This document shows positions 1-64,000 of a DNA stretch of 64,000 nucleotides, piece after piece. Position 1 is the first letter of the stretch; every line of letters begins with the position of its first letter. The DNA comes from Xanthomonas phaseoli pv. phaseoli (lineage in GTDB: Bacteria; Pseudomonadota; Gammaproteobacteria; Xanthomonadales; Xanthomonadaceae). A program made the translations under genes and the position numbers. Under the pieces are notes generated by a model. It made no database searches. It had not been told where the DNA came from and saw only the letters and a list, made by a program, of their open reading frames with translations. Location of the stretch: assembly GCA_022749655.1 (NCBI GenBank), contig CP094243.1:1054001-1118000 (forward strand), written 5' to 3'.

Positions 1-1
1 G

Positions 2-274
2 GGTGTGCCGGCGATCACCGCCGGCCCCGGCCTGGACATGCTCGACGGCGGCGTCAAAGCCGGCAAGGCACTGCGCGATAAGTATTTCGCCGAGTGCTAC
101 CACCAGCCGTGCGATCGCTGGACCCCGCAATGGGATGCCAGCGGCCATGCCGCCGATACCACGCTGGTCTACGACGTGGGCGTGGCGCTGGCCAATGGCC
201 GGCAGTGGCCGAGCTGGCAGGATGGCTCGGAATTCAAGGCGATCCGTGCCAAGAGCGATGCGGCGCGCAAGTAA
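2..274 (+). CDS. M28-family peptidase, C-terminal part
   Basis: This is the 3' end of a gene that starts left of the window; the reading frame is open from the first bases to a TAA at 272-274. The visible 90 or so residues carry the HQPCDRW-type segment followed by a TLVYDVGVALANG helix, which I recognise from the end of secreted Zn-dependent M28 aminopeptidases. In those enzymes this tail follows the metal-binding domain, which lies outside the window. A GTG at 5 is only an internal codon. The family call rests on the tail alone. Confidence 0.7.
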   Translation, partial: GVPAITAGPGLDMLDGGVKAGKALRDKYFAECYHQPCDRWTPQWDASGHAADTTLVYDVGVALANGRQWPSWQDGSEFKAIRAKSDAARK

Positions 275-611
275 GCGCGCAGGAGCGAGAGGGTGCCGTG
301 CCCTTGATCGAGGCCAAGAGCAGCGATCAGGACGCCTGCGCTGATCGCCAGACGGGCGCAGCCGGATTCGATGCGGCATGTGCGCTCGTACACTTGGGAT
401 GCTGCGCGCTGTCCATGCGGATCGGATGACTGAGCGCTACGCCAAGCGAACGCAACCAATGCTCGGTGGCATGCACTTGCTCGTGCGTGTGCGCATCCCG
501 CGCGCCGCCCACGCTCGCCAGACGGCTGCTCGGGACGTTGGTCCTCGCGCAGTGCACATGCTGGCGTTGTGATCAACGCCAGCGCATTGAACGACTGTGT
601 ATAGGCGTGCC
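275..611. other. Intergenic, no supported gene
   Basis: This stretch lies between two genes transcribed towards each other. Open frames occur on both strands, but none has a recognisable product, a convincing ribosome binding site or a believable composition. I see no strong terminator hairpin. Confidence 0.5.
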
Positions 612-1052
612 CTACGGCTTGGCGGTATTGGGTGAGTTGCCGCTGCCGGCACGCCTGCTCTTGTCGCTGCCGCCGCATGGATAGCGCTTTGCCAGCGCCT
701 GGACGATCAAGTCGGGTGCGGCTTGGTCCTGGCGTGTATCGGGCAGCGCGCCGATATCGGCGATGACCGCCTGCAGATCGGGCGTGCCGGTGCTGCCCGC
801 CGGCATGCACCAGCCGGTGCGATAGCTGGCGCTGGCGACGCCGAGCAGATACGCGCCGGCGCGGCTGGCCGAGACAAGCACCTTGAACTCGCGTTGCTCT
901 GGCGCGACGATTTCTGGCGCAAGCGATCCGTCCAGTCCGGCGTCGATCAGCTTGCGGCCGCTGAGTTCCCACGGCTCGGGAGCGCGTGCCGATGCCGTGG
1001 CGGATGTTGTGCACAGGGTGACCAGGGCCAGCCAGCGAAGAAGGCGATGCAT
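612..1052 (-). CDS. Hypothetical secreted protein
   Basis: About 146 residues from an ATG at 1052. The first 22 residues form a signal peptide: MHRL followed by a hydrophobic LRWLALVTLC stretch and small residues around TSATASA, so the product is probably exported to the periplasm. The mature part has two well-spaced cysteines (GWCMPAG and YPCGG) that could form a disulfide. The frame stays open upstream to 1157, but the added N-terminus is not signal-like, so the internal ATG is preferred. I do not recognise the family. Confidence 0.6.
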   Translation of the reverse strand: MHRLLRWLALVTLCTTSATASARAPEPWELSGRKLIDAGLDGSLAPEIVAPEQREFKVLVSASRAGAYLLGVASASYRTGWCMPAGSTGTPDLQAVIADIGALPDTRQDQAAPDLIVQALAKRYPCGGSDKSRRAGSGNSPNTAKP

Positions 1053-1164
1053 ATGCACGCTCGGATGCGGTGTGACGTGCACCATAGCGCGGCCGGGGTG
1101 CGGCGTGTGCTTTGCCATGTGCTCTAGAATTGAAGCTTCCGCTGCACTGCCTGGCACTGTTCCG

Positions 1165-2061
1165 ATGTCTTCCTCTCACGATGCTGCCGCGCCTGCGCGC
1201 AGCGGGTTAGTCGTTCTCGCCTTGTTGCTGGTCTACGTGATGTGGGGCTCAACCTATCTGGCGATCCGATTTGCGCTGGAAGGTGGCGCGCAGCCGCTGA
1301 CGATGGTGTCCGGCGCACGTTTCATCGTCGCCGGTAGCGTGCTCTACAGCGTGCTGCGCTGGCGCGGTGTGGCGGCGCCAACGCGTGCGCAGTGGAAGAA
1401 CGTGGCGCTGATGGGGGCTGCGTTGCTGCTGCTGGGCAACGGCATGGTGGTGCTGGCCGAGCGCAGCGTGTCGTCCGGGCTGGCCGCCACTGCAGTGGCC
1501 TCGGTGCCTTTATGGATGGCCTTGTTTGGCGCGTTGCGCGGCCAGCATGCCAGCGGCGGCGAATGGCTGGGCATCGTGATCGGCTTTCTGGGCGTGGTGT
1601 GGCTCAACGCCGGCAGCAGCCTGACCGCGACGCCGGGCGGCCTGGTGTTGCTGCTGATCGCACCGATCGGCTGGGCATTCGGGTCGGTGTGGTCGCGCGG
1701 CCGCGATCTGCCTTCGCCGTTCATGACCGCCGCCGGGCAGATGCTGTGCGGCGGCGTGCTGCTGGTCAGTACCGGCCTGCTGATCGGCGAGCGCCCGCAG
1801 GTGTGGCCGAGTCCGCAAGGGCTGCTGGCGGTGGCCTACCTGTGCGTGTTCGGCTCGATCGTGGCGTTCACCGCCTACGTGTGGTTGCTGCATCACGTGC
1901 GCCCTGCGCTCGCCGGCAGCTACGCCTATGTCAACCCGGTGATTGCGGTCAGCCTGGGCGCCTGGCTCGGCCACGAGCGCTTCAGCGCGCACGACATCGG
2001 TGCGATGGCGGTGATCCTGGCCGGCGTGCTGGTGGTCACCTTCGCCAAGGCGCGGCGATGA
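1165..2061 (+). CDS. EamA-family transporter (YedA-like)
   Basis: A 298-residue integral membrane protein with about ten predicted helices arranged as two EamA repeats. The first helix carries YVMWGSTYLAIRFAL, a segment typical of drug/metabolite exporters of the YedA group. Such proteins export amino acids or other small metabolites; the substrate cannot be read from sequence. The open frame extends back to 883, but the hydrophobic protein begins after the ATG at 1165. Its stop codon overlaps the start of the next gene (ATGA at 2058-2061), so the two transporter genes are probably cotranslated. Confidence 0.85.
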   Translation: MSSSHDAAAPARSGLVVLALLLVYVMWGSTYLAIRFALEGGAQPLTMVSGARFIVAGSVLYSVLRWRGVAAPTRAQWKNVALMGAALLLLGNGMVVLAERSVSSGLAATAVASVPLWMALFGALRGQHASGGEWLGIVIGFLGVVWLNAGSSLTATPGGLVLLLIAPIGWAFGSVWSRGRDLPSPFMTAAGQMLCGGVLLVSTGLLIGERPQVWPSPQGLLAVAYLCVFGSIVAFTAYVWLLHHVRPALAGSYAYVNPVIAVSLGAWLGHERFSAHDIGAMAVILAGVLVVTFAKARR

Positions 2062-2965
2062 GCGCGGTGTCGCCGCAGGAAGCGCGCCGCGGGTTGTTGA
2101 TCACCGCTTCCACCTTCGTGCTGTGGGGGCTGGTGCCGGTGTACTGGCATCTGCTCAAGGCGGTGCCGTCGCTGCAGATCATCGCCCACCGCATCGTGTG
2201 GAGCACGGTGCTGGTGGTGGCGTGGCTGCTGGCGAGCTCGGGCCTGCGCTGGTGGCGCGGAATTGCCGCGCAGCCCGGCGCGCTGCGCATGCTGGCCGGC
2301 AGCAGCGTGGCGATCGCGTTCAACTGGGGCCTGTACATCTGGGCGATCAACGCCGGGCATGTGATCGAGGCCAGCCTGGGGTATTTCATCAACCCGCTGC
2401 TGAGCGTCTTGCTGGGCGTGCTGGTGTTGAAAGAGCGCCTGCGCCGCATCCAGTGGGTGGCGGTGACCTGCGCGGCAGCGGGCGTGCTGTGGCTGACCAT
2501 CGATGCCGGCGCGCCGCCGTGGATTGCGTTGGGGCTGGCGGTGTCCTTCGGTATTTACGGGTTGCTGCGCAAATTGGTGGCGGTGCATCCGGTGGCCGGG
2601 CTGGGCGTGGAAGCGTGTACCTGTTCGTGCCGGCGCTGCTGCTGGCGGCGTGGGGCGAGCAGGGCCATGGTGGCGCCTTCCTGAGCGGCTGGAGCCTGCG
2701 CACCGATGCGATGCTGATCTTCGGCGGCGTGGTGACGGCGCTGCCGTTGATCGGTTTCGCCTACGGGGTGCGGCGCATTCCGTTGTCGCTGGTGGGCATC
2801 CTGCAATACATCGCGCCGAGCCTGCAGCTGCTGCTGGGTGTGTGGTTCTTCCACGAGCCGTTCGACCAGGGACGCGCGATTGGTTTTGCGGCGATCTGGG
2901 TGGGGTTGCTGCTGTTTGTCGGCGACAGCGTGGTGCGTTCGCGGCAGCCGGTGGTGACGCGCTGA
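2058..2965 (+). pseudogene. rarD: rarD-like EamA permease, frameshifted
   Basis: Begins with the ATG that overlaps the preceding stop. The first 185 or so residues match RarD (FVLWGLVPVYWHLL, IAFNWGLYIWAIN, LGYFINPLL). After GVEA near 2613-2617 the frame must shift by one base to continue as YLFVPALLLAAW through LVGILQYIAPSLQ to the stop at 2965. Restoring one missing base there would give a protein of about 302 residues, the usual RarD length. RarD is an inner-membrane transporter of the EamA superfamily with an uncertain substrate. The single missing base could be mutation or sequencing error; the two halves are otherwise undamaged. Confidence 0.8.
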
Positions 2966-3035
2966 GTCAGCGCTTCACCGCACGTCGTGCGTGTGGCATT
3001 TTCTCTGCGTCGCGTCAGCGTGCGCGATGTCGCGC

Positions 3036-4151
3036 TCAACTGCGCGGCGGCACGAACGGGCTGGCCACTGCCAGCGTGGACGCGGGCAGCGCCTGCGGTG
3101 CAGGGCAATGGCTGGGGTCTTGTTGCACCTGTGCCAGCCATTGGTCGATCGGTCCGCCGAGCACGTCCAGCCGCAGTGGCAGGCTCAAATGGTTTTCGCC
3201 AGGCAGTTCGAGGTAATGCGCACGCGCGCTGGCCAGGGCCAGTGCGCGGCCATGCGCCACAGGAATGTGCTGATCGGCATCGCCGTGCAACAGCAGCACG
3301 CAGCTGCGCGTGTCGGCCAGGGCGTGCGCGACATCGACACGGTCCAGGTCCAGCTTGAGCTGGGTGTCGGCCGCCGCAATCACCGCGTCGATATTCTGGT
3401 CGGCATAGCGCCAACGCGCATACGCCGCCACCGCCCGCCCACGCCAGCCGAGCGGTTGGCTGGCGAGCAGGTGCGGCACCATGTCGCGAATGCCGCGCCC
3501 GGCATTGGCGAAGGATTCCATTGCCACCACGCCGGTTACGCGCGAGCCGAGTTTGTCGGCAGTAAACAGCGCGGTGGCCGCACCGTAGGAAATACCGAAC
3601 AGATACAGCGGCCCGCGGATTTCGCCGCGTGGTTGCAGTGAGTCGAGCACATCGATGACGTCGTCGGATTCGCGTGTGCCGTAGCCGGAGGGGCCGCCGC
3701 CGGAATGACCATGATTGCGAAGGTCGATGGTGACCACGCGGTAGCCGGCCTGCGCAAGCTGCAGCGACCAGGGCAGCAACGAGTCGCCATCCATCATCCA
3801 GCCGTGCAGCAGCACTACGGTGCCGCGCGGCACTGGCGGTTTGGCAGTCGGTAGCTGGAAACTGAAATCCACATCCAGCGCATGCGCCGGGTCGTTGCGC
3901 TGCCCCAGGTAGCGATAGTGCATGGCGTACTGGCCGGGGTCGATCGCGCGCCAGAAGATCGGCACGCCATCGCGCGTCACCACATGCCCGCTGCGGTTGG
4001 GCACCGTGGCGATGGTGGCGGCAATGCGTTCTTCGTCCAGTAGCGGCGAGGTGCCACCGGGCGCAACCAGGCGCTCGCTGAGCGAGGTCGAAGAAGAGGA
4101 GCAGCCGGCCAGCCACAGGCAGGCGCAGACCAGCACAAGCAGGCGCGTCAT
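3036..4151 (-). CDS. Alpha/beta hydrolase lipoprotein
   Basis: About 371 residues. The chosen ATG at 4151 gives a lipoprotein signal, MTRLLVLVCACLWLAGC, with lipobox LAGC at residues 14-17; the longer frame to 4247 would bury it. The alpha/beta hydrolase fold shows an oxyanion LLHGW, a nucleophile elbow GISYG, an acid in LLHGDADQH and a histidine in GENHLSL. It is probably a serine esterase or lipase anchored in the membrane and facing the periplasm. The substrate is unknown. It is convergent with rarD. Confidence 0.8.
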   Translation of the reverse strand: MTRLLVLVCACLWLAGCSSSSTSLSERLVAPGGTSPLLDEERIAATIATVPNRSGHVVTRDGVPIFWRAIDPGQYAMHYRYLGQRNDPAHALDVDFSFQLPTAKPPVPRGTVVLLHGWMMDGDSLLPWSLQLAQAGYRVVTIDLRNHGHSGGGPSGYGTRESDDVIDVLDSLQPRGEIRGPLYLFGISYGAATALFTADKLGSRVTGVVAMESFANAGRGIRDMVPHLLASQPLGWRGRAVAAYARWRYADQNIDAVIAAADTQLKLDLDRVDVAHALADTRSCVLLLHGDADQHIPVAHGRALALASARAHYLELPGENHLSLPLRLDVLGGPIDQWLAQVQQDPSHCPAPQALPASTLAVASPFVPPRS

Positions 4152-4288
4152 GGCGATCGATCGATGCAGCAAACGGCCGAGCAGGCTACGGCCTGCCCGA
4201 CCCGCGCATCTACCGCACTGCAGTGACAAAACCATGACAGCCTGCAATGTGTTCAGCCGCAGCCGCCATGCGCTGTGCTCCGGCTGTC

Positions 4289-4325
4289 ACCAATCCCCAC
4301 TCCCGAATCCCGACTCCCGAATCCC
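4289..4325. repeat. Intergenic CCCGAATCCC-type repeat
   Basis: Three near-copies of a cytosine-rich unit (ATCCCCACTCCCGA, ATCCCGACTCCCGA, ATCCC) lie just downstream of the ABC permease gene. The same sequence family recurs, partly inverted, at 18358-18440. This is a dispersed intergenic repeat commonly seen in Xanthomonas genomes. Confidence 0.6.
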
Positions 4326-4343
4326 TGCGGGCGAACAGCCCGC

Positions 4344-5669
4344 CTACACCTCACGCAACGCCGTGGTAATCGGCAGGCGCGCCGCACGCAGCGCCGGAAA
4401 CAGCCCGCCCACCAGGCCGATGCCCAGCGCCCATTTCAGCCCGCTCCACAGCAGCTGCGGCGAGACCTTGAACTGGAACACCACCTGGCTGAAGTTGCTG
4501 CCCAGCGTGGAGACGGTGTAACCGTTGAACACCGCCCAGGCGATCGCTCCGCCCAGCAGCCCGCCCAGCAATGCCAGCAGCATGGTTTCCAGCATCAGCG
4601 CCATGATCACCGGCGTGCCGCGGAAGCCGATCGCGCGCATGGTGGCGATCTCGCGCGCGCGCGTGGCCACCGCTGCGTACATGGTGTTGAGCGCGCCGAA
4701 TACCGCGCCCACTGCCATGATCGCCCCGATCACCGTGCCCAGGATGCTGATCAGCTTGTTCAGCCCGCCGCCCTGCTTGCCGTAATAGGCGCGGGTGGTT
4801 TCCACATCCAGCTTGAGCCGCGGATCGGCGGCCATGGCGGTCTTGAACGCGCTGAAGCCTGCCTTGCCGTTGGTGCGCACGCTGATCGATTGATAGGCGC
4901 TGCGGTTGTAGGTGGTGGCCAGGGTCTGCGCGTCGGTCCACAGCTCCGAATCGTGCGCATCGCCGGAGGCGAACACGCCCACCACCGTCCACTGCTGGCT
5001 GCCAAGCGTGAGGGTCTTGCCCAGCTCCAGTCCGCGGAACTGGTTCAACGCGCCCTTGCCCACCACCATTTCGCGCAGGCCGGTGTTGAAGCGGCGGCCC
5101 TGCACGATCTTGACCTTGTCATGCACGGCCCAGGCCTGTTCGCCCACGCCGCGCAGTTGTGCGTTGACGTCGGTGCCGTCGGAGCGCGAGGCGATGTTCA
5201 CCACTTGCGAGAGTTCCGGCGACAGCATCGGGCGGCCATTGGCATCGGCGGCGATGCCGGGCAGGCTGCCGATCAGCGGCACCAGGTCGCGGGTGATCAC
5301 CGAGTTGGTTTCGGCCTGCGAACCGCCGCGCAGGACAATGGCGGTGGTGTCGTCGCCGGTGCTGTTGAGCGTGGCCTGGAAGCCCTGGCCCATTGCCAGC
5401 ATCGCCACCAGCACGCCGACCACGCCGGCAATGCCGACCACGATCACCGAGCTGGACCCCCAGCGCTGCGGCAGCGTGGCGATACCGATGCGTGCGGCAG
5501 CCAGCGAGAGCCTGCCGCTGCGGGTGGCCACCAGCCACACCGCCAGCAATCCACCGATCGGCAGCAGCACCATCCACGGCAGTGCGATCCAGGCAGCCAG
5601 CCCGATCGCCAGCAGCACGACCGACAGCGCGTTGACCCCACGATCTTTCTATTTGCGTTGCATGTGCAT
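4344..5669 (-). pseudogene. MacB/FtsX-type ABC permease, early stop
   Basis: About 440 residues. The long frame encodes a permease with an N-terminal helix pair, a large periplasmic domain and three C-terminal helices with the FtsX-type segment ATRAREIATMRAIGF. A well-placed ribosome site (AGGAG) precedes an ATG at 5669 and a second ATG at 5663, but the frame then meets an amber codon at 5649-5651 after only four to six codons. Beyond it the frame is open with no ATG; the first alternative start is a GTG at 5618. Either a substitution or error has created the stop, or translation begins at the GTG. It pairs with the next permease gene (7 bp gap) and an ATPase. Confidence 0.75.
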
Positions 5670-5676
5670 GCTCCTG

Positions 5677-6837
5677 TCAGCGGCCGGCGAGTGCATCGAC
5701 GATCTTCAAGCGCTGCGCGCGTAACGCCGGCAGCACGCCCACCACGATGCCGATGCCGGCCATCAGCCCGAAGGCGACCAGCCAGGTCTGCAGCGGCACG
5801 GTCTGGGTCGGCATCAGCCCACCGCTGCGTGCTGCAACCGCCGGGATCACCAGCGCGGCCAATCCCATGCCGATCAAACCGCCCAGGCCGATCAGCAACA
5901 TCGACTCCACCATCACCAGGCTCAGCACGGTGCGGTCCTGAAAGCCCAGCGTCTTGAGCGTGGCCAGCTCCGGAATCCGCTCGCGCACGGCCTGGGCCAT
6001 GGTGTTGCCGGTCAGCAGCAGCAAGGTGAAAAACACCGCGGCCATGATCGAGGTGACGATCAAGCCGATGTCGGCGAACTGTTTGACGAAGGCCTGCTGA
6101 AATGCCGATTCGGTCTGCGACTTGGTTTCATGGTCGGAGTTGGCCGACAACGCATCGATGGCCTGGGCCACGCGCGATGCCTGGTCGGCATTGCGCAGCG
6201 TCACCGTGTACCAACTCACCCTGCTTTTGATGTAGTCGTTTGACTCGTCGAAGTACTTCCAGTTCATCATCAACTGGCGTTCCTGGTTGGCCGCCACGGT
6301 GCGGTCTTTCATGCGGAAGATGCAGACCAGTTGCAGCGGCCAGTCATTGCTGCCGCCGCGCGGAAAGATGGTGGCCTGCAGCGGAATGGTGTCGCCGATC
6401 TTCCAGCCGTTTTCCTTGGCCAGGCTTTCGCCAACGATCGCGCCGGTGCGCGTGGTCTGGAACGCCTTGAGCTGATCCTTGGGCAATTGATATTCGCTGT
6501 ACACATCGAAGAAATTGGGCGCCACCGAAAAATTCGGGAAGAAATTCTTCGGGTCGCGGTAGATGCCGCCGAACCACATTGCCGAAGTCACATCGCGTAC
6601 GCCCGGCACGCTGCGGATCTGGTTTTCCAGAGTGATCGGCAACGACTGGGTGATCGACAAGCGCGATGCCACCACCAGCCGGTCCACGCCGCTGACGCTA
6701 CCGCCGGAGGTGAAGGCCACGCGCACCGAATCGAGCATGCCGAACAATAAAAACGCCGCGACCACCGAGAGCAGGGTCAGCAAGGTGCGGGTCTTGCTGC
6801 GGAACAACTGCGCCCAAACCAGCGAGAGATACTTCAT
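5677..6837 (-). CDS. MacB/FtsX-type ABC transporter permease
   Basis: A 386-residue membrane protein. It starts MKYLSLVWAQLFRSKTRTLL, a cytoplasmic amphipathic lead-in to the first helix; a large periplasmic domain follows and three helices close the protein, with RERIPELATLKTLGF between them, the FtsX-like coupling loop. This is the second half of a permease pair with the gene downstream. Proteins of this class do not form a channel but transmit ATP-driven movement to a periplasmic adaptor or substrate. The ATPase and adaptor genes lie immediately upstream. Confidence 0.87.
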   Translation of the reverse strand: MKYLSLVWAQLFRSKTRTLLTLLSVVAAFLLFGMLDSVRVAFTSGGSVSGVDRLVVASRLSITQSLPITLENQIRSVPGVRDVTSAMWFGGIYRDPKNFFPNFSVAPNFFDVYSEYQLPKDQLKAFQTTRTGAIVGESLAKENGWKIGDTIPLQATIFPRGGSNDWPLQLVCIFRMKDRTVAANQERQLMMNWKYFDESNDYIKSRVSWYTVTLRNADQASRVAQAIDALSANSDHETKSQTESAFQQAFVKQFADIGLIVTSIMAAVFFTLLLLTGNTMAQAVRERIPELATLKTLGFQDRTVLSLVMVESMLLIGLGGLIGMGLAALVIPAVAARSGGLMPTQTVPLQTWLVAFGLMAGIGIVVGVLPALRAQRLKIVDALAGR

Positions 6838-6849
6838 GGCAGCGCTCCC

Positions 6850-7539
6850 TTACAGTGCAAGCGGCGCGTCGGCCAGCTCGCCCTTGTCCAGATGGATGGT
6901 GTGGGTGGCGTATTCGGCGGCCTTGGGGTCGTGGGTGACCATCACGATGGTCTTGCCGTGTTCGCGATTGAGCTCCTGCAGCAGGCGCAGGATTTCTTCG
7001 GCGTTGTGGCGGTCCAGGTCGCCGGTGGGCTCGTCGCAGATCAGGAAGGTGGGATCAGACACGATTGCGCGCGCAATCGCCACGCGTTGCTGCTGGCCAC
7101 CGGACAATTCGCTGGGCTTGTGGTTGCGGCGCTCCTGCAGGCCGACCAGGGTCAATGCGATCTCGGCATTGCGCTTGCGTTGGGCGGCATTGAGCGAGGT
7201 GAGCAGCAACGGCAGCTCCACGTTCTTCTGCGCGGTGAGCATCGGCATCAGGTTGTAGAACTGGAACACGAAACCGACGTGGTGACTGCGCCAGGTCGCC
7301 AGCTGCCCACCGCTCATGCGGTCGATACGTTCGCCTTCGATTTCGATCTCGCCACCGCTGGGGTTGTCCAGCCCGCCGATCAGGTTGAGCAAGGTGGTCT
7401 TGCCGGAGCCAGACGGCCCCATCAGTGCAACGAAATCGCCGCTGGCGATCTCCAGATCGATGCCGTGCAGTACCTGCACCTGCTCGGGGCCGCGTTGGTA
7501 GGTCTTGGTGATGTTGCGCAAACTGACGAGAGCGGACAT
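6850..7539 (-). CDS. ABC transporter ATPase (MacB/LolD-like)
   Basis: A 229-residue ATP-binding subunit. Walker A is GPSGSGKTTLL, the signature motif is LSGGQQQR, Walker B is FLICDEPTGDLD and the H-loop is VMVTHD. The ATG at 7539 sits behind a CAGGAG ribosome site; the frame extends upstream but without similarity. It drives the two permeases encoded just downstream (12 bp and 7 bp gaps). With the adaptor gene it forms an export or lipoprotein-handling system similar in layout to MacAB. Confidence 0.92.
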   Translation of the reverse strand: MSALVSLRNITKTYQRGPEQVQVLHGIDLEIASGDFVALMGPSGSGKTTLLNLIGGLDNPSGGEIEIEGERIDRMSGGQLATWRSHHVGFVFQFYNLMPMLTAQKNVELPLLLTSLNAAQRKRNAEIALTLVGLQERRNHKPSELSGGQQQRVAIARAIVSDPTFLICDEPTGDLDRHNAEEILRLLQELNREHGKTIVMVTHDPKAAEYATHTIHLDKGELADAPLAL

Positions 7540-7909
7540 GGCAACTCCTGGCGGTGCGATGGAAGAGATGAAGCGCTGCGCAGAGCGATGGCGAATGTGA
7601 GGCGGCTGCAGTAGCACGGTGAGCTGAAATGCGATGAAGCGCTGCGGCAAGTGCAGGCAAGGCAACGAGTGCTGTTGCGACACATGTGCCACGCACGTTG
7701 CCGGTGTCTGAAACGTGCGTGCGACAACGCTGGCTGAAAATGGTGAAGACCTGCGCCAGCGCAGATGCGCGAACACGCGGCCGATACTGCATTACTGGAT
7801 TCAGCAGCGTTATCGCTGCGCGGCGCAGGCGCCTGCACCGCTGCCGTTTCCATCAACGCGCTTTCCGTGCTTCTGAGTGGTTGCTGCCTGCGCGGTTTGT
7901 CGTAGTGCG
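7540..7909. other. Intergenic region inside transporter operon
   Basis: 370 bases separate the adaptor gene from the ATPase gene on the same strand. I see no gene here. The length suggests a second promoter or processing site for the ATPase-permease part, but no clear motif is visible. Confidence 0.4.
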
Positions 7910-9154
7910 TTACTCGGCAGCGTCCGGTTCCGCGTCGGTCACCTTGTCGCCATCCTTCAAGGCTTGCGGCGGATTCAGTACCACGCTGTCGCCTGCGGCC
8001 AGGCCCGAGAGCACCTGCCTGTCCTCGCCCATCACCATCCCGGTCGTGACGGCACGCGCGCTGACGATGTTCTGCTCGCCGACCACGAACGCAACCGTGC
8101 GCGTATCGCGCTCCACCAGTGCGGCGGCCGGGACGCGCACGCCCTGCGGCTGGGTTGCCTGTTGCGGTTTGGCCTGCTCCAGAAAGCTCACCCGGACACC
8201 CATTTCCGGCACGATGCGCGGGTCCTTGACCTTGAGCGCCACGCGCACTTTCACCGTGGCCTTGCCGCGGTCGGCGGTGGGGATGATGGCGATGACCTCG
8301 CCTGGAATCTTCCATTCCGGATAGGCATTGAGCACCGCTTCCACCGGCATCTTGGGTTGCACGCGGCCGATGTAGGACTCGCCCACTTCCACCTCGATTT
8401 CCAGCGATTCCATGTCCACGATGGTGCCGATGCCGGTACGGGTGAACCCGCCGCCGGCCGACAACGGCGAGACGATTTCGCCCGGCTGCGCGGCCTTGGC
8501 CGTCACCACGCCGGCAAATGGCGCGCGCACTACGTTGAAGTCCGAGCGGATGCCGGCGATGGCCAGTTGGTCGGAGGCGACCTGCACGTTGCGCTGGGCG
8601 TTCTGCAACTGCGCGCGCAAGGCATCGCGCTGCGCGATGGCCTGGTCGTATTGCGAGCGCGACACTAGCTGCGCACCCACCAACGATTGCAGGCGCGTGG
8701 CATCGGCGTTGGCCACCGCCAGTTGCGCCTGCATGTTGTCGACCTGGCTGTGTGCGGCCGACAACTGCGAGGCCGACAGGGCGCGCTGCGCATCGGCATC
8801 GAGCGGGTCGAGGGTGGCCATCACCTGGCCTTGTTCGACGCGCATGCCTTCTTCGATCATCACCTCGCGCACCTTGCCGGTGACTTGCGCCGACACCGTG
8901 GCCATGCGTCGTGCCACCACATAGCCGGAGGCGTCCAGCACCGATGCGCTGCTGCTACCGGCGCTGATCGCCACCACCGGCGCGGTCTGCACCTTCACCA
9001 CCGGCCGGCGCGTGAACCACCACGCGACGGCGGCCAGCACGATGACGACGATCACTGCAGCGAGGATCCAGCCGGTACGGCGGGCGGGCGGCGGCGTGGC
9101 AGGGCGCTGGCGGTCGATGCGGAGTTGCTTGAGCAGATCGGCGGAAGTGTTCAT
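7910..9154 (-). CDS. Periplasmic adaptor (HlyD/MacA-type)
   Basis: A 414-residue membrane-fusion protein. One N-terminal helix (residues about 27-47, GWILAAVIVVIVLAAVAWW) anchors it in the inner membrane. A lipoyl-like half motif (GKVREVMIEEGMRVEQGQ) precedes a coiled-coil hairpin rich in Q and A (about residues 120-210), followed by the second lipoyl half (VRAPFAGVVTAKAAQPGE) and beta-barrel domains. It would link the ABC permeases to an outer-membrane channel; no TolC gene is present here. ATG at 9154 was chosen because the longer frame upstream is not conserved-looking. Confidence 0.88.
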   Translation of the reverse strand: MNTSADLLKQLRIDRQRPATPPPARRTGWILAAVIVVIVLAAVAWWFTRRPVVKVQTAPVVAISAGSSSASVLDASGYVVARRMATVSAQVTGKVREVMIEEGMRVEQGQVMATLDPLDADAQRALSASQLSAAHSQVDNMQAQLAVANADATRLQSLVGAQLVSRSQYDQAIAQRDALRAQLQNAQRNVQVASDQLAIAGIRSDFNVVRAPFAGVVTAKAAQPGEIVSPLSAGGGFTRTGIGTIVDMESLEIEVEVGESYIGRVQPKMPVEAVLNAYPEWKIPGEVIAIIPTADRGKATVKVRVALKVKDPRIVPEMGVRVSFLEQAKPQQATQPQGVRVPAAALVERDTRTVAFVVGEQNIVSARAVTTGMVMGEDRQVLSGLAAGDSVVLNPPQALKDGDKVTDAEPDAAE

Positions 9155-9602
9155 CGATGACCAGGACGGAAGGCTGCGCGAAATGTGACGGTCTGCAGGC
9201 GATGCCGCAAGCTGCCGGAAGTCACCAACTGCGGTGCGGCGACGAACGGTCGATGCGCCGATGCCACCGCCAGATGGTGCGCAGCATGCAGTCAGCGCGG
9301 TACGCTCACCAGTGACAGCTGTCATCCGCACACCATGACACCGGCTACTCGTGCGCCAGCGCTGCGGGCGGCAATACTGGAAGCTCCTCGGCAACCCGCG
9401 ACCGGCATGCTTTCCCTGCATTTGCACACTGCACGTCTCTGGCTTGCGTCTGCGCAGGCCAATCGCAACCTCGGCGGGCGATCGCAGCGCAGTCATCACC
9501 AGGAGCATGCATGAGGCCGCTCACCCATATCGTCCTGCATTCAGCCGCACGCAGGCGGGCCCGGCAGTGGCAGAATCCGCTCACCCACACGGACCTTGTC
9601 TG
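9155..9602. other. Divergent promoter region, no gene
   Basis: This 448-base gap separates the leftward adaptor gene from the rightward histidine kinase gene, so it should carry both promoters. No operator or promoter stands out with confidence. Confidence 0.45.
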
Positions 9603-10781
9603 ATGCGCCTCCGGTTACCCGCATGGCTTCGTCCCGCCGCCAGTTCGCAGGTGGCCGCGCGCCTGGCGCAGGGCCAATCGCCCTGGATGGATAGCGTGCA
9701 TCTGTTCTGGTCGGCCTGGGTGTTCGTGGTGCCGGCGTTTTCTGCGCGTGGCTACGACAGGACCTGGCTGTTGTGCACGCTGGCGTCGTATCCGCTGTTT
9801 GTGCTGCTGTACGCACGCATGTTGCTGGCACCGCGCGGCACCTTGTACCGCTATGCCTGGGCGATGGCGGCGCTGAGCGCCGCCTTGCTGCCGGTGTACG
9901 CGGCAGGGCTCAGCTATTTCGTGTTCGCCTGCCTGACCTTGCGCCCCTCCACGCGGCACGCGTTGTGGCGGCACTTTGCGATGTTGCTGCTGATGAACGC
10001 GTTGTACCTGAGCTGGGCGCACTGGCTTGGCTTGAGCCTGCAGGCGCTGGTGTGGATGCCGGTGACGGTGCTGGGCATGGCCGCCGTGGGCGCGGTGTAC
10101 AGCATCAACGAACGCAAGGACGCGTTGCTGCGCTTGTCGCAGGACGAAGTTCGCCGTTTGGCAGCCACTGCCGAACGCGAGCGCATCGGTCGCGACCTGC
10201 ACGATCTGCTTGGCCACACCCTGTCGCTGGTGGCGCTCAAATCCGATCTGGCTGCGCGCCTGATCGAGCGCGACCCGCAGGCCGCACGCAACGAGATCGA
10301 CGCGGTGGCGCAGGTCTCGCGCGAGGCATTGGCGCAGGTACGACGTGCGGTCACCGGTATCCGTGCTGCCGGCCTGGTAGCCGAACTGGCATCTGCGCGC
10401 GTGCTGCTGGACCTGGACGGCATTGCGCTGGAGCAACACCTGGAGCCGCTGGCCTTGCCGCCCGAGCATGAAACCGCGCTGGCCTTGGTCGTGCGCGAGG
10501 CGGCCACCAATGTGCAGCGCCACGCCCAGGCAAAACGTGTGCGTGTGCAGCTGCGCGCGCACGGCGAGCAGGCGATGCTGGAAATCACCGACGACGGCCG
10601 CGGCGGCGTGATCGTGCCTGGCAACGGCCTGGACGGCATGCGCGCACGCCTGCACGCCCTGGGTGGCGCGCTGGATGTGCAGGCCATGCCGCGCGGCATG
10701 CGATTGCGCGCCAGTCTGCCGTTGCCGCGGCCTGCAGTTGTCCCCGCAACGTCGCCGCCGGCGATGCCGCAGCCGCTTTGA
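9603..10781 (+). CDS. DesK-type sensor histidine kinase
   Basis: A 392-residue membrane kinase. Roughly five hydrophobic helices occupy residues 35-165, with no large periplasmic loop, so it probably senses the membrane itself. A short coiled coil leads to the HisKA_3 dimerisation motif ERERIGRDLHDLLGH with the phosphoacceptor His at about 200. The HATPase domain shows REAATNVQRHA (N box) and DDGRGG and GNGLDGMRARL (G boxes). It pairs with the response regulator gene 85 bp downstream. Given the divergent exporter genes, it may control them, as such pairs often do in Xanthomonas and Firmicutes; this is inference. Confidence 0.9.
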   Translation: MRLRLPAWLRPAASSQVAARLAQGQSPWMDSVHLFWSAWVFVVPAFSARGYDRTWLLCTLASYPLFVLLYARMLLAPRGTLYRYAWAMAALSAALLPVYAAGLSYFVFACLTLRPSTRHALWRHFAMLLLMNALYLSWAHWLGLSLQALVWMPVTVLGMAAVGAVYSINERKDALLRLSQDEVRRLAATAERERIGRDLHDLLGHTLSLVALKSDLAARLIERDPQAARNEIDAVAQVSREALAQVRRAVTGIRAAGLVAELASARVLLDLDGIALEQHLEPLALPPEHETALALVVREAATNVQRHAQAKRVRVQLRAHGEQAMLEITDDGRGGVIVPGNGLDGMRARLHALGGALDVQAMPRGMRLRASLPLPRPAVVPATSPPAMPQPL

Positions 10782-10866
10782 CGCGCCTTTGGTTGCGCTG
10801 CCAAGTGCACGGCATGTGGCAGCGCTGCTATCGTGCGCAACCGTTGCATGCATGCGAGCGCGACCG

Positions 10867-11469
10867 ATGATCCGGGTGTTGTTGGCGGAAGACCAAGCCT
10901 TGCTGCGTGGCGCGCTGGTGGCCTTGCTCGGGCTGGAGGACGATATTGCGGTGGTCGGCAGCGCCGGCGATGGCGAAAGCGCATGGCGCGAACTGCAGTG
11001 CCTGCAGCCGGACGTGCTGGTCACCGATATCGAAATGCCTGGCCTGACCGGGCTGGAACTGGCGCAGCGGATCCAGCGCCAGGCGTTGCCGGTACGCGTC
11101 ATGATCGTCACCACGTTCGCGCGGCCGGGATTTTTGCGCCGTGCCCTGGATGCCGGCGTGGCCGGGTATCTGCTCAAGGATGCGCCCGCCGAACAACTGG
11201 TCGATGCGTTGCGCCAGGTGCACCGCGGCGGGCGGGTGATCGACCCGCAGCTGGCCATCGATGCGTGGGTGGAAGCAGACCCCTTGAGCGAACGCGAACG
11301 GACGGTGCTGCGACTGGCCGGCGAAGGCCGCTCCGCCAGCGAGATCGCGCAGCAGTTGCAGCTCTCGCACGGCACGGTGCGCAATTACCTGTCCGAATGC
11401 ATCGGCAAGTTGGGTGTGGCCAATCGGATCGAAGCGTATCGGTTGGCGCGGCAGAAAGGCTGGTTGTAA
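10867..11469 (+). CDS. DesR/NarL-type response regulator
   Basis: A 200-residue regulator. The receiver domain has the acidic pair ED at 8-9, the phosphoacceptor Asp54 in TDIEMPG and the conserved Lys in LLKDAP. The C-terminal LuxR-type helix-turn-helix begins PLSERERTVLRLAGEG and contains EIAQQLQLSHGTVRNYLS. It would bind DNA as a dimer once phosphorylated by the kinase encoded upstream. ATG at 10867 fits the start of the receiver fold exactly. Confidence 0.92.
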   Translation: MIRVLLAEDQALLRGALVALLGLEDDIAVVGSAGDGESAWRELQCLQPDVLVTDIEMPGLTGLELAQRIQRQALPVRVMIVTTFARPGFLRRALDAGVAGYLLKDAPAEQLVDALRQVHRGGRVIDPQLAIDAWVEADPLSERERTVLRLAGEGRSASEIAQQLQLSHGTVRNYLSECIGKLGVANRIEAYRLARQKGWL

Positions 11470-11833
11470 CTGCTGGCGGACGCCGCGGTGCGTGATCGCC
11501 ATCGGCGTGTTTAGCGTGCGCCATCGGCACAGTGCTGCTGATCGCAAAGCGGGCGTTGCCAGAGCGTTGAATCGGCACAGCTCATGCGAGCGGTTGGTCG
11601 CCGCACTGCAGCCATGCATCGCGTGCACACGTGTGCGGCATCGTGTAAGCAAGCGTGCTGCGACGTTGCACGCACGCACGCATGCGTGCTTGCTTTGCGA
11701 TCGCGTCGATACGCGTCTGCTTGCCTTGGCCATCGGTTGTAGGGCGATCAACAGCTATTCCAAATGCATGCGAAGGCATGCCTTCATCGCACAGGTACAC
11801 TTCCGGATGATCGTCACCACCACGAGTAACTGC
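11470..11833. other. Intergenic, no supported gene
   Basis: A 364-base gap between two rightward genes. It contains a short GCACGCACGCATGCGTGC palindrome near 11674, but nothing I can assign a role, and no believable open frame. Confidence 0.4.
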
Positions 11834-12623
11834 ATGAAATCGATATGGCTGTTGGGCTTGCTGCTGATCTGCGCATTCAACGCGTCGGCCGAGCAATTCA
11901 AGATCTTGGTGGCCGCCATTCCCCAATCAGTATCACCACGACTATATCCCCGTGGCCAAACCGCAATTCGAAGCGATGGCGCGCAAGCATGATGTTCAGA
12001 TGGTGTGGGCGTGGAATGCCAAAGCCTTCGATGGCGATCTGTCGCACTACGCGGCCATTGTATTGCTCAATACGCCGGCCACCGATCTGGATCCCGCCCA
12101 GCGGGCCAACTTCCAAAAATATGTGCGCAACGGCGGCGGCGTGGTCGCGGTGCACAAGGCCTTTGCGATCAAGCGCGGTGAGTGGGAGTGGTACGACCAC
12201 ATGATCGGCCGCTCGTTCCGCACCCATCCGTACCTGCAAACGGCGATGGTGGATGTGGCCGAGGCCAATTTCCCGGCCACGGCCGGCCTGCCCAAGCGTT
12301 GGGTGTGGAGCGACGAATGGTACGAATACGATCCGCCCTACAGCGACGATCTGGTCACGCTGCTCACCGTCGACGAACGCAGTTACGACCCCACGCTGAT
12401 CTGGCCAGGACCGGTCGCCAAGGGCATGGGCCAACAGCACCCGGTGGCGTGGTATCACCACTTCGAAGGTGGCCGCGTGTTCGCCACTGCGCTGGGCCAC
12501 CAAGCCGAAGCTTATAACGACCCACGCTATCTGGAGCACTTGTACGGTGGGATCTATTGGGCGGCTACCGGCAAGGGCATCGAATCATCTGCGCCAGCGG
12601 CCAAAACACAACGCCGGCACTAG
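11834..12623 (+). pseudogene. ThuA-domain protein, frameshifted
   Basis: An ATG at 11834 begins a signal peptide (MKSIWLLGLLLICAFNASA) and the first strand FKILVAAIP. A run of four C at 11921-11924 then puts the frame out; with three C it would read on as NQYHHDYIPVAKPQFE and continue to the TAG at 12623. The restored protein is about 262 residues. The remainder has ThuA/trehalose-utilisation-like features: a glutamine-amidotransferase-like fold with NTPATDLD, VRNGGGVVAVH and HPVAWYHHFEGGRVFATALGH. The family is often secreted and linked to sugar metabolism; the actual reaction is unclear. The extra C may be a sequencing error. Confidence 0.75.
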
Positions 12624-13057
12624 CCCTCTCCCCGCGTGAGAGGGGTCGGGTGAGGGTATGCGGCAACGCCACTCCAGACGGCAGTTAACCCGCTGCTTTG
12701 CCTGCACCCTCATCCGCCCCTGTGGGGCACCTTCTCCCGGGGAGAAGGGAAATCAAAGCCCAGCTCCCGGCGTGCGAGTGGTTGGGGTGAGGGTATGCGG
12801 CAACGCCACTCCAGACGGTAGTTAACCCGCTGCTTTGCCCGCACCCTCATCCGCCCCTGCGGGGCACCTTCTCCCGAGGGGAGAAGGCAAATCAAAGCCT
12901 CTCTCCCGGCGGGAGCGGGGTTGGGGTGAGGGTACGGGGCGACGCCACTCCAGATGGTGGTTAATTCGCTGCTTCGCTCGCACCCTCATCCGCCCCTGTG
13001 GGGCACCTTCTCCCGGGGGAGAAGGGAAATCAAAGCCTCTCTCCCGGCGGGGAAGGG
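12624..13057. repeat. Three tandem copies of a 137-139 bp GC-rich repeat
   Basis: Three units follow one another, with matching ACTCC positions at 12671, 12808 and 12947, so the period is 137-139 bp. Each unit has a CTCTCCCGGCGGGAG-type block, a GGTTGGGGTGAGGGTA block, a unique-looking spacer around GACGCCACTCCAGA and a CACCCTCATCCGCCCC block followed by a palindromic CCTTCTCCCGGGGGAGAAGG. The palindromes could fold and stop transcription from either side. This is a known type of dispersed Xanthomonas intergenic element; the tandem state is the notable part. Confidence 0.85.
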
Positions 13058-13073
13058 AGCCAACACCCATCCA

Positions 13074-13613
13074 TCACCGCGCAGAGCGCTCGCCACGCGC
13101 CATGCTGGAAAACACCCCATCGCGGCGCACCCAGGCGTGATACAACGCCGCGCTTAGATGCCCCAACACGGTGGCGAACAACAGATACGCCAGCCAGCCA
13201 TGCGCGCTGCGCAGCCAGGCATACAGCGCAGGGTCGTGTGGTGCGATCGCCGGCAGGTTCGCGCCTGGCCACAGCACGATCGGGTAGGCGCCGGCCGACA
13301 ACATCGCCCAGCCGATCAGCGGCATGCCCAGCATCAATGCATACAGCAGCCAATGCGAGGCAATTGCCGCAGCCTTCTGCCACGCAGGCAAATCCGCAGG
13401 CAATGCCGGCGGTCGATGGCGCAGGCGGTTGATCAGGCGCAGCACGGCCAGGATCAGAATCGCGATGCCCAGCGGGCGATGCAGATCGATCAACCATGGC
13501 CGCTGCGTCACCGAGGCCACCATGCCGACACCGACGAACAGCATGGTCAGGATCATCGCGGCCATTAGCCAATGCAGTACGCGCGCTGGCAGATTGAAGT
13601 GGGTACGGCTCAT
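13074..13613 (-). CDS. Cytochrome b561
   Basis: A 179-residue membrane protein with four helices. Haem-ligand histidines are visible in RVLHWLMAAM, LIDLHRPLGI, ASHWLLYALM and SAHGWLAYLLF, the standard bacterial b561 pattern. The family passes electrons between quinol and periplasmic acceptors. The ATG at 13613 lies against the end of the catalase-like gene. Such b561-peroxidase pairs are frequently under an ECF sigma factor; the divergent sigma gene here fits that. Confidence 0.9.
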   Translation of the reverse strand: MSRTHFNLPARVLHWLMAAMILTMLFVGVGMVASVTQRPWLIDLHRPLGIAILILAVLRLINRLRHRPPALPADLPAWQKAAAIASHWLLYALMLGMPLIGWAMLSAGAYPIVLWPGANLPAIAPHDPALYAWLRSAHGWLAYLLFATVLGHLSAALYHAWVRRDGVFSSMARGERSAR

Positions 13614-14699
13614 TGGCGTGCTCCCTGGCCGGTGGGCGGCGCCGCCCGTGCCATTGGCGATCTCGCGCTCGCGGCGATTGAACGATTGCGAATACACCGA
13701 CGAGCGCGCTGCCAGAATCGGGTCATTCGATGCGGCAAGGCCCTTGGGCAAGATCAGCGGGTCGTAATTGAGATCGCGACAGGGGCCGCTGGCCTGAGGC
13801 TGCGCATGCTCGATCGAGAGCGTGCCGGCCACGATCTGCTTGCGGCGTTCCGGCCATGGCTGCGACGGGTCGTCCACCGCATCGCCGGGCTCGGCGATGG
13901 TCAGCACCATGTCCCAACGCAACGGCCCGTGCGCCAGCCGCGCGTCCAGGTCGGTGGCGAGAAAATCGCCATCGGCCTGCTTGCGTTGTTCGGCGCTCAA
14001 TTCCTTGAATGGCGTATGCGGGCGCATCGACCAGCGGATGTAGCGTTCGCGTCCGTCGGCGGCAATCGCGCGGAACGCATTGACGCCGTTGTACTGCGTG
14101 TTGGCCCAGCTGTCCGACCACGGCGCGGTCTTGGCCCACTGCTGGAACTTGGCGGCTTCCGGGTATTGCTTGCCGAATGCCGCCAGTTTTTCCGGATCCG
14201 GCTTGCCGGTGGCCGGGTCGGGCTTGAAGCCACGTTCAAGGCCTGGAAACCGGCCGGGGTGGCGACCACGAAGAACGGGAAGCTGTTCATCGCCGTGCGC
14301 CATTCCTGCCCATCGTCGCTGCGCAACAGCAGCGCCATGCTGCGTACGCGCGCCTGCCCGTCGGGTCCGTGCGGGTCGCCGCCGCCGATCGACATGCGTC
14401 CCAGTACCGGCGTGCTGGGCTGGCTGAAGATGCGTGCCGACGACAGCCAGGTGGCCTTGCCGCTGGACTGGAACTGCCCGCTCACGCACACACCCTTGGT
14501 ATGCGCGCGGCGAAAGCCCGGATGCGGCGGCCCGCTGGATTCGATGGTGTCGGTCATGCGCGCGGCAGTGAGCCGGTCGCCACCGATCCAGCCGGCCGTC
14601 CAGGCGAACGCAAGCGCAATGCCGCCGGCAATGGCGGCAATTCCCAACAACGGCAGCACGGGGCTGCGCGCGCGGGGGCGAGGGAGGTGGCAACGTCAT
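13610..14699 (-). pseudogene. Catalase-family peroxidase, frameshifted
   Basis: The ATG at 14699 follows a GGAG ribosome site and starts MTLPPPSPPRA. The frame must shift at the G5 run 14674-14678 to give the membrane anchor VLPLLGIAAIAGGIALAFAW, and shift back near 14229-14233 (after GFQALNVA) to give FKPDPATGKPD and the rest. The body has SGQFQSSGKATWL and SFPFFVVATP, as in SrpA/KatA-like small catalases of about 350-360 residues that bind haem. In the present sequence the C-terminal frame runs straight into cytochrome b561 without a stop; in another frame a TGA overlaps the b561 ATG, which is probably the true end. Confidence 0.8.
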
Positions 14700-14837
14700 G
14701 GCTGGCTCCGGTGGTCGATACTATGTGTGGTTGATACGGGTGAGACGACGTACGTGCCGCGTTATTCCCTTCCCACCGACGACGGTGGCACGCACCGATC
14801 GCGGGAATAATCCACGCTCCAGTGCGTCTAACGTGTG

Positions 14838-15374
14838 ATGCCACCACCAAGCCCGCCAATGGATGCTTTGGACGATGACCAACTGCGCGCCGTGCTGCCG
14901 GCACTGCGCCGCTTTGCGCGCTCGCTGAGCGGCGAGCCCGCCAGCGCCGACGATCTGGTGCAAGCCACGCTGGAGCGCGCGCTGCGGCGGTGGCGCACCC
15001 GGCATACCGCCGACGCCCTGCAGCCCTGGCTGTTCGCCATCCTGTACCGGCAGTTTCTGGATGGGCAGCGGCGTGCCGCACGCTGGCAGCGGGTCGTGGG
15101 CCTGTTCGCGCCGCAGCAGCCCAGCCAATCCGCATCCCCTGAGCAGGTGCACGACGGGCGCGCCATGCTGGCCAGCCTTGCATCGCTGCCGGCCGAACAA
15201 CGTGCGTTATTGCTCTTGGTGAGCGTGGAAGGCTTCAGTTATCGCGAGGTGGCCGACACCCTCGGCATCCCGATCGGCACGGTGATGTCGCGCCTGTCGC
15301 GCGCGCGCGAACGTCTGCGCGCATTGAACGAGGGGCATGTGAGCCACGCACCTGCATTGAGGATCCTGAAATGA
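14838..15374 (+). CDS. ECF-type RNA polymerase sigma factor
   Basis: A 178-residue sigma-70-family factor with region 2 (LRRFARSLSGEPASADDLVQ) and region 4 (LPAEQRALLLLVSVEGFSYR, then VADTLGIPIGTVMSRLSRAR). GTG ATG occur in series at 14835-14840; the ATG at 14838 is preferred, although an ATG at 14859 (MDALDD) is also possible. The stop overlaps the anti-sigma gene (ATGA). Its divergent neighbours are the catalase-like and b561 genes, so those are the likely regulon, probably responding to oxidative stress. That link is inferred from gene order. Confidence 0.9.
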   Translation: MPPPSPPMDALDDDQLRAVLPALRRFARSLSGEPASADDLVQATLERALRRWRTRHTADALQPWLFAILYRQFLDGQRRAARWQRVVGLFAPQQPSQSASPEQVHDGRAMLASLASLPAEQRALLLLVSVEGFSYREVADTLGIPIGTVMSRLSRARERLRALNEGHVSHAPALRILK

Positions 15375-16123
15375 CCGCCACACCGCCGGACGAACACGCG
15401 CTGCACGCCTACGTCGATGGCCGCCTGGCGCCGGAGCAACATGCAGCAGTGGCCGCCTGGCTACACGCGTACCCCGCCCAGGCCGCACGCGTGGCGGGCT
15501 GGAAGCGCGATGCCGAAGCGCTGCGTGCCGCACATGCTGGTCTGGCGCCGGAGATGAGCGCCGTGGCATTCACGCCCGCAGCGATTCGCCGCGGGCTGCA
15601 ACAGCGCCGCCGTGCCATGTTTGCCGTGGCCGCCAGTTGCGTGCTGGCACTTGGCTTGGGGACCGGGCTGGGCTGGCAGCTGCATGCGAGCCGGATCGCC
15701 AGCCAACGCGTGCCGATGGCCGATGCAGTAGCCGCCTACCGCCTGTTCGCCGATGCCGGCGCGCATCAGGGCGTTGCGTTGGACGTGCAACGCCGCGCCG
15801 AATTGGAACCGTGGTTGCGAACGCATTTCGGCAACGCAGGCGTCGTGCCGGATCTGCGTGCGCAGGGTTATACGTTGCGCGGTGGGCAACTGCTTTCCAC
15901 ACCGGAAGGCGCGGCCGCGATGCTGGTGTATGGCGATGCCGACGGCGCATGCATTGGCTTGTATCTGCGTCCACGCAGCGGACCGATGCCGACCGGCGAG
16001 CGCCGCGATGGCCGGCTGTTGGCGCAGTACTGGGCCGAAGGCGATACCGCGTTCGCGCTGGTTGGCCCGGCGACGCAGACACGCATGCGCACGATCGCGC
16101 CGTTGTTGCGTCGCCAGGGCTGA
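15371..16123 (+). CDS. Anti-sigma factor (transmembrane)
   Basis: A 250-residue protein that overlaps the sigma gene by four bases. The N-terminal 75 residues (LHAYVDGRLAPEQHAAVAAW) look like the sigma-binding helical domain of FecR/RskA-type anti-sigma factors, without the HxxxCxxC zinc motif. A single helix follows at residues 78-98 (MFAVAASCVLALGLGTGLGW), then a periplasmic domain of about 150 residues. It is expected to hold the sigma factor at the membrane until a periplasmic signal releases it. Confidence 0.85.
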   Translation: MTATPPDEHALHAYVDGRLAPEQHAAVAAWLHAYPAQAARVAGWKRDAEALRAAHAGLAPEMSAVAFTPAAIRRGLQQRRRAMFAVAASCVLALGLGTGLGWQLHASRIASQRVPMADAVAAYRLFADAGAHQGVALDVQRRAELEPWLRTHFGNAGVVPDLRAQGYTLRGGQLLSTPEGAAAMLVYGDADGACIGLYLRPRSGPMPTGERRDGRLLAQYWAEGDTAFALVGPATQTRMRTIAPLLRRQG

Positions 16124-16178
16124 CCAGCGCAGCGCAAAGGTTGTGTTCGCCTCGGCCTGATTGCAGCGCTGCCCGCGC

Positions 16179-17549
16179 TCAGCCGCCGTAGCGTTGCTGC
16201 AGCATCGCGAACGCCGAGCGCAGTGCCAGCGCTTCGCCGCCGGCGGGCCGGCCGGGGCGGTCGCTGTCGTTCCAGGCGTAGACGTCCAGATGCGCCCACG
16301 GCTGGCCGGGTGCCACGAAGCGTTCCAGATACAGCGCGGCGGTGACGGCGCCAGCCATGCGCGAGCCGGCGTTGGCCATGTCGGCAACATGGCTGTTGAG
16401 ATAGCGCAGATACGGGCGCCATAGCGGCATGCGCCACACCGGGTCGCGGGTCTGTTCGCCGGCACTGATCCAGGCCTGCGCCAGCGCATCGTCGTTGGCA
16501 AAGAGCGCCGGCAGGTCCGGGCCCAGCGCGATGCGTGCCGCGCCGGTGAGCGTAGCGAAATCCAGGATCAGATCCGGATGCTGCTCGGTGGCATAGCTCA
16601 GCGCATCGCACAGCACCAGGCGGCCTTCGGCATCGGTGTTGTCCACTTCCACCGTCACGCCGGCGCGGGTGGTGATCACTTCTCCAGGGCGGAATGCCTC
16701 CGGGCCCACCGCGTTCTCCACTGCCGCAATCAGCAGCGTCAGCCGTACCGGCAACTGTTGCGCCATCACCAGCCCGGCCAGCGCCAACGCATGCGCCGCA
16801 CCGCCCATGTCCTTTTTCATGTTGCGCATGCCATCGGCCGGCTTCAGATCCAGCCCGCCGGTGTCGAAGCACACACCCTTGCCGACCAGCACCAGATGCG
16901 GATGCGCGGTGTCACCCCACTGCAACTGGATCAGTCGCGGCGCGCGATGCGAGGCGCGCCCCACGGCATGGATGGTGGGGAAGTTCTGCGCCAGCAACGC
17001 GTCGCCGACGACTGCATCGACCTGTGCGCCATGCGCCTGTCCCAGCGTGCGTGTGGCTTCTTCCAGATGCTGCGGACCCATGTCTTCGGTGGGCGTGTTG
17101 ACCCAATCGCGCACGCGCAGGCACGCCTGGATCAGTGCATGGGTGTGTGCCGATGGCGTTGCCGCCAGTTCGGCCGGCGCGCGCGGCACCTTGCGATACC
17201 GCGAAAAGCGATAGGCGCCCAATCCCCAGCCCAGATGCAGCAACGCCTGCTCGGCATCGCTCAGCGGGTTGGCCAGCGTCCAGCGGCTGGCCGGCGGCAA
17301 GGCCATTGGCGCATGCGCGTAGGCGTAGGCATCGGCGCGGTCGCCGATCCCCAGGACTGCTCCGGCCAGCCCGTTGTCGCCCGGCAACAACAGCACGCTG
17401 CCCGGCGCGGCATCGAAACGCTGCGCCTGCGCCCATGACAGCACACGGGTGGGCTGCTCCGCGCACCAGCGCGTAAAGCTCTCGCGGTCGAGCACATACA
17501 GCGGCAAGGCTGCGGCAGTGGGATCGGTGAAACCGGTCAGGTGCGACAT
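16179..17549 (-). CDS. Leucyl aminopeptidase family protein (M17)
   Basis: A 456-residue cytosolic metallopeptidase. The C-terminal catalytic domain has the two-metal site in VGKGVCFDTGGLDLKPADGM and the hallmark NTDAEGRLVLCDAL, with a catalytic Lys in the first motif. The N-terminal part is shorter and divergent compared with PepA. It removes N-terminal residues from peptides. The ATG at 17549 agrees with the start of the folded region (MSHLTGFTDP); the frame upstream is a non-coding extension. Confidence 0.9.
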   Translation of the reverse strand: MSHLTGFTDPTAAALPLYVLDRESFTRWCAEQPTRVLSWAQAQRFDAAPGSVLLLPGDNGLAGAVLGIGDRADAYAYAHAPMALPPASRWTLANPLSDAEQALLHLGWGLGAYRFSRYRKVPRAPAELAATPSAHTHALIQACLRVRDWVNTPTEDMGPQHLEEATRTLGQAHGAQVDAVVGDALLAQNFPTIHAVGRASHRAPRLIQLQWGDTAHPHLVLVGKGVCFDTGGLDLKPADGMRNMKKDMGGAAHALALAGLVMAQQLPVRLTLLIAAVENAVGPEAFRPGEVITTRAGVTVEVDNTDAEGRLVLCDALSYATEQHPDLILDFATLTGAARIALGPDLPALFANDDALAQAWISAGEQTRDPVWRMPLWRPYLRYLNSHVADMANAGSRMAGAVTAALYLERFVAPGQPWAHLDVYAWNDSDRPGRPAGGEALALRSAFAMLQQRYGG

Positions 17550-17590
17550 GGGAATCCTCGAGTGCAGCGCCGTGCGCCGTGCAGAGTGGC

Positions 17591-18328
17591 TCAGGCGGGA
17601 AGGGTGATGCCGGCGCGCGCGGGGCCCGGATGCGGTTGCTGCGCGTCCAGCCAATCGGCCAGCCCGGTCATGCTGTCGAACTCAAGATCCGGCTGCTGGG
17701 TGGGGTGCGACCACACCGCGCCCTCGCGATTGATCCAGCAGGCACGCAGGCCGGCATCCAGCGCGCCCAGCACATCCATGCGCACATGGTCGCCCACATG
17801 CAGCACCTGAGCGGGAGGCACCTCGAGCCGCGCGCAGGCAGCCAGGAAGATGCTCGGGTCGGGCTTTGCGCTGCCGTGTTCGCGCGAGCCCAATTGAAAC
17901 GCGAAGTGATGCATCAGCCCGATGCGCTGCAGATCGGCATTGCCGTTGCTGAGCGCGGCCACCGGCACATGGGCGGCAATGCGCGCCAGCGCGTCGAGCG
18001 CATCCGGATAGCATTCCACCTGGTTGCGCGCCGCATAGAACACTTCGTAGGCCGGCTCCAGCAACGCCAGGTCGCCGCCGCTCTCGCGCAAGGCCATTTC
18101 CAGCGTCAACCGGCGCAGTGCGCTGAGGTCGTGATGCAGGTGCGGGTTGTCGGCAAAGCTGCGCTCCCGCAGCTCGCGCATCGCCTCCACCGGAAAGCGC
18201 TCGGCAGTCACCGGGCTGTGCTCGCGCATCCAGTCGTACAGCACCTGGTCGATGCGCGCCCCGATCGGCGCAAAGGGCCACAACGTATCGTCGAGGTCGA
18301 GGGTGATGGCGCTGATTGGGAAACTCAT
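17591..18328 (-). CDS. HAD-superfamily hydrolase (YigB-like)
   Basis: A 245-residue phosphatase-type HAD protein. Motif I is TLDLDDTLW, motif II VAALSNGN, motif III lysine lies in GSAKPDPSIF and motif IV is HVGDHVRMDVLGA. The cap domain is helical, as in YigB, which dephosphorylates FMN and other small phosphates in E. coli. The substrate here is not determined. It is 41 bp upstream of the aminopeptidase gene and may be cotranscribed with it. Confidence 0.88.
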   Translation of the reverse strand: MSFPISAITLDLDDTLWPFAPIGARIDQVLYDWMREHSPVTAERFPVEAMRELRERSFADNPHLHHDLSALRRLTLEMALRESGGDLALLEPAYEVFYAARNQVECYPDALDALARIAAHVPVAALSNGNADLQRIGLMHHFAFQLGSREHGSAKPDPSIFLAACARLEVPPAQVLHVGDHVRMDVLGALDAGLRACWINREGAVWSHPTQQPDLEFDSMTGLADWLDAQQPHPGPARAGITLPA

Positions 18329-18357
18329 TGCCGGATTTTACGGGTGTTGCGATAAAA

Positions 18358-18440
18358 AGGGGATTGGGGAGTCGGGATTGGGGATTGGCAACGGCAGCCG
18401 TGCGGTTGCATACCAATCCCGAATGCCGATTCCCCAATCC
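18358..18440. repeat. Inverted intergenic repeat (GGGATTGGGGA family)
   Basis: The left arm has repeated GGGGATTGGGGAGTCGGGATT units and the right arm the complement (CCAATCCCGAATGCCGATTC), with about 30 bases between them. It could form a large hairpin between two leftward genes and act as a transcription barrier. A related direct copy lies at 4289-4325. Confidence 0.65.
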
Positions 18441-18443
18441 CGG

Positions 18444-19549
18444 CTACTCCAGTAGCCGCGCCCAGCGCTGCATCCCGTCCACCCGGCTCAGCACCATCTT
18501 GATGCAGACCAGCAACGGCACCGCCAGCAGCAGGCCGACCATGCCCCACAGCCAGCCAAACAGCATCAGCGCCAGGATCAGCATCAGCGGCGAGATCGCC
18601 ATGCGTCGGCCCAGCACGATCGGTGTGACCACCTGGCCTTCGATCGTGTGCAGCGCCAGGTACAGGATCGCCGGCAGCAGCGAGGACAAGGTGGTACGAA
18701 ATTCCACAAAACCCATCAGCAGCATCAGCATCACGCCGATCAACGGACCGACATACGGTGCGAAATTCAGCAATGCGACCACTGTTCCCCACAGGATCGC
18801 TTCAGGCAGCGGAATCTGCAGCACAGACAAAATGCCGGCAAATACCAGCCCGACCAGCGTGTTGATCACGCTGATGGTGAGCACGTAGCGCGAGACCTCG
18901 CGCTCGATGTCCAGCATGATCTCGGTGGTGAAGCGTTGCTGCTGCCGGTTCGGTAGCAGGGCGATCGCATGCCGCTGCAGGCTTTCGCCATACACCATGA
19001 AGAAGAACGTCAGCAGCACCACCGCCAGCACCGAGGCCGCCAGCTTGGGCGTGCGGACCAGTGCCTTGTAGGGGTCGTCCATCTGCGTGCGCACGATCTG
19101 CACGCCGCGCTGGCCTTCGCCACCGGCCGCGCGTGCAAAGTTTTCCGCTGCCTGGTTGGCTTGCATCACCGGCTTGGTGAGATCGCGCACATCGCGCGCA
19201 ATCTGGCGCATCTGCCTTGGTGCCTGTTGCACCCATTCGGCGGCGGGGCCGGCCAATTGCGCGGCCAGCGTGACGGTACCGGCCAGGCCAAGGCACAGGA
19301 TGAGCAAGGCGCCGAGAAATCGCGGGATGTACAGCTTGCGCAAACCCCGCAGGATGGGATTGCCGATCAGCGCGAAAAACGCGGCCAGCATGATCGGCAG
19401 GATGATCGTCTGCGCCGCCATAGCGTGTAACCGATGGCGAGCGTGGCCAGTACCACCAGCGAGGCCGGCGCGCGCGGGCGGGGCGCCGGTGCGGGCGGAA
19501 GCGAATCTGCCGCGGTGGCGGCATCCGGTAAATCGACGGGAAGAGACAT
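18444..19549 (-). pseudogene. AI-2E-family transporter, probably frameshifted
   Basis: The long frame (325 residues from an ATG at 19421) is an AI-2E/PerM-type membrane protein: paired N-terminal helices, an amphipathic linker, and the conserved GLVFAGILSVLQIPLPEAIL and LLNFAPYVGPLIG segments. An upstream frame from ATG 19549 encodes MSLPVDLPDA, a proline-rich stretch and a first helix LVVLATLAIGYTLW, which is what the family has before AAQTIILPIMLAAFF. The two join if one G is added near 19418, giving about 368 residues. The alternative is a true start at 19421 with only half the first helix pair. Confidence 0.8.
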
Positions 19550-20187
19550 GCGCGCCCTGGCAGCAGACTGGCGTGCTGCCAGCGGTGCGCCATTATCGGT
19601 GCAATGCGTCAACGGCGCGCACAGGGCCTGTGGGCAGGATGTCAGCGAGCGAAGGCTCGTGGCGAACTCGGCCGCACGCGTCCTGGTGCAGGTCGTAAGG
19701 CGCCGAATCGCTCGTCGGGGTGGCATTGCCACCGACGCCAGGATCTGCCGCACGCTGCCATCTGCGACAGCACGCAGGCTGCGTGCGAACGGCCGTCAGA
19801 CCTCGCCGCGATCGGCGACGCTTATTGGTCACCCGTGGCTTGCATTGGTCACCCATGGCGCGCGATCCCCACATCTCCGAGCCATATCGCCAGCGACCGT
19901 GGCGAGTATCGGCGAGTAACCACGGCGTGCGGTCATTTGGCGAGTTGGAACGCGCAGATTCGAACATCGCGGTTCGCGGTGCAACGGTTCTTTCGCCCGA
20001 TCCCCAAGCGCAGTCGTGCGTGTTGCATGCAGGGCCAGCGTCCGAACACCTCCATCCGGCGCGCGTGTACAGTCCGGCGCGCGTGCACAGTCAAATTGGC
20101 GCTGGTACGCCGATGCCTTGCACAGCCAATCTGCCAGCCACAACGGCGGCGCAGCAATTCGCTAGCCGCCGCGAATGCCGTCCGCGC
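19550..20187. other. Intergenic, no supported gene
   Basis: Long overlapping open frames occur on both strands, as expected at high GC, but none resembles a protein. The sequence contains two short duplications: GGTCACCCRTGGC near 19828 and 19847, and an 18-bp tandem copy at 20055-20090. Confidence 0.45.
20055..20090. repeat. 18-bp tandem duplication
   Basis: TCCGGCGCGCGTGTACAG is followed directly by TCCGGCGCGCGTGCACAG, one mismatch in 18. It lies in an intergenic region and may be a simple slippage product. Confidence 0.8.
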
Positions 20188-20571
20188 TCAGGCCGCGCGA
20201 TCGGTCGGAACCTGCACCACGGTCACCGGCGGGTCGGCTGCCACTTCCTCGGCATTGTCTGCCGCACGTTCGGCCTGCTCGGAGGCTTCCTGCGCGCGGT
20301 GCGCGGTGAACAGCGCAGAGATGGTGCTGATCATCTGCAAAATCTTGGGAATCCCGCCAAGCTTGCTGGCGATGCTGCCCAATGCCGCCTGTGGCTCATG
20401 ACGGCCGGTGACGAACCCGAGCCCGAAACCCACCGTCACAATCCGTAGCGGGGACCACCCGGCGCGCCAGGTCTGGCGCAGTTCGCTCCAATGCAGGCGC
20501 GTTTCCTGCGCGCGTCCTTCGACCAGGAATTCGGCGCGCTCGACGCGTTGACGCAAGGTTCCAAACTTCAT
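20188..20571 (-). CDS. Hypothetical protein, YqjK position
   Basis: A 127-residue protein with a charged N-terminus (MKFGTLRQRVERAEFLVEGR), one weak hydrophobic segment (IVTVGFGLGFVTG) and an acidic alanine-rich tail. Its start overlaps the holin-like gene stop, so the two are cotranslated. It occupies the place of yqjK in the E. coli yqjDEK operon, but I do not see enough similarity to name it. Confidence 0.75.
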   Translation of the reverse strand: MKFGTLRQRVERAEFLVEGRAQETRLHWSELRQTWRAGWSPLRIVTVGFGLGFVTGRHEPQAALGSIASKLGGIPKILQMISTISALFTAHRAQEASEQAERAADNAEEVAADPPVTVVQVPTDRAA

Positions 20572-21053
20572 GGACGTGCTCCACTGGCAGAGGTCGCCGC
20601 GTCGTCGTCCTTGCTGGGGTCATCGAAAATCCCCAGCTTGATGAGCTGACGGCGCGTTGCATTCATGCCGGTGTGGTCGAAGTAGAAAAACACCCGCCAT
20701 GCCGCGATGCCGGTCACCAGCAGACTGCCCAACGCGGTGAAAAACATCGCCTGGAACCACGATAGTCCGGCACGTTGCAACAGCGCGATGATGGCACCGG
20801 CCAGCAGCAACCACGACGAGGCGCCGAACACCACGGCCACGCAGGCCCAGGCCAGGCCACGCCCGAATGCGCTGCGTGCCAGTTGCAGATCGGCCGACAC
20901 CAGCCGACGCAAGGCGCGGCTGGTGTCCTTGGCCGAGCCCAGCGTTGCACGGCCGGCTGCGCCGACCGCGCGTACGCTTTCGTCCAGTCCTGGCGTCTGC
21001 GCGCGCGCGTCTGGCGCGTCGGTTCCGGCAGCGGGAGAGGCCTGATCGCTCAC
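20568..21053 (-). CDS. Holin-X-like membrane protein (YqjE position)
   Basis: A 161-residue protein with two helices (CVAVVFGASSWLLLAGAIIAL and AMFFTALGSLLVTGIAAW) separated by a short loop, and an upstream ADLQLARSAFG segment. This is the layout of the PF07332 holin superfamily III/YqjE proteins, inner-membrane proteins of unknown function that are usually encoded next to a DUF883 protein, as here. A lysis role is not implied. It lies three bases upstream of nothing else in the phage sense. Confidence 0.8.
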   Translation of the reverse strand: MSDQASPAAGTDAPDARAQTPGLDESVRAVGAAGRATLGSAKDTSRALRRLVSADLQLARSAFGRGLAWACVAVVFGASSWLLLAGAIIALLQRAGLSWFQAMFFTALGSLLVTGIAAWRVFFYFDHTGMNATRRQLIKLGIFDDPSKDDDAATSASGARP

Positions 21054-21056
21054 GAC

Positions 21057-21419
21057 TTAGTTGTCGTTGCTGCGTGCCAGCTTGGCGATGACCCAGCCAG
21101 CAGCGAAGGCAACGCCGAAGGCAGCCAGCGGACGCTCGCGGATCAGATCGGTAGCGCTTTCCAGCAGATCGTTGCCCTTGGCGACCAGGACGTCCATCTG
21201 TTCCTTGGCAGCGGCACCGCCGAACTCGGCAGCGGCCATGCCGGCCAGCGCGGTGTCGGACAGTTCGGCCTTGACGTTGGCGCGACCGAGCTTGAGCTCA
21301 TCGCCAGCGGCGCTGGTGGCACCGCGGACGGCTTCGCCAGCAGCGCTCGCTGCCGACTTCAGGTGGGTGCCGGCTTCGCTCAGGTTTTCCTTCAGCTGAT
21401 CGGTATTGGTGGGGCTCAT
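21057..21419 (-). CDS. DUF883 (ElaB/YqjD) family protein
   Basis: A 120-residue protein, ATG at 21419 (MSPTNTDQLKENL). The N-terminal two-thirds is an alanine-rich amphipathic helix with heptad character, and the end carries the family signature IRERPLAAFGVAFAAGWVIAKL, a C-terminal membrane anchor. In E. coli YqjD and ElaB bind ribosomes at the inner membrane in stationary phase. It is the first gene of a three-gene operon with the holin-like and YqjK-position genes. Confidence 0.88.
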   Translation of the reverse strand: MSPTNTDQLKENLSEAGTHLKSAASAAGEAVRGATSAAGDELKLGRANVKAELSDTALAGMAAAEFGGAAAKEQMDVLVAKGNDLLESATDLIRERPLAAFGVAFAAGWVIAKLARSNDN

Positions 21420-21533
21420 GCGATATCTCCTTCGGTCATTGATGGCAGCCGCCACTCACGTGCGGTCGAGCAGTAGCAATAGCATCGGGGGTGTAGGAGG
21501 CGTTAGTGGAAGCACCTTCCGGTGCACATCGCG

Positions 21534-22969
21534 TCAACGCATCAGCGCGTCGTATTGCGCGTTGCCACGCAGGATGCGCACGACAAGCTGCTGCGGCTTA
21601 CGCTGGAAATTGGCGCGCCAGCTGGCAAGGTCGGCGAACTCGCCCACGCTGCTGGCCACGATCACATCGCCGGCGACCAGGCCGTTGGCGGCAGCGCGAC
21701 CGCCGCGTTTGACCTCGCTCACCATTACCCCCGTGATGCCTGACTGACGCAGCGATTCGGGGAGATCGACGAAGGTCGCGCCGGTCAGTCGCGGGTCCAG
21801 CATATCGCCGGTGACGGCGCGATCCTGCTCTTTCAGCGTGGCCTTGAGCTTGAGCGGCTTGCCATCGCGACGGATATCCAGCGTCACCGCACTGCCCACC
21901 GCCTGCAGGCCTTCGTAGTTGTGCAGCGCTTCGGCGCTGTCCACGCGCTGGTCGTTGGCCGCCACCACCACGTCGCCCGGTTGCACGCCTGCCGCGGCCG
22001 CTGCGGAACCCGGCAACACCCGTGTCACCAAGGCGCCGCGCAACGAATCCACGCCCAGGCCCTGCAACATCTGCTGGGTGAGGTTCTGGGTCTCCAGGCC
22101 GAGCGTGCCGCGCACCACCACGCCCTTGGTCACCAATTGCTCGACCACATTGCGTGCCAGGTTGGACGGAATCGCCAGCCCAAGGCCGATATTGCCGGCC
22201 ATGCTGCCCTGCGGATTGAAGCTGGCGGTGTTGATGCCAACCAACTGGCCTTGCAAGTTGACCAGCGCGCCGCCCGAATTGCCGGGGTTGATCGAGGCAT
22301 CGGTCTGGATGAAGTTCTGATAGCCCAAGCCGCGAATTCCGCTGCGCCCCACGGCCGAGACGATGCCGGAGGTAACGGTCTGGGTGAAGCCGAACGGGTT
22401 GCCGATGGCCACCACAAAATCGCCCACACGCAGCGCGTTGCTGTCGGCCAGTTTGATATCGGTGAGGTTGTCGGCCTTGATGCGGATCAGCGCGATGTCG
22501 GTATCGGCATCGGAGCCGATGAACTCGGCCTTGACCGTGCGTCCGTCGCCGAGCGTCACCTGCACGTCGTCGGCGTTTTCGATGACGTGGTGGTTGGTCA
22601 GGACATAGCCTTTTTGCGCATCGATGATCACGCCCGAACCCAGCGATTCGTTGATGCGATCCTGCGGCACCTGCGGAAACAGCCGGCGCAGGATCGGGTC
22701 ATTGAAGAACGGGTTGCGGACGCGCACCACCTGTTTGGTGTTCACGCTCACCACTGCTGGCATGGCCTGCTGCAGCATCGGCGCCAACGACGGCACTGGC
22801 TGGCCGGCCACCGCGGCTGGCAATGCGGCGGCCGTCGGCAGGGTGAAGGCGGCATTGCCGGGGGCGTGGCTTCGGCGCGATTGTCGAGCCAGGCGTTGAC
22901 GCCGGTGGCGGCAAATCCGCCGAAGGCGGCGGCCAGCGAAAGAGTCAGCAGGGTAGGCAGCGGTCGCAT
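21534..22969 (-). pseudogene. DegQ/DegS-type serine protease, frameshifted N-terminus
   Basis: The main frame encodes a trypsin-like protease with His in LTNHHVIENADD, Asp in DTDIALIRIK and Ser in PGNSGGALVN, followed by two PDZ domains; it is a periplasmic quality-control protease of the HtrA family. The signal/anchor MRPLPTLLTLSLAAAFGGFA begins at the ATG at 22969 in another frame. The frames join if the G5 run at 22860-22864 has one more G, giving about 478 residues. Without that, translation of the main part would need an internal start and lack export. Confidence 0.85.
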
Positions 22970-23200
22970 GGAACGGATTCCGGGTTACGCGGTGGATGAG
23001 GAATAGGGCGTCTGACTGCGTAAATCAAGCTGAACGAGAGTGCCTGCGCGCAATTTAACTGCCGGTGAAAGTGCCACGCATCCCTTGCCCTGATTGCGTT
23101 GACAGCCCGACGGGCCGGGCGTAGCGTCCGCTTGATCCGATGCCTGTTCAGCATGTTGCGTGCGGTCGCGCATCGCCTAGGTTTCCCGCACTGACGCCCT

Positions 23201-23207
23201 TAAGGAG
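23201..23207 (+). promoter_or_regulatory. Strong ribosome binding site
   Basis: A near-perfect AAGGAGG lies six bases before the ATG at 23213 of the histone-like gene, indicating high expression. Confidence 0.7.
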
Positions 23208-23212
23208 GGTCT

Positions 23213-24063
23213 ATGAGCAACGGCAATGGCTTAACGGCAACCCTGTCCGACGCCGTCGATAGCGTAAAAAGCACCGCCACCGAATTGACCGAGACCCTCG
23301 CCAGCACCGCCAGCGAGGCGGTTGCCAGCGTGCAGGAGGCGGCAGGCACGGCGGTGGAAGAGGTCAAGACGCAGGTGGCCAAAGCGCGCAAGGCAGTGGT
23401 CAAGGTCGAAAAGAACATGGCCAAGAACGCCGGCAATGCAGCCACCGCAGTGAAACGCAGCGTGGCCAGGACCAAGCGCTCGCTGGCGGCCACCAAGGAC
23501 GCTGCCAAGGACACGCTGGTCGCCACCAAGGAGGCCGCCAAGCAGAAGCTCACCGCCACCAAGGACGCGGCTAAGCAAACGTTGACCTCGACTACGCAGG
23601 CCGCCAAGCAGAAGTTGAGCAGCACCAGCGCCGCGGCCAAGAAGAAGATCACCGACACCAAGGCCACTACCAAGCGCAAGCTGAAACCGCCAAGGCCAAT
23701 GCCAAGGCCGAGGCGGCCGCACTGAGTGCCAAGACCGCTGCCAAGAGCGCCGCACGCAAGACCGCCGTCGCAACGGTGAACGCGCGCACGGCGGCGAAGA
23801 AGGCTGCGAAGAAGGCGGTGGCCAAGTCGGCGGCAGCGAAGAAGCCGCTGGTCAAGCCTGCAGCCAAGAAGGCGCCGGTCGCCAAGCAAACCGCGACCAG
23901 GCAGGCCGCAGTAAAGAAGGCCCCGCTCAAGAAAGCCGTGACCAAGACTGCGTTGAAGAAAGCCGCCAAGGTCACCAAGACCCCGGCTACACGTGCCGTG
24001 GCAAAGACCACCGCCGCGCGCAAGGCAGTGGGCAAGAAAGCGGCAAAGCGCGTCACGCGCTGA
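23213..24063 (+). pseudogene. Histone H1-like Lys/Ala-rich protein, frameshifted
   Basis: The first frame gives an acidic-to-neutral helical N-terminus (DAVDSVKSTATELTETLAST) followed by repeated AATKDAAKxxL units. After KRK at 23680 one base is missing; adding a G gives AETAKANAKAEAAALSAK and continues to the TGA at 24063. The restored protein is about 283 residues, with a strongly basic, AAKK-repeat C-terminal half as in eukaryotic H1-like bacterial proteins and AlgP. It probably binds DNA non-specifically. Without the repair the basic tail would be lost. Confidence 0.8.
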
Positions 24064-24161
24064 GGTTGTCAAGCAGGGCGCAGGCGAGATGTGCGGGTCG
24101 CCAGGTAGCGTGGAAGGCGTGCAGCGCACGCGATAGGTGTCACCGACCCTGTGCAATGGTG

Positions 24162-24197
24162 AAAACGCCGGCGCTGTTCAACAGCGTCGGCGTTTTT
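24162..24197 (+). terminator. Rho-independent terminator
   Basis: AAAACGCCG and GCGCTGTT pair with AACAGCG and CGGCGTTTT around a short CA loop, followed by a T run. It lies about 100 bases after the histone-like gene. Confidence 0.85.
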
Positions 24198-24338
24198 GTT
24201 GCAGCAGCTTTGGCTAGCGCTCCCGCCTGCAGCCAACACGCTGATGACCCTGCACTGCGCGGGAGGATTGCCCGAACGTATCGCGTACGTGTACTCCGAT
24301 ACGCACAGGCATCGCGCATGCAATAAAAGGAACAAGGC

Positions 24339-25001
24339 CTAGCGCATGCCATCGACCAATTGTTTCGCACCCAGGACGATCCCTGCCTTGGCCGCGCCAT
24401 ACGCACCGAGGCTGGCCTTGATGTTCATCGCATTGGGATACTGCTTTTCGACATAGGCCGCCAGCAAGCGATCGCTTGACGCGTCGAAGATTTCCACCGC
24501 ATAGCTGACCGAGCCGGAGAATGCGCCTTCCTTGCCACGCGCGGCCTGGACGGCATTGTAGGAGCCCCCACCGATATCGACCTTCATGAAGGTGCCGATG
24601 ACCCGTTTGCTGGGTTTGGCGCCGGTCAAGGTGAGCCGCACACGCAAGGTGTCGCGCCCGATGGCAGTGGTGGGCTGCCAGCGCTGGCCAATTGCGTCGC
24701 CGAACTCGCGTTGCATGAAATCGGCGAGCATGCGTTTGTCCTGCTCGGGCACCTCTTCGAATTGCGCATCCGGACCGCGGTAAATGCTCACCGGTTCGAC
24801 GAATACGGTCCGATACCGCGACCAATCGACCTCGCCGTGATACGCGTACGGCATGCGGCCGCCGCGGCTGCCATCGTGCGGACGCAGGTAGCTCGAAGAT
24901 GGTAGTTGGCGATAGGGCACGGGGCGGGTGCTGGCGCAGCCGATCAGGCTGACGCTGACAACGGCGAGTGCGCAGTATCGAACGAAGTAGGAAGTCGACA
25001 T
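24339..25001 (-). CDS. DUF3313 family lipoprotein
   Basis: A 220-residue protein with a lipoprotein signal (YCALAVVSVSLIGC, lipobox LIGC). The mature part has the DUF3313 pattern: RYRTVFVEPVSIY near the start, a central LRVRLTLTGAKPS strand pair, and VSYAVEIFDASSDRLLAAYV. These are outer-membrane or periplasmic lipoproteins of unknown function. It is followed upstream on the same strand by a small membrane protein gene. Confidence 0.8.
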   Translation of the reverse strand: MSTSYFVRYCALAVVSVSLIGCASTRPVPYRQLPSSSYLRPHDGSRGGRMPYAYHGEVDWSRYRTVFVEPVSIYRGPDAQFEEVPEQDKRMLADFMQREFGDAIGQRWQPTTAIGRDTLRVRLTLTGAKPSKRVIGTFMKVDIGGGSYNAVQAARGKEGAFSGSVSYAVEIFDASSDRLLAAYVEKQYPNAMNIKASLGAYGAAKAGIVLGAKQLVDGMR

Positions 25002-25065
25002 TGAGAATGACCTGGTGCAAGAAGGTGGGTGGGCGCAGTCCCTGCGCGTTGTCGTGACCTGATGT

Positions 25066-25353
25066 TCAGTGCAATAGAACGCTGGCAGCTGCCAGGGCCA
25101 AGACCGCTATTGCGGCAGTGAACAACACGCCGCGCTTGGCCAAATACTGCAGGCGGCGGGCATCGCGCGCGCTGCGGATATCCGGCAACGCGCACCAGAT
25201 GTCGCGGTTGCGCGTGCCGGGCAGGCCGCAGCGAAATTCCGGCGCGACAGGCAGCGGATGCGCGGCCACGGGGTCGTTGGCCGCGCACTGCCCGACCGCC
25301 AGCGATCGTGCGGTAGGGAGGTGTTGGGTGAAACGGATCGAGTGAGGCATCAC
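25066..25353 (-). CDS. Hypothetical small tail-anchored protein
   Basis: A 95-residue protein. The last 25 residues (GVLFTAAIAVLALAAASVLLH) form one hydrophobic helix, preceded by a basic patch (ARRLQYLAKR), so it is probably anchored by its C-terminus with the rest in the cytoplasm. The N-terminal half is rich in Arg, Pro and Cys. Two ATGs (25353, 25350) start it. I do not recognise the family. Confidence 0.55.
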   Translation of the reverse strand: MMPHSIRFTQHLPTARSLAVGQCAANDPVAAHPLPVAPEFRCGLPGTRNRDIWCALPDIRSARDARRLQYLAKRGVLFTAAIAVLALAAASVLLH

Positions 25354-25726
25354 CAGGCATCCTTGATGCGTGCGGTGAGTACACGGTAGGCAAACGAGTT
25401 TGGGAACTTATTGGTTCGTCGCGACGACGGCGCACCCCGGCGAAGGCAAGGTATTTCCGTGCGCCACACCAAAGTGTCCGCAGTAGAGCGCCTACCCAAA
25501 CGGAGCGCGCAGTGGTCAGGTGGTATTGACGGCGCTCGGGAACCGCACCGTAAGCCGCAGATAGGCCGTATCGCGTTTCGCGCTGGGCCCGTGCGTGCGC
25601 AGTCGCGCATTCCACGTGCGGCCACTGGTCCATCGCGCTCCAAGCACTAACCGCGCCAGCCCGTGATTGCGTAGCCGTTTGGTTGGCCGCGTATCGTCGT
25701 GCTCTCGCGCTACAGCACAGGCAGAT
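25354..25726. other. Intergenic, no supported gene
   Basis: 373 bases between the histidine kinase stop and the upstream end of the small membrane protein gene. I see no recognisable open frame or strong hairpin. Confidence 0.4.
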
Positions 25727-26911
25727 TCAGGCCGCGCCGGCGGGGCGGTCGCCGGCAAACACCACGCGCACGCAGAGGTCGCGTCCATCGTTGCCGTCGC
25801 CGGCTTCGATCGTTGCTCCGTGCAGGCGCGCAATGCCGGCGACGAGCGACAATCCGATGCCACTGCCCTGTACGGGGCGACCGGGCACACGATAAAACCG
25901 CTCGAAAATAGAGGTCTGCGCGCCTTCGGGTACACCGGGACCGTCATCGCTGACCTGCAAGAAGGGGTGCAATACGTCAGCACGCACACAATAGCCGCAG
26001 CTCACTTCCACCTTGCCATGCAGGCGGCCATAGCGGATGGCGTTGTCGACCAGGTTGCGGATCAGAATGCCCACTGCATCCACATCGCAACGCAGCAGGC
26101 AGGGCGATGCCTCAACCTGCAACTGCATCTGGCGTGCGTCGGCCTGCACGCTGAATTCGTCCATCACATGCGAGATCAGCTCGCCCATTTCGACTTGATG
26201 ATAGGCCGCTGAACTGATGCCGGCATCCAGTCGCGCCAGATCCAGCAATTGTTCGGCCAGCCGATTGCTGCGACGCGCGGTTTCCAGCAGTTGGCCCAGC
26301 GCGGCGTCCTTGGCCTCCAGTGTGGGCGCGCGCAATGCGACCTCGGCGTAGGCATGCAGTGCCGAGAGCGGGGTGCGCAGTTCGTGCGCGGCATCGGCGA
26401 CGAAATCGCGCTCGGCCTGCACGGCCTGTTCCACCCGCGCCAACAAGGTGTTGAACGAGGCGATCAATGGGCGGACTTCGTCGGGCGCCTGAGCCAGCGG
26501 CACCGGCTCGGTATCCAGGCCGGTGCGTTGCGCGATGGTGCCGGACAAGGCGCGCAGCGGCCCCAGCGAGGTCCGCACGGCCCACCACATCAATAGCCCC
26601 AGGATGCCCAATTGCACGGTGTTGAGCACCACCGCAATCAGGGTCTGCTTCACGCTCATGCGCGAGGATGGGTTGCCGATCGGGGTCGACGTTACCGCCG
26701 CGTCGGGCGGTTCTGCCTGCATATCGAAGCGCTGCTGGAGCGCGTCGGGCAAGATGGCGATCAGTCGATCGCCGAGCAGGTTGAGTTCCTGCTCGAACAC
26801 GCTGTGATGACCCTGGGTGACCAGTGCGACCAGGATCCACAGAGAGGTGGACCAGCTCAGCAGAACGATCGCGGCCAGCGCCGCCAGCATGCGTGCCTGC
26901 AGCGACTTCAT
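25727..26911 (-). CDS. Sensor histidine kinase (TctE/QseC-like)
   Basis: A 394-residue kinase. Helix 1 covers residues 9-33 and helix 2 about 90-112, with a short periplasmic loop between them. A HAMP-like linker leads to the H box DAAHELRTPLSAL with His176. The HATPase domain shows NLVDNAIRYG (N box), VSDDGPGVP (G1), FERFYR (F box) and GSGIGLSLV (G2). The start overlaps the response regulator stop by four bases, so the pair is cotranslated. Confidence 0.92.
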   Translation of the reverse strand: MKSLQARMLAALAAIVLLSWSTSLWILVALVTQGHHSVFEQELNLLGDRLIAILPDALQQRFDMQAEPPDAAVTSTPIGNPSSRMSVKQTLIAVVLNTVQLGILGLLMWWAVRTSLGPLRALSGTIAQRTGLDTEPVPLAQAPDEVRPLIASFNTLLARVEQAVQAERDFVADAAHELRTPLSALHAYAEVALRAPTLEAKDAALGQLLETARRSNRLAEQLLDLARLDAGISSAAYHQVEMGELISHVMDEFSVQADARQMQLQVEASPCLLRCDVDAVGILIRNLVDNAIRYGRLHGKVEVSCGYCVRADVLHPFLQVSDDGPGVPEGAQTSIFERFYRVPGRPVQGSGIGLSLVAGIARLHGATIEAGDGNDGRDLCVRVVFAGDRPAGAA

Positions 26912-27573
26912 TCAGGGGTCTTTCCGACCATGTAGCCCTGGCCGTAGACGGTGGAGATCAGCGCATCGCCCAGCTTGCGCCGCAACTGGTGCACATACAC
27001 CGCGATCATGTTGCTGCCGCCTTCGGATGGGCCGCCATAGACGCCTTCTTCCAGCTGATCCTTGGTGACCACGCGTCCGGCACGTTCCATCAACGCCAGC
27101 AGCAGGCGGTATTCGTGTGCGCTCAGCGCCACCCATTTGCCGTCCTTGGTGACCTTGCGGCTGCTCGGATCCATACAGACGTCGCCGTGGCTGAGCAGGG
27201 GCACCACGCGGCCCTGGCTGCGCCGGGTGACCGCCCGCAGCCGCGCCATCAGCTCGTCGAACTGAAACGGCTTGACCAGATAATCGTCGGCGCCGGCATC
27301 CAGACCGCGGATGCGGTCGGTGAGCTGGCCACGCGCGGTCAGCGCGATCACCGGGGTGGCATCGTAGTGGCTGCGCATGAAACGGATCACGCTCAGCCCG
27401 GACTCGCCCGGCAGGCCGATATCCAGCAACACCGCACTGTAGCGATGGTCCACCAGCACCGTCTTGGCGGCATTGGCATGACCGACATGATCGATGGTCC
27501 ATGACTGCTGACGCACACCATCGCAGATGGCGTTGGCCAGCATGGTGTCGTCTTCGACGAGGAGCAGATGCAT
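26908..27573 (-). CDS. OmpR-family response regulator
   Basis: A 221-residue regulator. The receiver domain begins MHLLLVEDDTMLA, has phosphoacceptor Asp51 in LLDIGLPG and the lysine in LVKPFQFDEL. The winged-helix domain begins around residue 130 and ends in VYVHQLRRKLGDALISTVYG, typical of OmpR/PhoB proteins. ATG at 27573 marks the start of the receiver fold; the upstream extension is not coding. It forms a two-component operon with the kinase gene. Targets are not visible. Confidence 0.92.
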   Translation of the reverse strand: MHLLLVEDDTMLANAICDGVRQQSWTIDHVGHANAAKTVLVDHRYSAVLLDIGLPGESGLSVIRFMRSHYDATPVIALTARGQLTDRIRGLDAGADDYLVKPFQFDELMARLRAVTRRSQGRVVPLLSHGDVCMDPSSRKVTKDGKWVALSAHEYRLLLALMERAGRVVTKDQLEEGVYGGPSEGGSNMIAVYVHQLRRKLGDALISTVYGQGYMVGKTPE

Positions 27574-27711
27574 GGGTGTTCTGTCGTGCGCAGGGCCAGT
27601 CCGAGATCCGCAGCACTGTCGGTGATGAAGCTTAGGCAAATATTAGTGCATGGCCGAACCGCACGCAGGCCAGGCCATGCATGCCGTTCGGCCCCGTTTG
27701 GTCAGGCCCGC

Positions 27712-28599
27712 TCAGCGCTGCAGGATGGCGCGCAGCGCAGCGTCCAGGTGGAGGTACTGAAAGCGGAAGCCGGCATCGAGCGCGCGCTGCGGCAGCACGC
27801 GCTGGCTGATCAGCAGCAGGTCGGCCATCTCGCCGAAGCCCAGCCGCAGCAAACCGCCCGGCAATGCCAACAGGGCGGGGCGGTGCAGCACCTGGGCCAG
27901 CGTGCGTGCGAAGTCGGCATTGGTCACCGGATTGGGCGCCGTCGCGTTGTAGGCGCCAGGCTGGCCTTGCTGCAGCAACCACAGCAAGAGCGCGACCATA
28001 TCGGCGCGGTGGATCCAGCTCATCCAGTGCCTGCCATCGCCGAACGGTCCACCGCCGCCGAATCGGAATGCCGGCAGCATGCGGGCCAGCGCGCCGCCAT
28101 CGCGATCCAGCACGATCCCGGTGCGCACCCAGCTCACCCGCGGGCCGAGTGCGGCGATGGTGTTGGCTTCGGCTTCCCAGTCGCGGCACAGCACCGCGGA
28201 AAAGTCATCGCCGGCGGGCTCGGCTTCGGTCAACGCAGTATCGCCACGTTCGCCGTAGTAGCCCACCGCCGAGCCGGAAATCAGTACCGAGGGGCGTTGC
28301 GCGGCCGGCTGCTGCGCGATCCAGGCCTGCAATTGGCGCGTGATGCCCAGGCGCGATTGGCGGAAGCGCTGCTTGCGGGCGTCGGTCCAGCGGCCGGCGG
28401 CCAGCGGCTCGCCAGCCAGGTTGATGACTGCATCGGCCTGTACCCCATCCAGCGTGCGCACGGCGGTGATGCCGGGCAGGATGCGCGTGGCGCGCTGCGG
28501 GTCGCGGGTCAGCACGCTGACTTGATGGCCGGCCTGCAGCAATGCCGGGCACAGGGCCTGGCCAATGAAGCCGGTGCCGCCGGTGATGAGCAGATGCAT
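27712..28599 (-). CDS. TIGR01777-family epimerase (YfcH-like)
   Basis: A 295-residue short-chain NAD(P)-binding protein. The Rossmann motif is ITGGTGFIGQAL at the N-terminus; SGSAVGYYGERGD and RTGIVLDRDGGAL are hallmark segments of the TIGR01777/YfcH/SulA group. The C-terminal DUF1731-like part shows QRVLPQRALDAGFRFQY. Substrate unknown. ATG at 28599 was preferred over the upstream extension because MHLLITGGTG begins the fold. Confidence 0.9.
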   Translation of the reverse strand: MHLLITGGTGFIGQALCPALLQAGHQVSVLTRDPQRATRILPGITAVRTLDGVQADAVINLAGEPLAAGRWTDARKQRFRQSRLGITRQLQAWIAQQPAAQRPSVLISGSAVGYYGERGDTALTEAEPAGDDFSAVLCRDWEAEANTIAALGPRVSWVRTGIVLDRDGGALARMLPAFRFGGGGPFGDGRHWMSWIHRADMVALLLWLLQQGQPGAYNATAPNPVTNADFARTLAQVLHRPALLALPGGLLRLGFGEMADLLLISQRVLPQRALDAGFRFQYLHLDAALRAILQR

Positions 28600-28751
28600 G
28601 GAGGGCTCCTGGCCGAATCGATGCGGCACGATAGGCCAGGATCGCGCCAAGCGAGGTGAAGCTGGCGCGGGCATGCGGCTGTGCGCTGCGGCCGTCGGCC
28701 TGCAGCGTGGCCTACGACCTCGACGATAGCGGCGTGTGCTGCCCACCTAAC

Positions 28752-28782
28752 GCAAACGCGCCGGACTGGCCGGCGCGTTTGC
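28752..28782. terminator. Strong inverted repeat, terminator-like
   Basis: GCAAACGCGCCGG pairs perfectly (13 bp) with CCGGCGCGTTTGC around a five-base loop. It lies 24 bases past the restored stop of the DUF4142 gene on the minus strand. There is no long T run, so stopping efficiency is uncertain. Confidence 0.65.
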
Positions 28783-28805
28783 AGGGTGAGCGCTCGATCA
28801 GCTGC

Positions 28806-29398
28806 TTACTTGGACGATGACACCGCGTGGGCGCGTTCGAAGTGCGCCGAGACAACGCGGCGCGTCTGCTCCAGATGCTGCTTGACCGGCGCGCTTTCTG
28901 CGGCGGGCAGCAGCTCGAATCGATGATCTTGATGGTGTCGCCATGGTCGATGACCATGGTGCGCATGAAGGCATTGCGGTAGGCGTCCTTGCCGTCCGGC
29001 AAGGTCAGCGTCTTGGACAGCGCTTCCACTGCCGCCTTGCCCTTGGCACGTATGGCCTGCGCGCGCGAGCTCTCGGATGCGCCAAGCGACTTGGTCTTTT
29101 CGAGGTTGGCTTCATGGTCGTGCAGCATCTGTTGCGCGAACTCGCCGGTGGCTCCGCCCAGATCCTGTTCGATGGCCTGCTTGGCGAGTGCGATCTCGTT
29201 GTCGTCGATCGCAGCCAGCACGCCCAGCACTGCCCCATCGCCCTTGGCCAACTCGGTCGCGCCGCTGCCACTGACGGGCGCGGCCGTCGGCTCGGGCGAC
29301 ACTGCTGGCGCAGTGCGCGAAGCATCGCCGCCGGGGCGATCGCAGGCAGTCAGAGAGAGCATGGCCAGCAGCGAAGCGGTGAGAAGCGTGACTTTCAT
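28806..29398 (-). pseudogene. DUF4142 lipoprotein, frameshifted
   Basis: The ATG at 29398 gives a lipoprotein signal (TASLLAMLSLTAC). The DUF4142 domain follows with IDDNEIALAKQAIEQ, QMLHDHEANLEKTKSLG and MRTMVIDHGDTIKIID. There the frame breaks: one extra T near 28918-28920 would give FELLPAAESAPVKQHLEQTR and end in VSSSK with a TAA at 28806-28808, about 198 residues. As sequenced, the frame instead runs past that stop to 28712 with a nonsense tail. DUF4142 proteins are ferritin-like helical bundles of unknown function. Confidence 0.8.
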
Positions 29399-29443
29399 GA
29401 AGATCCTGGAGTGAATCGGCAATTGCCGGAGGTGGAATGCAAA

Positions 29444-29462
29444 GGAGCCGCTAGGCGGCTCC
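29444..29462 (-). terminator. Hairpin after small gene
   Basis: GGAGCCGC pairs with GCGGCTCC around a TAG loop; on the minus strand a short TTT follows. It lies 12 bases after the stop of the gene at 29474-29749. Confidence 0.65.
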
Positions 29463-29473
29463 GGGGAGGTTGG

Positions 29474-29749
29474 TCAGGCCCACTGCGGCTGGGCGACGGG
29501 GGCCAAGCCCAATGGTCTGGCAGGCACCTTGGGTGCACGCACGGCCTCCTGCGCACTGCGGCAGGTACGCGCCATGCGCGCGGTGCGTTCGCGAATCAAC
29601 GCGTGCTCGCTGACCGGCGCGCTACCCAACAGACTGGCCACGTGGAAGCCAAGGATCTCCTCCGCGCGGTCGCCCTGGTCGCTGACGATGTGCGGCACCA
29701 ACCGCTCCAGTCGTTCCAGCTCCTGCTGCACTTGATACGGGGTTTTCAT
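29474..29749 (-). CDS. Hypothetical small protein
   Basis: A 91-residue soluble protein from an ATG at 29749 (MKTPYQVQQELERLERLVPH) with a helical, charged N-terminal half and a proline-rich end (VPARPLGLAPVAQ). A possible GAGATCG ribosome site precedes it. I do not recognise the family. A terminator-like hairpin follows. Confidence 0.6.
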   Translation of the reverse strand: MKTPYQVQQELERLERLVPHIVSDQGDRAEEILGFHVASLLGSAPVSEHALIRERTARMARTCRSAQEAVRAPKVPARPLGLAPVAQPQWA

Positions 29750-29792
29750 GACGATCTCCAATGAAAAACAGATGTTGCTCGATACTGCGGAC

Positions 29793-30074
29793 TCAACTAT
29801 TGCGCGCGCCCAGGCGCTGCCAACAATCGGTTGCCAACTGTTCGTAGTTGGACTGTGTGCTGGAAGAAATGAAGTGGTGCTCCAAGCGGTCCCGAAATAA
29901 GCGCAGACGTTCCTGGTCGCTCGAACGCGGGGCTTGCAGGTAGATGTCGCAGGCCATTTTCACCACCGGGGACAACTCGCTGAACTTGCCTGCGCCCAGG
30001 TTGCCCTGGGCATGCCGCGCCTGCCAATGCGCGATTTCGGCCTGTACATCGATGACGGATGGATCTCTGCTCAT
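29793..30074 (-). CDS. Hypothetical small protein
   Basis: A 93-residue soluble protein (MSRDPSVIDVQAEIAHWQAR) with several predicted helices, a DIYLQAPRSSDQERLRLFRD segment and a single cysteine-tryptophan pair near the end. Codon use is normal for the region and it is oriented with its neighbour 43 bases downstream. I do not recognise the family. Confidence 0.6.
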   Translation of the reverse strand: MSRDPSVIDVQAEIAHWQARHAQGNLGAGKFSELSPVVKMACDIYLQAPRSSDQERLRLFRDRLEHHFISSSTQSNYEQLATDCWQRLGARNS

Positions 30075-30485
30075 GACTGGGGGTGTTCCGCTATAAACAA
30101 ACTTGACCTGCAGGGTAACTGCGGGTATGTCAACGATTGATCATCGAACCCGACCATTGCAGCGCGTCGGCGCATTGCACGCTTAATTGGTCAGATTGTT
30201 CGAGCGCGTCTACACGCCACGCATGCAGGCGCGTGCAAGTGGTGCATGCGTACGAAGTGACCGCGTTTGAAACCTTGTGGTCGAGGCAACGCGTTGGTCT
30301 CGTATTCGTTCCGATGTCGCCAAACTGGTGCGCCTGACCAACTTGAGTCCAGGCGCGTAATGGACAATCGGGCGAAAATCGCTTTCGCAATGCCGCATTT
30401 CACAGAAGATTCTGAACCGCTCCACACCTGTGTAACGTCTGATCATTAAGGTAGGGGGCGACGTAATGGAGCGAGAGTACCCAGG
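30075..30485. other. Divergent intergenic region
   Basis: 411 bases between leftward and rightward genes, somewhat lower in GC than its surroundings around 30100-30260. Promoters for both sides are expected here, but no clear motif or gene is visible. Confidence 0.45.
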
Positions 30486-30650
30486 ATGCAGGACAGCGAG
30501 ACCAGTAGCCGTAAGCCGCATCATGCGAGCGGCACACCTGAAGCACGCGTGTGGTGGCATGCCTTGTTGGAGTTGCGCGGAGGCCGTATCGCCATCAGTT
30601 TGATCGTGGTGTTCCTGATCGTGCTTGGCCTGTATCTGGCCTTGAAGTAA
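30486..30650 (+). CDS. Small single-helix membrane protein
   Basis: A 54-residue protein. The first 30 residues are polar (MQDSETSSRKPHHASGTPEA), followed by WWHALLELRGGR and one hydrophobic helix IAISLIVVFLIVLGLYLAL ending at a lysine and TAA. A GAGAGTACCCAGG stretch precedes the ATG. The coherent charge layout makes it a believable gene although short. Function unknown; it lies 87 bases before the DUF3182 gene on the same strand. Confidence 0.6.
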   Translation: MQDSETSSRKPHHASGTPEARVWWHALLELRGGRIAISLIVVFLIVLGLYLALK

Positions 30651-30737
30651 GGCCAGACAACACCTGCTTTTTAGACCCGTCCCTCAGCTGCGACCGAGGC
30701 CAGTAACAACGCGCGATCACGCCGCAGGTGAGAGGTC

Positions 30738-31832
30738 ATGGCACAGACGCACTATCGCCACGTGCTTGGGCATGCCATGCGCCGGGTGCCCGAGCACGGT
30801 CATGAGCGTGCCACACATGCATGGGTATGTCGCGAGATTGCGCGCTTGCTGGGTGTGCCCGATGCCGGCGTCGCCGGCCATGGCGTGATTGAAGGAGGAA
30901 CATTCCACGTACCTGACGACACGCTCACGACTGCGCAAGCGCGTGGGCTTGGCATCCACGGCGTGGACGACTTGCTTGGCGGTATCGTGCCGCATGCATT
31001 TCTGGCCACCAAGGTCATCGGCCACCCATTGATTGGCGCCGATGCGGCACGTCCTGCAGGCTGGGATCAGGCGCTGGCCACGTCGCTGATTCCCGCCACG
31101 CTGCCGGGCTACACCGCGTTTTCTCGCCCGGATGCGATGCACGCATTCGAGGCGCTGTCTGGTGGTGGAGACGTGCGCCTGAAGCTGCCCACCGGCGTGG
31201 GCGGCAACGACCAGTGGCGCATCGCCGACGCATCGCAGCTAGCGCAGGTGCTGGACAGCCTGCCCGAGACCTATCTAGGCACGCATGGCGGCGTGCTGGA
31301 ACGCAATATCTTGCAGCCGGTGACGCATAGCGTGGGCGAGTTGTGTCTGGCAGGTGTCCAGATTGCGTACTACGGCACGCAATGCAGCGTGCCCGATGCG
31401 GACGGCAGCGAGGTGTACGGCGGCTCGTCGTTGCGCGTCTTTCGTGGGTCGTTGGAGGCACTGATGGCGACCGCGTTACCATCGCTCGAACGGCAGGTGG
31501 TCGAGCAAGCGTGCAGATACGATCGATGCGTCACCGCCGCGTATCCTGAGCTGCAGATTTCCCGCCGCAACTACGATGTGGTCAGCGGTCGGGATGCTAT
31601 TAACGTCCCGGTATGCGGCGTGCTGGAACAATCCTGGCGAATCGGTGGCGCAACCCCGGCCGAACTCGCTGCAATCGCCGCGTTCCAGCACGATCCCGCG
31701 TTGCAGTGGATCAATGCGTCCACACACGAAATCTATCAGGGCCAGCCGCCGGCCGATGCGCAGGTCTACTATCGCGCAACCCAATCCGGTCCAGGGCCGC
31801 GTTACAAATACAGGAGCATCTCTGCGACGTAA
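30738..31832 (+). CDS. DUF3182 family protein
   Basis: A 364-residue soluble protein. I recognise the DUF3182 pattern: [19 protein letters not shown] near the start, [18 protein letters not shown], the [14 protein letters not shown] segment and [12 protein letters not shown], with an ATP-grasp-like arrangement. The family's reaction is not known. Its TAA overlaps the ATG of the next gene by one base (TAATG), so translation of the hydrolase is coupled to it; the pair probably acts together. Confidence 0.82.
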
Positions 31833-32701
31833 TGGAAGCCAAACTTTCCAGTATCGATATCCCGGTCGGCCAGGACGCACTCAGTGGCACCTTGCTCACG
31901 CCCTCAGGCATGCCTGCAGTGTTGTTCGTGCACGGCTGGGGCGGCAGCCAGCACCACAGCCTGGTACGTGCGCGCGAGGCAGCAGGCCTGGGCTGCATCT
32001 GCATGACCTTCGATCTGCGTGGTCATGAGGGTTACGCATCGATGCGCCAGACCGTGACACGCGCACAGAACCTGGACGACATCAAGGCTGCGTATGATCA
32101 ATTGGCGGCTCTGCCCTACGTGGATGCGCAGTCGATCGCCGTGGTTGGCCTGAGTTACGGGGGCTATCTGTCCGCACTGCTGACGCGCGAGCGCCCGGTG
32201 GAGTGGCTGGCGTTGCGTTCGCCTGCGCTCTACAAGGATGCCCACTGGGACCAACCCAAGGTCAGCCTCAATGCCGACCCGGAGCTGATGGCGTACCGCC
32301 GGCAGCGCCTGCGCCCGGCCGACAACATCGCCCTGGCCGCCTGCGCCGAGTACAAGGGCGATGTGCTGTTGGTGGAAGCCGAACACGATGTGATCGTGCC
32401 GCAGCCGGTGCTGCACAACTACGCGCGATCATTCGTGCAGGCGCGTTCGCTCACATCGCGCGTCATCGCCGGTGCCGACCATGCGCTCAGCATCAAGGAG
32501 CACCAGCAGCAATACACGCGCGCACTGATCGACTGGCTGACCGAGATGGTCGTCGGCCGGCGTATCGCATTGGCCAAGGAGGTGGTGGCCACGCGCAAGC
32601 AGTTGCTCAAGGATCAGCAAGGCGCTGCTGCGACCCAATTGGAGCAGAGCACTCCGGTCTTTCGCGGCGACATCCGGGCGGTAGAGAAGACCGCAGGTTA
32701 G
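31832..32701 (+). CDS. Alpha/beta hydrolase
   Basis: A 289-residue cytosolic hydrolase with no signal peptide. Oxyanion segment [10 protein letters not shown], nucleophile elbow [10 protein letters not shown], acid in [10 protein letters not shown] and histidine in GADHALSI complete a serine hydrolase triad. A helical extension of about 50 residues follows the domain. The start overlaps the DUF3182 stop. Resembles dienelactone-hydrolase/BAAT-like esterases; substrate unknown. Confidence 0.88.
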
Positions 32702-32881
32702 GCGTCAGGAACGAGGTAGCGCGTGCAACACCGTGCGGGCGTGCATGCGTTGCTTCCACGGCGTGTTGGACGTCTAGTGCGCGCGGGCCGTCGTGTGGGT
32801 AGATCACCCTGGAATGCGTGTCGGCATCCATGCACTTCCAGTGACGCCCGACGAGCAACGAACGTTCATCACTCCACAATG

Positions 32882-32909
32882 CAGGGCGGGCCCGAATAGG
32901 CCCGCCCTG
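32882..32909. terminator. Convergent-gene hairpin
   Basis: CAGGGCGGGCC pairs perfectly with GGCCCGCCCTG around a six-base CGAATA-type loop. It sits between the hydrolase and the leftward stress-type gene, so it may serve both strands. No T run. Confidence 0.65.
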
Positions 32910-32964
32910 GGTCAACGCATTGCGCTCGCCGCGGCAATCTTTACCAGGCCGCTGCGATCAAGCC

Positions 32965-33765
32965 TCAGACGCGCGGATCGGTTGGGTTGCGGCGCGCCGC
33001 TGCATCGTGATGATCCGAATCGAACGCCTCACGCACCGCATGCTTGGCCTTTTCCCAGCTCAGACGCGAATTGGCCTTGAAGCGGTCCCAGCCATCGCCC
33101 AGGTCGCGTTCCAGATGGTCGTCCCACTGGCGGCCGGCATGCTGCTGGCGCGCCTGCATGCCATAGCGGTAAGCCGGACGATAGTCGTCATACGAATACT
33201 CGGCATCGCGGTAGCGGGCGCTGTCGAAGCGACCGGCGTAGTGCGTATCGCTGTCGCGATAGACCGTGTGGGTACGGTCCGCACGCTCCCATGCGTCGCG
33301 TGCTGCAAGCCGGGCTTCGTCCCACTCCAGGCGCGATTGCCCGCGGTTGCGTGGCCATTCCCCAGCCAAGGTGGCTTCGGTTTCTTCCCAGGTGCTGGTC
33401 GGGCGGGTTTCGCGTGCCTGCAAACCGAATCCGTAGACGGTGGCGTAGTCGCGATCGTAGTCGGTGCCTTCCTTGTAGTAAGGACGGTTGCGATGCTCCT
33501 GCCGCCAGTATTCGGTCTCCACCGTGGGGTCGAGCCGTTCGGCCACGCCCTTGCCAGCTGCAGCGCCTGCAACCACACCGGCTGCTGCACCAATCAAGGT
33601 GCCAAGCGGCCCGAACACCGTGCCCGCCAGCGCGCCAGCTGCAGCACCGCCGGCGATGCCGCCCACGTCCACCCCAACCGGATGCGAACCAGGCGCTCCG
33701 GAGATCGGGTCGCGGTTCAAGTCCTTCGCTTCCTCCTTGCGTTCCTGCTTGTCGAGATTGCTCAT
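32965..33765 (-). CDS. Glycine-zipper stress-type protein
   Basis: A 266-residue protein. Residues about 32-75 form an Ala/Gly-rich glycine zipper (GGIAGGAAAGALAGTVFGPL and onward), which may insert in a membrane. The rest is very polar, with repeated aromatic-acidic motifs (YDRDYATVYGFGLQARE, YRPAYRYGMQARQQ) and paired WEETEATLAGEW, SWEKAKHAVREAF units. Such proteins are often stress-induced in Xanthomonas; the role is not established. Confidence 0.7.
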   Translation of the reverse strand: MSNLDKQERKEEAKDLNRDPISGAPGSHPVGVDVGGIAGGAAAGALAGTVFGPLGTLIGAAAGVVAGAAAGKGVAERLDPTVETEYWRQEHRNRPYYKEGTDYDRDYATVYGFGLQARETRPTSTWEETEATLAGEWPRNRGQSRLEWDEARLAARDAWERADRTHTVYRDSDTHYAGRFDSARYRDAEYSYDDYRPAYRYGMQARQQHAGRQWDDHLERDLGDGWDRFKANSRLSWEKAKHAVREAFDSDHHDAAARRNPTDPRV

Positions 33766-33943
33766 ACCGCCTCCGGATTATCTGTTGGATGCGCCCTGTA
33801 GATCAGACCGCGAACGAGGCGCCACGATGGCGTCGAAAGAGTGAAACGCGCGTGCTTTGATGTGAGCGCTGCCGCGACATGACTGAACTGTGCAGTGCAT
33901 TGCGGATGAGGTTGCTCGCTCGCGCTTGCAACGTGTCTGTAGT

Positions 33944-33971
33944 GAAGAGGGCCGCAAGCGCGGCCCTCTTC
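33944..33971 (-). terminator. rtcB terminator hairpin
   Basis: GAAGAGGGCCGC pairs perfectly with GCGGCCCTCTTC around a four-base loop, beginning at the rtcB stop codon. It is a strong 12-bp stem without a long T run. Confidence 0.7.
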
Positions 33972-35203
33972 TATCCCTTGATGCACACCACCTGGCGCAA
34001 GGTGTGCAGCACCTCGACCAGATCCCGCTGCGCCGCCATCACTGCATCGATGGACTTGTACGCGGCAGGCGACTCGTCGATCACTGCCGCGTCCTTGCGG
34101 CATTCCACATGTGCGGTGGCCTCGCGATGCTGTGCCAGGGTGATTTGCGCGCGTGCAGCGGTCCTGCTCATCACGCGCCCTGCGCCGTGGCTGCAGCTGT
34201 GGAAACTGTCGGCGTTGCCCAACCCGCGCACAATGTGGCTGCGCGTGCCCATGCTGCCCGGAATGATGCCCAGCTCGCCGGCACGAGCGCTGACCGCGCC
34301 CTTGCGGGTGATCAACAATTCCTCGCCACCGTGCGTTTCCTTTTGCACATAGTTGTGGTGGCAATTGACTGCGAGCTTTTCCAGCTGGAATTTGGGCAAG
34401 CGGTGACGCATCTCGGCCAGCACGCGCGCCATCATCGCCTCGCGATTTTCGCGGGCGTAATCCTGCGCCCACGACACCGCTTCGACATACTCGTCGAACA
34501 AAGGCTCGCCCTGCATGAAGAAGGCCAGGTCCTTGTCGGGCAGATGAAAACCCAATACGCGATGCGCCAGTTGCTCACGCGCGCGCTCGATGAAATACGT
34601 GCCGATCAGGTTGCCGGTGCCGCGCGAACCGCTGTGCAGCATCACCCAGACCGCATCGGTTTCGTCCAGGCAGATCTCGATGAAATGGTTGCCGCCACCC
34701 AGCGTGCCGATCTGGCAGTCCAGCTTGTCGGTCCGGATGCGCTTGTGCTGCTGCTTGATGGCGTCCAGACGCTGCACCAGCCCGGACTGCGCGATGCGGG
34801 TCTGGATGCTGTCCGGCAGCTTGCGGTGCTCGCCGCCACGGCCGTTGCCCACCGGCACGCTGCGCTCGATGCTGGAACGCAGCTGCGCCAGACTGTCGGG
34901 CAGGTCGTTGGCGCGCAGCGTGGTGCGCACCGCCGCCATGCCGCAGCCGATATCCACGCCGACCGCCGCCGGGATGATGGCGCCACGGGTCGGAATCACC
35001 GAGCCCACGGTTGCGCCTTTGCCCAGATGCACGTCTGGCGTCACCGCGACCCACGGACCGACAAACGGGACCGCTGCGATATTGCGCAGCTGCGCATGCG
35101 CCTGCTCTTCCAGCGGCACGCCGCGTACCCAGCCCTTGATCGGGGTGCTGCTGCCTTCGGCGTGCAGAAATTCAAAGTGTTGTGATGTACTCATTGTTGT
35201 CAT
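33971..35203 (-). CDS. rtcB: RNA-splicing ligase RtcB
   Basis: A 410-residue RNA ligase that joins 2',3'-cyclic phosphate and 5'-hydroxyl ends. Metal and active-site motifs are present: GVDIGCGMAAVRT, LGGGNHFIEI, LHSGSRGTGN, NCHHNYVQKE, GSMGTRSHIVRG and SCSHGAGRVMSR with the histidine that takes GMP. Starts at ATG 35203 or 35194 are both possible (MTTMSTSQHF or MSTSQHF). No archease or rtcA lies nearby. It is 45 bases downstream of the slipin gene on the same strand, a pairing known from bacterial RNA-repair operons. Confidence 0.94.
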   Translation of the reverse strand: MTTMSTSQHFEFLHAEGSSTPIKGWVRGVPLEEQAHAQLRNIAAVPFVGPWVAVTPDVHLGKGATVGSVIPTRGAIIPAAVGVDIGCGMAAVRTTLRANDLPDSLAQLRSSIERSVPVGNGRGGEHRKLPDSIQTRIAQSGLVQRLDAIKQQHKRIRTDKLDCQIGTLGGGNHFIEICLDETDAVWVMLHSGSRGTGNLIGTYFIERAREQLAHRVLGFHLPDKDLAFFMQGEPLFDEYVEAVSWAQDYARENREAMMARVLAEMRHRLPKFQLEKLAVNCHHNYVQKETHGGEELLITRKGAVSARAGELGIIPGSMGTRSHIVRGLGNADSFHSCSHGAGRVMSRTAARAQITLAQHREATAHVECRKDAAVIDESPAAYKSIDAVMAAQRDLVEVLHTLRQVVCIKG

Positions 35204-35248
35204 TACGTTGCGGCAGTGCGTGGCAGATCCTTCCGCCACGCGCAGCCT

Positions 35249-36373
35249 TCATTGCCTGATCGTCACCAATTGTTTCAGCACGCCATCCAGGCCGCCGAAT
35301 ACGGTGAGCTTGTCGATCTTTTCGGTGACCTTTTCCAGCGCCTCCAGTTCCTTCAAACGCATCAGTACCGGGCTGTCTTCGATCAGCTTGGCGGTGTTGA
35401 GCAACGAGCGCGTGGCGTTGGCCTCTTCGCGCCGACGGATGACGTTGGCTTGCGCCTGCTTCTCCGCCTGCACGACTGCGTTGAGGATCTCGCGCATCTC
35501 GCCCGGCAGGATCACGTCCTTGACGCCGACACCCAGTACCTCGATGCCGAAGCCGCTCACGCTGCCGCGCACATACCCGAAGATATCTGCATCCAGGCAG
35601 GCCTTGTCGCCCAACAACTCGTCCAGCGTCTTGGCCGAGACTGCGCGCCGCAAACCGTACTGCAACTCGCGATACAGGTAATCGCCGGCCTTGGCCACGC
35701 GCGTACGCATCGCCACGGCATCGGTGACGCGCATGCTGGCGGCCAGGTTGACCCGCAACGACACCTTGTCGCGCGTCAACAGCTCCTGTCCGGACACTTC
35801 GACCGACTGCACGCGCAGATCGATTACGTCGGTGCTGATGTTCTTCTGGAAATTCCAGAATGCATACGCCCCCGGCCCGAACGGTGCAAGCAGCTTGCCG
35901 TCGACGAACACCAGCCCTTGCGACTCGGCCGGCACATCCATGCAGACCGCCACACGCGACAGCGTGCCGAGCTGGCGCAGCCTGCGCTGCACATCGGTGG
36001 GCACCTGCAGCCCGTCGCCCAATGGCAGGGTCTGCACCTCGATTGCCGACGGACCACGCCAGTAAAGCGTGCGCGTGCCCGGTGGCAGCACGTCGTCGAG
36101 CTTGCCGTTGCGGATCAGCAAGCCGACCTGCACGGTGCCGATGTCGGCCAGCACGAAGTGTTGCGGCAGGATGCTGCCGAGCGTGTCGATCAGCATTTCT
36201 GCATCGCAGCCCACATCGGCGCCTTGCGTGATGGCGTGGACGATGACCTGGCGGCGACCCAACGGGTCGAACAGGCGATAGACGCCGGGGACGAGCACGC
36301 GCTCGAACCGACGGTTGCGATACACCAGGCCGCGCTCGCCGTCACCGATCACGACCCTCTTGGTCCAGAACAT
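35249..36373 (-). CDS. Slipin (SPFH/band-7 family) protein
   Basis: A 374-residue protein. Residues 1-120 form a divergent N-terminal domain (MFWTKRVVIGDGERGLVYRN) without an evident membrane helix. The SPFH domain covers about 140-320, with VDGKLLAPFGPGAYAFW, DLRVQSVEVSGQELLTRDKV, RYRELQYGLRRAV-like and SGFGIEVLGVGVKDVILPGE. A coiled coil, EKQAQANVIRRREEANATRS, follows. The family oligomerises into membrane-associated rings. Linkage to rtcB suggests a role in RNA repair stress, as noted for rtcR-type operons; no rtcR is present here. ATG at 36373 follows an AGGAG site. Confidence 0.88.
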   Translation of the reverse strand: MFWTKRVVIGDGERGLVYRNRRFERVLVPGVYRLFDPLGRRQVIVHAITQGADVGCDAEMLIDTLGSILPQHFVLADIGTVQVGLLIRNGKLDDVLPPGTRTLYWRGPSAIEVQTLPLGDGLQVPTDVQRRLRQLGTLSRVAVCMDVPAESQGLVFVDGKLLAPFGPGAYAFWNFQKNISTDVIDLRVQSVEVSGQELLTRDKVSLRVNLAASMRVTDAVAMRTRVAKAGDYLYRELQYGLRRAVSAKTLDELLGDKACLDADIFGYVRGSVSGFGIEVLGVGVKDVILPGEMREILNAVVQAEKQAQANVIRRREEANATRSLLNTAKLIEDSPVLMRLKELEALEKVTEKIDKLTVFGGLDGVLKQLVTIRQ

Positions 36374-36402
36374 GGCACTTCTCCTTGGGTTTGGCTCTGG
36401 TG

Positions 36403-36456
36403 GTCCGATCCGGGAATGCAGCCGTTCCGCCGCCCGGATCGGACTGCTGGCGGAAC
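36403..36456 (-). promoter_or_regulatory. Interlocking inverted repeats in slipin leader
   Basis: Two perfect inverted repeats cross each other. GTCCGATCCGGG at 36403-36414 pairs with CCCGGATCGGAC at 36433-36444 (12 bp). GTTCCGCC at 36424-36431 pairs with GGCGGAAC at 36449-36456 (8 bp). In RNA they could form either exclusive hairpins or an H-type pseudoknot; as DNA they could be activator sites. They lie 30-83 bases before the slipin ATG. Confidence 0.6.
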
Positions 36457-36463
36457 GTGTGCC
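36449..36463 (-). promoter_or_regulatory. Weak sigma-54 promoter candidate
   Basis: On the minus strand GGCAC is followed at the correct GG-N10-GC spacing by GC (GGCACACGTTCCGCC). The -24 half matches the consensus well, the -12 half poorly. It overlaps one arm of the inverted repeats. RtcR-controlled operons use sigma-54, which is why the site is listed. Confidence 0.25.
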
Positions 36464-36727
36464 GATGCAACGCGGCGTTGAAAGGTGGAAACGCCGGTGA
36501 CGGCGGCCGTGCGGGGCGCAATGCGCTGTTGGCGCCTGCATTTGTGTGACTGCTGCGGTGCGATGGCTTGCGTAGCGGCAGCGAACGGCGCAGCACGCGC
36601 GTTCAGGGCAATGGCCCGGCAGGGCGCCGCTGCTGTTGCAGGCAGTCAGGCGATGGCTTGCCTGTTGCCTGCGGCATGGGCGTTTCCGTAAGGGGACTTG
36701 CGTCCCGAGGAATGACCGAGAAGGTCA

Positions 36728-36801
36728 TGCATGGAGCGGGATTCGAACCCGCGACAGACAGATTACAAATCTGTTGCTCTACCCAACTGAGCTATCCAGG
36801 G
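36728..36801 (-). tRNA. tRNA-Thr (anticodon TGT), mismatched acceptor
   Basis: The minus strand folds as a 74-nt tRNA: TA at 8-9, D stem GCTC/GAGC, anticodon stem ACAGA/TCTGT with loop TTTGTAA (anticodon TGT), a five-base variable loop and a perfect T arm GCGGG-TTCGAAT-CCCGC. The acceptor arms CCCTGGA and TCCATGC pair at only five of seven positions, with C-C at 1-72 and C-T at 3-70, and CCA is not encoded. Either the 5' end has been altered by a junction, or this copy is degenerate. Confidence 0.7.
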
Positions 36802-36802
36802 G

Positions 36803-36867
36803 CGGGTATTCCGGAATCGAACCAGGACTACGGCTTTCGCCGCCGCTCCACCAGGAGCCGATACCCG
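36803..36867 (-). ncRNA. 65-nt tRNA-like element
   Basis: Directly upstream of tRNA-Thr on the same strand, 65 nt fold as a shortened tRNA. CGGGTAT pairs perfectly with ATACCCG as a 7-bp acceptor. A D-like arm GCTCC-TGGT-GGAGC and a T arm CCTGG-TTCGATT-CCGGA (four pairs, standard T loop) are present. The anticodon position is reduced to a GGC...GCC stem with a loop around GGCGAAA that lacks the usual T33. It may be a degenerate tRNA, or a tRNA-like RNA such as those found in RNA-repair operons. Confidence 0.5.
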
Positions 36868-37142
36868 TAACGAGAAACATGCCAAAGAGTTCGGTATACG
36901 CCACGGCATCGCCGCGCGCACCAGCTGGAATAAACTCCAGGCCGCTGAATATCTTTCGCAGTGTTTCTGATCACCGTTTTATTCAAACGGTAATTCTTGT
37001 CTGTGCATGACCACGCGCTACCCGTGCCCGGCACCTGGGCACAGCGCTCTCGCGCCTGGTCGCGTGCAACGTCCATGTTGTCGGGCAATCCATGCCCGGG
37101 TGCCTGGAAGGTCATCCACAAGATGTGATGCGAACGCACAAC
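36868..37142. other. Intergenic, no supported gene
   Basis: No believable open frame. An AT-richer patch at 36945-37000 may hold the promoter for the leftward tRNA-like/tRNA unit, but no motif is convincing. Confidence 0.4.
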
Positions 37143-37143
37143 G

Positions 37144-37177
37144 AAAAACGCCCCGGGATGCAGCATCCAAGGGCGTT
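37144..37177 (-). terminator. Rho-independent terminator
   Basis: On the minus strand AACGCCC pairs with GGGCGTT, enclosing an inner GGATG/CATCC stem, and is followed by TTTTT. It ends the short unit that includes the 35-codon frame at 37221-37328. Confidence 0.8.
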
Positions 37178-37220
37178 CGCGTGCCTCGGAGATCGAGTGA
37201 CCGATCTCCTTGTGAGGGGA

Positions 37221-37328
37221 TCAGTCGAAGAGGGTGATGCGCACGTCTGCTTTCTTCGTGCGCACATACGATGCCGCGCGGTGCGCGCTGGGCAGTCGAT
37301 TGAATGTGGCGGAGTTGAGCAGGGACAT
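37221..37328 (-). CDS. Possible 35-residue protein
   Basis: An ATG at 37328 opens a 35-codon frame (MSLLNSATFNRLPSAHRAAS, then YVRTKKADVRITLFD). The composition is protein-like but there is no strong ribosome site. A promoter-like pair upstream (37374-37402) and a clear terminator downstream bound a transcript of about 230 nt, so this could equally be a small RNA. Confidence 0.4.
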   Translation of the reverse strand: MSLLNSATFNRLPSAHRAASYVRTKKADVRITLFD

Positions 37329-37373
37329 GAGGTCGGTTCGGTGAAAGTGCAGACGTGGCTGCTGAGGGCGCGA

Positions 37374-37402
37374 ACATTACCTGCGTCTTTTTAACGGTGC
37401 AA
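37374..37402 (-). promoter_or_regulatory. Sigma-70 promoter candidate
   Basis: TTGCAC and TAATGT lie 17 bases apart on the minus strand, followed after about 45 bases by the ATG at 37328. The -35 half is good, the -10 half weak. Confidence 0.35.
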
Positions 37403-37662
37403 GCACTTTATGCAATTATTTTTCGGATTATCTTTCGCGAAGCGAAAGAGAATGCAGCTGTGTATCGGCTACAACGCGCTGATGGAATCGAAGAGGGCGG
37501 TGGAATCCGGCGATGATCTGATTCAAGCACCGCCGATGACGCATGCCGGTAGCGCGTCGTGAGCAGTCGTCGGAAAGTTTGCACGGCGCGCTCAAAATCG
37601 CTGTAGACACCCGGTCCATGCGCCGATGCCGATGCCCGCAGCGCGCGGACGCCGGCAAGCAA
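37403..37662. other. Intergenic with small palindrome
   Basis: Holds a TCTTTCGC-GAA-GCGAAAGA palindrome at 37431-37449 in AT-richer sequence. It lies downstream of the TetR gene and upstream of the short unit; no gene is seen. Confidence 0.5.
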
Positions 37663-38310
37663 TCAACCGCCGTGCGTGCCCAGGGTGCGCGCGCCGGTGA
37701 GGATCATGCGCAGCATCTGCGAGATCTGCTCGATCAGCTCGGGATCTTTTTCCGGCGGCGAATCCATCGCCACCGCGCCCATCGCAAACACCAGCCGGGT
37801 GATCGCCTTGGACACCAGGGCAGGAGCATGCAGCTTGGCGTTGTCGGCCGCGGCCAGGCGAATCAGGTCCACGCGCAGCTCGTCTTCGAAATAGGTCAGT
37901 TCGCGCTCCACTGCCTGCTTGAAGGCGTCAGAGCCCACCGCGCCTTCGCGCAACAGCACGTGCAGCAGCTTGTCGTCGGCGCGCAGCTGTTCCATGAAGG
38001 CTTCGACCGAAACACGGATGACACTGCGGTCGGTGGAGGTCGCGCGCTGGCGCGCCTGGCCGATGATGGTGCGCAGCGAACGCCCGGCCAGGTCGATCAA
38101 GGCCACGGCGAGCTCGTCCATGTCGCGGAACTGCCGATAGAAGCTGTTCGGCGCGATGCCCGCCTCGCGTGCCACTTCGCGCAGGCTCAGTGTGGACAGG
38201 CTGCGGTGCGGGCCAATCAAGGACAGTGCTGCAGCGATGAGATCCTCACGTGAAATCGCCGGCTTGCGGGACGGCGGCGCGTCGTGGGAAGGCAGGGCGA
38301 TAGAGGTCAT
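37663..38310 (-). CDS. TetR-family regulator (FabR/DesT-like)
   Basis: A 215-residue repressor. The helix-turn-helix covers residues 20-65 (REDLIAAALSLIGPH, LREVAREAGIAPNSFYRQFR). The remainder fits the FabR/DesT ligand domain. In Pseudomonas and E. coli these regulators sense acyl-CoA or acyl-ACP saturation and control desaturase genes. The divergent oxidoreductase and desaturase genes and an operator-like palindrome between them match that role, which is an inference. Confidence 0.85.
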   Translation of the reverse strand: MTSIALPSHDAPPSRKPAISREDLIAAALSLIGPHRSLSTLSLREVAREAGIAPNSFYRQFRDMDELAVALIDLAGRSLRTIIGQARQRATSTDRSVIRVSVEAFMEQLRADDKLLHVLLREGAVGSDAFKQAVERELTYFEDELRVDLIRLAAADNAKLHAPALVSKAITRLVFAMGAVAMDSPPEKDPELIEQISQMLRMILTGARTLGTHGG

Positions 38311-38355
38311 GAGGCTGCAGCCGGGCGTGGGCCTGAATCATAGCCCCTCTGGCAA

Positions 38356-38369
38356 TATACAAGTGTATA
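38356..38369. promoter_or_regulatory. Operator-like palindrome TATACA-AG-TGTATA
   Basis: A perfect 6-2-6 palindrome in the 92-base gap between the divergent TetR and reductase genes. Position and symmetry fit a dimeric TetR site regulating both directions. It differs from the known FabR site. Confidence 0.55.
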
Positions 38370-38402
38370 CACGGATGTGCATGCATGCGTATAGTGCGGC
38401 CC

Positions 38403-39480
38403 ATGAACCTGGCATCTCCTCGCAAGTCCAAGTCCCCGCTGCCGGCACGCCTGGCGCGTCGGCTGGTGTCCCCGCAACTGTTCGATTTCTGGGCAACCCG
38501 GCTCAACCCGTTGTGGACGCTGGAACAGCCGATGGCGCGGCTGGTCCAGCGCACCCCGGCCAGCCGCGATGCGGTGACCCTGGTGTTGCAACCCAACGGC
38601 CATTGGCGCGGCCTGCAGGCCGGCCAGCACGTGAGCCTGGGCGTGGAAATCGACGGCCGCCGCCTGCTGCGCAGCTACAGCCCGACGGTACTGGCCGACG
38701 GCCGGCTGGCGATCACCGTCAAGGCGATCGAGGGCGGGCTGGTGAGCCGCTTCCTGGCGCACGATGCGGCCCTGGGCACGGTGGTGTCGCTGGCCCCTGC
38801 TTTCGGCGACATGCTGCTGCCGACCACGCCCACTCCGCTCCTGCTGCTGGCCGCCGGTTCGGGCATCACGCCGATGCGCGCGTTGCTGCAGGCCGCCGCG
38901 CAGGCCGGTATGCCGATGGACGTGGACCTGCTGTATTGGGTGCGCCAGCGCGACGAAGCCTGCTTCGTCGACGAATTCGCCGCGCTGGCCGCGACGCATC
39001 CGCGCCTGCGTGTGCAACTGTTGACCACCCGCGAAGGCGAGACCCCTGCAGAACGCGTGGACACCTATTCGTTGGACCACATTGCCGCGCTGGACCAGCG
39101 CCATGTGATGGCCTGTGGGCCGGGCGGTTTTTGTGCAGGCCGCGCGCGAGCGGTTGCAGGGATGCGTGGCTGCCTTTCAGGCAGAGGCCTTCAGCGTGCC
39201 GGCACTGCACGAGGCCGAGACCGGGCAGGTGCAGGTCCAACTGTCACGCAGCGGCCGTACTCTGACCCTGCCGCGCGGCCAGTCGCTGCTGGAAGGGCTG
39301 GAAGCGCAAGGCCTGCGGCCCAAACACGGCTGCCGCATGGGCATCTGCAATACCTGCGCCTGCCCGCGCCAATCCGGCACCACCCGGCACCTGCTGACCG
39401 GTGAACGCAGCAACGAACCCACCGCACAGGTGCGCCTGTGCATCAGTGCGCCGAGCACTGACCTGATCCTGGATCTGTAA
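38403..39480 (+). pseudogene. Ferredoxin reductase for desaturase, frameshifted
   Basis: An oxidoreductase with an FAD domain (LLRSYSPTVLADG), NAD-binding segment (LLLAAGSGITPMRALL) and C-terminal [2Fe-2S] domain with cysteines in HGCRMGICNTCAC and RLCIS. The frame breaks in the T5 run at 39128-39132; with four T it reads MACGPGGFVQAARERLQ and continues to the stop, about 358 residues. It would deliver electrons to the desaturase encoded next, as DesC does for DesB. The T-run change could be a sequencing error. Confidence 0.85.
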
Positions 39481-39489
39481 GGAATCTTC

Positions 39490-40608
39490 ATGAGCCGAGT
39501 CCATAACCGTGCCCTGTCCGCTGCCGAACTGCAGTCTTTCGGCGACGAACTCGATGCCATCCGCGCGCGCGTGCTGCGCCAGGTGGGCGCCGCCGATGCG
39601 CGCTACATCCGCCGCATCGTGGCTGCCGTGCGCTGGACCGGCGTGGCCGGCCGTGCGCTGCTGTTCCTGGGTGCCTTCGTGCACAGCGTGCTGATTCCGG
39701 CATGGATCGCCGGCGTGCTGCTGCTGGCATTGTCCAAGATCCTGGAGAACATGGAGCTGGGCCATAACGTCATGCACGGCCAGTACGACTGGATGGGCGA
39801 CCCGCAGCTCAACGGCAACACCTACGAGTGGGACATCGTTGCCACCGGCGACAACTGGCGCAAGACGCACAACTTCAAGCACCACACCTACACCAATGTG
39901 CGTGGCATGGACGACGACATCGGCTACGGCCTGCTGCGCATCTTCCCCGAGCAGCGCTGGCGCCCCTTCTACCTGCTGCAGCCCTTTATCGCGGTGGTGT
40001 TCGCGCTGCTGTTCGAATGGGGCGTGGCGATCCAGGACCTGCGTCTGGGCCGTTGGTTCGCCGGCAAGATGAAGGCCGCCGAATTGCGTGCCTCGTTCCT
40101 GCCGGTCGGCCGCAAGATGGGTCGCCAGATGCTCAAGGACTACATCGTCTTTCCGCTGCTGGCCGGCCCGTTCTTCCTGACCGTGCTGCTGGGCAATCTG
40201 GCGGCCAACGTGCTGCGCAGCATCTGGACCTTCGTGATCATCTTCTGCGGCCACTTCACCGCCGATGCGGAAGTGTTTCCGAAGGAATCCATCCGCAACG
40301 AATCGCGTGGCCACTGGTATCTGCGTCAGCTGCGTGGTTCGTCCAATCTGACCGGTGGCAAGCTGATGAACGTGCTGTCGGGCAACCTGAGCCACCAGAT
40401 CGAGCATCACTTTCCCGACCTGCCGGCCAACCGCTATGCGCAGATCGCCGTCGAAGTGAAGCAGGTTTGTGCGCGCTACGGCCAGCACTACAACACCGGC
40501 TCGCTGCCGCGCCAGTTCGGCCAGGTGATGTGGCGGATCGTGCGCCATGCCTTCCCGAGCCGGCCCAAGCCGGTGCGGCAGAGCAGTGCTGCATTGCAGG
40601 GCGCGTGA
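39490..40608 (+). CDS. Membrane fatty-acid desaturase
   Basis: A 372-residue integral membrane di-iron desaturase. Three histidine boxes are present: HNVMH, HNFKHH and HQIEHH, plus a further H in GHFTADAE. Two pairs of helices flank them. It introduces a double bond in acyl chains at the membrane, using electrons from the reductase gene 9 bases upstream. Together with the TetR gene this is a desT-desC-desB-like arrangement. The start has an AGGAATC site. Confidence 0.9.
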   Translation: MSRVHNRALSAAELQSFGDELDAIRARVLRQVGAADARYIRRIVAAVRWTGVAGRALLFLGAFVHSVLIPAWIAGVLLLALSKILENMELGHNVMHGQYDWMGDPQLNGNTYEWDIVATGDNWRKTHNFKHHTYTNVRGMDDDIGYGLLRIFPEQRWRPFYLLQPFIAVVFALLFEWGVAIQDLRLGRWFAGKMKAAELRASFLPVGRKMGRQMLKDYIVFPLLAGPFFLTVLLGNLAANVLRSIWTFVIIFCGHFTADAEVFPKESIRNESRGHWYLRQLRGSSNLTGGKLMNVLSGNLSHQIEHHFPDLPANRYAQIAVEVKQVCARYGQHYNTGSLPRQFGQVMWRIVRHAFPSRPKPVRQSSAALQGA

Positions 40609-40637
40609 TTGGGTTGCGCAACGCCTGATCGACATCG

Positions 40638-40660
40638 AAAGGCCGCCAATGGCGGCCTTT
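40638..40660. terminator. Bidirectional terminator
   Basis: AAAGGCCGCC pairs with GGCGGCCTTT around an AAT loop, with TTC following on plus and the A run giving T on minus. It separates the convergent desaturase and EAL genes. Confidence 0.85.
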
Positions 40661-40672
40661 TTCTTGCCGGGT

Positions 40673-42235
40673 TCACTGCGTCGCGCTGCGCGCCTGAGCG
40701 TGATAGGCGATGAAACCAGTGGCCGGCAATGCGCGCGAAAACAGCCAGCCCTGCGCCAGATCCACACCATGGGCGCGCAGATAATCGAGCTGTTCCTGCC
40801 GCTCGACCCCTTCGGCGATGGTGCGCAGCCGTAGCGTCTTGGCCATCTCGATGATGTGCGCGGTCACCGCACTGGTGGCCGAGTGGGTGCCGATGGTGTC
40901 CACGAACGATTTGTCGATCTTCAACGCGTCCAGCGGCAAGCCCTGCAGATACTGCAGGCTCGAATAACCGGTGCCGAAATCGTCGATGGACACCGTGTGG
41001 CCGGCACCGCGCAGATGGGTGATGGTGGTGCGTGCCGCATCGATGTCCATCAGGCTGCGTTCGGTCGCCTCCACCCACAGCTGGCCGCTGTCCACGCCGG
41101 TGCCGCGCAACGCCTGCGCCAGCACGCCCTGCACGCGGCCACTCTTGATGTCGTCGGCGGAGACATTGATGGCCACATGCAGCGCTGGATCGGCGGCCAG
41201 GGTGGAGCCCAGTTCGCGGATGACTTCGGCCACCACCAGATCGGTGATCGGCAGGATCAGGCCGCTTTGTTCGGCCAGCGGGATGAAGGCGTCCGGCGGC
41301 ACCAGCACACCGTCGGGCTGCTGCCAGCGCACCAGCGCTTCGGCGCCGACGCAGGCGCCGCTGTCGAGCGCAACGATCGGTTGGTAGTGCACGATGAACT
41401 CGCCGCGCTGCACGGCGATTTCCAGCCGCGCCAATGGCGACAGGCGCCGCCGCGAGACCCACAGCACCGCACCGACCAGCAGCAGCGCCACGGCAATGCC
41501 GATCGGTACCAGCTGCAACCGCGCCGCCGCCAGCGGCCCGCGCAGATAGGCCACCGGCTCGGTGACCACCGCGGCCCAGTCGCCACGACGGTCGCGCCCG
41601 AACAACACCTGCGAAAGCAAGAGGGCGCCCGGCTCACGCTTGGCCGTGGGGTCGATCAGCAAGTGTTCGGCGGCGGTGCCGGTGCTGCTGAGAATCTGCC
41701 CGTCCGGCGTGCCGATCGCCAGTTGCAGGCCAGGCGGAATATTGATGTCGGCCAGCGTGTCCGGGTTGATCAGGACGTTGTAGTCGCCCAGTTGCAATGC
41801 CATCAGCGGACGCTGCGGATTGGCCAACGGCAGCAGCCGCGTGGTCACCGCGATGCCGCGTTTGACCACGAAGTCGGCCGTGCGCTGCGGAACGGTGTTG
41901 CGCAGTTGGCCCCACGACGTACAGCTGAGACGACCTTGTTGAAACCGTCCCAGCTCGACGATGTAGTGGCTGGTCAGCACCAAGGCGCGCATCTGCGCCA
42001 GATGCGCAGGCGAGCACGGCGGCAACCGCGAGGCGGCCATGCTCAACAATGCGCCATGCGCCTCGTCGAAGGCGCTTTCGGTGCGCCGGATCGACAGCGC
42101 CGCCAACTGGCTCAGCTTGCCCTCTTCGCGCGCCAACGCCAGCCGCCAAGCCAGGTAGTAGGACAGGCCGATCGGCAGCGTTGCGCTCAGCAACACCAGC
42201 AGCACGGTGACGCTGATGATGCGTTGGCGCTTCAT
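40673..42235 (-). CDS. CSS-motif EAL phosphodiesterase
   Basis: A 520-residue c-di-GMP phosphodiesterase. Helix 1 covers residues 6-28 and helix 2 about 243-262. The periplasmic domain between them resembles CSS-motif sensors, with cysteines in PPCSPAHL and SCTSWG. The EAL domain shows GAEALVRWQQ, INVSADDI, WVEATERSL, IDDFGTGYSSL, LKIDKSF and AEGVERQEQ, so the metal and catalytic residues look complete. It probably lowers c-di-GMP in response to periplasmic redox state; the sensing part is inferred from the family. Confidence 0.9.
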   Translation of the reverse strand: MKRQRIISVTVLLVLLSATLPIGLSYYLAWRLALAREEGKLSQLAALSIRRTESAFDEAHGALLSMAASRLPPCSPAHLAQMRALVLTSHYIVELGRFQQGRLSCTSWGQLRNTVPQRTADFVVKRGIAVTTRLLPLANPQRPLMALQLGDYNVLINPDTLADINIPPGLQLAIGTPDGQILSSTGTAAEHLLIDPTAKREPGALLLSQVLFGRDRRGDWAAVVTEPVAYLRGPLAAARLQLVPIGIAVALLLVGAVLWVSRRRLSPLARLEIAVQRGEFIVHYQPIVALDSGACVGAEALVRWQQPDGVLVPPDAFIPLAEQSGLILPITDLVVAEVIRELGSTLAADPALHVAINVSADDIKSGRVQGVLAQALRGTGVDSGQLWVEATERSLMDIDAARTTITHLRGAGHTVSIDDFGTGYSSLQYLQGLPLDALKIDKSFVDTIGTHSATSAVTAHIIEMAKTLRLRTIAEGVERQEQLDYLRAHGVDLAQGWLFSRALPATGFIAYHAQARSATQ

Positions 42236-42612
42236 CCCACCACCCGCGACGGCCGTGCTGCCGGTTCACGCATGGCCCCTGCAGAAACGCCGCCAGCGCA
42301 GGCTTGCGCAGATCGAAGGTGCACGCCAACCGGCGTGCGCGAACGGCTCACGTCGCGATTGGTGACGCACGGCATGGACTGATGAGGCTGCACGTCGCGA
42401 ATGTACGACACACGCGTGCATTGCGCGCGTTTGCGGAGCGAAGCGGCTGTGATTTTTTCCGACCTTCTTGCGTTGCATCCTGGCAGTCGGGGCCGCCTGC
42501 GGATTCACGCGACTGCACGCAGGACCGCGCTAGGGTCGGATTGTCTGCGCTCCCGCCCGGGAGCAGCCGGATACCGGTCCCACGCAGGATGCTTTCACTG
42601 GAGGAATCACGC

Positions 42613-42789
42613 ATGACAACGCAGAAAGAACGCGTCGGCGGCACCGATGCGGTGCCGATCTTCAAGATGCAGGAGACAACACGCGACGGCGAGCTGACCA
42701 AGTACGTGGTCGGCGACACCGGCGTGGCCTTCGACAGCCTGGAAGGTGCACAGGCCGCTGCCAAGGATCTCGGCACGCTCGACGACTGA
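42613..42789 (+). CDS. Hypothetical small protein
   Basis: A 58-residue acidic protein (MTTQKERVGGTDAVPIFKMQ) that ends in AAAKDLGTLDD. A GGAGGAATC ribosome site lies before the ATG at 42613. It looks like a compact conserved Xanthomonas protein, but I cannot assign a function. Confidence 0.65.
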   Translation: MTTQKERVGGTDAVPIFKMQETTRDGELTKYVVGDTGVAFDSLEGAQAAAKDLGTLDD

Positions 42790-43016
42790 GAGGTTGGGGT
42801 GCTGGTCTGCGCGGTGGAGCCGCCAGGACCGGTGCGCTGGGTCGCCACGCCAGTGGCCACGGCGACTGCGTCAGTGGGCGATTGTGGTCTGGATGCTCGT
42901 TGAGAGCATATGCCTATCGTCCACTGGTCAGTGCCTCGAGGTCACCAGGGTTGCAGGCGGTGCGTCGTTGCTGGCCTGACCAGTCCCCAGCCAGTCGGGG
43001 TCGCCTACGGAAGCGG

Positions 43017-43514
43017 TTACTCGGTCAGCCGCCCGGTGTGCGGGGTGTGGATCAGTGGCGACAGATCGAAGCCCTGTTCGCGCGCATGCGCCAGGTAGGA
43101 CTGGGCGATGTTTTCGTCCAGCTGCGGCAAGCGCGCCAGTAGCCATAAGTACTTGCGATCCGGGCTGCCGACCAGTGCAGCCGTGTAATCGGCGTCGATG
43201 CGCATCACCCAATAGTCGCCCTTGGTGAAAGGGATCCAGCGCAGACCCTCGGGCAAGAAGGTCACTTCCAGCCGGCTGTGCGTGTCGTCGATGGCGCGCG
43301 CCTGGCCTACCGCTTCTTCCAGCTCGCCTTCTGCGGTGAAGCAGCGATTCTGGACGCGCACGCTGCCGTCGTCTTCCAGGGTGTAGTGCGCCGACACGTC
43401 GGTACAGTCGGCATCCTCGAAGCGGGTCGGCAGGCGGGCGATTTCGTACCACGTGCCCAGGTAGCGATTCAGGTCCAGCGAAGGGACCGTGGCAAGTTCA
43501 GGGTGGTGGCTCAT
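43017..43514 (-). CDS. Lipocalin (Blc-like), without signal peptide
   Basis: A 165-residue lipocalin. The conserved NRYLGTWYEIARLPTRFE opens the barrel, and GDYWVMRIDADYTAALVGSPDRKYLWLLAR closes it; those stretches are the bacterial lipocalin hallmarks. Unlike E. coli Blc there is no lipoprotein signal from the ATG at 43514, and the upstream extension to 43625 does not form one. It may therefore be cytosolic or its start misread. Binds lipids or fatty acids in the family. Confidence 0.85.
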   Translation of the reverse strand: MSHHPELATVPSLDLNRYLGTWYEIARLPTRFEDADCTDVSAHYTLEDDGSVRVQNRCFTAEGELEEAVGQARAIDDTHSRLEVTFLPEGLRWIPFTKGDYWVMRIDADYTAALVGSPDRKYLWLLARLPQLDENIAQSYLAHAREQGFDLSPLIHTPHTGRLTE

Positions 43515-43734
43515 ACAGGCCTCTGCACAATGGAGTGCTGCCTGTTGTACGTGTCGCGCCATGAAATGCATGTTGGGATGTGGCGCCCGCGGTCGTGCAG
43601 CAAGGGCGGGCGTCCGTGAGGGCATCCGGCTCGGTGCGTGCTGGCGTTAGGCACGATGCCACGCGTGCGCCGATGCCGCGCGAGCGATCAATTGGCTGCA
43701 TCCGATGAACACCGTGACGGCCAATGCTGTTGCG

Positions 43735-43764
43735 CACCGGCACCGGCACCGGCACCAGCACCAC
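43735..43764. repeat. Short CACCGG microsatellite
   Basis: Five tandem six-base units (CACCGG three times, then CACCAG and CACCAC) in the gap between the comM end and the lipocalin gene. Confidence 0.7.
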
Positions 43765-43846
43765 TTCCTGACAATGCGGGCGCCCTGCAGTAGCAGGATG
43801 CGCGCCCGCGCATGGCTTGCGGATCCGCTCCGGTTGACCTGCCGAA

Positions 43847-46190
<2,344 letters not shown>

Positions 46191-46673
46191 GTCGCAATGC
46201 GGCGCTTGCTGCTTGCCAGACGCGTGGCGGGCGGTGAGGGGTTCGATGCGCTCTGCCTGCGCAGCGGCGAGACCGCAGAGCCGTAGTGCTGCGCCAGCAA
46301 TCCAGTCGACTTCACTGGATCAGGCGCATTGTGGTCGCACCGACCGCAGGAAACTCGGGCCGCCCAAGCCATGCGACGTGCGCGCCGCGCGTGCATTAAA
46401 TGCACTGGCGGTGGCGCGCATCACCGCCGCAGATGGGCGTCTGGGCGTGTGCGGGCCAGGCCGCTACCGGGCGCGAAGGCGCCACCGTCCATCTTGTCAG
46501 ACCATTTCAATACCGCCACCGATTGCTGCCGCACCTTTCTGGCGTGCAATGCAGAAACATCCTGAAGTTACGGCGTTCCAGCGCTTAACATCGAGCAATC
46601 GCGGCCGCGCTTGTCGCCGCCGCCCGACTTGCCTACTCTAGGGCGTAATACCATTCCAATACCGGAGTTCGAG
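46191..46673. other. Intergenic, no supported gene
   Basis: A 483-base gap between two rightward genes. Open frames present do not resemble proteins. The promoter of the GH84 gene should lie near its 3' end. Confidence 0.45.
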
Positions 46674-48659
46674 ATGAAGCGACGCAACTGCACGCCGGGC
46701 GTGCGCCTGCTTTCGGTATTGGTAGCGCTGGGCCTGGCTGCTCCGGCGCTGGCACAGGACGTGACCGAACCGGTTACCCAGCCGGCGATCTATCCGACGC
46801 CGGTCTCGATGATGCTGGATGGGGCAACCGTCACCTTGGGCCGCTCGGTGGTGCTGGTGGTCGCCCCTGGCGCGGACAAGGCCACGGTGGCGCTGGTGCG
46901 CAGCATTCTCGACAGCGCAGGCGTCACCAAGATTGCGACCGCCACACGCCTGCCTGCCACGCTGGACCGCCCGCACATCGTGCTCGGCACCGGCGATGCG
47001 GCCGTGGTGCGCGATGCGCTGGGGCGTAGCAAGGCGATGCAGGACACCCATAAGGAAGGCTACACGTTGGCCAGCGTTGCGCTCGATCGCGGCAGCCTGA
47101 TCACGCTGGCCGGCCACGATGACGATGGCCTGTTCCATGCGGCGCAGACGCTGCGGCAGCTGGTCGAGCGGCCGGCCATCCCGACGCTGACGATCCAGGA
47201 TTACCCGTCCATGCCGATCCGCGGCACCATCGAAGGCTTCTACGGCGCGCCGTGGTCGATGAGCGATCGCAGCAAGCACATCGATTTCCTCGACCGCACC
47301 AAGGCCAACACCTTCATCTACAGCCCGAAGGACGACCCTTACGCGCGCGATCGCTGGCGCGAGCCGTACCCGAAGGCGACCTTGAAGGCGCTCGGCCAGC
47401 TGGCCGCCACCGCCAAGCGCCATCATGTCGATTTCGTCTACGCGATTTCGCCTGGCCCCACCGTGTGCTTCTCCGATCCGGCCGATGCCAAGGCGCTGTT
47501 GCGCAAGTTCGATGCGTTCCGCGCGCTGGGCGTGCGCAGCTTCTACGTGGCGCTGGACGATATCGAATACACCAAGTGGAATTGCGAACGCGACAAGACC
47601 ACCTTCGGCGAGTCCGGCGCGCAGGCGGCCGGTATCGCGCAGTCGCATCTGCTCAATCTGGTGCAGGCCGATCTGGTCGCGCGCCACGATGCGGCCGCTG
47701 AACTCATCATGGTGCCGACCGAGTACTACGACGCCAAAGAGAGCCCTTACAAGGAAGCGCTGCGCAAGCATCTAGACCCGAAGATCGTGGTGCAGTGGAC
47801 CGGTACCGACGTGGTGCCGCCGGCCATTTCCATCCCCGATGCGCGCGCAGCCACCAAGGCGTTCGGCCGCAAGACGCTGTTGTGGGACAACTATCCGGTC
47901 AACGATTTCGAAACGTCGGCCGGGCGCCTGCTGATGGCGCCGTATGCGCGGCGCGAGGCGGGTCTGTCGGCCGAGTTGTCGGGCATCGTGTCCAACCCGA
48001 TGAACCAGGAAGCGCCGAGCCGCGTCGCGGTGATGGGCGTGGCCGCGTTCGCCTGGAACGACAAAGGCTACGACGCGCAACGCACCTGGCATGCGGCGGC
48101 GCGCGATCTGGCCGGCGGCGATGCGCGCGTCACTGCGGCCCTGCTGACCTTCTTCGATACCCAGCACCTGGCGCCCACCTTTGGCAGCCAGCCATGGCAG
48201 GAACAGGCGCCACGCTTGAAGGCGGTGCTCGACCATGTACGCGAGGCAATCGCGCTTGGCGATTCGGCAACGCGCACGCAGGCGATTGCCGAACTGGCAC
48301 GCACTGCCGACGAACTGGCTGCGGCACCGCAGATCATCCGCGACGGCGTGGCCGATGAGGGTTTTGCCGAGCAATCGCGCCCGTGGCTGGAGGCAATGGA
48401 AGACTGGGGCCAGGCCCTGCAGAAGACCGCAGCCGGGCTGGATGCGGCAAATCGCGGCCACACGCAGGCGCCGGCCTTGTTTGCCGAGGCGGCTGCGATC
48501 GCCGCCGTCGCGGGCCAGATCCAATCGATTCCCGGCGCCACGCGCTTCGGCGGCCCGGTCAAGATCGCTGACGGCGTGCTGGACCGCTTCATCGCGCAAG
48601 CGCCGCGCCTGATCGCTTATCGCCATGCGGCAGCGACTGAGTCGGCAGCAGCAAAATGA
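46674..48659 (+). CDS. GH84 beta-N-acetylglucosaminidase, secreted
   Basis: A 661-residue exported glycosidase. Signal peptide: MKRR, hydrophobic LLSVLVALGLAA and cut near APALAQ. A GH20b-like N-terminal domain precedes the GH84 barrel: IEGFYGAPWSMSDR, NTFIYSPKDDPYARDRWR and the catalytic Asp pair in VALDDIEY. A helical domain ends the protein. The family (NagJ/O-GlcNAcase type) removes GlcNAc from glycans or proteins by substrate-assisted catalysis. It could act on host or bacterial glycans. ATG at 46674 has a GGAG site. Confidence 0.9.
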   Translation: MKRRNCTPGVRLLSVLVALGLAAPALAQDVTEPVTQPAIYPTPVSMMLDGATVTLGRSVVLVVAPGADKATVALVRSILDSAGVTKIATATRLPATLDRPHIVLGTGDAAVVRDALGRSKAMQDTHKEGYTLASVALDRGSLITLAGHDDDGLFHAAQTLRQLVERPAIPTLTIQDYPSMPIRGTIEGFYGAPWSMSDRSKHIDFLDRTKANTFIYSPKDDPYARDRWREPYPKATLKALGQLAATAKRHHVDFVYAISPGPTVCFSDPADAKALLRKFDAFRALGVRSFYVALDDIEYTKWNCERDKTTFGESGAQAAGIAQSHLLNLVQADLVARHDAAAELIMVPTEYYDAKESPYKEALRKHLDPKIVVQWTGTDVVPPAISIPDARAATKAFGRKTLLWDNYPVNDFETSAGRLLMAPYARREAGLSAELSGIVSNPMNQEAPSRVAVMGVAAFAWNDKGYDAQRTWHAAARDLAGGDARVTAALLTFFDTQHLAPTFGSQPWQEQAPRLKAVLDHVREAIALGDSATRTQAIAELARTADELAAAPQIIRDGVADEGFAEQSRPWLEAMEDWGQALQKTAAGLDAANRGHTQAPALFAEAAAIAAVAGQIQSIPGATRFGGPVKIADGVLDRFIAQAPRLIAYRHAAATESAAAK

Positions 48660-48865
48660 GTGGGTTAGTGCACAAACACTAACGACGCGCACGGGGAATT
48701 GTTCGCGTCGCTGTGCATGCAACTGCGCGGGCGCCATTGCCATCTGCATCGCAGCACCTGGCATGACGCGCCGGAAGGACGTCCGCGCTCCAGATCAAAC
48801 CGACGACATCAGCGCGGCAGCTGGGCGTAATGGTGTGCTTAGTCGCCGTTAGTCGGCAGCGCTGG

Positions 48866-49522
48866 TCACGCCCTGCCTTTCAAGCGTCGATACAGCCGCT
48901 TCCAGCCGCTGCGAATCGCCTGCACCCAATGCGGTTCGGCACTGCGGGCCGATTCGTCGGCAGTCGGCGCGATGCCGGCAAGGCGCTGGCGCATTTTCTG
49001 AAAGTTGGCCACGTCGCTGCGCTGCAGCTGACGCGCCAACGTGCCGCGCCGCAGCCAGCGCGGGAATCGCCATGCCGAGGTGAAATCGATCAGCACCGGC
49101 ACGCCGGCACTGACCACCACATTGGTGCCGTGCAGATCGTTATGGGTGATGCCGAACGCATGCAGCCGGCGCAGCGCCTGCTGCAATTGCTGGAAGACCT
49201 CCTGGCCTACGACGGTGCTGGCGCTGAGCGTGTCGCCTGGAATGAATTCCATGCCCAGCGCCAGCCCGCCCAGCGTGCCGAGCAAGGCCGGGGCATGCCG
49301 CCAGCCTTGCAACTGCCGCAGCATCCTGGCCTCGTGGCGCACCATGAGCCGGGCGATCGGCGACAACAGCGTGCGGCGATAGCGGCCGTAGTCCTTGACC
49401 ACCGCCGGCTGCCCGTTCACGTGGGTGCGGTAGACGTCCGGCTCGAGCAGCCTGGTGCCTTGCTTGAGCAGAACAGGGGTGACGAGGTGCAGGCTGGACA
49501 TGTCCAGCGGCTGGTAATGCAT
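48866..49522 (-). CDS. Small RIO/LPS-kinase-like protein kinase
   Basis: A 218-residue kinase-like protein. The nucleotide lysine lies in AVVKDYGRYRRT, the catalytic loop is GITHNDLHGTNVVV and the metal-binding Asp is in LIDFTSAW. This compact pattern is that of RIO/Kdo-kinase-like (InaA/WaaP) proteins. A basic C-terminal tail (WKRLYRRLKGRA) may contact membrane or nucleic acid. Target unknown. Confidence 0.8.
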   Translation of the reverse strand: MHYQPLDMSSLHLVTPVLLKQGTRLLEPDVYRTHVNGQPAVVKDYGRYRRTLLSPIARLMVRHEARMLRQLQGWRHAPALLGTLGGLALGMEFIPGDTLSASTVVGQEVFQQLQQALRRLHAFGITHNDLHGTNVVVSAGVPVLIDFTSAWRFPRWLRRGTLARQLQRSDVANFQKMRQRLAGIAPTADESARSAEPHWVQAIRSGWKRLYRRLKGRA

Positions 49523-50069
49523 GGCAGTTCTCCAGACCTTGGCGGCGCGGAGATGTCACGCGTTGCGCAGGTTCACGGTGATCGCGAGGATCGGTCTGCC
49601 TAATTTTAGAACTTACGAGTATTGAAATTATATTTATTTAACAAATGAAATGTTCCGGGAGTGGAACAGCATTTGGAATCAGGCGTTTGACAGGACCCAC
49701 CAGGATCGGAATGTACCGGCCAGTGCATACAGGCACGCCAGCCCAGGCCATGATTCGCCCCGCCGGCGTTGCGTCTTGCCTCAGGGTCGACGCTGTCAGT
49801 GCCGGCTGCTGAAGTGCGTTGACGGTCGCTTTGCTTCTTGACCGCGAATGAGACTCCAGACACTGTGCCGGCTGCGGTCAGGGGCTGCAGCACGCGTTAA
49901 CACGGGCACGCGCTTCGAGCGTCGCCCTGCATCGATGTCGCACGACATCCGGTGATGCCGAAACGCGCCCCGAATACGACTGCAACTTGCGCCACTTCCA
50001 GACGCCGTCAGGTGCCACCTGCGTGCGCAAGGATGCGGAAACGATGGAGCACGACTCATTGGGGATGCA
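49523..50069. other. Intergenic with AT-rich patch
   Basis: No supported gene. 49600-49660 is strikingly AT-rich (TTATATTTATTTAAC) in an otherwise GC-rich chromosome and may hold promoters for the two divergent flanking genes or foreign DNA. Confidence 0.5.
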
Positions 50070-50889
50070 ATGAAAAGGACCGCAACACTGCTGTTGGCCT
50101 GCACGGCGTTCGGCGTCACGGCTCAGGCCTCGGCGCAGTCGTTGTCGCGCGGCTGGGACAGCTACCGTCAACAGCAAAAGCAGCAGACCGGCACCCAAGG
50201 CGTTGCCGCGCCGGCAGCGCCATCGTCGCGTCCGGCGCCAGCGGGCGTTGGCGCAGCGCCGGCCGCTGTCGGTGGAAGCGGCTCCGGCCAGCCTGGTGCG
50301 CCCGGCCGATTCACGACGGTGACCGAGCAGACTGAGGCCCAGGCAGGCCAGCCTGCCGCTGCTTACCCGGCAGCGCCTGTCCCCGCAGCGAGCTACACAC
50401 GGGTGGAGGAATCGCGCATTGAAAGGGGCGCGTTCATCGGCGTGCAGCGTGGTCGAGGTGAGGTTTTCAGTGGCTATAAGCAAGACATGCTTGGCCTCAG
50501 CGCCGGCTATCGCTGGCGTGCTGGCTCGGTCACGTTGATCGGACTTAGGGATCGATTGGGCGCCTGGACCGCGGCGATACGACCGACGATGTCTTTATCC
50601 CCGCAGTGAAGTTTGGCGGCATCGGGGTACGGCACGTTTCAATTTTGGTGACACTCCGCTGTTCGCGGTAGTCCGCCTTGGCTCTTGGTATGCCGAGGTC
50701 GCAGACATGAGCGACGAAATCTTTGGTGGTTACGCAAGCCTCGGCCTGGGCCTCGATATCGGCAAGCATGCGAGCGTGAGCGCGATGTACACCAACTACG
50801 TCTACGCCAGTGACTACTACGACTATGCCCAAGACATCACCATCAACCGTGCAGACGTACTGAACGCAGTACTGGAAGTCCGCTTCTAA
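50070..50889 (+). pseudogene. Outer-membrane beta-barrel protein, two frameshifts
   Basis: An ATG at 50070 starts a signal peptide (LLACTAFGVTAQASAQ), then a Gln/Pro/Ala-rich linker and barrel strands (GAFIGVQRGRGEVFSGYK, LGLSAGYRWRAGSVTLIG). Near 50545-50560 the frame must change to give RLDRGDTTDDVFIPAVKFGG, and near 50626-50640 again to give ARFNFGDTPLFAVVRLGSWY and the rest, ending in the barrel-type C-terminal Phe (LEVRF). Restored length about 272 residues. OmpA-like small barrel of unknown function; two indels within 90 bases. Confidence 0.75.
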
Positions 50890-51071
50890 CTAGCGCTGGT
50901 CGAAGGGCGGGCGGCAGCGCTCGTCCTTCTGCGGCATGCCGCATGCACCGCGATGCAGCGGACAGCGATCCATCTGACGCTGCACCGCAAACGGTCGGCA
51001 TTGCACCGCCATCCATGCGGCTTGCTGTAGTGTCCTGGTCAACGCACCGATTCAACCGTTGGCGAGGGCAG

Positions 51072-51682
51072 ATGGACGCATTGGCGCAGTTTTTGACGGA
51101 CGAACAGGACCCGGTGGCGGTGGGCAAGATCCTGCCCAAGATCACCGAGTTGCTGACCCGCGACGAGCAGGTCGAGTACATCGCCGTGCAGAAGAAAATG
51201 GTGATGAACCTGTCTCCGGATGCGGTGGTGCTGACCAACCGCCGCTTCATCGTGGTCTACCCAAAGCTGCTCGGCATGACGTTCCGCGATTCCCCTGGCG
51301 CGAGGTGCTCGATGTGCACATGAGCGAACAGATGCTCGGAGCCACCATCATGTGCCGCACCACGCAGGGCGCCTACGCTTCCATCGACAGCCTGCCCAAG
51401 AAACAGGCGCGGCGCGTGTATGCCTATGCGCAGCAGGTAGAAGAATCCGCCTACGAAAAGCGCCAGCAGCTGGAGATCGACAAGTTGCGTGCGGCGGCCG
51501 GTGGCGTGGTGGTGCATGCGCCTGGTGCGCACGGTGCGGCAGTGGCACCGCAAGCCAGTGCGGTTCCTGCGACCGACGATCCGGTGCAGGTGCTGAGCAA
51601 GCTCAAGCAATTGCTGGAGGCGGGGCTGATCACGCAGGACGAATTCGACGCCAAGAAGACAGAAGTGCTGGCGCGCCTATAG
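51072..51682 (+). pseudogene. PH-like/SHOCT domain protein, frameshifted
   Basis: An ATG at 51072 opens a bPH-type domain (VEYIAVQKKMVMNLSPDAVV, TNRRFIVVYPKLLG). The frame breaks at 51290-51291, where GATTCC should probably be GATTTCC; then FPWREVLDVHMSEQ continues through a helix to a C-terminal SHOCT domain, LSKLKQLLEAGLITQDEFDA. Restored length about 203 residues. Such proteins are cytosolic or membrane-associated with unknown function. The break sits in a T run. Confidence 0.8.
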
Positions 51683-52027
51683 CTTGCGCAGCGCATCGAT
51701 GCATCGGTGGGCTTCACATACATCGGCCCATAGACCGCAGCAGTGACGCAGCAACGGCCGCGCTATCGGCGGATCGCTGTGCCAGAAGTGGGGTGGCGCG
51801 CTGGCCTCACACATCACCAGCGTTGGGCGGCCACGGTAGACCTGATCGGTGTGCCAATGCATCGGCCCGCGCGCCGTAAGCACGCAGGCCATGCAGAAAA
51901 CCCGCAAAACGGCTGGACCTCACCGCCAAGCGGGCGCGGCCGTTTGCAGGAACCGGCCGCGTCCATTCAGGCGCCATGCTTGAACACTTGCCGTTTGCAC
52001 GTGCCAGCCATGCTCGGCCAGCCGCGA
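51683..52027. other. Intergenic, no supported gene
   Basis: 345 bases between convergent genes. No believable frame or clear terminator hairpin. Confidence 0.4.
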
Positions 52028-52885
52028 TTACTCGCCCAGTGCCTTGGCCACGAACGGCGGGGCAACCAGCACGCCGGTGTGCAGGTGCGCGGTGTAGTAC
52101 AGCGTGTCGAAGCCCTTGGCCTGCGCAGCGTCCTGGCGGAACGCGAAATTGGCCTTGGCCTGCTTGCTGGCCATGGTCACGCTCCACCAGCCGGTGGGGT
52201 AGCACGGCTGCGGGAACGGCAAGGTCTTGAACGACTGGAAGCCGGCCTTGCCCATTTCCGTGCGCATTTCGTTGATCAGGTCCAGCAGCGCCAGCGGCGA
52301 TTCGGACTGCTGCACCAGGATGCCGTCGTCCTTCAATGCCTTGAAGCAGCTCTCGTAGAAGGCCTTGTTGAACAGGCCTTCGGCCGGGCCAACCGGGTCG
52401 GTGGAATCGACGATCACGATGTCCACGCTGCCGGCCGGGCAATTGGCCATGTAGGCCACACCGTCGTCGAACAGCAGTTCGGCGCGCGCGTCGTGGTTGG
52501 CGTCGCACAACTCGGGGAAATACTTCTCCGACATGCGGGTGACCTGCTCGTCGATATCGCACTGGGTGGCGCTTTCCACGCCGGGGTGCTTGAGCACCTC
52601 GCGCAGTGTGCCGCAGTCGCCGCCGCCGATGATCACCACGCGCTTGGGCGCCGGGTGAGTGAACAGTGCCGGGTGGCTGATCATCTCGTGGTAAAAGAAA
52701 TTGTCGCGGCTGGTGAGCATCACCGCGCCGTCGATCAGCATCAGCTTGCCCCAATCGGTGGTCTGGTAGATCTCGATCTTCTGGAACGGGGACTGCACCT
52801 CGTCCAGCTTGCCGCTGATACGGAAGCCGATCGCCGAGCCGGTCGGCTGGAAGTGTTCGATGTACCAGTTGTCGTTGGTGCTCAT
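52028..52885 (-). CDS. speE: Spermidine synthase
   Basis: A 285-residue aminopropyltransferase. It carries the SAM-like nucleotide site VVIIGGGDCGTLREVLKHP, the acidic catalytic motif VIVDSTDPVGPAEGLF and the polyamine-binding DGAVMLTSRDNFFYHEM. It transfers an aminopropyl group from decarboxylated SAM to putrescine. It is divergent from speA across a 236-base gap that includes a repeat; the two genes belong to one polyamine pathway. Confidence 0.95.
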   Translation of the reverse strand: MSTNDNWYIEHFQPTGSAIGFRISGKLDEVQSPFQKIEIYQTTDWGKLMLIDGAVMLTSRDNFFYHEMISHPALFTHPAPKRVVIIGGGDCGTLREVLKHPGVESATQCDIDEQVTRMSEKYFPELCDANHDARAELLFDDGVAYMANCPAGSVDIVIVDSTDPVGPAEGLFNKAFYESCFKALKDDGILVQQSESPLALLDLINEMRTEMGKAGFQSFKTLPFPQPCYPTGWWSVTMASKQAKANFAFRQDAAQAKGFDTLYYTAHLHTGVLVAPPFVAKALGE

Positions 52886-52915
52886 GCGGACGTCCTAATC
52901 GAAAAGAAGCGGGCA

Positions 52916-53037
52916 GTTCCTTCTCCCACCGGGAGAAGGTGGCGCAAAGCGCCGGATGAGGGTCGGGCGCAGCCCCGTGCAGCCAAACTGCACAGCGGCT
53001 GACCTTGCTCGGCCCCGCTCCAACCAGGAGAGGGGCG
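52916..53037. repeat. Single copy of GC-rich intergenic repeat
   Basis: CCTTCTCCCACCGGGAGAAGG is followed by GCCGGATGAGGGT and, 80 bases on, by CAACCAGGAGAGGGGC. Its blocks resemble those of the triple repeat at 12624-13057 in a different order. It lies between divergent speE and speA. Confidence 0.65.
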
Positions 53038-53121
53038 TGAAGTCGGCGCGGATTGTAACGGACCCTGCGCATGCCAGGCGTTACACTTCACGCCCTTTTT
53101 TATTCCAGCCGAGACAGCGAA

Positions 53122-55008
53122 ATGAGCGATTGGTCCCTCGACCAAGCCCGCAAGACCTATTCGATCCCGCATTGGGCCGACGGGTATTTCGATGTGAACG
53201 CTGCCGGACATGTCGTGGTCACGCCGACCGCCGATGGCCCGGCGGTGTCGTTGCCCGAGGTGGTGGATGCCGCGCGCGCAGCCGGTGCCAAGCTACCGCT
53301 ACTGGTGCGCTTCCCGGACATCCTGGGCCAGCGCCTGGGCAAGCTGCAGGCAGCGTTTGCGCAGGCGCAGTCGGAGTGGGATTACGCCGGCGGCTATACC
53401 GCGGTGTACCCGATCAAGGTCAACCAGCATCGTGGCGTGGCCGGCACCCTGGCCAGCCACCATGGCGAAGGCTTCGGGCTGGAAGCGGGCAGCAAGCCAG
53501 AACTGATGGCGGTGCTGGCGCTGTCGCGTCCGGGCGGGCTGATCGTGTGCAACGGCTACAAGGACCGCGAATACATCCGCCTGGCGCTGATCGGCCGCAA
53601 ACTTGGGCTGCAGACCTTCATCGTCATCGAAAAGCCGTCCGAGCTGACCCTGGTGCTGGAAGAGGCGCGCGCGCTGGACGTCAAGCCCGGCCTGGGCGTG
53701 CGCATGCGCTTGGCCTCGCTGGGCGCGGGCAAGTGGCAGAACAGCGGCGGCGACAAGGCCAAGTTCGGGCTCTCGCCGCGGCAGGTGCTGGACCTGTGGA
53801 AGACGCTGCGCGACACCGAGTACGCCGACAGCCTGAATCTGCTGCATTTCCATATGGGCTCGCAGATCTCCAACGTGCGCGACATCGCCAACGGCATGCG
53901 CGAGGCCACGCGCTATTTCGTGGAGCTCTCGCGCCTGGGCGCAAAGATCAGCCATGTGGACGTGGGCGGCGGCCTGGGCATCGACTACGAAGGCACGCGC
54001 TCGCGCAGCTATTGCTCGATCAACTACGGCCTGCATTCGTATGCCAGCAACATCGTGCAGCCGTTGGCCAGCGCCTGCGAAGAGCATGGCCTGCCGCCGC
54101 CGCGCATCGTTACCGAGTGTGGGCGCGCAATGACGGCGCACCATGCGGTGCTGATCGCCAACGTGTCGGAAGTGGAGCAGGCGCCGGAAGGTCGCGTGCC
54201 GGACGCACACGACGATGAGTCGGCCGCAATCCGCCACCTGCGCGAGATCCACGACGAGCTCGATGTGCGTCCGGCGGTGGAGCTGTTCCAGGAAGCCCAG
54301 CATTTCCATGCCGAAGGCTTGAGCGCGTACGCGCTGGGCCAGATCGACCTGCCGCAGCGCGCGCGCATCGACGACCTGTTCTATGCCATCGCACATGGCG
54401 TGCGTGCGCGCCTGAGCTTCGACGAGAAGAGCCATCGCCCGGTGCTGGATGAGCTCAACGAGCGGCTGGTGGACAAGTATTTCGTCAACTTCAGCGTGTT
54501 CGAATCGATCCCGGACGTGTGGGCGATCGATCAGGTCTTCCCGATCGTGCCGATCGAGCGCTTGAACGAAGCGCCGCAGCGGCGCGGCATCATCGCCGAC
54601 ATGACCTGCGATTCGGACGGCATGGTCAAGACCTATGTCGAGAACGAGAGCCTGGACAGCTCGCTGCCGCTGCATGGTTTGAATGCCGGTGAGAGCTATC
54701 GTATCGGCTTCTTCCTGGTCGGCGCCTACCAGGAAATCCTGGGCGATATCCATAACCTATTCGGCGATACCGATGCGGTGGAAGTGGTGGTCAATCGCGA
54801 TGGCTATCGCATCGCACAGCAGCGCCGCGGCGATACCACCGACGTGATGCTGGACTACGTGGGCTATCAGCTGGACACGCTGCGTGCCACCTATGCCGAG
54901 CGCATTGCTGCCGCACACCTGTCGCCGGAACGGGCGCAGGAACTCAGCGCTGCGCTGGAAGCGGGGCTGACCGGCTACACCTACCTGTCCGACGAGCCGC
55001 TGGGCTGA
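53122..55008 (+). CDS. speA: Biosynthetic arginine decarboxylase
   Basis: A 628-residue PLP enzyme that turns arginine into agmatine, the first step to putrescine. PLP-binding lysine is in YPIKVNQH, the phosphate-binding glycines in HVDVGGGLGIDYEG, and the catalytic Cys in IADMTCDSDG. ATG at 53122 gives MSDWSLDQARKTYSIPHWAD, typical for SpeA. Length is normal and the frame intact. Confidence 0.95.
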   Translation: MSDWSLDQARKTYSIPHWADGYFDVNAAGHVVVTPTADGPAVSLPEVVDAARAAGAKLPLLVRFPDILGQRLGKLQAAFAQAQSEWDYAGGYTAVYPIKVNQHRGVAGTLASHHGEGFGLEAGSKPELMAVLALSRPGGLIVCNGYKDREYIRLALIGRKLGLQTFIVIEKPSELTLVLEEARALDVKPGLGVRMRLASLGAGKWQNSGGDKAKFGLSPRQVLDLWKTLRDTEYADSLNLLHFHMGSQISNVRDIANGMREATRYFVELSRLGAKISHVDVGGGLGIDYEGTRSRSYCSINYGLHSYASNIVQPLASACEEHGLPPPRIVTECGRAMTAHHAVLIANVSEVEQAPEGRVPDAHDDESAAIRHLREIHDELDVRPAVELFQEAQHFHAEGLSAYALGQIDLPQRARIDDLFYAIAHGVRARLSFDEKSHRPVLDELNERLVDKYFVNFSVFESIPDVWAIDQVFPIVPIERLNEAPQRRGIIADMTCDSDGMVKTYVENESLDSSLPLHGLNAGESYRIGFFLVGAYQEILGDIHNLFGDTDAVEVVVNRDGYRIAQQRRGDTTDVMLDYVGYQLDTLRATYAERIAAAHLSPERAQELSAALEAGLTGYTYLSDEPLG

Positions 55009-55910
55009 TCGGCAATGCGCTGCGGCCCGGCCGCAGCGCGGGTGGTGCGCGACATGGCCCATCCTGCACGCGCTCGTGCCGCAAGCGCCGCCTGAAGCGG
55101 CAGGGACATCACCGGCATGGACGCTGCAGGTCCTGCGACGCGTCGATGCGCGATCGCGCAGACGTGCGCTGGTCGGCTGCGATCCTGCGCTTCATGCAGC
55201 CGTACCCCGCCGGATCCAACAAAGTGCCTGCACTTGTCATGCGCTGCGCCTTGCGATCGGCTCGAGCTTAGGTTCTTCGCGCGTTTGTGCTGCATGCCGA
55301 TGACAATCAGGCGACCATCGCGTGATCGTGCACGCGAGGGAGTCAGACGCATTGAAGGCGTCTTTTCTCTCATAAAGTGATTTGCTGAATAACCTAATTC
55401 CAGTAACGCTCATTTGGAATTGGTCTTATTCAATGCGGGGTCTTATCTTCCGTGATGCGCGCATATTCTCCTTGAACTGCGTGCGTAGCCTCGACCATGC
55501 GGTATGCAGGGCGATGCACTGACGCGCGCCGGATACGGCGCGCAATTTGCTCGGATGTATGCACGCAGAACACTAGTTCAAATCACACTTCAGAGAGAAA
55601 ATTTTCGGTATCACGCGATTTCCGTGATTTTTGCACGGTTTCGGCCCCGCGCGAATTGTTAGTGTTCGTTTAACTTGTCGGGATACAAGTTGCTTCAACT
55701 AGTCACCTGCACATTGTTGTTCGATTGTGCGAGTCGCTGTGCTGTGCGTCTTCATCATGCGTTTCCATCGCGTATTACCGGCAATTGTCGGTGGTCGGCG
55801 GTGTTTCTTACCCCTCGTTTTCTCAAGCAAGGTGCTGATCCGGTGTCCATTGACCGATAACGGTTGAAGGGTGTCGACGGACTGCGCGCCACACCAGAAG
55901 GATGCACGCA
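55009..55910. other. Long AT-richer gap before the NRPS
   Basis: About 900 bases. 55009-55330 has the usual GC content and no supported gene. 55380-55850 is clearly AT-richer (for example TAACCTAATTCCAG, TGTTAGTGTTCGTTTAACTTG), unlike its neighbours. It probably contains the peptide-synthetase promoter; it might also mark the edge of transferred DNA. No open frame is convincing. Confidence 0.5.
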
Positions 55911-58900
55911 ATGCACGCTGACGCCTCTCCCGTTTTTCCCTGACCAAGGCGCAACGTGGCCTTTGGGTGGCCAACAAGTTGCACACCGAAAACACCTTGA
56001 TGTTGGCCGAAGTATTGGAAATGTTCGGCCCGCTCAATCCCCAGGTGCTGATCCGTGCCAGCATGCAGCTGACGCACGAGTTCGATACGCTGCGCCTGTG
56101 TATCGTCGAGCACGAGGGCGTGCCTTCGCAGGTGGTCTTGCCCGAGTACAACGGCACGATTCCATACTTCGACGTCAGCTCCGATCCGGCTCCGCGTAAT
56201 GCCGCCGAACATTGGATCGACGAAGAAATCCGCAAGCCGGAAGACCTGCAGAACGGGCCGCTATGGCATTGCGCGGTGTTCCGTCTTGGCGAAGATCATC
56301 ATATCTGGGTGCAATGCGTGAGCCATCTGGTGATGGACGGCTACTGCGCGTCGATCATGATGCAGCGCATGGCCGTGCTCTATAACGCCTACCTGGCCGA
56401 CGTGGAGCCGGAGCCTGCGCAGTACGGCAGTGCATTGTCGCTGCTCGAAATGGAACAGCACTATCGCAACTCCGATCGGTTCCAGCGCGATCGCGAGTAC
56501 TGGATGCAGCAGTTGGCCGATCTGCCGCCGCCGGCGACGCTGGCACGGCCGGGCAATCCGCTGTCCACCGGGTTGTTGCGCTGCACCGGGCAGTTCTCGC
56601 CGCAGCAGGTGGTGCGTCTGCGCGCGCTGGGCAAGGAGTACGGCGCCAGCCTGCCGCAGATGCTGATTTCGCTGATTGCCGCGTACTACTACCGCTGCAC
56701 CGGTGCCGAGGATCTGGTGCTGGCAATGCCGGTGACCGGCCGCATCAACGCGCGCTATAGGCAAACCGCAGGCCTGGTGGCCAACGTGATTTCGCTGCGC
56801 CTGAAGATGGACCCGCAGCAGCCTATCCATACCTTGTTCGCGCAGGTGTCGTCGGTGGTCCGCCATGCACTGCGCCATCAGCAATATCGCTTCGAGGACG
56901 TGCGCCGCGATCTGGGCATGTTCGGGATGGAGCAGAAGTTCGCACGCCTGGCGGTGAACATCGAGGCCTTCGACTACACCTTGCGCTTTGGCGAGGCGTA
57001 CGCGGTACCGCACAACCTTTCCAACGGCCCGGCCGACGACCTCACCATCTTCTGCTACGAACGCGGCGATGGGGCCGCGCTGCGTTTCGATCTGGATGCC
57101 AACCCGGCGTTGTACGACAGCGAGGAACTGGCCGAACACTGCCGTCGCCTGACCCATCTGGCCGACGCGGTGCTGGCCGATCCGGAATGCGCGCTGGGCC
57201 AGGTGGATGTCCTCGGCGACAGCGAGCGCCGACGTTTGCTGCACACCTGGAACAACACCGCCGCGCCGCTGCCGGAACCGGCCACGCTGTTGCACGGCAT
57301 GCTGCAACGCGCCGAGTTGATGCCTGCGGCCGTGGTGGCGCAATACGACAACCGCACGCTCGACTACGCCACGCTGTCCGAGCTTGCCTCGCGCATCGCT
57401 GCGCAATGGGTGGCCGATGGCGTGCGCCCTGGCGATGTGGTCGCGGTGGCGTTGCCGCGCAGCGAACAACTGTTGGTGGCGTTGCTGGCGGTGATGTGGT
57501 CCGGGGCGGCGTATCTGCCGCTGGATCCGGAGAGCCCGGCCGCACGCAACCGCCAGATGCTCAACGATTCCGGTGCCATCGGCCTGGTCTGCGAGCCGGC
57601 GCTGTGCGAGCGCTACCTGCTCGGTGGCATGGTCTGGCTGGATCCGCGCCCGGCCGTGTTGCCGGAGGCGATCGCACCGCTGGCGACGCCCGACGGCACT
57701 GCGTACGTGCTGTACACCTCCGGCTCCACCGGCGCACCCAAGGGCGTGGAAATCAGCCATCGCAACCTGTTCAATTTCCTGCATGCGATGGAGCACGAGC
57801 TGGCATTGCGTCCGCGCGATCGTGTCCTTGCCGTCACCACCATCACCTTCGACATCGCCGGGCTGGAGTTGTACCTGCCGCTGCTGGTGGGTGCGCGCGT
57901 GGTCATTGCACCAGCCGGCCGGTATCAGCCACGACCCGCGCGGTCTGTCGCGGTTGATCGCCGACGAACACATCAGCGTGGTGCAGGCCACGCCATCGCT
58001 GTGGCGCATCCTGCTGGCCAATGAGGATCTGGTGCTGGATCGCATCCACGCGTTGATCGGCGGCGAGGCGTTGGTGCCGGAGCTGGCCACGCAATTGCTC
58101 AGCCGGGTAGGGCGCCTGACCCAGTTGTACGGGCCCACCGAAACCACGATCTGGTCGACCATCATGCCGTTGCAGCTGACCGATGCCGCCGCACCGCCGA
58201 TCGGCAGACCGCTGCTCAATACGCGCGTCTATGTGCTGGATGCGCAGCGGCAACCGCTGCCGACCGGTGCGATCGGCGAGCTGTATATCGGTGGCGCAGG
58301 CGTGGCCAAGGGCTATCGCGGCAAGCGGCAGCTGACCAGCGAGCGTTTCATGCGCGACCCGTTCGCCGACGACGGCAGCAGCATGTACCGCACCGGCGAT
58401 CGTGTGCGTCAACGCAGCGATGGCCTGCTGGAATTCATCGGGCGCGCCGATGCGCAGCTGAAGATCCGCGGGCATCGGGTGGAGCCGGCCGAAATCGAAA
58501 GCGCCTTGCTGCTGCATTCGCAGGTGGCACAGGCGGTGGTGGTGGGCCATGGCGATGGCGAGCATGCCTTGCAACTGCTGGCCTATGTGGTCGGCAAGCA
58601 CGGCAACGCGCCATCGGTCGAGCTGCTACGCGCGCATCTGCAAGCAGCGCCTGCCGGCATCGATGATTCCCACCCTGTGGGTGCCGCTGGAGGCGTTGCC
58701 GCTGACCCCCAATGGCAAGCTGGATCGGCGTGCATTGCCGGCGCCCGGCGCATTGCCGCAACGCGCGCATCTGGCGCCGCGCGATGCGCTCGAACGCCAG
58801 TTGGCAACGATGCTGCAGGAGGTGCTGGGCATCGAAGTGGTGGGCGTGGAAGACAACTTCTTCGAGCTTGGCGGCGATTCGCTGCGTGCGGCGGAAATGG

Positions 58901-59913
58901 CCGCGCGTTTCCCGCAGATGTTCGGGGTGGAACTGCCGCTGGGCACGTTGTTCCATGCACCGACGATCGCCGGCCTGCCCGAGGTGATCAAGCGCAGCGC
59001 ACACACGCCCAACGACCCGTTGAGCGTGCTGCTGCCGCTGCGTGCAGGCACCGCCGGCACCACGCCGCTGTTCTGTATCCATCCGGTCATCGGTCTGGGC
59101 TGGTCGTATCTCACCTTGCTGGGTCAGCTGGATCCGCAGTGGCCGGTGTATGCGCTGCAATCGCCGGGCTTGAGCGACCCGCAGCACCGTCCGGAGAGCA
59201 TCGAGGCGATTGCGCGCGATTACCTGGCGCGTCTGCGCAGCGTGCAGCCGACCGGGCCGTACCGTCTGCTGGGCTGGTCGCTGGGCGGTCTGATTGCGCA
59301 CGCCATCACGGCCGAATTGCATGCGCTGGGCGAAGAGGTCCAGTTGCTGGCCATGCTCGACAGTTACCCGCATCTGGAACAGGCCGCATCGCTGTCGGAG
59401 TCGGAGAACGTGCGCGCCTCGGTGCACGCGTTGGCCTTGCATCTGGCGCCGGGCCAGCCGATGCCGACCACGGTCGCCGAGCTCGCCATCCTGTTGTGCG
59501 ATCACTACGGGCTGAACGACTTGCCTGCGGTGCGCCAGTTGCTGGAGCAACGTCCCACCTTGCTGGACGATCTGGGCGCCCTCACCCAGCATCACCTGCA
59601 GCTGGCGCGGCGTCATCGGCCCAAGCCGCTGGACCAGGATGTGGTCTTTGTCGAGGCGAGGGTGCGCATGAGCTCCGGCGGCGACGATGCGCTGTGGGTG
59701 GATTACCGTCCCCAGGCGTGGCATCCGTACGTGCGCAACTTGCAGCTGCACGTTCTGGACAGCGACCACCATTCGATGCTCTCGCCGACTCATTCGGCCA
59801 CGCTCAGCAGCGTGCTGCACGCGGCTACCGCAGAGGCTACCCGGGCGGTGCAGCCTGTGGGGCAGGCCGGCCATGGTGCGGTCGCCGGCGACGGAGTGAC
59901 CGAATATGCCTGA
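55911..59913 (+). pseudogene. EntF-like NRPS (C-A-PCP-TE), frameshifted
   Basis: A single-module nonribosomal peptide synthetase of about 1330 residues. The ATG at 55911 follows AGAAGG. The frame needs three one-base corrections: near 55940 (after SPVFP), 57910-57925 and 58641. Domains in order: condensation (LTKAQRGLWVANK; active-site region SHLVMDG, first His replaced by Ser), adenylation (LYTSGSTGAPKG, TQLYGPTETT, YRTGD, GRADAQLKIRG, NGKLDRR), carrier (FFELGGDSLRAAEM) and thioesterase (LGWSLGGL). The layout equals EntF. It overlaps the glycosyltransferase gene by eight bases. The amino acid used is not assigned. The breaks may be sequencing errors. Confidence 0.87.
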
Positions 59914-61237
59914 GTCCGGAGCCGATCCGTCACGCCAGCGGCCGGTGGTGATCGCCACCCTCGGCACGCACGGGGACGTGCGCCCGATCATTGCGCTGGC
60001 GCTTGGCCTGCAGCGGCGCGGTTATCCGGCGCGGGTGCTGACCAGTTCCAACTTCGAGACCTTGATCCGTGCCCACGGCCTGGAATTCTTCCCGCTCAGC
60101 GGCGATCTCCAGACGCTGTTGCAAGACCATCCGGACGTTGCCGAGATGCGCGGCGCCCCTGGCATCTTGCGCAAGAAGTTGCTGGAGTGGGCGCGCGATT
60201 GGCCCGCGCAGGGCCGCGCGGCGTGTGCCGATGCCGGCTTGATCCTGGGCGTGGGCAGTGCCAGTTTCCTCGTCCACAGCCTGGGCGAGGCGTATGGCGT
60301 GCCGGTGGCGTTTGCGCAGTTGCAGCCGCTCACCGAGTCGCGCCACCTGCCGTTGATGCTGATGCCCACGCTGCGTCTGCCGGGAAGTGTCAGCGTGGCA
60401 TTGCATCGCCTGATGCGCTTTGTCTGCTGGCAGCTGATGCGGCCGGCCTTCAACGATATCGTGCGTCCGGCATTGGGGCTGCCGGGGTATCCGTGGAGCG
60501 GTCCGGATCGCGGCACGCTGGGCGTGATCTACGGCTATAGCGCGCATGTGTGCCCGCGCCCGCCGGACTGGCCGGAGAGCGCGCAGGTGTGCGGCTTCTG
60601 GCAACTGCCGCCGTCGCAGTGGCAACCGCCGGCCGCGCTGCAGGCGTTTTTGCAGGCCGGGCCGCCGCCGCTGTATATCGGCTTCGGCAGCATGACCAGC
60701 AGCGCCGTCGCGCAGCTCACTGCCACGGTGAAGGCAGCGGTGCGACTGACCGGGCAGCGCGCGTTGCTCGCCAGCGGCTGGGGCGGCCTGGGGGCCGGGG
60801 ATACCGCTGCCGCCGATGACGCCGAGCGCTTCTTCCATCTGGAACAGGCACCGCACGATTGGCTGTTCCCGCGCGTGTCGGTGGCCGTGCATCACGGTGG
60901 TGCCGGCACCAGCGGTGCCGCGTTGGCGGCGGGCATCCCCTCGGTGGTGCTGCCGTTTGGCTACGACCAGTCGTTCTGGGCGCACTGCCTGGCCCAGCGC
61001 GGGGTCGCGCCGCCAGCGCTGGCGCGTGCCGGGCTGCAGCCAGAAGCCCTGGCCGCAGCCATCCAGCAGGCGAGCACGCCGGCCATGCGCGCGGCCGCGC
61101 GCGCACTCGGTCAACGGATTGGCCAGGAAGACGGCGTCCGCAACGCGGTCGATCAGCTGGAAGCCTGGCACCTGCTTGAACCCACGGCAGTGGCGCCCGC
61201 AGTGGCCACACGGACCGAGCAGCACGCCATCGCATAG
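59906..61237 (+). CDS. GT1-family glycosyltransferase (UGT-like)
   Basis: A 443-residue GT-B glycosyltransferase. N-terminal acceptor domain: VVIATLGTHGDVRPIIALAL; C-terminal donor site: LYIGFGSMTS, then APHDWLFPRVSVAVHHGGAG and LPFGYDQSFWA. This is the macrolide/sterol UGT type that puts a sugar on a small lipophilic acceptor. Its ATG lies within the NRPS gene, so translation is coupled; the sugar is probably added to the NRPS product or its precursor. Donor sugar unknown. Confidence 0.88.
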   Translation: MPESGADPSRQRPVVIATLGTHGDVRPIIALALGLQRRGYPARVLTSSNFETLIRAHGLEFFPLSGDLQTLLQDHPDVAEMRGAPGILRKKLLEWARDWPAQGRAACADAGLILGVGSASFLVHSLGEAYGVPVAFAQLQPLTESRHLPLMLMPTLRLPGSVSVALHRLMRFVCWQLMRPAFNDIVRPALGLPGYPWSGPDRGTLGVIYGYSAHVCPRPPDWPESAQVCGFWQLPPSQWQPPAALQAFLQAGPPPLYIGFGSMTSSAVAQLTATVKAAVRLTGQRALLASGWGGLGAGDTAAADDAERFFHLEQAPHDWLFPRVSVAVHHGGAGTSGAALAAGIPSVVLPFGYDQSFWAHCLAQRGVAPPALARAGLQPEALAAAIQQASTPAMRAAARALGQRIGQEDGVRNAVDQLEAWHLLEPTAVAPAVATRTEQHAIA

Positions 61238-61373
61238 GCGTGGCGATGCTGCGCATCCGCTGCCGCAGGCGATGCACGCACTGCGGCGTGGTGTAGCAGT
61301 GCGTGGTTGGCAGCGACGCACTGTGCGCTGCCGCATGCGGCACAATCGGGCTCCCTCGGTTGATCTGGCCCGC

Positions 61374-62501
61374 ATGCGCTATCCCGCTCTGGACCTGTTG
61401 CGTGGCATCGCCATCGTGTGGGTGATGCTGTTCCATTCGTTCGTGGTCGGCGGGTTGGGGCCCGACTGGGAATGGCTGTCGCGCTACGGCTGGATGGGGG
61501 TGGACCTGTTCTTCGTGCTGAGCGGCTTTTTGATCGGCACCCAGGTGCTGACTCCGCTGTCGCGCGGCAAGCCATTGGACTTCGCCGATTTCTACCTGCG
61601 CCGCGCATTCCGCATCCTGCCCGCGTTTTTGGTGGTGTTGGCGATCTACATGGCATGGCCGGGTTTTCGCGAATCGCCCGGGCTGGCGCCATGGTGGATG
61701 TTTCTCACCTTCACCTTGAATCTGTTGGTCGATTACAGCGAGCAGGCCGCGTTCTCGCACGCATGGTCGCTCTGCGTGGAAGAGCATTTTTATCTGGTGT
61801 TTCCGTTGCTGGCGACGGTGTTGTTGCGGCGTCCATCGGCCGCGCGCGTGGTCGCGGTGTGCGTGGCGGTGGTGGTCGCCGGCATCGTGTTGCGCACCAG
61901 CGTGTGGCTGCACAACACGGCGCTGGATCAACTCGGCGGCGGCCAGCAGCGCAACTGGTTTGTGGAAGATCTGTATTACCCCACCTGGAACCGGCTGGAC
62001 GGTTTGCTGGCCGGGGTCGTGCTGGCAGTGGTCAAGGTGTTTCGCCCGCACACGTGGCAGCGCCTGCAGCAGCGCGGCACGACCTGGGCGTTTGCCGGGC
62101 TGGCCGTACTGGCGTTGGCTATGTGGTTGTTTCGCGAACGTACCGGTTTGATCGGCAACGCAGTGGGCTGGCCGGTGCTTTCGCTGGGGCTAGCCTTGCT
62201 GGTATTGGCAGGCACCGCGACCGACAGCGTACTGGGCCGCCTACGCGTGCCGGGCGCCGCGTGGTTGGCCGCCATTTCCTACAGCGTGTATCTGACCCAC
62301 AAGGCGATGTTCCATGTGACCCAGGGCTGGTTGGGCACCACGCTGGACAGCCATGGCGTGCTGGCCTTTGTGGTGTATGGCGTGGTGGCGCTGGCGGCGG
62401 GTGCGCTGCTGCATTACGTGGTGGAACGCCCGTTCCTGCAGCTGCGTGGCGCGTTGCTGCGAAGGCGTGCAGCCGTGCGCCGCGATGCCGAACTTGCATG
62501 A
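61374..62501 (+). CDS. Acyltransferase 3 (OafA/NodX family)
   Basis: A 375-residue membrane protein with about ten helices. Early catalytic motif: MLFHSFVVGG, with the conserved His, and GWMGVDLFFVLSGFLIG; later WSLCVEEHFYLVFPLL. It transfers acyl groups, usually acetyl, onto sugars. ATG at 61374 is 136 bases after the glycosyltransferase stop. In this cluster it may acylate the glycosylated product or act on surface polysaccharide. Confidence 0.88.
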   Translation: MRYPALDLLRGIAIVWVMLFHSFVVGGLGPDWEWLSRYGWMGVDLFFVLSGFLIGTQVLTPLSRGKPLDFADFYLRRAFRILPAFLVVLAIYMAWPGFRESPGLAPWWMFLTFTLNLLVDYSEQAAFSHAWSLCVEEHFYLVFPLLATVLLRRPSAARVVAVCVAVVVAGIVLRTSVWLHNTALDQLGGGQQRNWFVEDLYYPTWNRLDGLLAGVVLAVVKVFRPHTWQRLQQRGTTWAFAGLAVLALAMWLFRERTGLIGNAVGWPVLSLGLALLVLAGTATDSVLGRLRVPGAAWLAAISYSVYLTHKAMFHVTQGWLGTTLDSHGVLAFVVYGVVALAAGALLHYVVERPFLQLRGALLRRRAAVRRDAELA

Positions 62502-62618
62502 TGCGATGGTTGCGGAGAACGGCGAGCGTGCACCGGTTGCACGTGGCGGCCGCTGCAGCACCTGGTGTCAGGCAACCGGTCTGCGCAATTGCTGCGAATC
62601 TGCAGCGCCGATGTAAAG

Positions 62619-62643
62619 AAAAGCCGCGCAGTGCGCGGCTTTT
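62619..62643 (+). terminator. Rho-independent terminator
   Basis: AAAAGCCGCGC pairs with GCGCGGCTTTT around an AGT loop; it closes the NRPS cluster 118 bases after the acyltransferase stop. Downstream, GATGCTCCGTTC repeats follow. Confidence 0.85.
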
Positions 62644-62755
62644 CGATGCTCCGTTCGATGCTCCGTTCGATGCTCGGTAGCGCTTACGCGGCGCAGCGGG
62701 GGTGTGGTTGGCGCACTGCGCGCTCACCGCCTAAGCCGCTGCTTCGTGCAACGTC

Positions 62756-64000
<1,245 letters not shown>

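Follow-up and report, generated by a model that had tools for sequence, protein, structure and literature searches.

In the window, that is, the whole 64,000-nt stretch of DNA analysed here, a promoter-like motif, a leader ORF, a terminator-like hairpin, covarying RNA domains, a pair of tRNA-like cloverleaves, an SPFH protein and RtcB form, by comparison with related loci, one conserved same-strand unit. The best explanation of this unit, which we hold tentatively and with slightly less than even confidence, is an RtcR-independent RNA-repair operon that would carry a leader-peptide attenuator and its own large tRNA-mimic RNA. The architecture of the operon is well supported by these sequence comparisons, and co-transcription, attenuation, maturation of the RNA and its role are what we infer.

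A preliminary description of this DNA had placed a tRNA-like element, a tRNA-Thr call, slipin and rtcB in one minus-strand row; all were present in the window, with the gene order running from the tRNA-like elements to slipin and then to rtcB:

36803..36866 (about 36803-36868), minus strand: tRNA-like element 1, with a 6-bp acceptor and a short anticodon arm
36732..36798, minus strand: tRNA-like element 2, with a 4-bp acceptor, normal D, T and anticodon arms and a triplet that is not conserved
35249..36373, minus strand: slipin-like SPFH/Band_7 protein (Pfam 106 bits; AlphaFold2 model)
33971..35239, minus strand: RtcB RNA ligase (Pfam 405.5 bits, full profile covered)

Alignment to a solved RtcB showed that the HGAGR motif is present in the ligase. 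The Pfam matches of the slipin-like protein were of Band_7 type only, and its AlphaFold2 model (pLDDT 82.7, pTM 0.55) predicts an SPFH domain, two additional beta modules at the N-terminus and a long helix at the C-terminus; the whole model is suggestive of vault membership and the N-terminal part alone is not. Across 80 related loci, rtcB was found downstream of slipin in 74 and was not seen within the DNA examined in five, with a sixth locus stopping at a contig end; in L200 and L201 the rtcB match precedes the RNA-slipin part instead of following it. Slipin had no match at E 1e-10 in a phage collection and matched nine records in a plasmid collection, five of which were examined. By position and strand, the unit is an SPFH-RtcB operon with a tRNA-like RNA, with the Band_7 gene neighboring rtcB and the RNA belonging to the one unit.

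The 65-nt element and the "tRNA-Thr" abut and, on sequence comparison, each make up half of a single conserved tRNA-like tandem domain (the dimer). In this genome element 2 corresponds to a tRNA-Thr(TGT) call at 36728-36801 (62.7 bits; ARAGORN, Rfam) and element 1 to a tRNA-Sec match of 25 bits, below the Rfam cut-off of 47, and at its own cut-offs Rfam 15 gave only tRNA matches for the large RNA in the window and four loci. In single-sequence folding element 1 by itself adopted a small cloverleaf (z -2.29), and the minimum-energy folds of element 2 by itself (z -0.54) and of the two elements jointly (z -1.45) lacked cloverleaves, so that the case for the cloverleaves of element 2 and of the pair rests on comparison. 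Element 1 is followed at its 3' side by CCC in this genome and by CCA in 53 of 71 aligned rows.

Eighty slipin loci were found elsewhere, three of them with insufficient upstream DNA, and the dimer lies upstream of slipin in 74 of the 77 assessable loci, with weak matches in two more. The preliminary description had named absence of the tRNA-like element beside slipin-rtcB in relatives as evidence against its reading; the elements are present beside slipin there. Wherever RNA and slipin were found together, the RNA was on the same strand and upstream, about 180-675 nt from slipin. Seventy of the 80 loci together with the window gave an alignment of 71 rows, in which 97.7% of the cells of 36 pairs are paired and covariation is 0.316, compared with 0.128 in shuffled and at most 0.071 in slid alignments; this covariation supports the two predicted cloverleaves. 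In one locus (L008) other sequence stands in place of the 5' part of element 1.

The same alignment does not bear out the reading of the second element as a tRNA-Thr gene whose acceptor is damaged. A 4-bp acceptor, TGGA/TCCA, is the rule across the 71 rows, the next two positions being paired in 9 and 8 of them, and on this comparison a short acceptor is normal for the units of this order and not damage. By eye, some distant relatives have a longer element 2 acceptor. Element 1 has a 6-bp acceptor, and neither element has the 7-bp acceptor stem of a functional elongator tRNA. The D and T arms of element 2, with their TTCGANT loop, are near-invariant (mean entropy 0.02-0.27 bits), and its anticodon loop has 7 nt in 65 rows; among these 65 loops U33 occurs in 48 and A37 in 57, and there are 27 different triplets. 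As the triplet differs between species while the D and T arms hardly change, element 2 is not a decoding tRNA, and a normal tRNA-Thr(TGT) is present elsewhere in the genome. Triplet entropy is 1.76 bits, somewhat above the 1.27-1.43 bits at other unconstrained positions (one T-loop position reaches 1.71); free drift suffices for this variability, and diversifying selection on the triplet is unneeded. The anticodon arm of element 1 is shortened in many rows, and by eye element 2 of Burkholderia has a 3-nt loop.

Of 35 Xanthomonas genomes, 17 have the slipin N-terminus and every one of these carries the dimer, which is missing from the remaining 18 (Fisher 2e-10, descent ignored); in the remnant loci of G011 and G033 neither dimer nor slipin N-terminus survives. 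With the dimer beside slipin in relatives and tracking the slipin N-terminus within Xanthomonas, the earlier proposal is supported insofar as an RNA, and a conserved one, belongs to the slipin-rtcB unit. The slipin loci of Citrobacter, E. coli and Subdoligranulum had no dimer match upstream of slipin, and the slipin-nucleotidyltransferase loci of Citrobacter and E. coli gave no ARAGORN or covariance-model match. By eye the Citrobacter locus contains a T-arm-like stretch; Subdoligranulum has a 15.9-bit model fragment near slipin and nothing more. The dimer covariance model was rejected as a stand-alone detector: other places in Xanthomonas score up to 79.6 bits, a tRNA cluster in the window's own genome scores 70.8 bits, and class-wide, places without a slipin match in their flank reach 105.1 bits. 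The match in G008 (81.5 bits) was accepted as a dimer on account of its position upstream of slipin.

The dimer sits inside a leader of about 1 kb, and the order along the strand is promoter-like motif, ORF, terminator-like hairpin, RNA domains, slipin and rtcB; conserved sequence extends about 500 nt upstream beyond the dimer and occupies much of the gap between dimer and slipin. The structured leader, its ORF and the terminator-like hairpin had been overlooked previously. Three further alignments, A3, A4 and A5, took 65 of 70, 36 of 65 and 29 of 69 available sequences, respectively, with no Xanthomonas rows in A4 and A5, and covariation was seen in these three as in the dimer alignment. The upstream part of the leader holds:

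37374..37402, minus strand: promoter-like motif TTGCAC-N17-TAATGT
37221..37328, minus strand: 35-codon leader ORF, an ATG ORF conserved in position
37188..37209, minus strand: leader hairpin GGAGATCGG..CGATCTCC (fold; A5 helix 1, 95.8% of cells paired, no Xanthomonas rows)
37142..37178, minus strand: intrinsic-terminator-like hairpin with T run, a candidate attenuator (fold; A5 helix 3, 98.9% paired)

The promoter-like motif has 6 of 12 matches to the sigma70 consensus, which is that of E. coli, and in 59 of 68 loci a motif of its class occupies an almost constant position (0.3% of shuffles), the motif having been derived from the same aligned sequences in which it was counted. An E. coli-type sigma70 promoter was rejected: a best-match consensus scan did no better than shuffles and a generic scan flagged nothing. 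In each of the 59 loci with the motif, an ATG ORF of 33-49 codons ends in a common 26-nt window, compared with 0-1 of 59 at shifts of at least 24 nt; the sequence of this ORF diverges while its length stays within that range. Neither a clear Shine-Dalgarno sequence (by eye) nor a run of a single codon was found in it. The terminator-like hairpin and the preceding leader hairpin have a joint fold z of -4.05; the latter was not found by pattern in L040, L044 and L075. Of 60 pattern-fitting loci, 29 have CCCGAGG/CCTCGGG as candidate antiterminator strands and 27 have TCCGAGG/CCTCGGA; this covariation argument is weak because these bases also pair within the terminator and the search pattern presupposed the strands. 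In folds, the candidate antiterminator helix and the first hairpin are not mutually exclusive. Trp and erm leaders are leader-peptide transcription attenuators, and the present leader resembles them in having a promoter-like motif, a short ORF, a first hairpin, a second, terminator-like one with a T run, and a candidate antiterminator; it differs in that no codon run was seen, in that the first hairpin and the antiterminator are compatible, and in being known from sequence alone.

Between the terminator-like hairpin and slipin, further putative structured domains surround the dimer:

37026..37106, minus strand: domain B, a long helix closed by GGCACC/GGTGCC here (A5 helix 6, 89.2% paired, non-Xanthomonas rows; pairing in the window by eye)
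36970..36994, minus strand: hairpin D, ATTACCG..CGGTGAT (A5 helix 11, 93.9% paired; two-sided changes in 7 of 12 pairs)
36882..36956, minus strand: domain A, a junction with a conserved CCGGTGCGC..GCGTATGCC arm, CTGGTGCGC..GCGTATACC in this genome (A3)
36712..36728, minus strand: hairpin 3, 3' of element 2 (A4 helix 1, 84.9% paired; two-sided changes in 6 of 6 pairs, non-Xanthomonas rows; window fold)
36693..36706, minus strand: hairpin with a GNRA-type tetraloop, GGGACGCAAGTCCC (A4 helix 2, 97.7% paired; window fold)
36487..36687, minus strand: domain C, with inner arms and a closing GGAAACGCC/GGCGTTTCC helix whose strands lie about 185 nt from each other (A4 helix 3, 98.2% paired)
36403..36444, minus strand: 12-bp hairpin just upstream of the slipin start (Xanthomonas alignment and window fold)

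Domain A (A3, 65 sequences, 28 pairs) is 92.1% paired, with covariation of 0.324 compared with 0.134 in shuffled alignments, and the closing helix of domain C shows two-sided changes in 6 of 11 pairs (non-Xanthomonas rows) and has a 9-bp partner in the window. A strong terminator between the RNA elements and slipin had been named earlier as evidence against a common transcript; no minus-strand terminator-like site was flagged there, by a generic scan that also missed the terminator-like hairpin upstream.

The preliminary description had noted no rtcR, rtcA or rsr in the window, and none was found in the whole genome either, in an assembly rated 90% complete. The searches for rtcR and rtcA gave no match there and were positive in the E. 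coli control, and each gene was found in one of the 35 Xanthomonas genomes (G006). Ro/Rsr (TROVE) was found in none of the 35, with one of 14 genomes in the control set positive (Deinobacterium). Identity with YrlA was rejected, the Rfam YrlA model scoring 17.9 bits where its cut-off is 69 and no Ro gene being found; the Xanthomonas sRNA sX2 was likewise rejected (22.2 bits against a cut-off of 40, matching part of the leader). A literature search of limited coverage found no description of this tandem tRNA-like RNA.

In 2016 Burroughs and Aravind reportedly linked SPFH/Band-7 (MVP-like) proteins and RtcB with a "novel tRNA-like molecule", and the present unit is like those SPFH/MVP-like RtcB systems in its SPFH protein, RtcB and tRNA-like RNA. 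Bacterial operons shared by MVP homologues, ncRNAs and RtcB are described in a preprint citing that work (PMC13404743), which partly confirms that the link was already known. The eukaryotic vault, with its major vault protein and vault RNA, is another near known system. According to Hughes et al. (2020, PMC7790460), Salmonella rsr-yrlBA-rtcBA also combines an RtcB operon with a noncoding RNA bearing a tRNA-like domain, for which a role as competitive inhibitor was suggested; by contrast, the partner here is an SPFH protein, and genes for Ro/Rsr, RtcA and RtcR were not found in this genome.

An ordinary tRNA or pseudogene pair is ruled out by conservation, covariation and the free triplet. That a decayed tRNA gene pair came to lie upstream of the operon by chance has a negligible probability: the ARAGORN tRNA-Thr call on one half, with its weak acceptor, would fit, but covariation and near-invariant arms persist throughout an order, presence tracks slipin, and the normal tRNA-Thr(TGT) lies elsewhere in the genome. 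That the dimer serves anticodon nucleases as decoy or bait, its loop being cut instead of real tRNAs or its cutting reporting damage, is very doubtful. The usual 7-nt loop with frequent U33 and A37 around a varying triplet is what such a bait might look like, and the inhibitor role suggested for YrlA points the same way; however, the variability of the triplet lies only a little above that of other unconstrained positions, so that drift explains it, and the shortened element 1 anticodon arms in many rows and the Burkholderia loop also argue against it.

It is possible but on balance doubtful that the whole leader acts purely in cis and that no separate functional RNA exists; the tRNA-like fold would then belong to the 5' UTR and provide feedback by being cleaved by RNase P or by binding RtcB or the SPFH protein. 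This reading is consistent with the upstream, same-strand position of the RNA relative to slipin wherever both were found and with structured domains that reach nearly to the slipin start, but the size of the RNA and its several peripheral domains exceed the needs of feedback, and in L200 and L201 the rtcB match precedes the RNA-slipin part.

Under the preferred reading, an RtcR-independent repair operon with an attenuator and a tRNA-mimic RNA, RNA polymerase in quiet cells would halt at the leader terminator. Ribosomes slowed on the leader ORF, for example by tRNA cleavage, would allow CCCGAGG/CCTCGGG pairing to block the terminator, permitting downstream transcription. The SPFH scaffold and/or RtcB might take the tandem mimic, which has kept the tRNA elbow and lost coding identity, for a tRNA, and this recognition could gather cut tRNA-like substrates and the ligase on a ring- or cage-like scaffold. 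A fuller version, which we consider quite unlikely, is a damage-sensing RNP made from one transcript: cut tRNAs would stall the attenuator and so release an RNA of about 0.75 kb, whose central twin mimic, its anticodon at liberty to vary, would serve as bait or guide with which a mini-vault SPFH cage and RtcB collect and religate cleaved tRNAs. Such a translation-coupled switch would join RtcR and the cyanobacterial repressor TrcR as a further control of rtcB.

The analysis yields a covariance model and a locus list for the large RNA. If the preferred reading is true, synthesis of an RNA-repair enzyme would be governed by translation itself, in company with a tRNA-mimic RNA of its own and a vault-like scaffold and without the RtcR sensor. 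It would also provide concrete tests for the role of SPFH/MVP-like proteins beside RtcB and for the purpose of the noncoding RNAs of RNA-repair operons.

The window covers positions 1054001-1118000 of contig C1 in a Xanthomonas-type genome, G000. Downstream of a tRNA-Thr(TGT) call and an abutting tRNA-like element, slipin and rtcB follow one another, preceded by a leader; the features are listed below.

33971-35239, minus strand, RtcB
35249-36373, minus strand, slipin/Band_7
36728-36801, minus strand, tRNA-Thr(TGT) called upstream of slipin by ARAGORN and Rfam (element 2)
about 36803-36868, minus strand, element 1, which in isolation folds into a small cloverleaf (z -2.29) and is below every Rfam cut-off
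37142-37178, minus strand, terminator-like hairpin with a T run, after the leader ORF (fold z -4.05 together with the preceding hairpin)
37221-37328, minus strand, leader ORF

A TetR-type regulator gene (37663-38310, same strand) adjoins the leader. A normal tRNA-Thr(TGT) was found elsewhere in the same genome. Single-sequence folds gave no cloverleaves for element 2 alone (z -0.54) or for both elements together (the dimer; z -1.45), so the dimer structure depends on comparison.

For this comparison we used the best 80 of 153 loci from a slipin protein search, mostly Lysobacterales; among these the nearest named loci are those of Xanthomonas, and rtcB lies downstream of slipin in 74. It was not found in the available DNA of L063, L068, L081, L082 and L083, and L077 stops at a contig end. 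The slipin-rtcB gap is larger by 0.86-0.99 kb in L036, L039, L044, L052, L054, L055 and L058, leaving room for another gene. For three loci (L006, L053 and L065) no more than 360 nt of upstream DNA is available; of the 77 that remain assessable, 70 could be aligned with the window across the dimer (71 rows), with other DNA replacing the 5' part of element 1 in L008. A covariance model built from this alignment scored four more loci at 90-124 bits (L052, L080, L082, L083), L081 and L084 at 74.5 and 53.2 bits, and a dimer fragment in L085 at 19 bits. The RNA elements of the preliminary description are real and conserved, and more extensive than it stated.

The consensus fold of the dimer has 36 pairs, 22 with two-sided changes, and 97.7% of cells are paired; covariation was 0.316, compared to 0.128 in shuffled alignments and at most 0.071 with partners slid. 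The acceptor of element 1 has 6 covarying base pairs. After element 1 comes CCA in 53 of the 71 rows, the window having CCC, and in 49 of 71 the junction CCA-C-TGGA joins it directly to element 2. Element 2, whose acceptor had been described as damaged, has a 4-bp acceptor (TGGA/TCCA), and pairing continues at the two positions beyond it in no more than 9 and 8 of the 71 rows, respectively; the supposed damage is therefore the rule among these loci. By eye, this acceptor appears longer in some distant relatives.

Conservation within element 2 is uneven. Mean entropy was lowest in the acceptor and the D and T stems, at 0.02-0.08 bits, and stood at 0.27 in the T loop; it rose to 0.89 in the anticodon stem, where the changes covary, and to 1.76 at positions 34-36. 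The anticodon loop has seven bases in 65 of 71 rows, with 48 loop sequences and 27 triplets among those 65, U33 in 48 and A37 in 57; the 30 Xanthomonas rows, several genomes being counted twice via two collections, hold 16 distinct element 2 sequences. Judged from the aligned sequences, the anticodon of element 2 is free to vary. Plain absence of constraint suffices to explain this variability, since other unconstrained positions reach 1.27-1.43 bits and one T-loop position 1.71.

Between-genus similarity extends past the dimer. Domain A (65 sequences, 28 pairs) was 92.1% paired with covariation of 0.324 (0.134 shuffled); an alignment of 36 sequences covering hairpin 3, a GNRA-type hairpin and domain C was 89.2% paired over 67 pairs (53 with two-sided changes) at 0.414 (0.189 shuffled); and one of 29 sequences covering the leader and terminator-like hairpins, domain B and hairpin D was 89.8% paired over 78 pairs (29 with two-sided changes) at 0.211 (0.126 shuffled). 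Slid controls were at most 0.099, a comparison that favours the scored structures because RNAalifold predicted them from the very alignments scored. In the window and in four loci, tRNA was all that Rfam reported at its own cut-offs. A sub-threshold match to the Xanthomonas sRNA sX2 (37193-37289; 22.2 bits, cut-off 40) spans the end of the leader ORF and the hairpin.

Among the 68 loci where the leader hairpin fitted the search pattern, 59 carry TTGC-N18..21-TANNNT followed by CGCG-like bases 191-229 nt before it, a descriptive count as the motif was formed on these same sequences; it occurs in 0.3% of shuffled stretches. Only 6 of 12 positions of the window copy agree with the sigma70 consensus of E. 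coli, and scanning with that consensus gave nothing beyond shuffles. We infer that the motif is a promoter. Downstream of it, all 59 loci have an ATG ORF of 33-49 codons whose stop falls in the 26 nt preceding the hairpin; moving this stop window by -24, -36, +24, +36 and +48 left 0, 1, 0, 0 and 0 of 59, and the overlapping shifts of -12 and +12 left 48 and 11. Changes at codon positions 1, 2 and 3 numbered 4, 4, 7 and 11, 10, 12 in two Xanthomonas groups, a spread indicating little constraint on the protein sequence. CCCGAGG before the terminator-like hairpin is complementary to CCTCGGG inside it, and the two could pair with each other as an alternative to the terminator; such strands agree in two main versions, in 29 and 27 of the 60 loci fitting the search pattern. 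Attenuation through leader translation may operate, with a probability that we place slightly short of even, lowered from even by the weak promoter match.

Across 35 Xanthomonas genomes, 17 have a dimer match of at least 81.5 bits and the same 17 a slipin match covering the N-terminal part, the other 18 having neither (Fisher 2e-10, shared descent ignored). Dimer and slipin adjoin in 16 of the 17 and are on different contigs in G012; slipin is broken in G009. Remnants occur in two genomes: G033 retains an intact rtcB but only the 3' end of slipin, and G011 retains the leader block together with 35 domain A bases and rtcB pieces. In neither did the model search find a dimer match above ordinary tRNA pairs. 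The leader block matches strongly at this locus in 18 genomes, namely 16 of the 17 (all except G008) together with G011 and G033. Its terminator part also gives weak matches (E 5e-5 to 7e-4) at six places away from this locus, in six genomes. One Xanthomonas genome (G006 C1:973110-978605; L242, L243) has a second rtcB, 58% identical, with rtcA and rtcR nearby, apart from the slipin unit.

Model searches of sampled genomes (151 of the order, 321 of the class) yielded, among the matches listed, 57 new loci that were kept, 23 with a slipin match within the 1.5-kb flank, the slipin being 35-47% identical in ten of these. In twelve larger stretches picked for slipin matches in the flank (L192-L203), as well as in Burkholderia and Photobacterium records from the plasmid collection, a dimer match lies upstream of slipin, about 180-675 nt off; slipin is broken in L202. 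Domain-A-like motifs precede slipin in L195, L197 and L198. In Burkholderia element 1 is minimal, and a sigma54-like sequence, CTGGCACG, can be made out by eye. The slipin records of Citrobacter, E. coli and Subdoligranulum had no dimer match upstream of slipin. Gene order is not fixed, as an rtcB match precedes the tRNA-like RNA and slipin in L200 and L201. ARAGORN called three tandem units rather than two upstream of slipin in L195 (1669-1883) and L203 (4069-4290). Two genomes from another family carry a tRNA-Gln(ttg)-like gene immediately after slipin (L196:2306-2380, L199:3211-3285). A nucleotidyltransferase-domain gene stands in place of rtcB after slipin in Citrobacter freundii (L208, 3495-5413, with rtcR before slipin) and E. 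coli (L209, 3495-5419, no rtcR annotated in the stretch).

Burroughs and Aravind, in a 2016 abstract, reportedly described a novel tRNA-like molecule as the cognate RNA of SPFH/Band-7 modules. In other sources, MVP homologues, ncRNAs and RtcB share operons, with Burroughs and Aravind cited (PMC13404743); YrlA and RtcR control of the operon was described by Hughes et al. 2020 (PMC7790460); TrcR represses rtcB in Anabaena, a slipin gene being among those raised without it (PMC10272220); and the P. aeruginosa rtc locus includes an SPFH gene (PMC13086221). The SPFH-RtcB-RNA association was thus already known from these reports. The twin unit, flanking domains and leader switch had no account in the literature searched, Burroughs and Aravind (2016) being outside its scope. 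That the dimer acts as a trans-acting tRNA mimic is a tentative reading, slightly less probable than attenuation; the locus itself is almost certainly one conserved RNA-plus-protein unit.

What the first reader, a model, noticed from the sequence alone, without database searches (positions are those of the whole stretch)
36373..36867. tRNA-like element, tRNA-Thr, slipin and rtcB in one minus-strand row: a possible RNA-repair operon with its own RNA
In several bacteria rtcB operons encode a slipin or Ro-type protein and structured noncoding RNAs with tRNA-like modules (YrlA in Salmonella). Here a 65-nt tRNA-like element and a tRNA-Thr with a damaged acceptor lie on the same strand directly upstream of slipin-rtcB. 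The gene order is seen; co-transcription and a role in repair are inference. No rtcR, rtcA or rsr is present in the window.
Basis: partly seen in the sequence, partly recalled or inferred. Interest (0 to 1): 0.78.

Follow-up and report, generated by a model that had tools for sequence, protein, structure and literature searches.

The report
Tandem tRNA-mimic leader of RNA-repair operon
Just upstream of a slipin and RNA-ligase gene pair lies a conserved structured RNA that carries two side-by-side fake tRNAs whose anticodon loops differ from species to species, so it cannot serve in protein synthesis and probably works with the RNA-repair machinery encoded next to it.

Summary

In the genus 17 of 35 genomes carry the leader, all with slipin and rtcB. 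Of 181 distinct loci found through slipin (alpha-, beta-, gammaproteobacteria), 151 have tandem T-arms upstream.

The modules are not decoding tRNAs: anticodon positions 34-35 are nearly random, 40 triplets occur, loops have 3-9 nt, and B's acceptor most often has 4 pairs. Where rtcR is adjacent, a sigma54 site lies about 10 nt before the RNA in most loci tested.

Most likely a tRNA-mimic cofactor or bait RNA for a slipin-RtcB repair complex. Band-7 proteins with a 'tRNA-like molecule' were predicted in 2016 (recalled abstract). Loop hypervariability, 5' domain and start-site match I found in no held paper. Expression is unmeasured.

The parts
36973..36991 (.). Inverted repeat ACCGTTT-GAATA-AAACGGT directly upstream of the RNA's 5' end; possible operator/promoter region (a terminator-like site for plus-strand transcripts was called at the same place)
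   Evidence: sequence; kept in most of the genus copies aligned
36872..36969 (-). 5' domain of the leader RNA: closing helix P1, P2, hairpin P3, near-invariant helix P4
   Evidence: covariance model R1 74.8 bits; covariation. The window's copy (as L056) is one of the 43 sequences of the model
36893..36922 (-). near-invariant P4 motif GGUGCGCGCGGC..UGCCGUGGCGUAUACC
36802..36868 (-). tRNA-like module A: 7-bp acceptor, D arm, anticodon arm capped by GAAA, T arm; in many relatives the 3' end reads ACCA (here GCCC)
   Evidence: acceptor covariation
36728..36801 (-). tRNA-like module B (called tRNA-Thr tgt): intact D, anticodon and T arms, only 4 bp of acceptor (TGGA/TCCA) in the fold; anticodon loop UUUGUAA
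36712..36728 (-). hairpin P5 AUGACC-UUCUC-GGUCAU
   Evidence: covariation
36693..36706 (-). hairpin P6 GGGAC-GCAA-GUCCC
   Evidence: covariation
36679..36687 (-). conserved GGAAACGCC element after P6
   Evidence: alignment
36381..36386 (-). Shine-Dalgarno AAGGAG of slipin
   Evidence: sequence
35249..36373 (-). slipin, SPFH/Band-7 protein with extra N-terminal beta repeats (374 aa)
33971..35194 (-). rtcB, RNA ligase (407 aa from the ATG at 35194)

Best explanation
The feature is the non-coding 5' part of the slipin-rtcB transcript: a structured RNA with a 5' domain, two abutting tRNA mimics and two hairpins. SHOWN by comparison: it is one conserved structure, linked to this slipin family and mostly to RtcB, and its tRNA modules keep the tRNA elbow (U8, A14, the D-loop GG, G46, G53-C61, T arm) while giving up what decoding needs (a fixed anticodon, in B a full acceptor). 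INFERRED: it is made with the operon and binds the slipin scaffold, as Y RNAs bind Ro proteins; its tRNA-shaped arms present changeable anticodon loops to the enzymes that cut tRNA anticodon loops. That would make it bait or decoy held beside RtcB, which seals cuts with 2',3'-cyclic-phosphate and 5'-OH ends (established knowledge of RtcB). The order of steps and the bait function are not shown.
For: Conserved linkage: (17 of 17 genus genomes with the leader carry slipin and rtcB; in G012 on two contigs, in G009 slipin is split). Structure: 77 consensus pairs, 51 with changes on both sides; 5' domain 94.2% of cells paired against 32-47% when slid, 0 of 500 shuffles. Model R1 finds the 5' domain at the expected place above 18.5 bits in 57 of 98 loci not used to build it, and at 55 bits or more in 16 of 35 genus genomes, all leader carriers. 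Non-decoding: 203 unique elements, 135 distinct loops; in the 126 with 7-nt loops the entropy is 1.96/1.86/1.43 bits at positions 34/35/36, while at positions that the search pattern did not fix U8 is 126 of 126, A14 126, G53-C61 126 and G46 125. Transcription: sigma54-type site in 19 of 20 loci with rtcR just upstream (shuffled 32 of 400), and the model's 5' boundary 8-14 nt after the -12 GC in 7 of 9. RtcR senses broken tRNAs in Salmonella (PMC7790460, passages read).
Against: No expression data. The wide set of loci was found through slipin, so this RNA without slipin would have been missed outside the genus (in the genus the R1 scan found none above 28.9 bits). The loop is the fastest segment between sister species (32 of 99) but not significantly faster than the P3 hairpin loop (34 of 129, P=0.20), so free drift is not excluded. 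Most loops do not copy loops of the host's own tRNAs (8 of 80 distinct loops match; 4.9 expected, P=0.07, or 8.2 expected, P=0.64, by another sampling), which a strict decoy might be expected to do. Module A often has a tetraloop, and 22 of 181 loci show one strict T-arm only. RtcB was not found within the fetched flanks in 28 of 83 long loci.
Confidence: 0.55

Rival explanations
1. Scaffold or tether RNA: the leader RNA is a structural cofactor of slipin (comparable to Y RNA with Ro/Rsr) that uses the tRNA elbow to recruit tRNA-binding enzymes; the anticodon loop is simply unused and drifts.
For: The RNA stays beside slipin in long loci where no rtcB was found (18 of 28 with a T-arm pair, 10 with one), though all these loci were found through slipin; elbow positions are kept; other unpaired parts of the RNA also vary fast; Burroughs and Aravind 2016 proposed Band-7 modules as scaffolds with cognate ncRNAs (recalled abstract; citing passages in PMC13404743).
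Against: Loop changes exceed four-fold codon sites (23 of 77 against 285 of 2259, equal-length loops, P=7e-5) and seven other unpaired segments pooled (32 of 99 against 136 of 672, P=0.006); U33 (86 of 126) and A37 (105 of 126) are partly kept.
Confidence: 0.3
2. Cis-acting sensor: the leader stays in the mRNA and cleavage of its anticodon loop by a nuclease changes stability or translation of slipin-rtcB.
For: No terminator called between RNA and slipin; the RNA begins near the predicted sigma54 start where rtcR is present; RtcR was found in 1 of 32 genomes of the window's family, so the others would need another sensor.
Against: About 300 nt of linker separate the RNA from slipin, and I did not look for a structure masking the ribosome site; in two records of what looks like one locus (L121, L224) the RNA lies about 1.5 kb from slipin.
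Confidence: 0.12
3. Decaying tRNA genes or a working extra tRNA-Thr next to an unrelated operon.
For: B scores above the tRNA cut-off (62.7 bits).
Against: Helices kept by compensatory changes over many genera, anticodons differ between close species, loops of 3-9 nt, and a canonical tRNA-Thr(TGT) is elsewhere in the genome.
Confidence: 0.02

Closest known systems
SPFH/Band-7 modules with 'a novel tRNA-like molecule' in RNA-repair systems (Burroughs and Aravind 2016, NAR 44:8525; abstract recalled, paper not held; [quoted passage not shown]
   Same: Band-7 protein, tRNA-like ncRNA and RNA ligase in one operon, proposed as an RNA-repair scaffold
   Different: I could not read how they describe the RNA.
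Salmonella rsr-yrlBA-rtcBA operon and YrlA Y RNA (PMC7790460, passages read)
   Same: tRNA-like ncRNA inside an rtcB operon; rtcR adjacent in many beta- and gammaproteobacterial loci here
   Different: No Rsr/TROVE in 32 of 32 genomes searched of the window's family, and the YrlA model scores 17.9 of 69 bits; two tRNA modules; slipin in place of Rsr
Anabaena TrcR regulon: tRNA array, rtcB and slipin alr0740 co-repressed (PMC10272220, passages read)
   Same: slipin, RtcB and extra tRNAs regulated together
   Different: Gene numbers and the plasmid place of the array indicate unlinked genes; a 26-gene tRNA array, not a structured leader
Pseudomonas aeruginosa PaFlo8 (PA14_60630) in the rtc locus (PMC13086221, passages read)
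   Same: SPFH protein beside rtcA, rtcB and rtcR
   Different: The word tRNA does not occur in that main text; I did not check the PA14 locus itself

Membership tests
SPFH/Band-7 RNA-repair operon with tRNA-like ncRNA | SPFH/Band-7 protein encoded | tested here: met
   Pfam Band_7 2.9e-30; stomatin and vault folds
SPFH/Band-7 RNA-repair operon with tRNA-like ncRNA | RNA ligase in the operon | tested here: met
   RtcB 9.9e-120
SPFH/Band-7 RNA-repair operon with tRNA-like ncRNA | tRNA-like ncRNA next to the SPFH gene | tested here: met
SPFH/Band-7 RNA-repair operon with tRNA-like ncRNA | nucleotidyltransferase nearby (accessory in my reading of the recalled abstract, not treated as defining) | tested here: not met
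   tblastn of the Citrobacter protein against the window: best E 0.017 over 31 residues; found in 9 of 83 long loci
SPFH/Band-7 RNA-repair operon with tRNA-like ncRNA | same RNA as the one described in 2016 | not testable with these tools
   paper not held
Bacterial Y RNA / YrlA | Rfam YrlA model above cut-off | tested here: not met
   17.9 of 69 bits
Bacterial Y RNA / YrlA | Ro/Rsr (TROVE) protein in the genome | tested here: not met
   0 of 32 genomes (17 genus, 15 other family carriers of slipin); one control genome rang
Bacterial Y RNA / YrlA | tRNA-like module | tested here: met
Functional tRNA | fixed anticodon for its isotype | tested here: not met
   40 triplets in 126 elements; loops of 3-9 nt in 203
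Functional tRNA | 7-bp acceptor stem | tested here: not met
   B-type elements (TGGA): 4 pairs in 41 of 63, 7 in 2 of 63; module A of the window has 7
RtcR-controlled rtc operon | rtcR in the genome | tested here: not met
   window's genome 0; 1 of 32 genomes of its family; but rtcR was near slipin in 24 of 83 long loci
Vault-like (MVP) protein | N-terminal MVP-type repeats | tested here: inconclusive

The most novel reading that the evidence does not exclude
The RNA is an evolving bait: a slipin-bound pair of tRNA mimics whose anticodon loops are renewed species by species to attract, titrate or report anticodon nucleases, with RtcB at hand to reseal the cut, so that the loop sequences record which nucleases a lineage has faced.
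Probability: 0.28. Interest if true: 0.92.

Novelty: new variant of a known kind. Interest (0 to 1): 0.74.

Why it matters
RtcB operons are widespread but their physiological substrates and triggers are poorly known. A conserved leader RNA that keeps the tRNA elbow yet changes its anticodon loop from species to species makes a concrete test possible: does the loop predict which nuclease the module counters? It also gives this slipin family, whose role is unclear, a likely RNA partner, and it shows that a tRNA finder calls such mimics tRNA-Thr, -Lys, -Asn and so on, which can pollute tRNA annotation.

Tried and rejected
1. Functional tRNA-Thr or pseudogene pair: rejected.

2. Gene conversion from genomic tRNAs as the source of new loops: 0 of 126 anticodon arms equal an arm of the 40 distinct real tRNAs parsed from G000. 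G000 has 54 tRNA matches including B; only this genome was used as reference, so conversion in other genomes is not excluded.

3. Strong claim of diversifying selection: the first test (40 edits in 113 loop positions against 440 of 3257 four-fold sites, 16 sister pairs) looked decisive. The control on other unpaired segments showed the P3 loop nearly as fast (P=0.20), so I keep it only as suggestive. Dropped before that test: second records of one genome (L171, L173, L219, L228), pairs sharing a locus with a closer pair, four-fold distance under 0.01 or over 0.25, slipins of unequal length or under 80% identity, and loci whose B did not fit a strict pattern (73 loci entered). The pooled comparison left out the A anticodon loop (13 of 124), the P6 tetraloop (6 of 60) and the B D-loop (16 of 132), which are slower; adding them would widen the gap.

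4. Y RNA membership: not met. 5. Rfam family for the 5' domain: none up to E=5.

6. Slipin in phage records: no match at 1e-15. 7. PADLOC: no family for slipin or RtcB at 0.001. 8. Other partners in loci without rtcB: ten downstream proteins of those listed were scanned; four had no Pfam family, the others were STAS/CheW, a transporter, an oxidoreductase, an AAA protein, PhyH and a PolyA_pol protein: no common partner.

9. Papers: ten searches listed no paper that I could see to describe the loop variability or the 5' domain; I read passages of nine papers, none in full. Most subscription papers are not held, and recent work on bacterial vault-like proteins should be checked before any claim of priority.

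10. An orientation error (loci of whole genomes are in contig orientation) made one search's alignment unusable; redone. 11. A first sigma54 pattern with wrong spacing found few sites; corrected to GG-N10-GC, before which I had seen such a site in L273 and L274.

12. Search for solved structures of a bacterial relative of the whole slipin: 22 sequences at E of 1 or less, all matching the SPFH half.
Full report
WHAT IS THERE. On its minus strand lie, in order, module A (36868-36802), module B (36801-36728), hairpins, slipin (36373-35249) and rtcB (35194-33971). B passes the Rfam tRNA cut-off (62.7 bits, cut-off 29); A does not pass any (tRNA-Sec 25 of 47 bits). Folded alone, A forms a 7-bp acceptor, a D arm, an anticodon arm closed by GAAA and a T arm; B forms only four acceptor pairs (TGGA/TCCA) but complete D, anticodon and T arms. 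No minus-strand terminator, and no sigma70-type promoter, was called between 37100 and 36350.

LINKAGE IN THE GENUS. The leader was found with 100 bits or more in 17 of 35 genomes. All 17 have an rtcB orthologue (90% identity or more over at least 381 of 406 residues; 18 of 35 genomes in all) and a slipin orthologue (16 full length, in G009 split in two pieces). In G012 leader and genes lie on two contigs, so their adjacency is not seen there. G033 has rtcB, only the C-terminal part of slipin and no leader. G011, G019, G020 and G014 have rtcB fragments and no leader. So the three parts come and go together. In G008 module B is present but the sequence upstream of it is replaced. The 5'-domain model R1 found 55 bits or more in 16 of 35 genomes, which are the 17 carriers without G008; the best other match was 28.9 bits.

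LINKAGE BEYOND THE GENUS. The slipin query matched at 1e-40 in 79 of 247 family genomes (23 of 54 genera) and 21 of 369 class genomes; an alignment of relatives matched at 1e-60 in 23 of 398 phylum genomes. Of 197 loci, 11 exact duplicates and 5 with under 300 nt upstream were set aside; 181 remained: 151 have two strict T-arm motifs 55-90 nt apart within 900 nt upstream of slipin, 7 have a pair 40-54 nt apart, 22 have one, and 1 has none (L057, a contig start). Of 185 stretches taken downstream instead, 1 had a pair 40-90 nt apart and 16 had one motif; 0 of 960 shuffled upstream stretches had a pair 55-90 nt apart. Species are not independent samples, and all these loci were found through slipin, so the RNA without slipin would have been missed. 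Of 83 long loci (not de-duplicated) rtcB was found in 55, rtcR in 24, the nucleotidyltransferase in 9; the 28 without rtcB all keep T-arms (18 a pair, 10 one).

STRUCTURE. An alignment of 58 Lysobacterales leaders gave 77 consensus pairs, 51 of them with at least one double change that keeps the pair: closing helix P1, helix P2, hairpin P3, the near-invariant P4, both cloverleaves, and hairpins P5 and P6 after B. For the 5' domain (43 sequences), 94.2% of cells pair, 182 cells have double changes against 49.5 in shuffles (0 of 500 as high), and sliding the partner drops pairing to 32-47%. Model R1 built from these was searched in 98 other loci (a few are one place fetched twice): 57 have a match above 18.5 bits (the highest chance score in the 20 control sources) at the expected place and 8 have a weaker one there. 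Off-place matches were 11: nine at 22.5 bits or less, and two at 35.4 bits (L121 and L224, where the RNA lies about 1.5 kb upstream). In whole genomes chance reaches 28.9 bits, so single weak matches prove little; it is the place that counts. Hits include loci outside the gammaproteobacteria (L185-L188, L190-L192) and Pseudomonas (L244, L251). No Rfam match up to E=5 covers the 5' domain.

NOT A DECODING tRNA. A parser for well-formed elements (fixed TTCRA in the T loop, GCTC-type D arm, full 5-bp anticodon stem; mostly B, some A) found 203 unique element sequences in 192 loci. Loops have 7 nt in 126, 4 in 27, 6 in 26, 5 in 16, 8 in 6, and 3 and 9 in one each; 135 different loops occur. In the 126 with 7 nt the entropy is 1.96, 1.86 and 1.43 bits at positions 34, 35 and 36. 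At positions that the pattern left free, U8 and A14 are invariant, the D loop has GG in all 126, G53-C61 is invariant and G46 is 125 of 126. Forty triplets occur. U33 is kept in 86 and A37 in 105 of 126. Of the 63 with the B-type TGGA, 41 have 4 acceptor pairs and 2 have 7. The genome has its own tRNA-Thr(TGT) with CCA.

ARE THE LOOPS UNDER DIVERSIFYING SELECTION? Between 16 independent sister pairs the loop differs at 40 of 113 positions (edits), against 440 of 3257 four-fold sites of slipin, 594 of 4496 linker positions and 33 of 464 D/T-arm positions. With equal-length loops only it is 23 of 77 against 285 of 2259 (P=7e-5). But other unpaired parts of the RNA also change fast: the P3 loop 34 of 129, the P2-P1 strand 22 of 98, the variable region 16 of 74; others are slower (A loop 13 of 124, D loop 16 of 132, P6 tetraloop 6 of 60). 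The anticodon loop (32 of 99 in that alignment) is not significantly above the P3 loop (P=0.20) and is above seven pooled unpaired segments (136 of 672, P=0.006). One of the 32 loci (L060) lacked a tandem and dropped out of the segment comparison. I conclude that the loop is free of any decoding constraint and possibly accelerated. Loops equal a loop of a real G000 tRNA in 27 of 126 elements (13.7 expected, P=0.0006), mostly CTCATAA (11), the loop of the genome's Met tRNAs; counted as distinct loops it is 8 of 80 (4.9 expected, P=0.07; 8.2 expected, P=0.64, if the 126 are resampled), and no whole arm matches.

TRANSCRIPTION. rtcR was found near slipin in 24 of 83 long loci; in four of them it lies 2-3.4 kb off. 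In the other 20 a sigma54-type site (TGGYAY-N7-GC) lies in the 900 nt before slipin in 19 (shuffles 32 of 400; none in L126); in loci of the window's family it is in 3 of 75. I took eleven loci with an R1 match for the distance: nine had a site, and the RNA's 5' boundary lies 8-14 nt after the -12 GC in seven; L258 (21) is off, and L260 (35) matched only from model position 28. Three of the nine R1 matches (L250, L258, L260) are at or below the chance score; the six above it give 10-14 nt. The boundary was defined in Lysobacterales, most of which lack RtcR, so the agreement is independent support that the RNA is the 5' end of the operon transcript. What drives it in the window's genome is unknown; an inverted repeat (36973-36991) sits right before the RNA. 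In 32 slipin carriers of the window's family (17 of the genus, 15 others of those found) TROVE was found in 0, RtcR in 1 and RtcA in 1 (the same one, G006, which has a second rtcB 60% identical to the window's).

MECHANISM. Shown: a conserved structured leader, slipin-linked, built from non-decoding tRNA mimics, placed at the predicted start of RtcR-controlled transcripts where RtcR is adjacent. Inferred: it forms an RNP with slipin; its changing anticodon arms act as bait or decoy for anticodon nucleases next to RtcB. A scaffold role without use of the loop is the main rival. In Salmonella, tRNA halves with 2',3'-cyclic phosphate activate RtcR, and the authors themselves suggested that YrlA could inhibit the nuclease competitively (PMC7790460, passages read).

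PRIOR WORK. The 2016 review by Burroughs and Aravind (abstract recalled; not held) names Band-7 modules with a novel tRNA-like molecule and a nucleotidyltransferase; [quoted passage not shown] So the association is known as a prediction. My ten searches of the held library listed nothing on loop hypervariability, the 5' domain or the start-site match; that is no proof of novelty.

Noticed in passing
L273, L274 (E. coli and Citrobacter plasmid-collection records): Enterobacteria carry slipin with a nucleotidyltransferase (and in many E. coli a zeta toxin gene) between rluF/DUF3811 and lysC, with a sigma54-like site and a reduced leader (by eye: 5' domain-like sequence and one T-arm hairpin, no anticodon arm). 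In E. coli, 1616 of 5426 genomes hold a place covering at least 80% of the query.
   Followed up: partly
L275 about 3100-3230 (Subdoligranulum record): A Bacillota slipin relative has a T-arm motif and a P4-like GGTGCGCG..GCGTATGCCGG stretch upstream, so the RNA may reach beyond Proteobacteria (read by eye).
   Followed up: no
window 36973-36991: Inverted repeat ACCGTTTGAATAAAACGGT just before the RNA start, kept in most genus copies; possible operator of an unknown regulator that replaces RtcR.
   Followed up: no
L014 (G008): Module B is intact but module A and the 5' domain are replaced by other sequence on this contig; natural disruption or assembly fault.
   Followed up: no
L276 and G006:C1:973110-978605: One genus genome has a second, RtcR/RtcA-containing rtc locus besides the slipin-rtcB one.
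   Followed up: no
L247 5176-6429: Next to slipin a poly(A) polymerase / CCA-adding-type gene (PolyA_pol, HD domain) and no rtcB in the fetched flanks, with a match to the nucleotidyltransferase further on.
   Followed up: no
L163, L165-L169: Divergent leaders in the window's family (L163 shows only one strict T-arm); may show how modules are lost.
   Followed up: no
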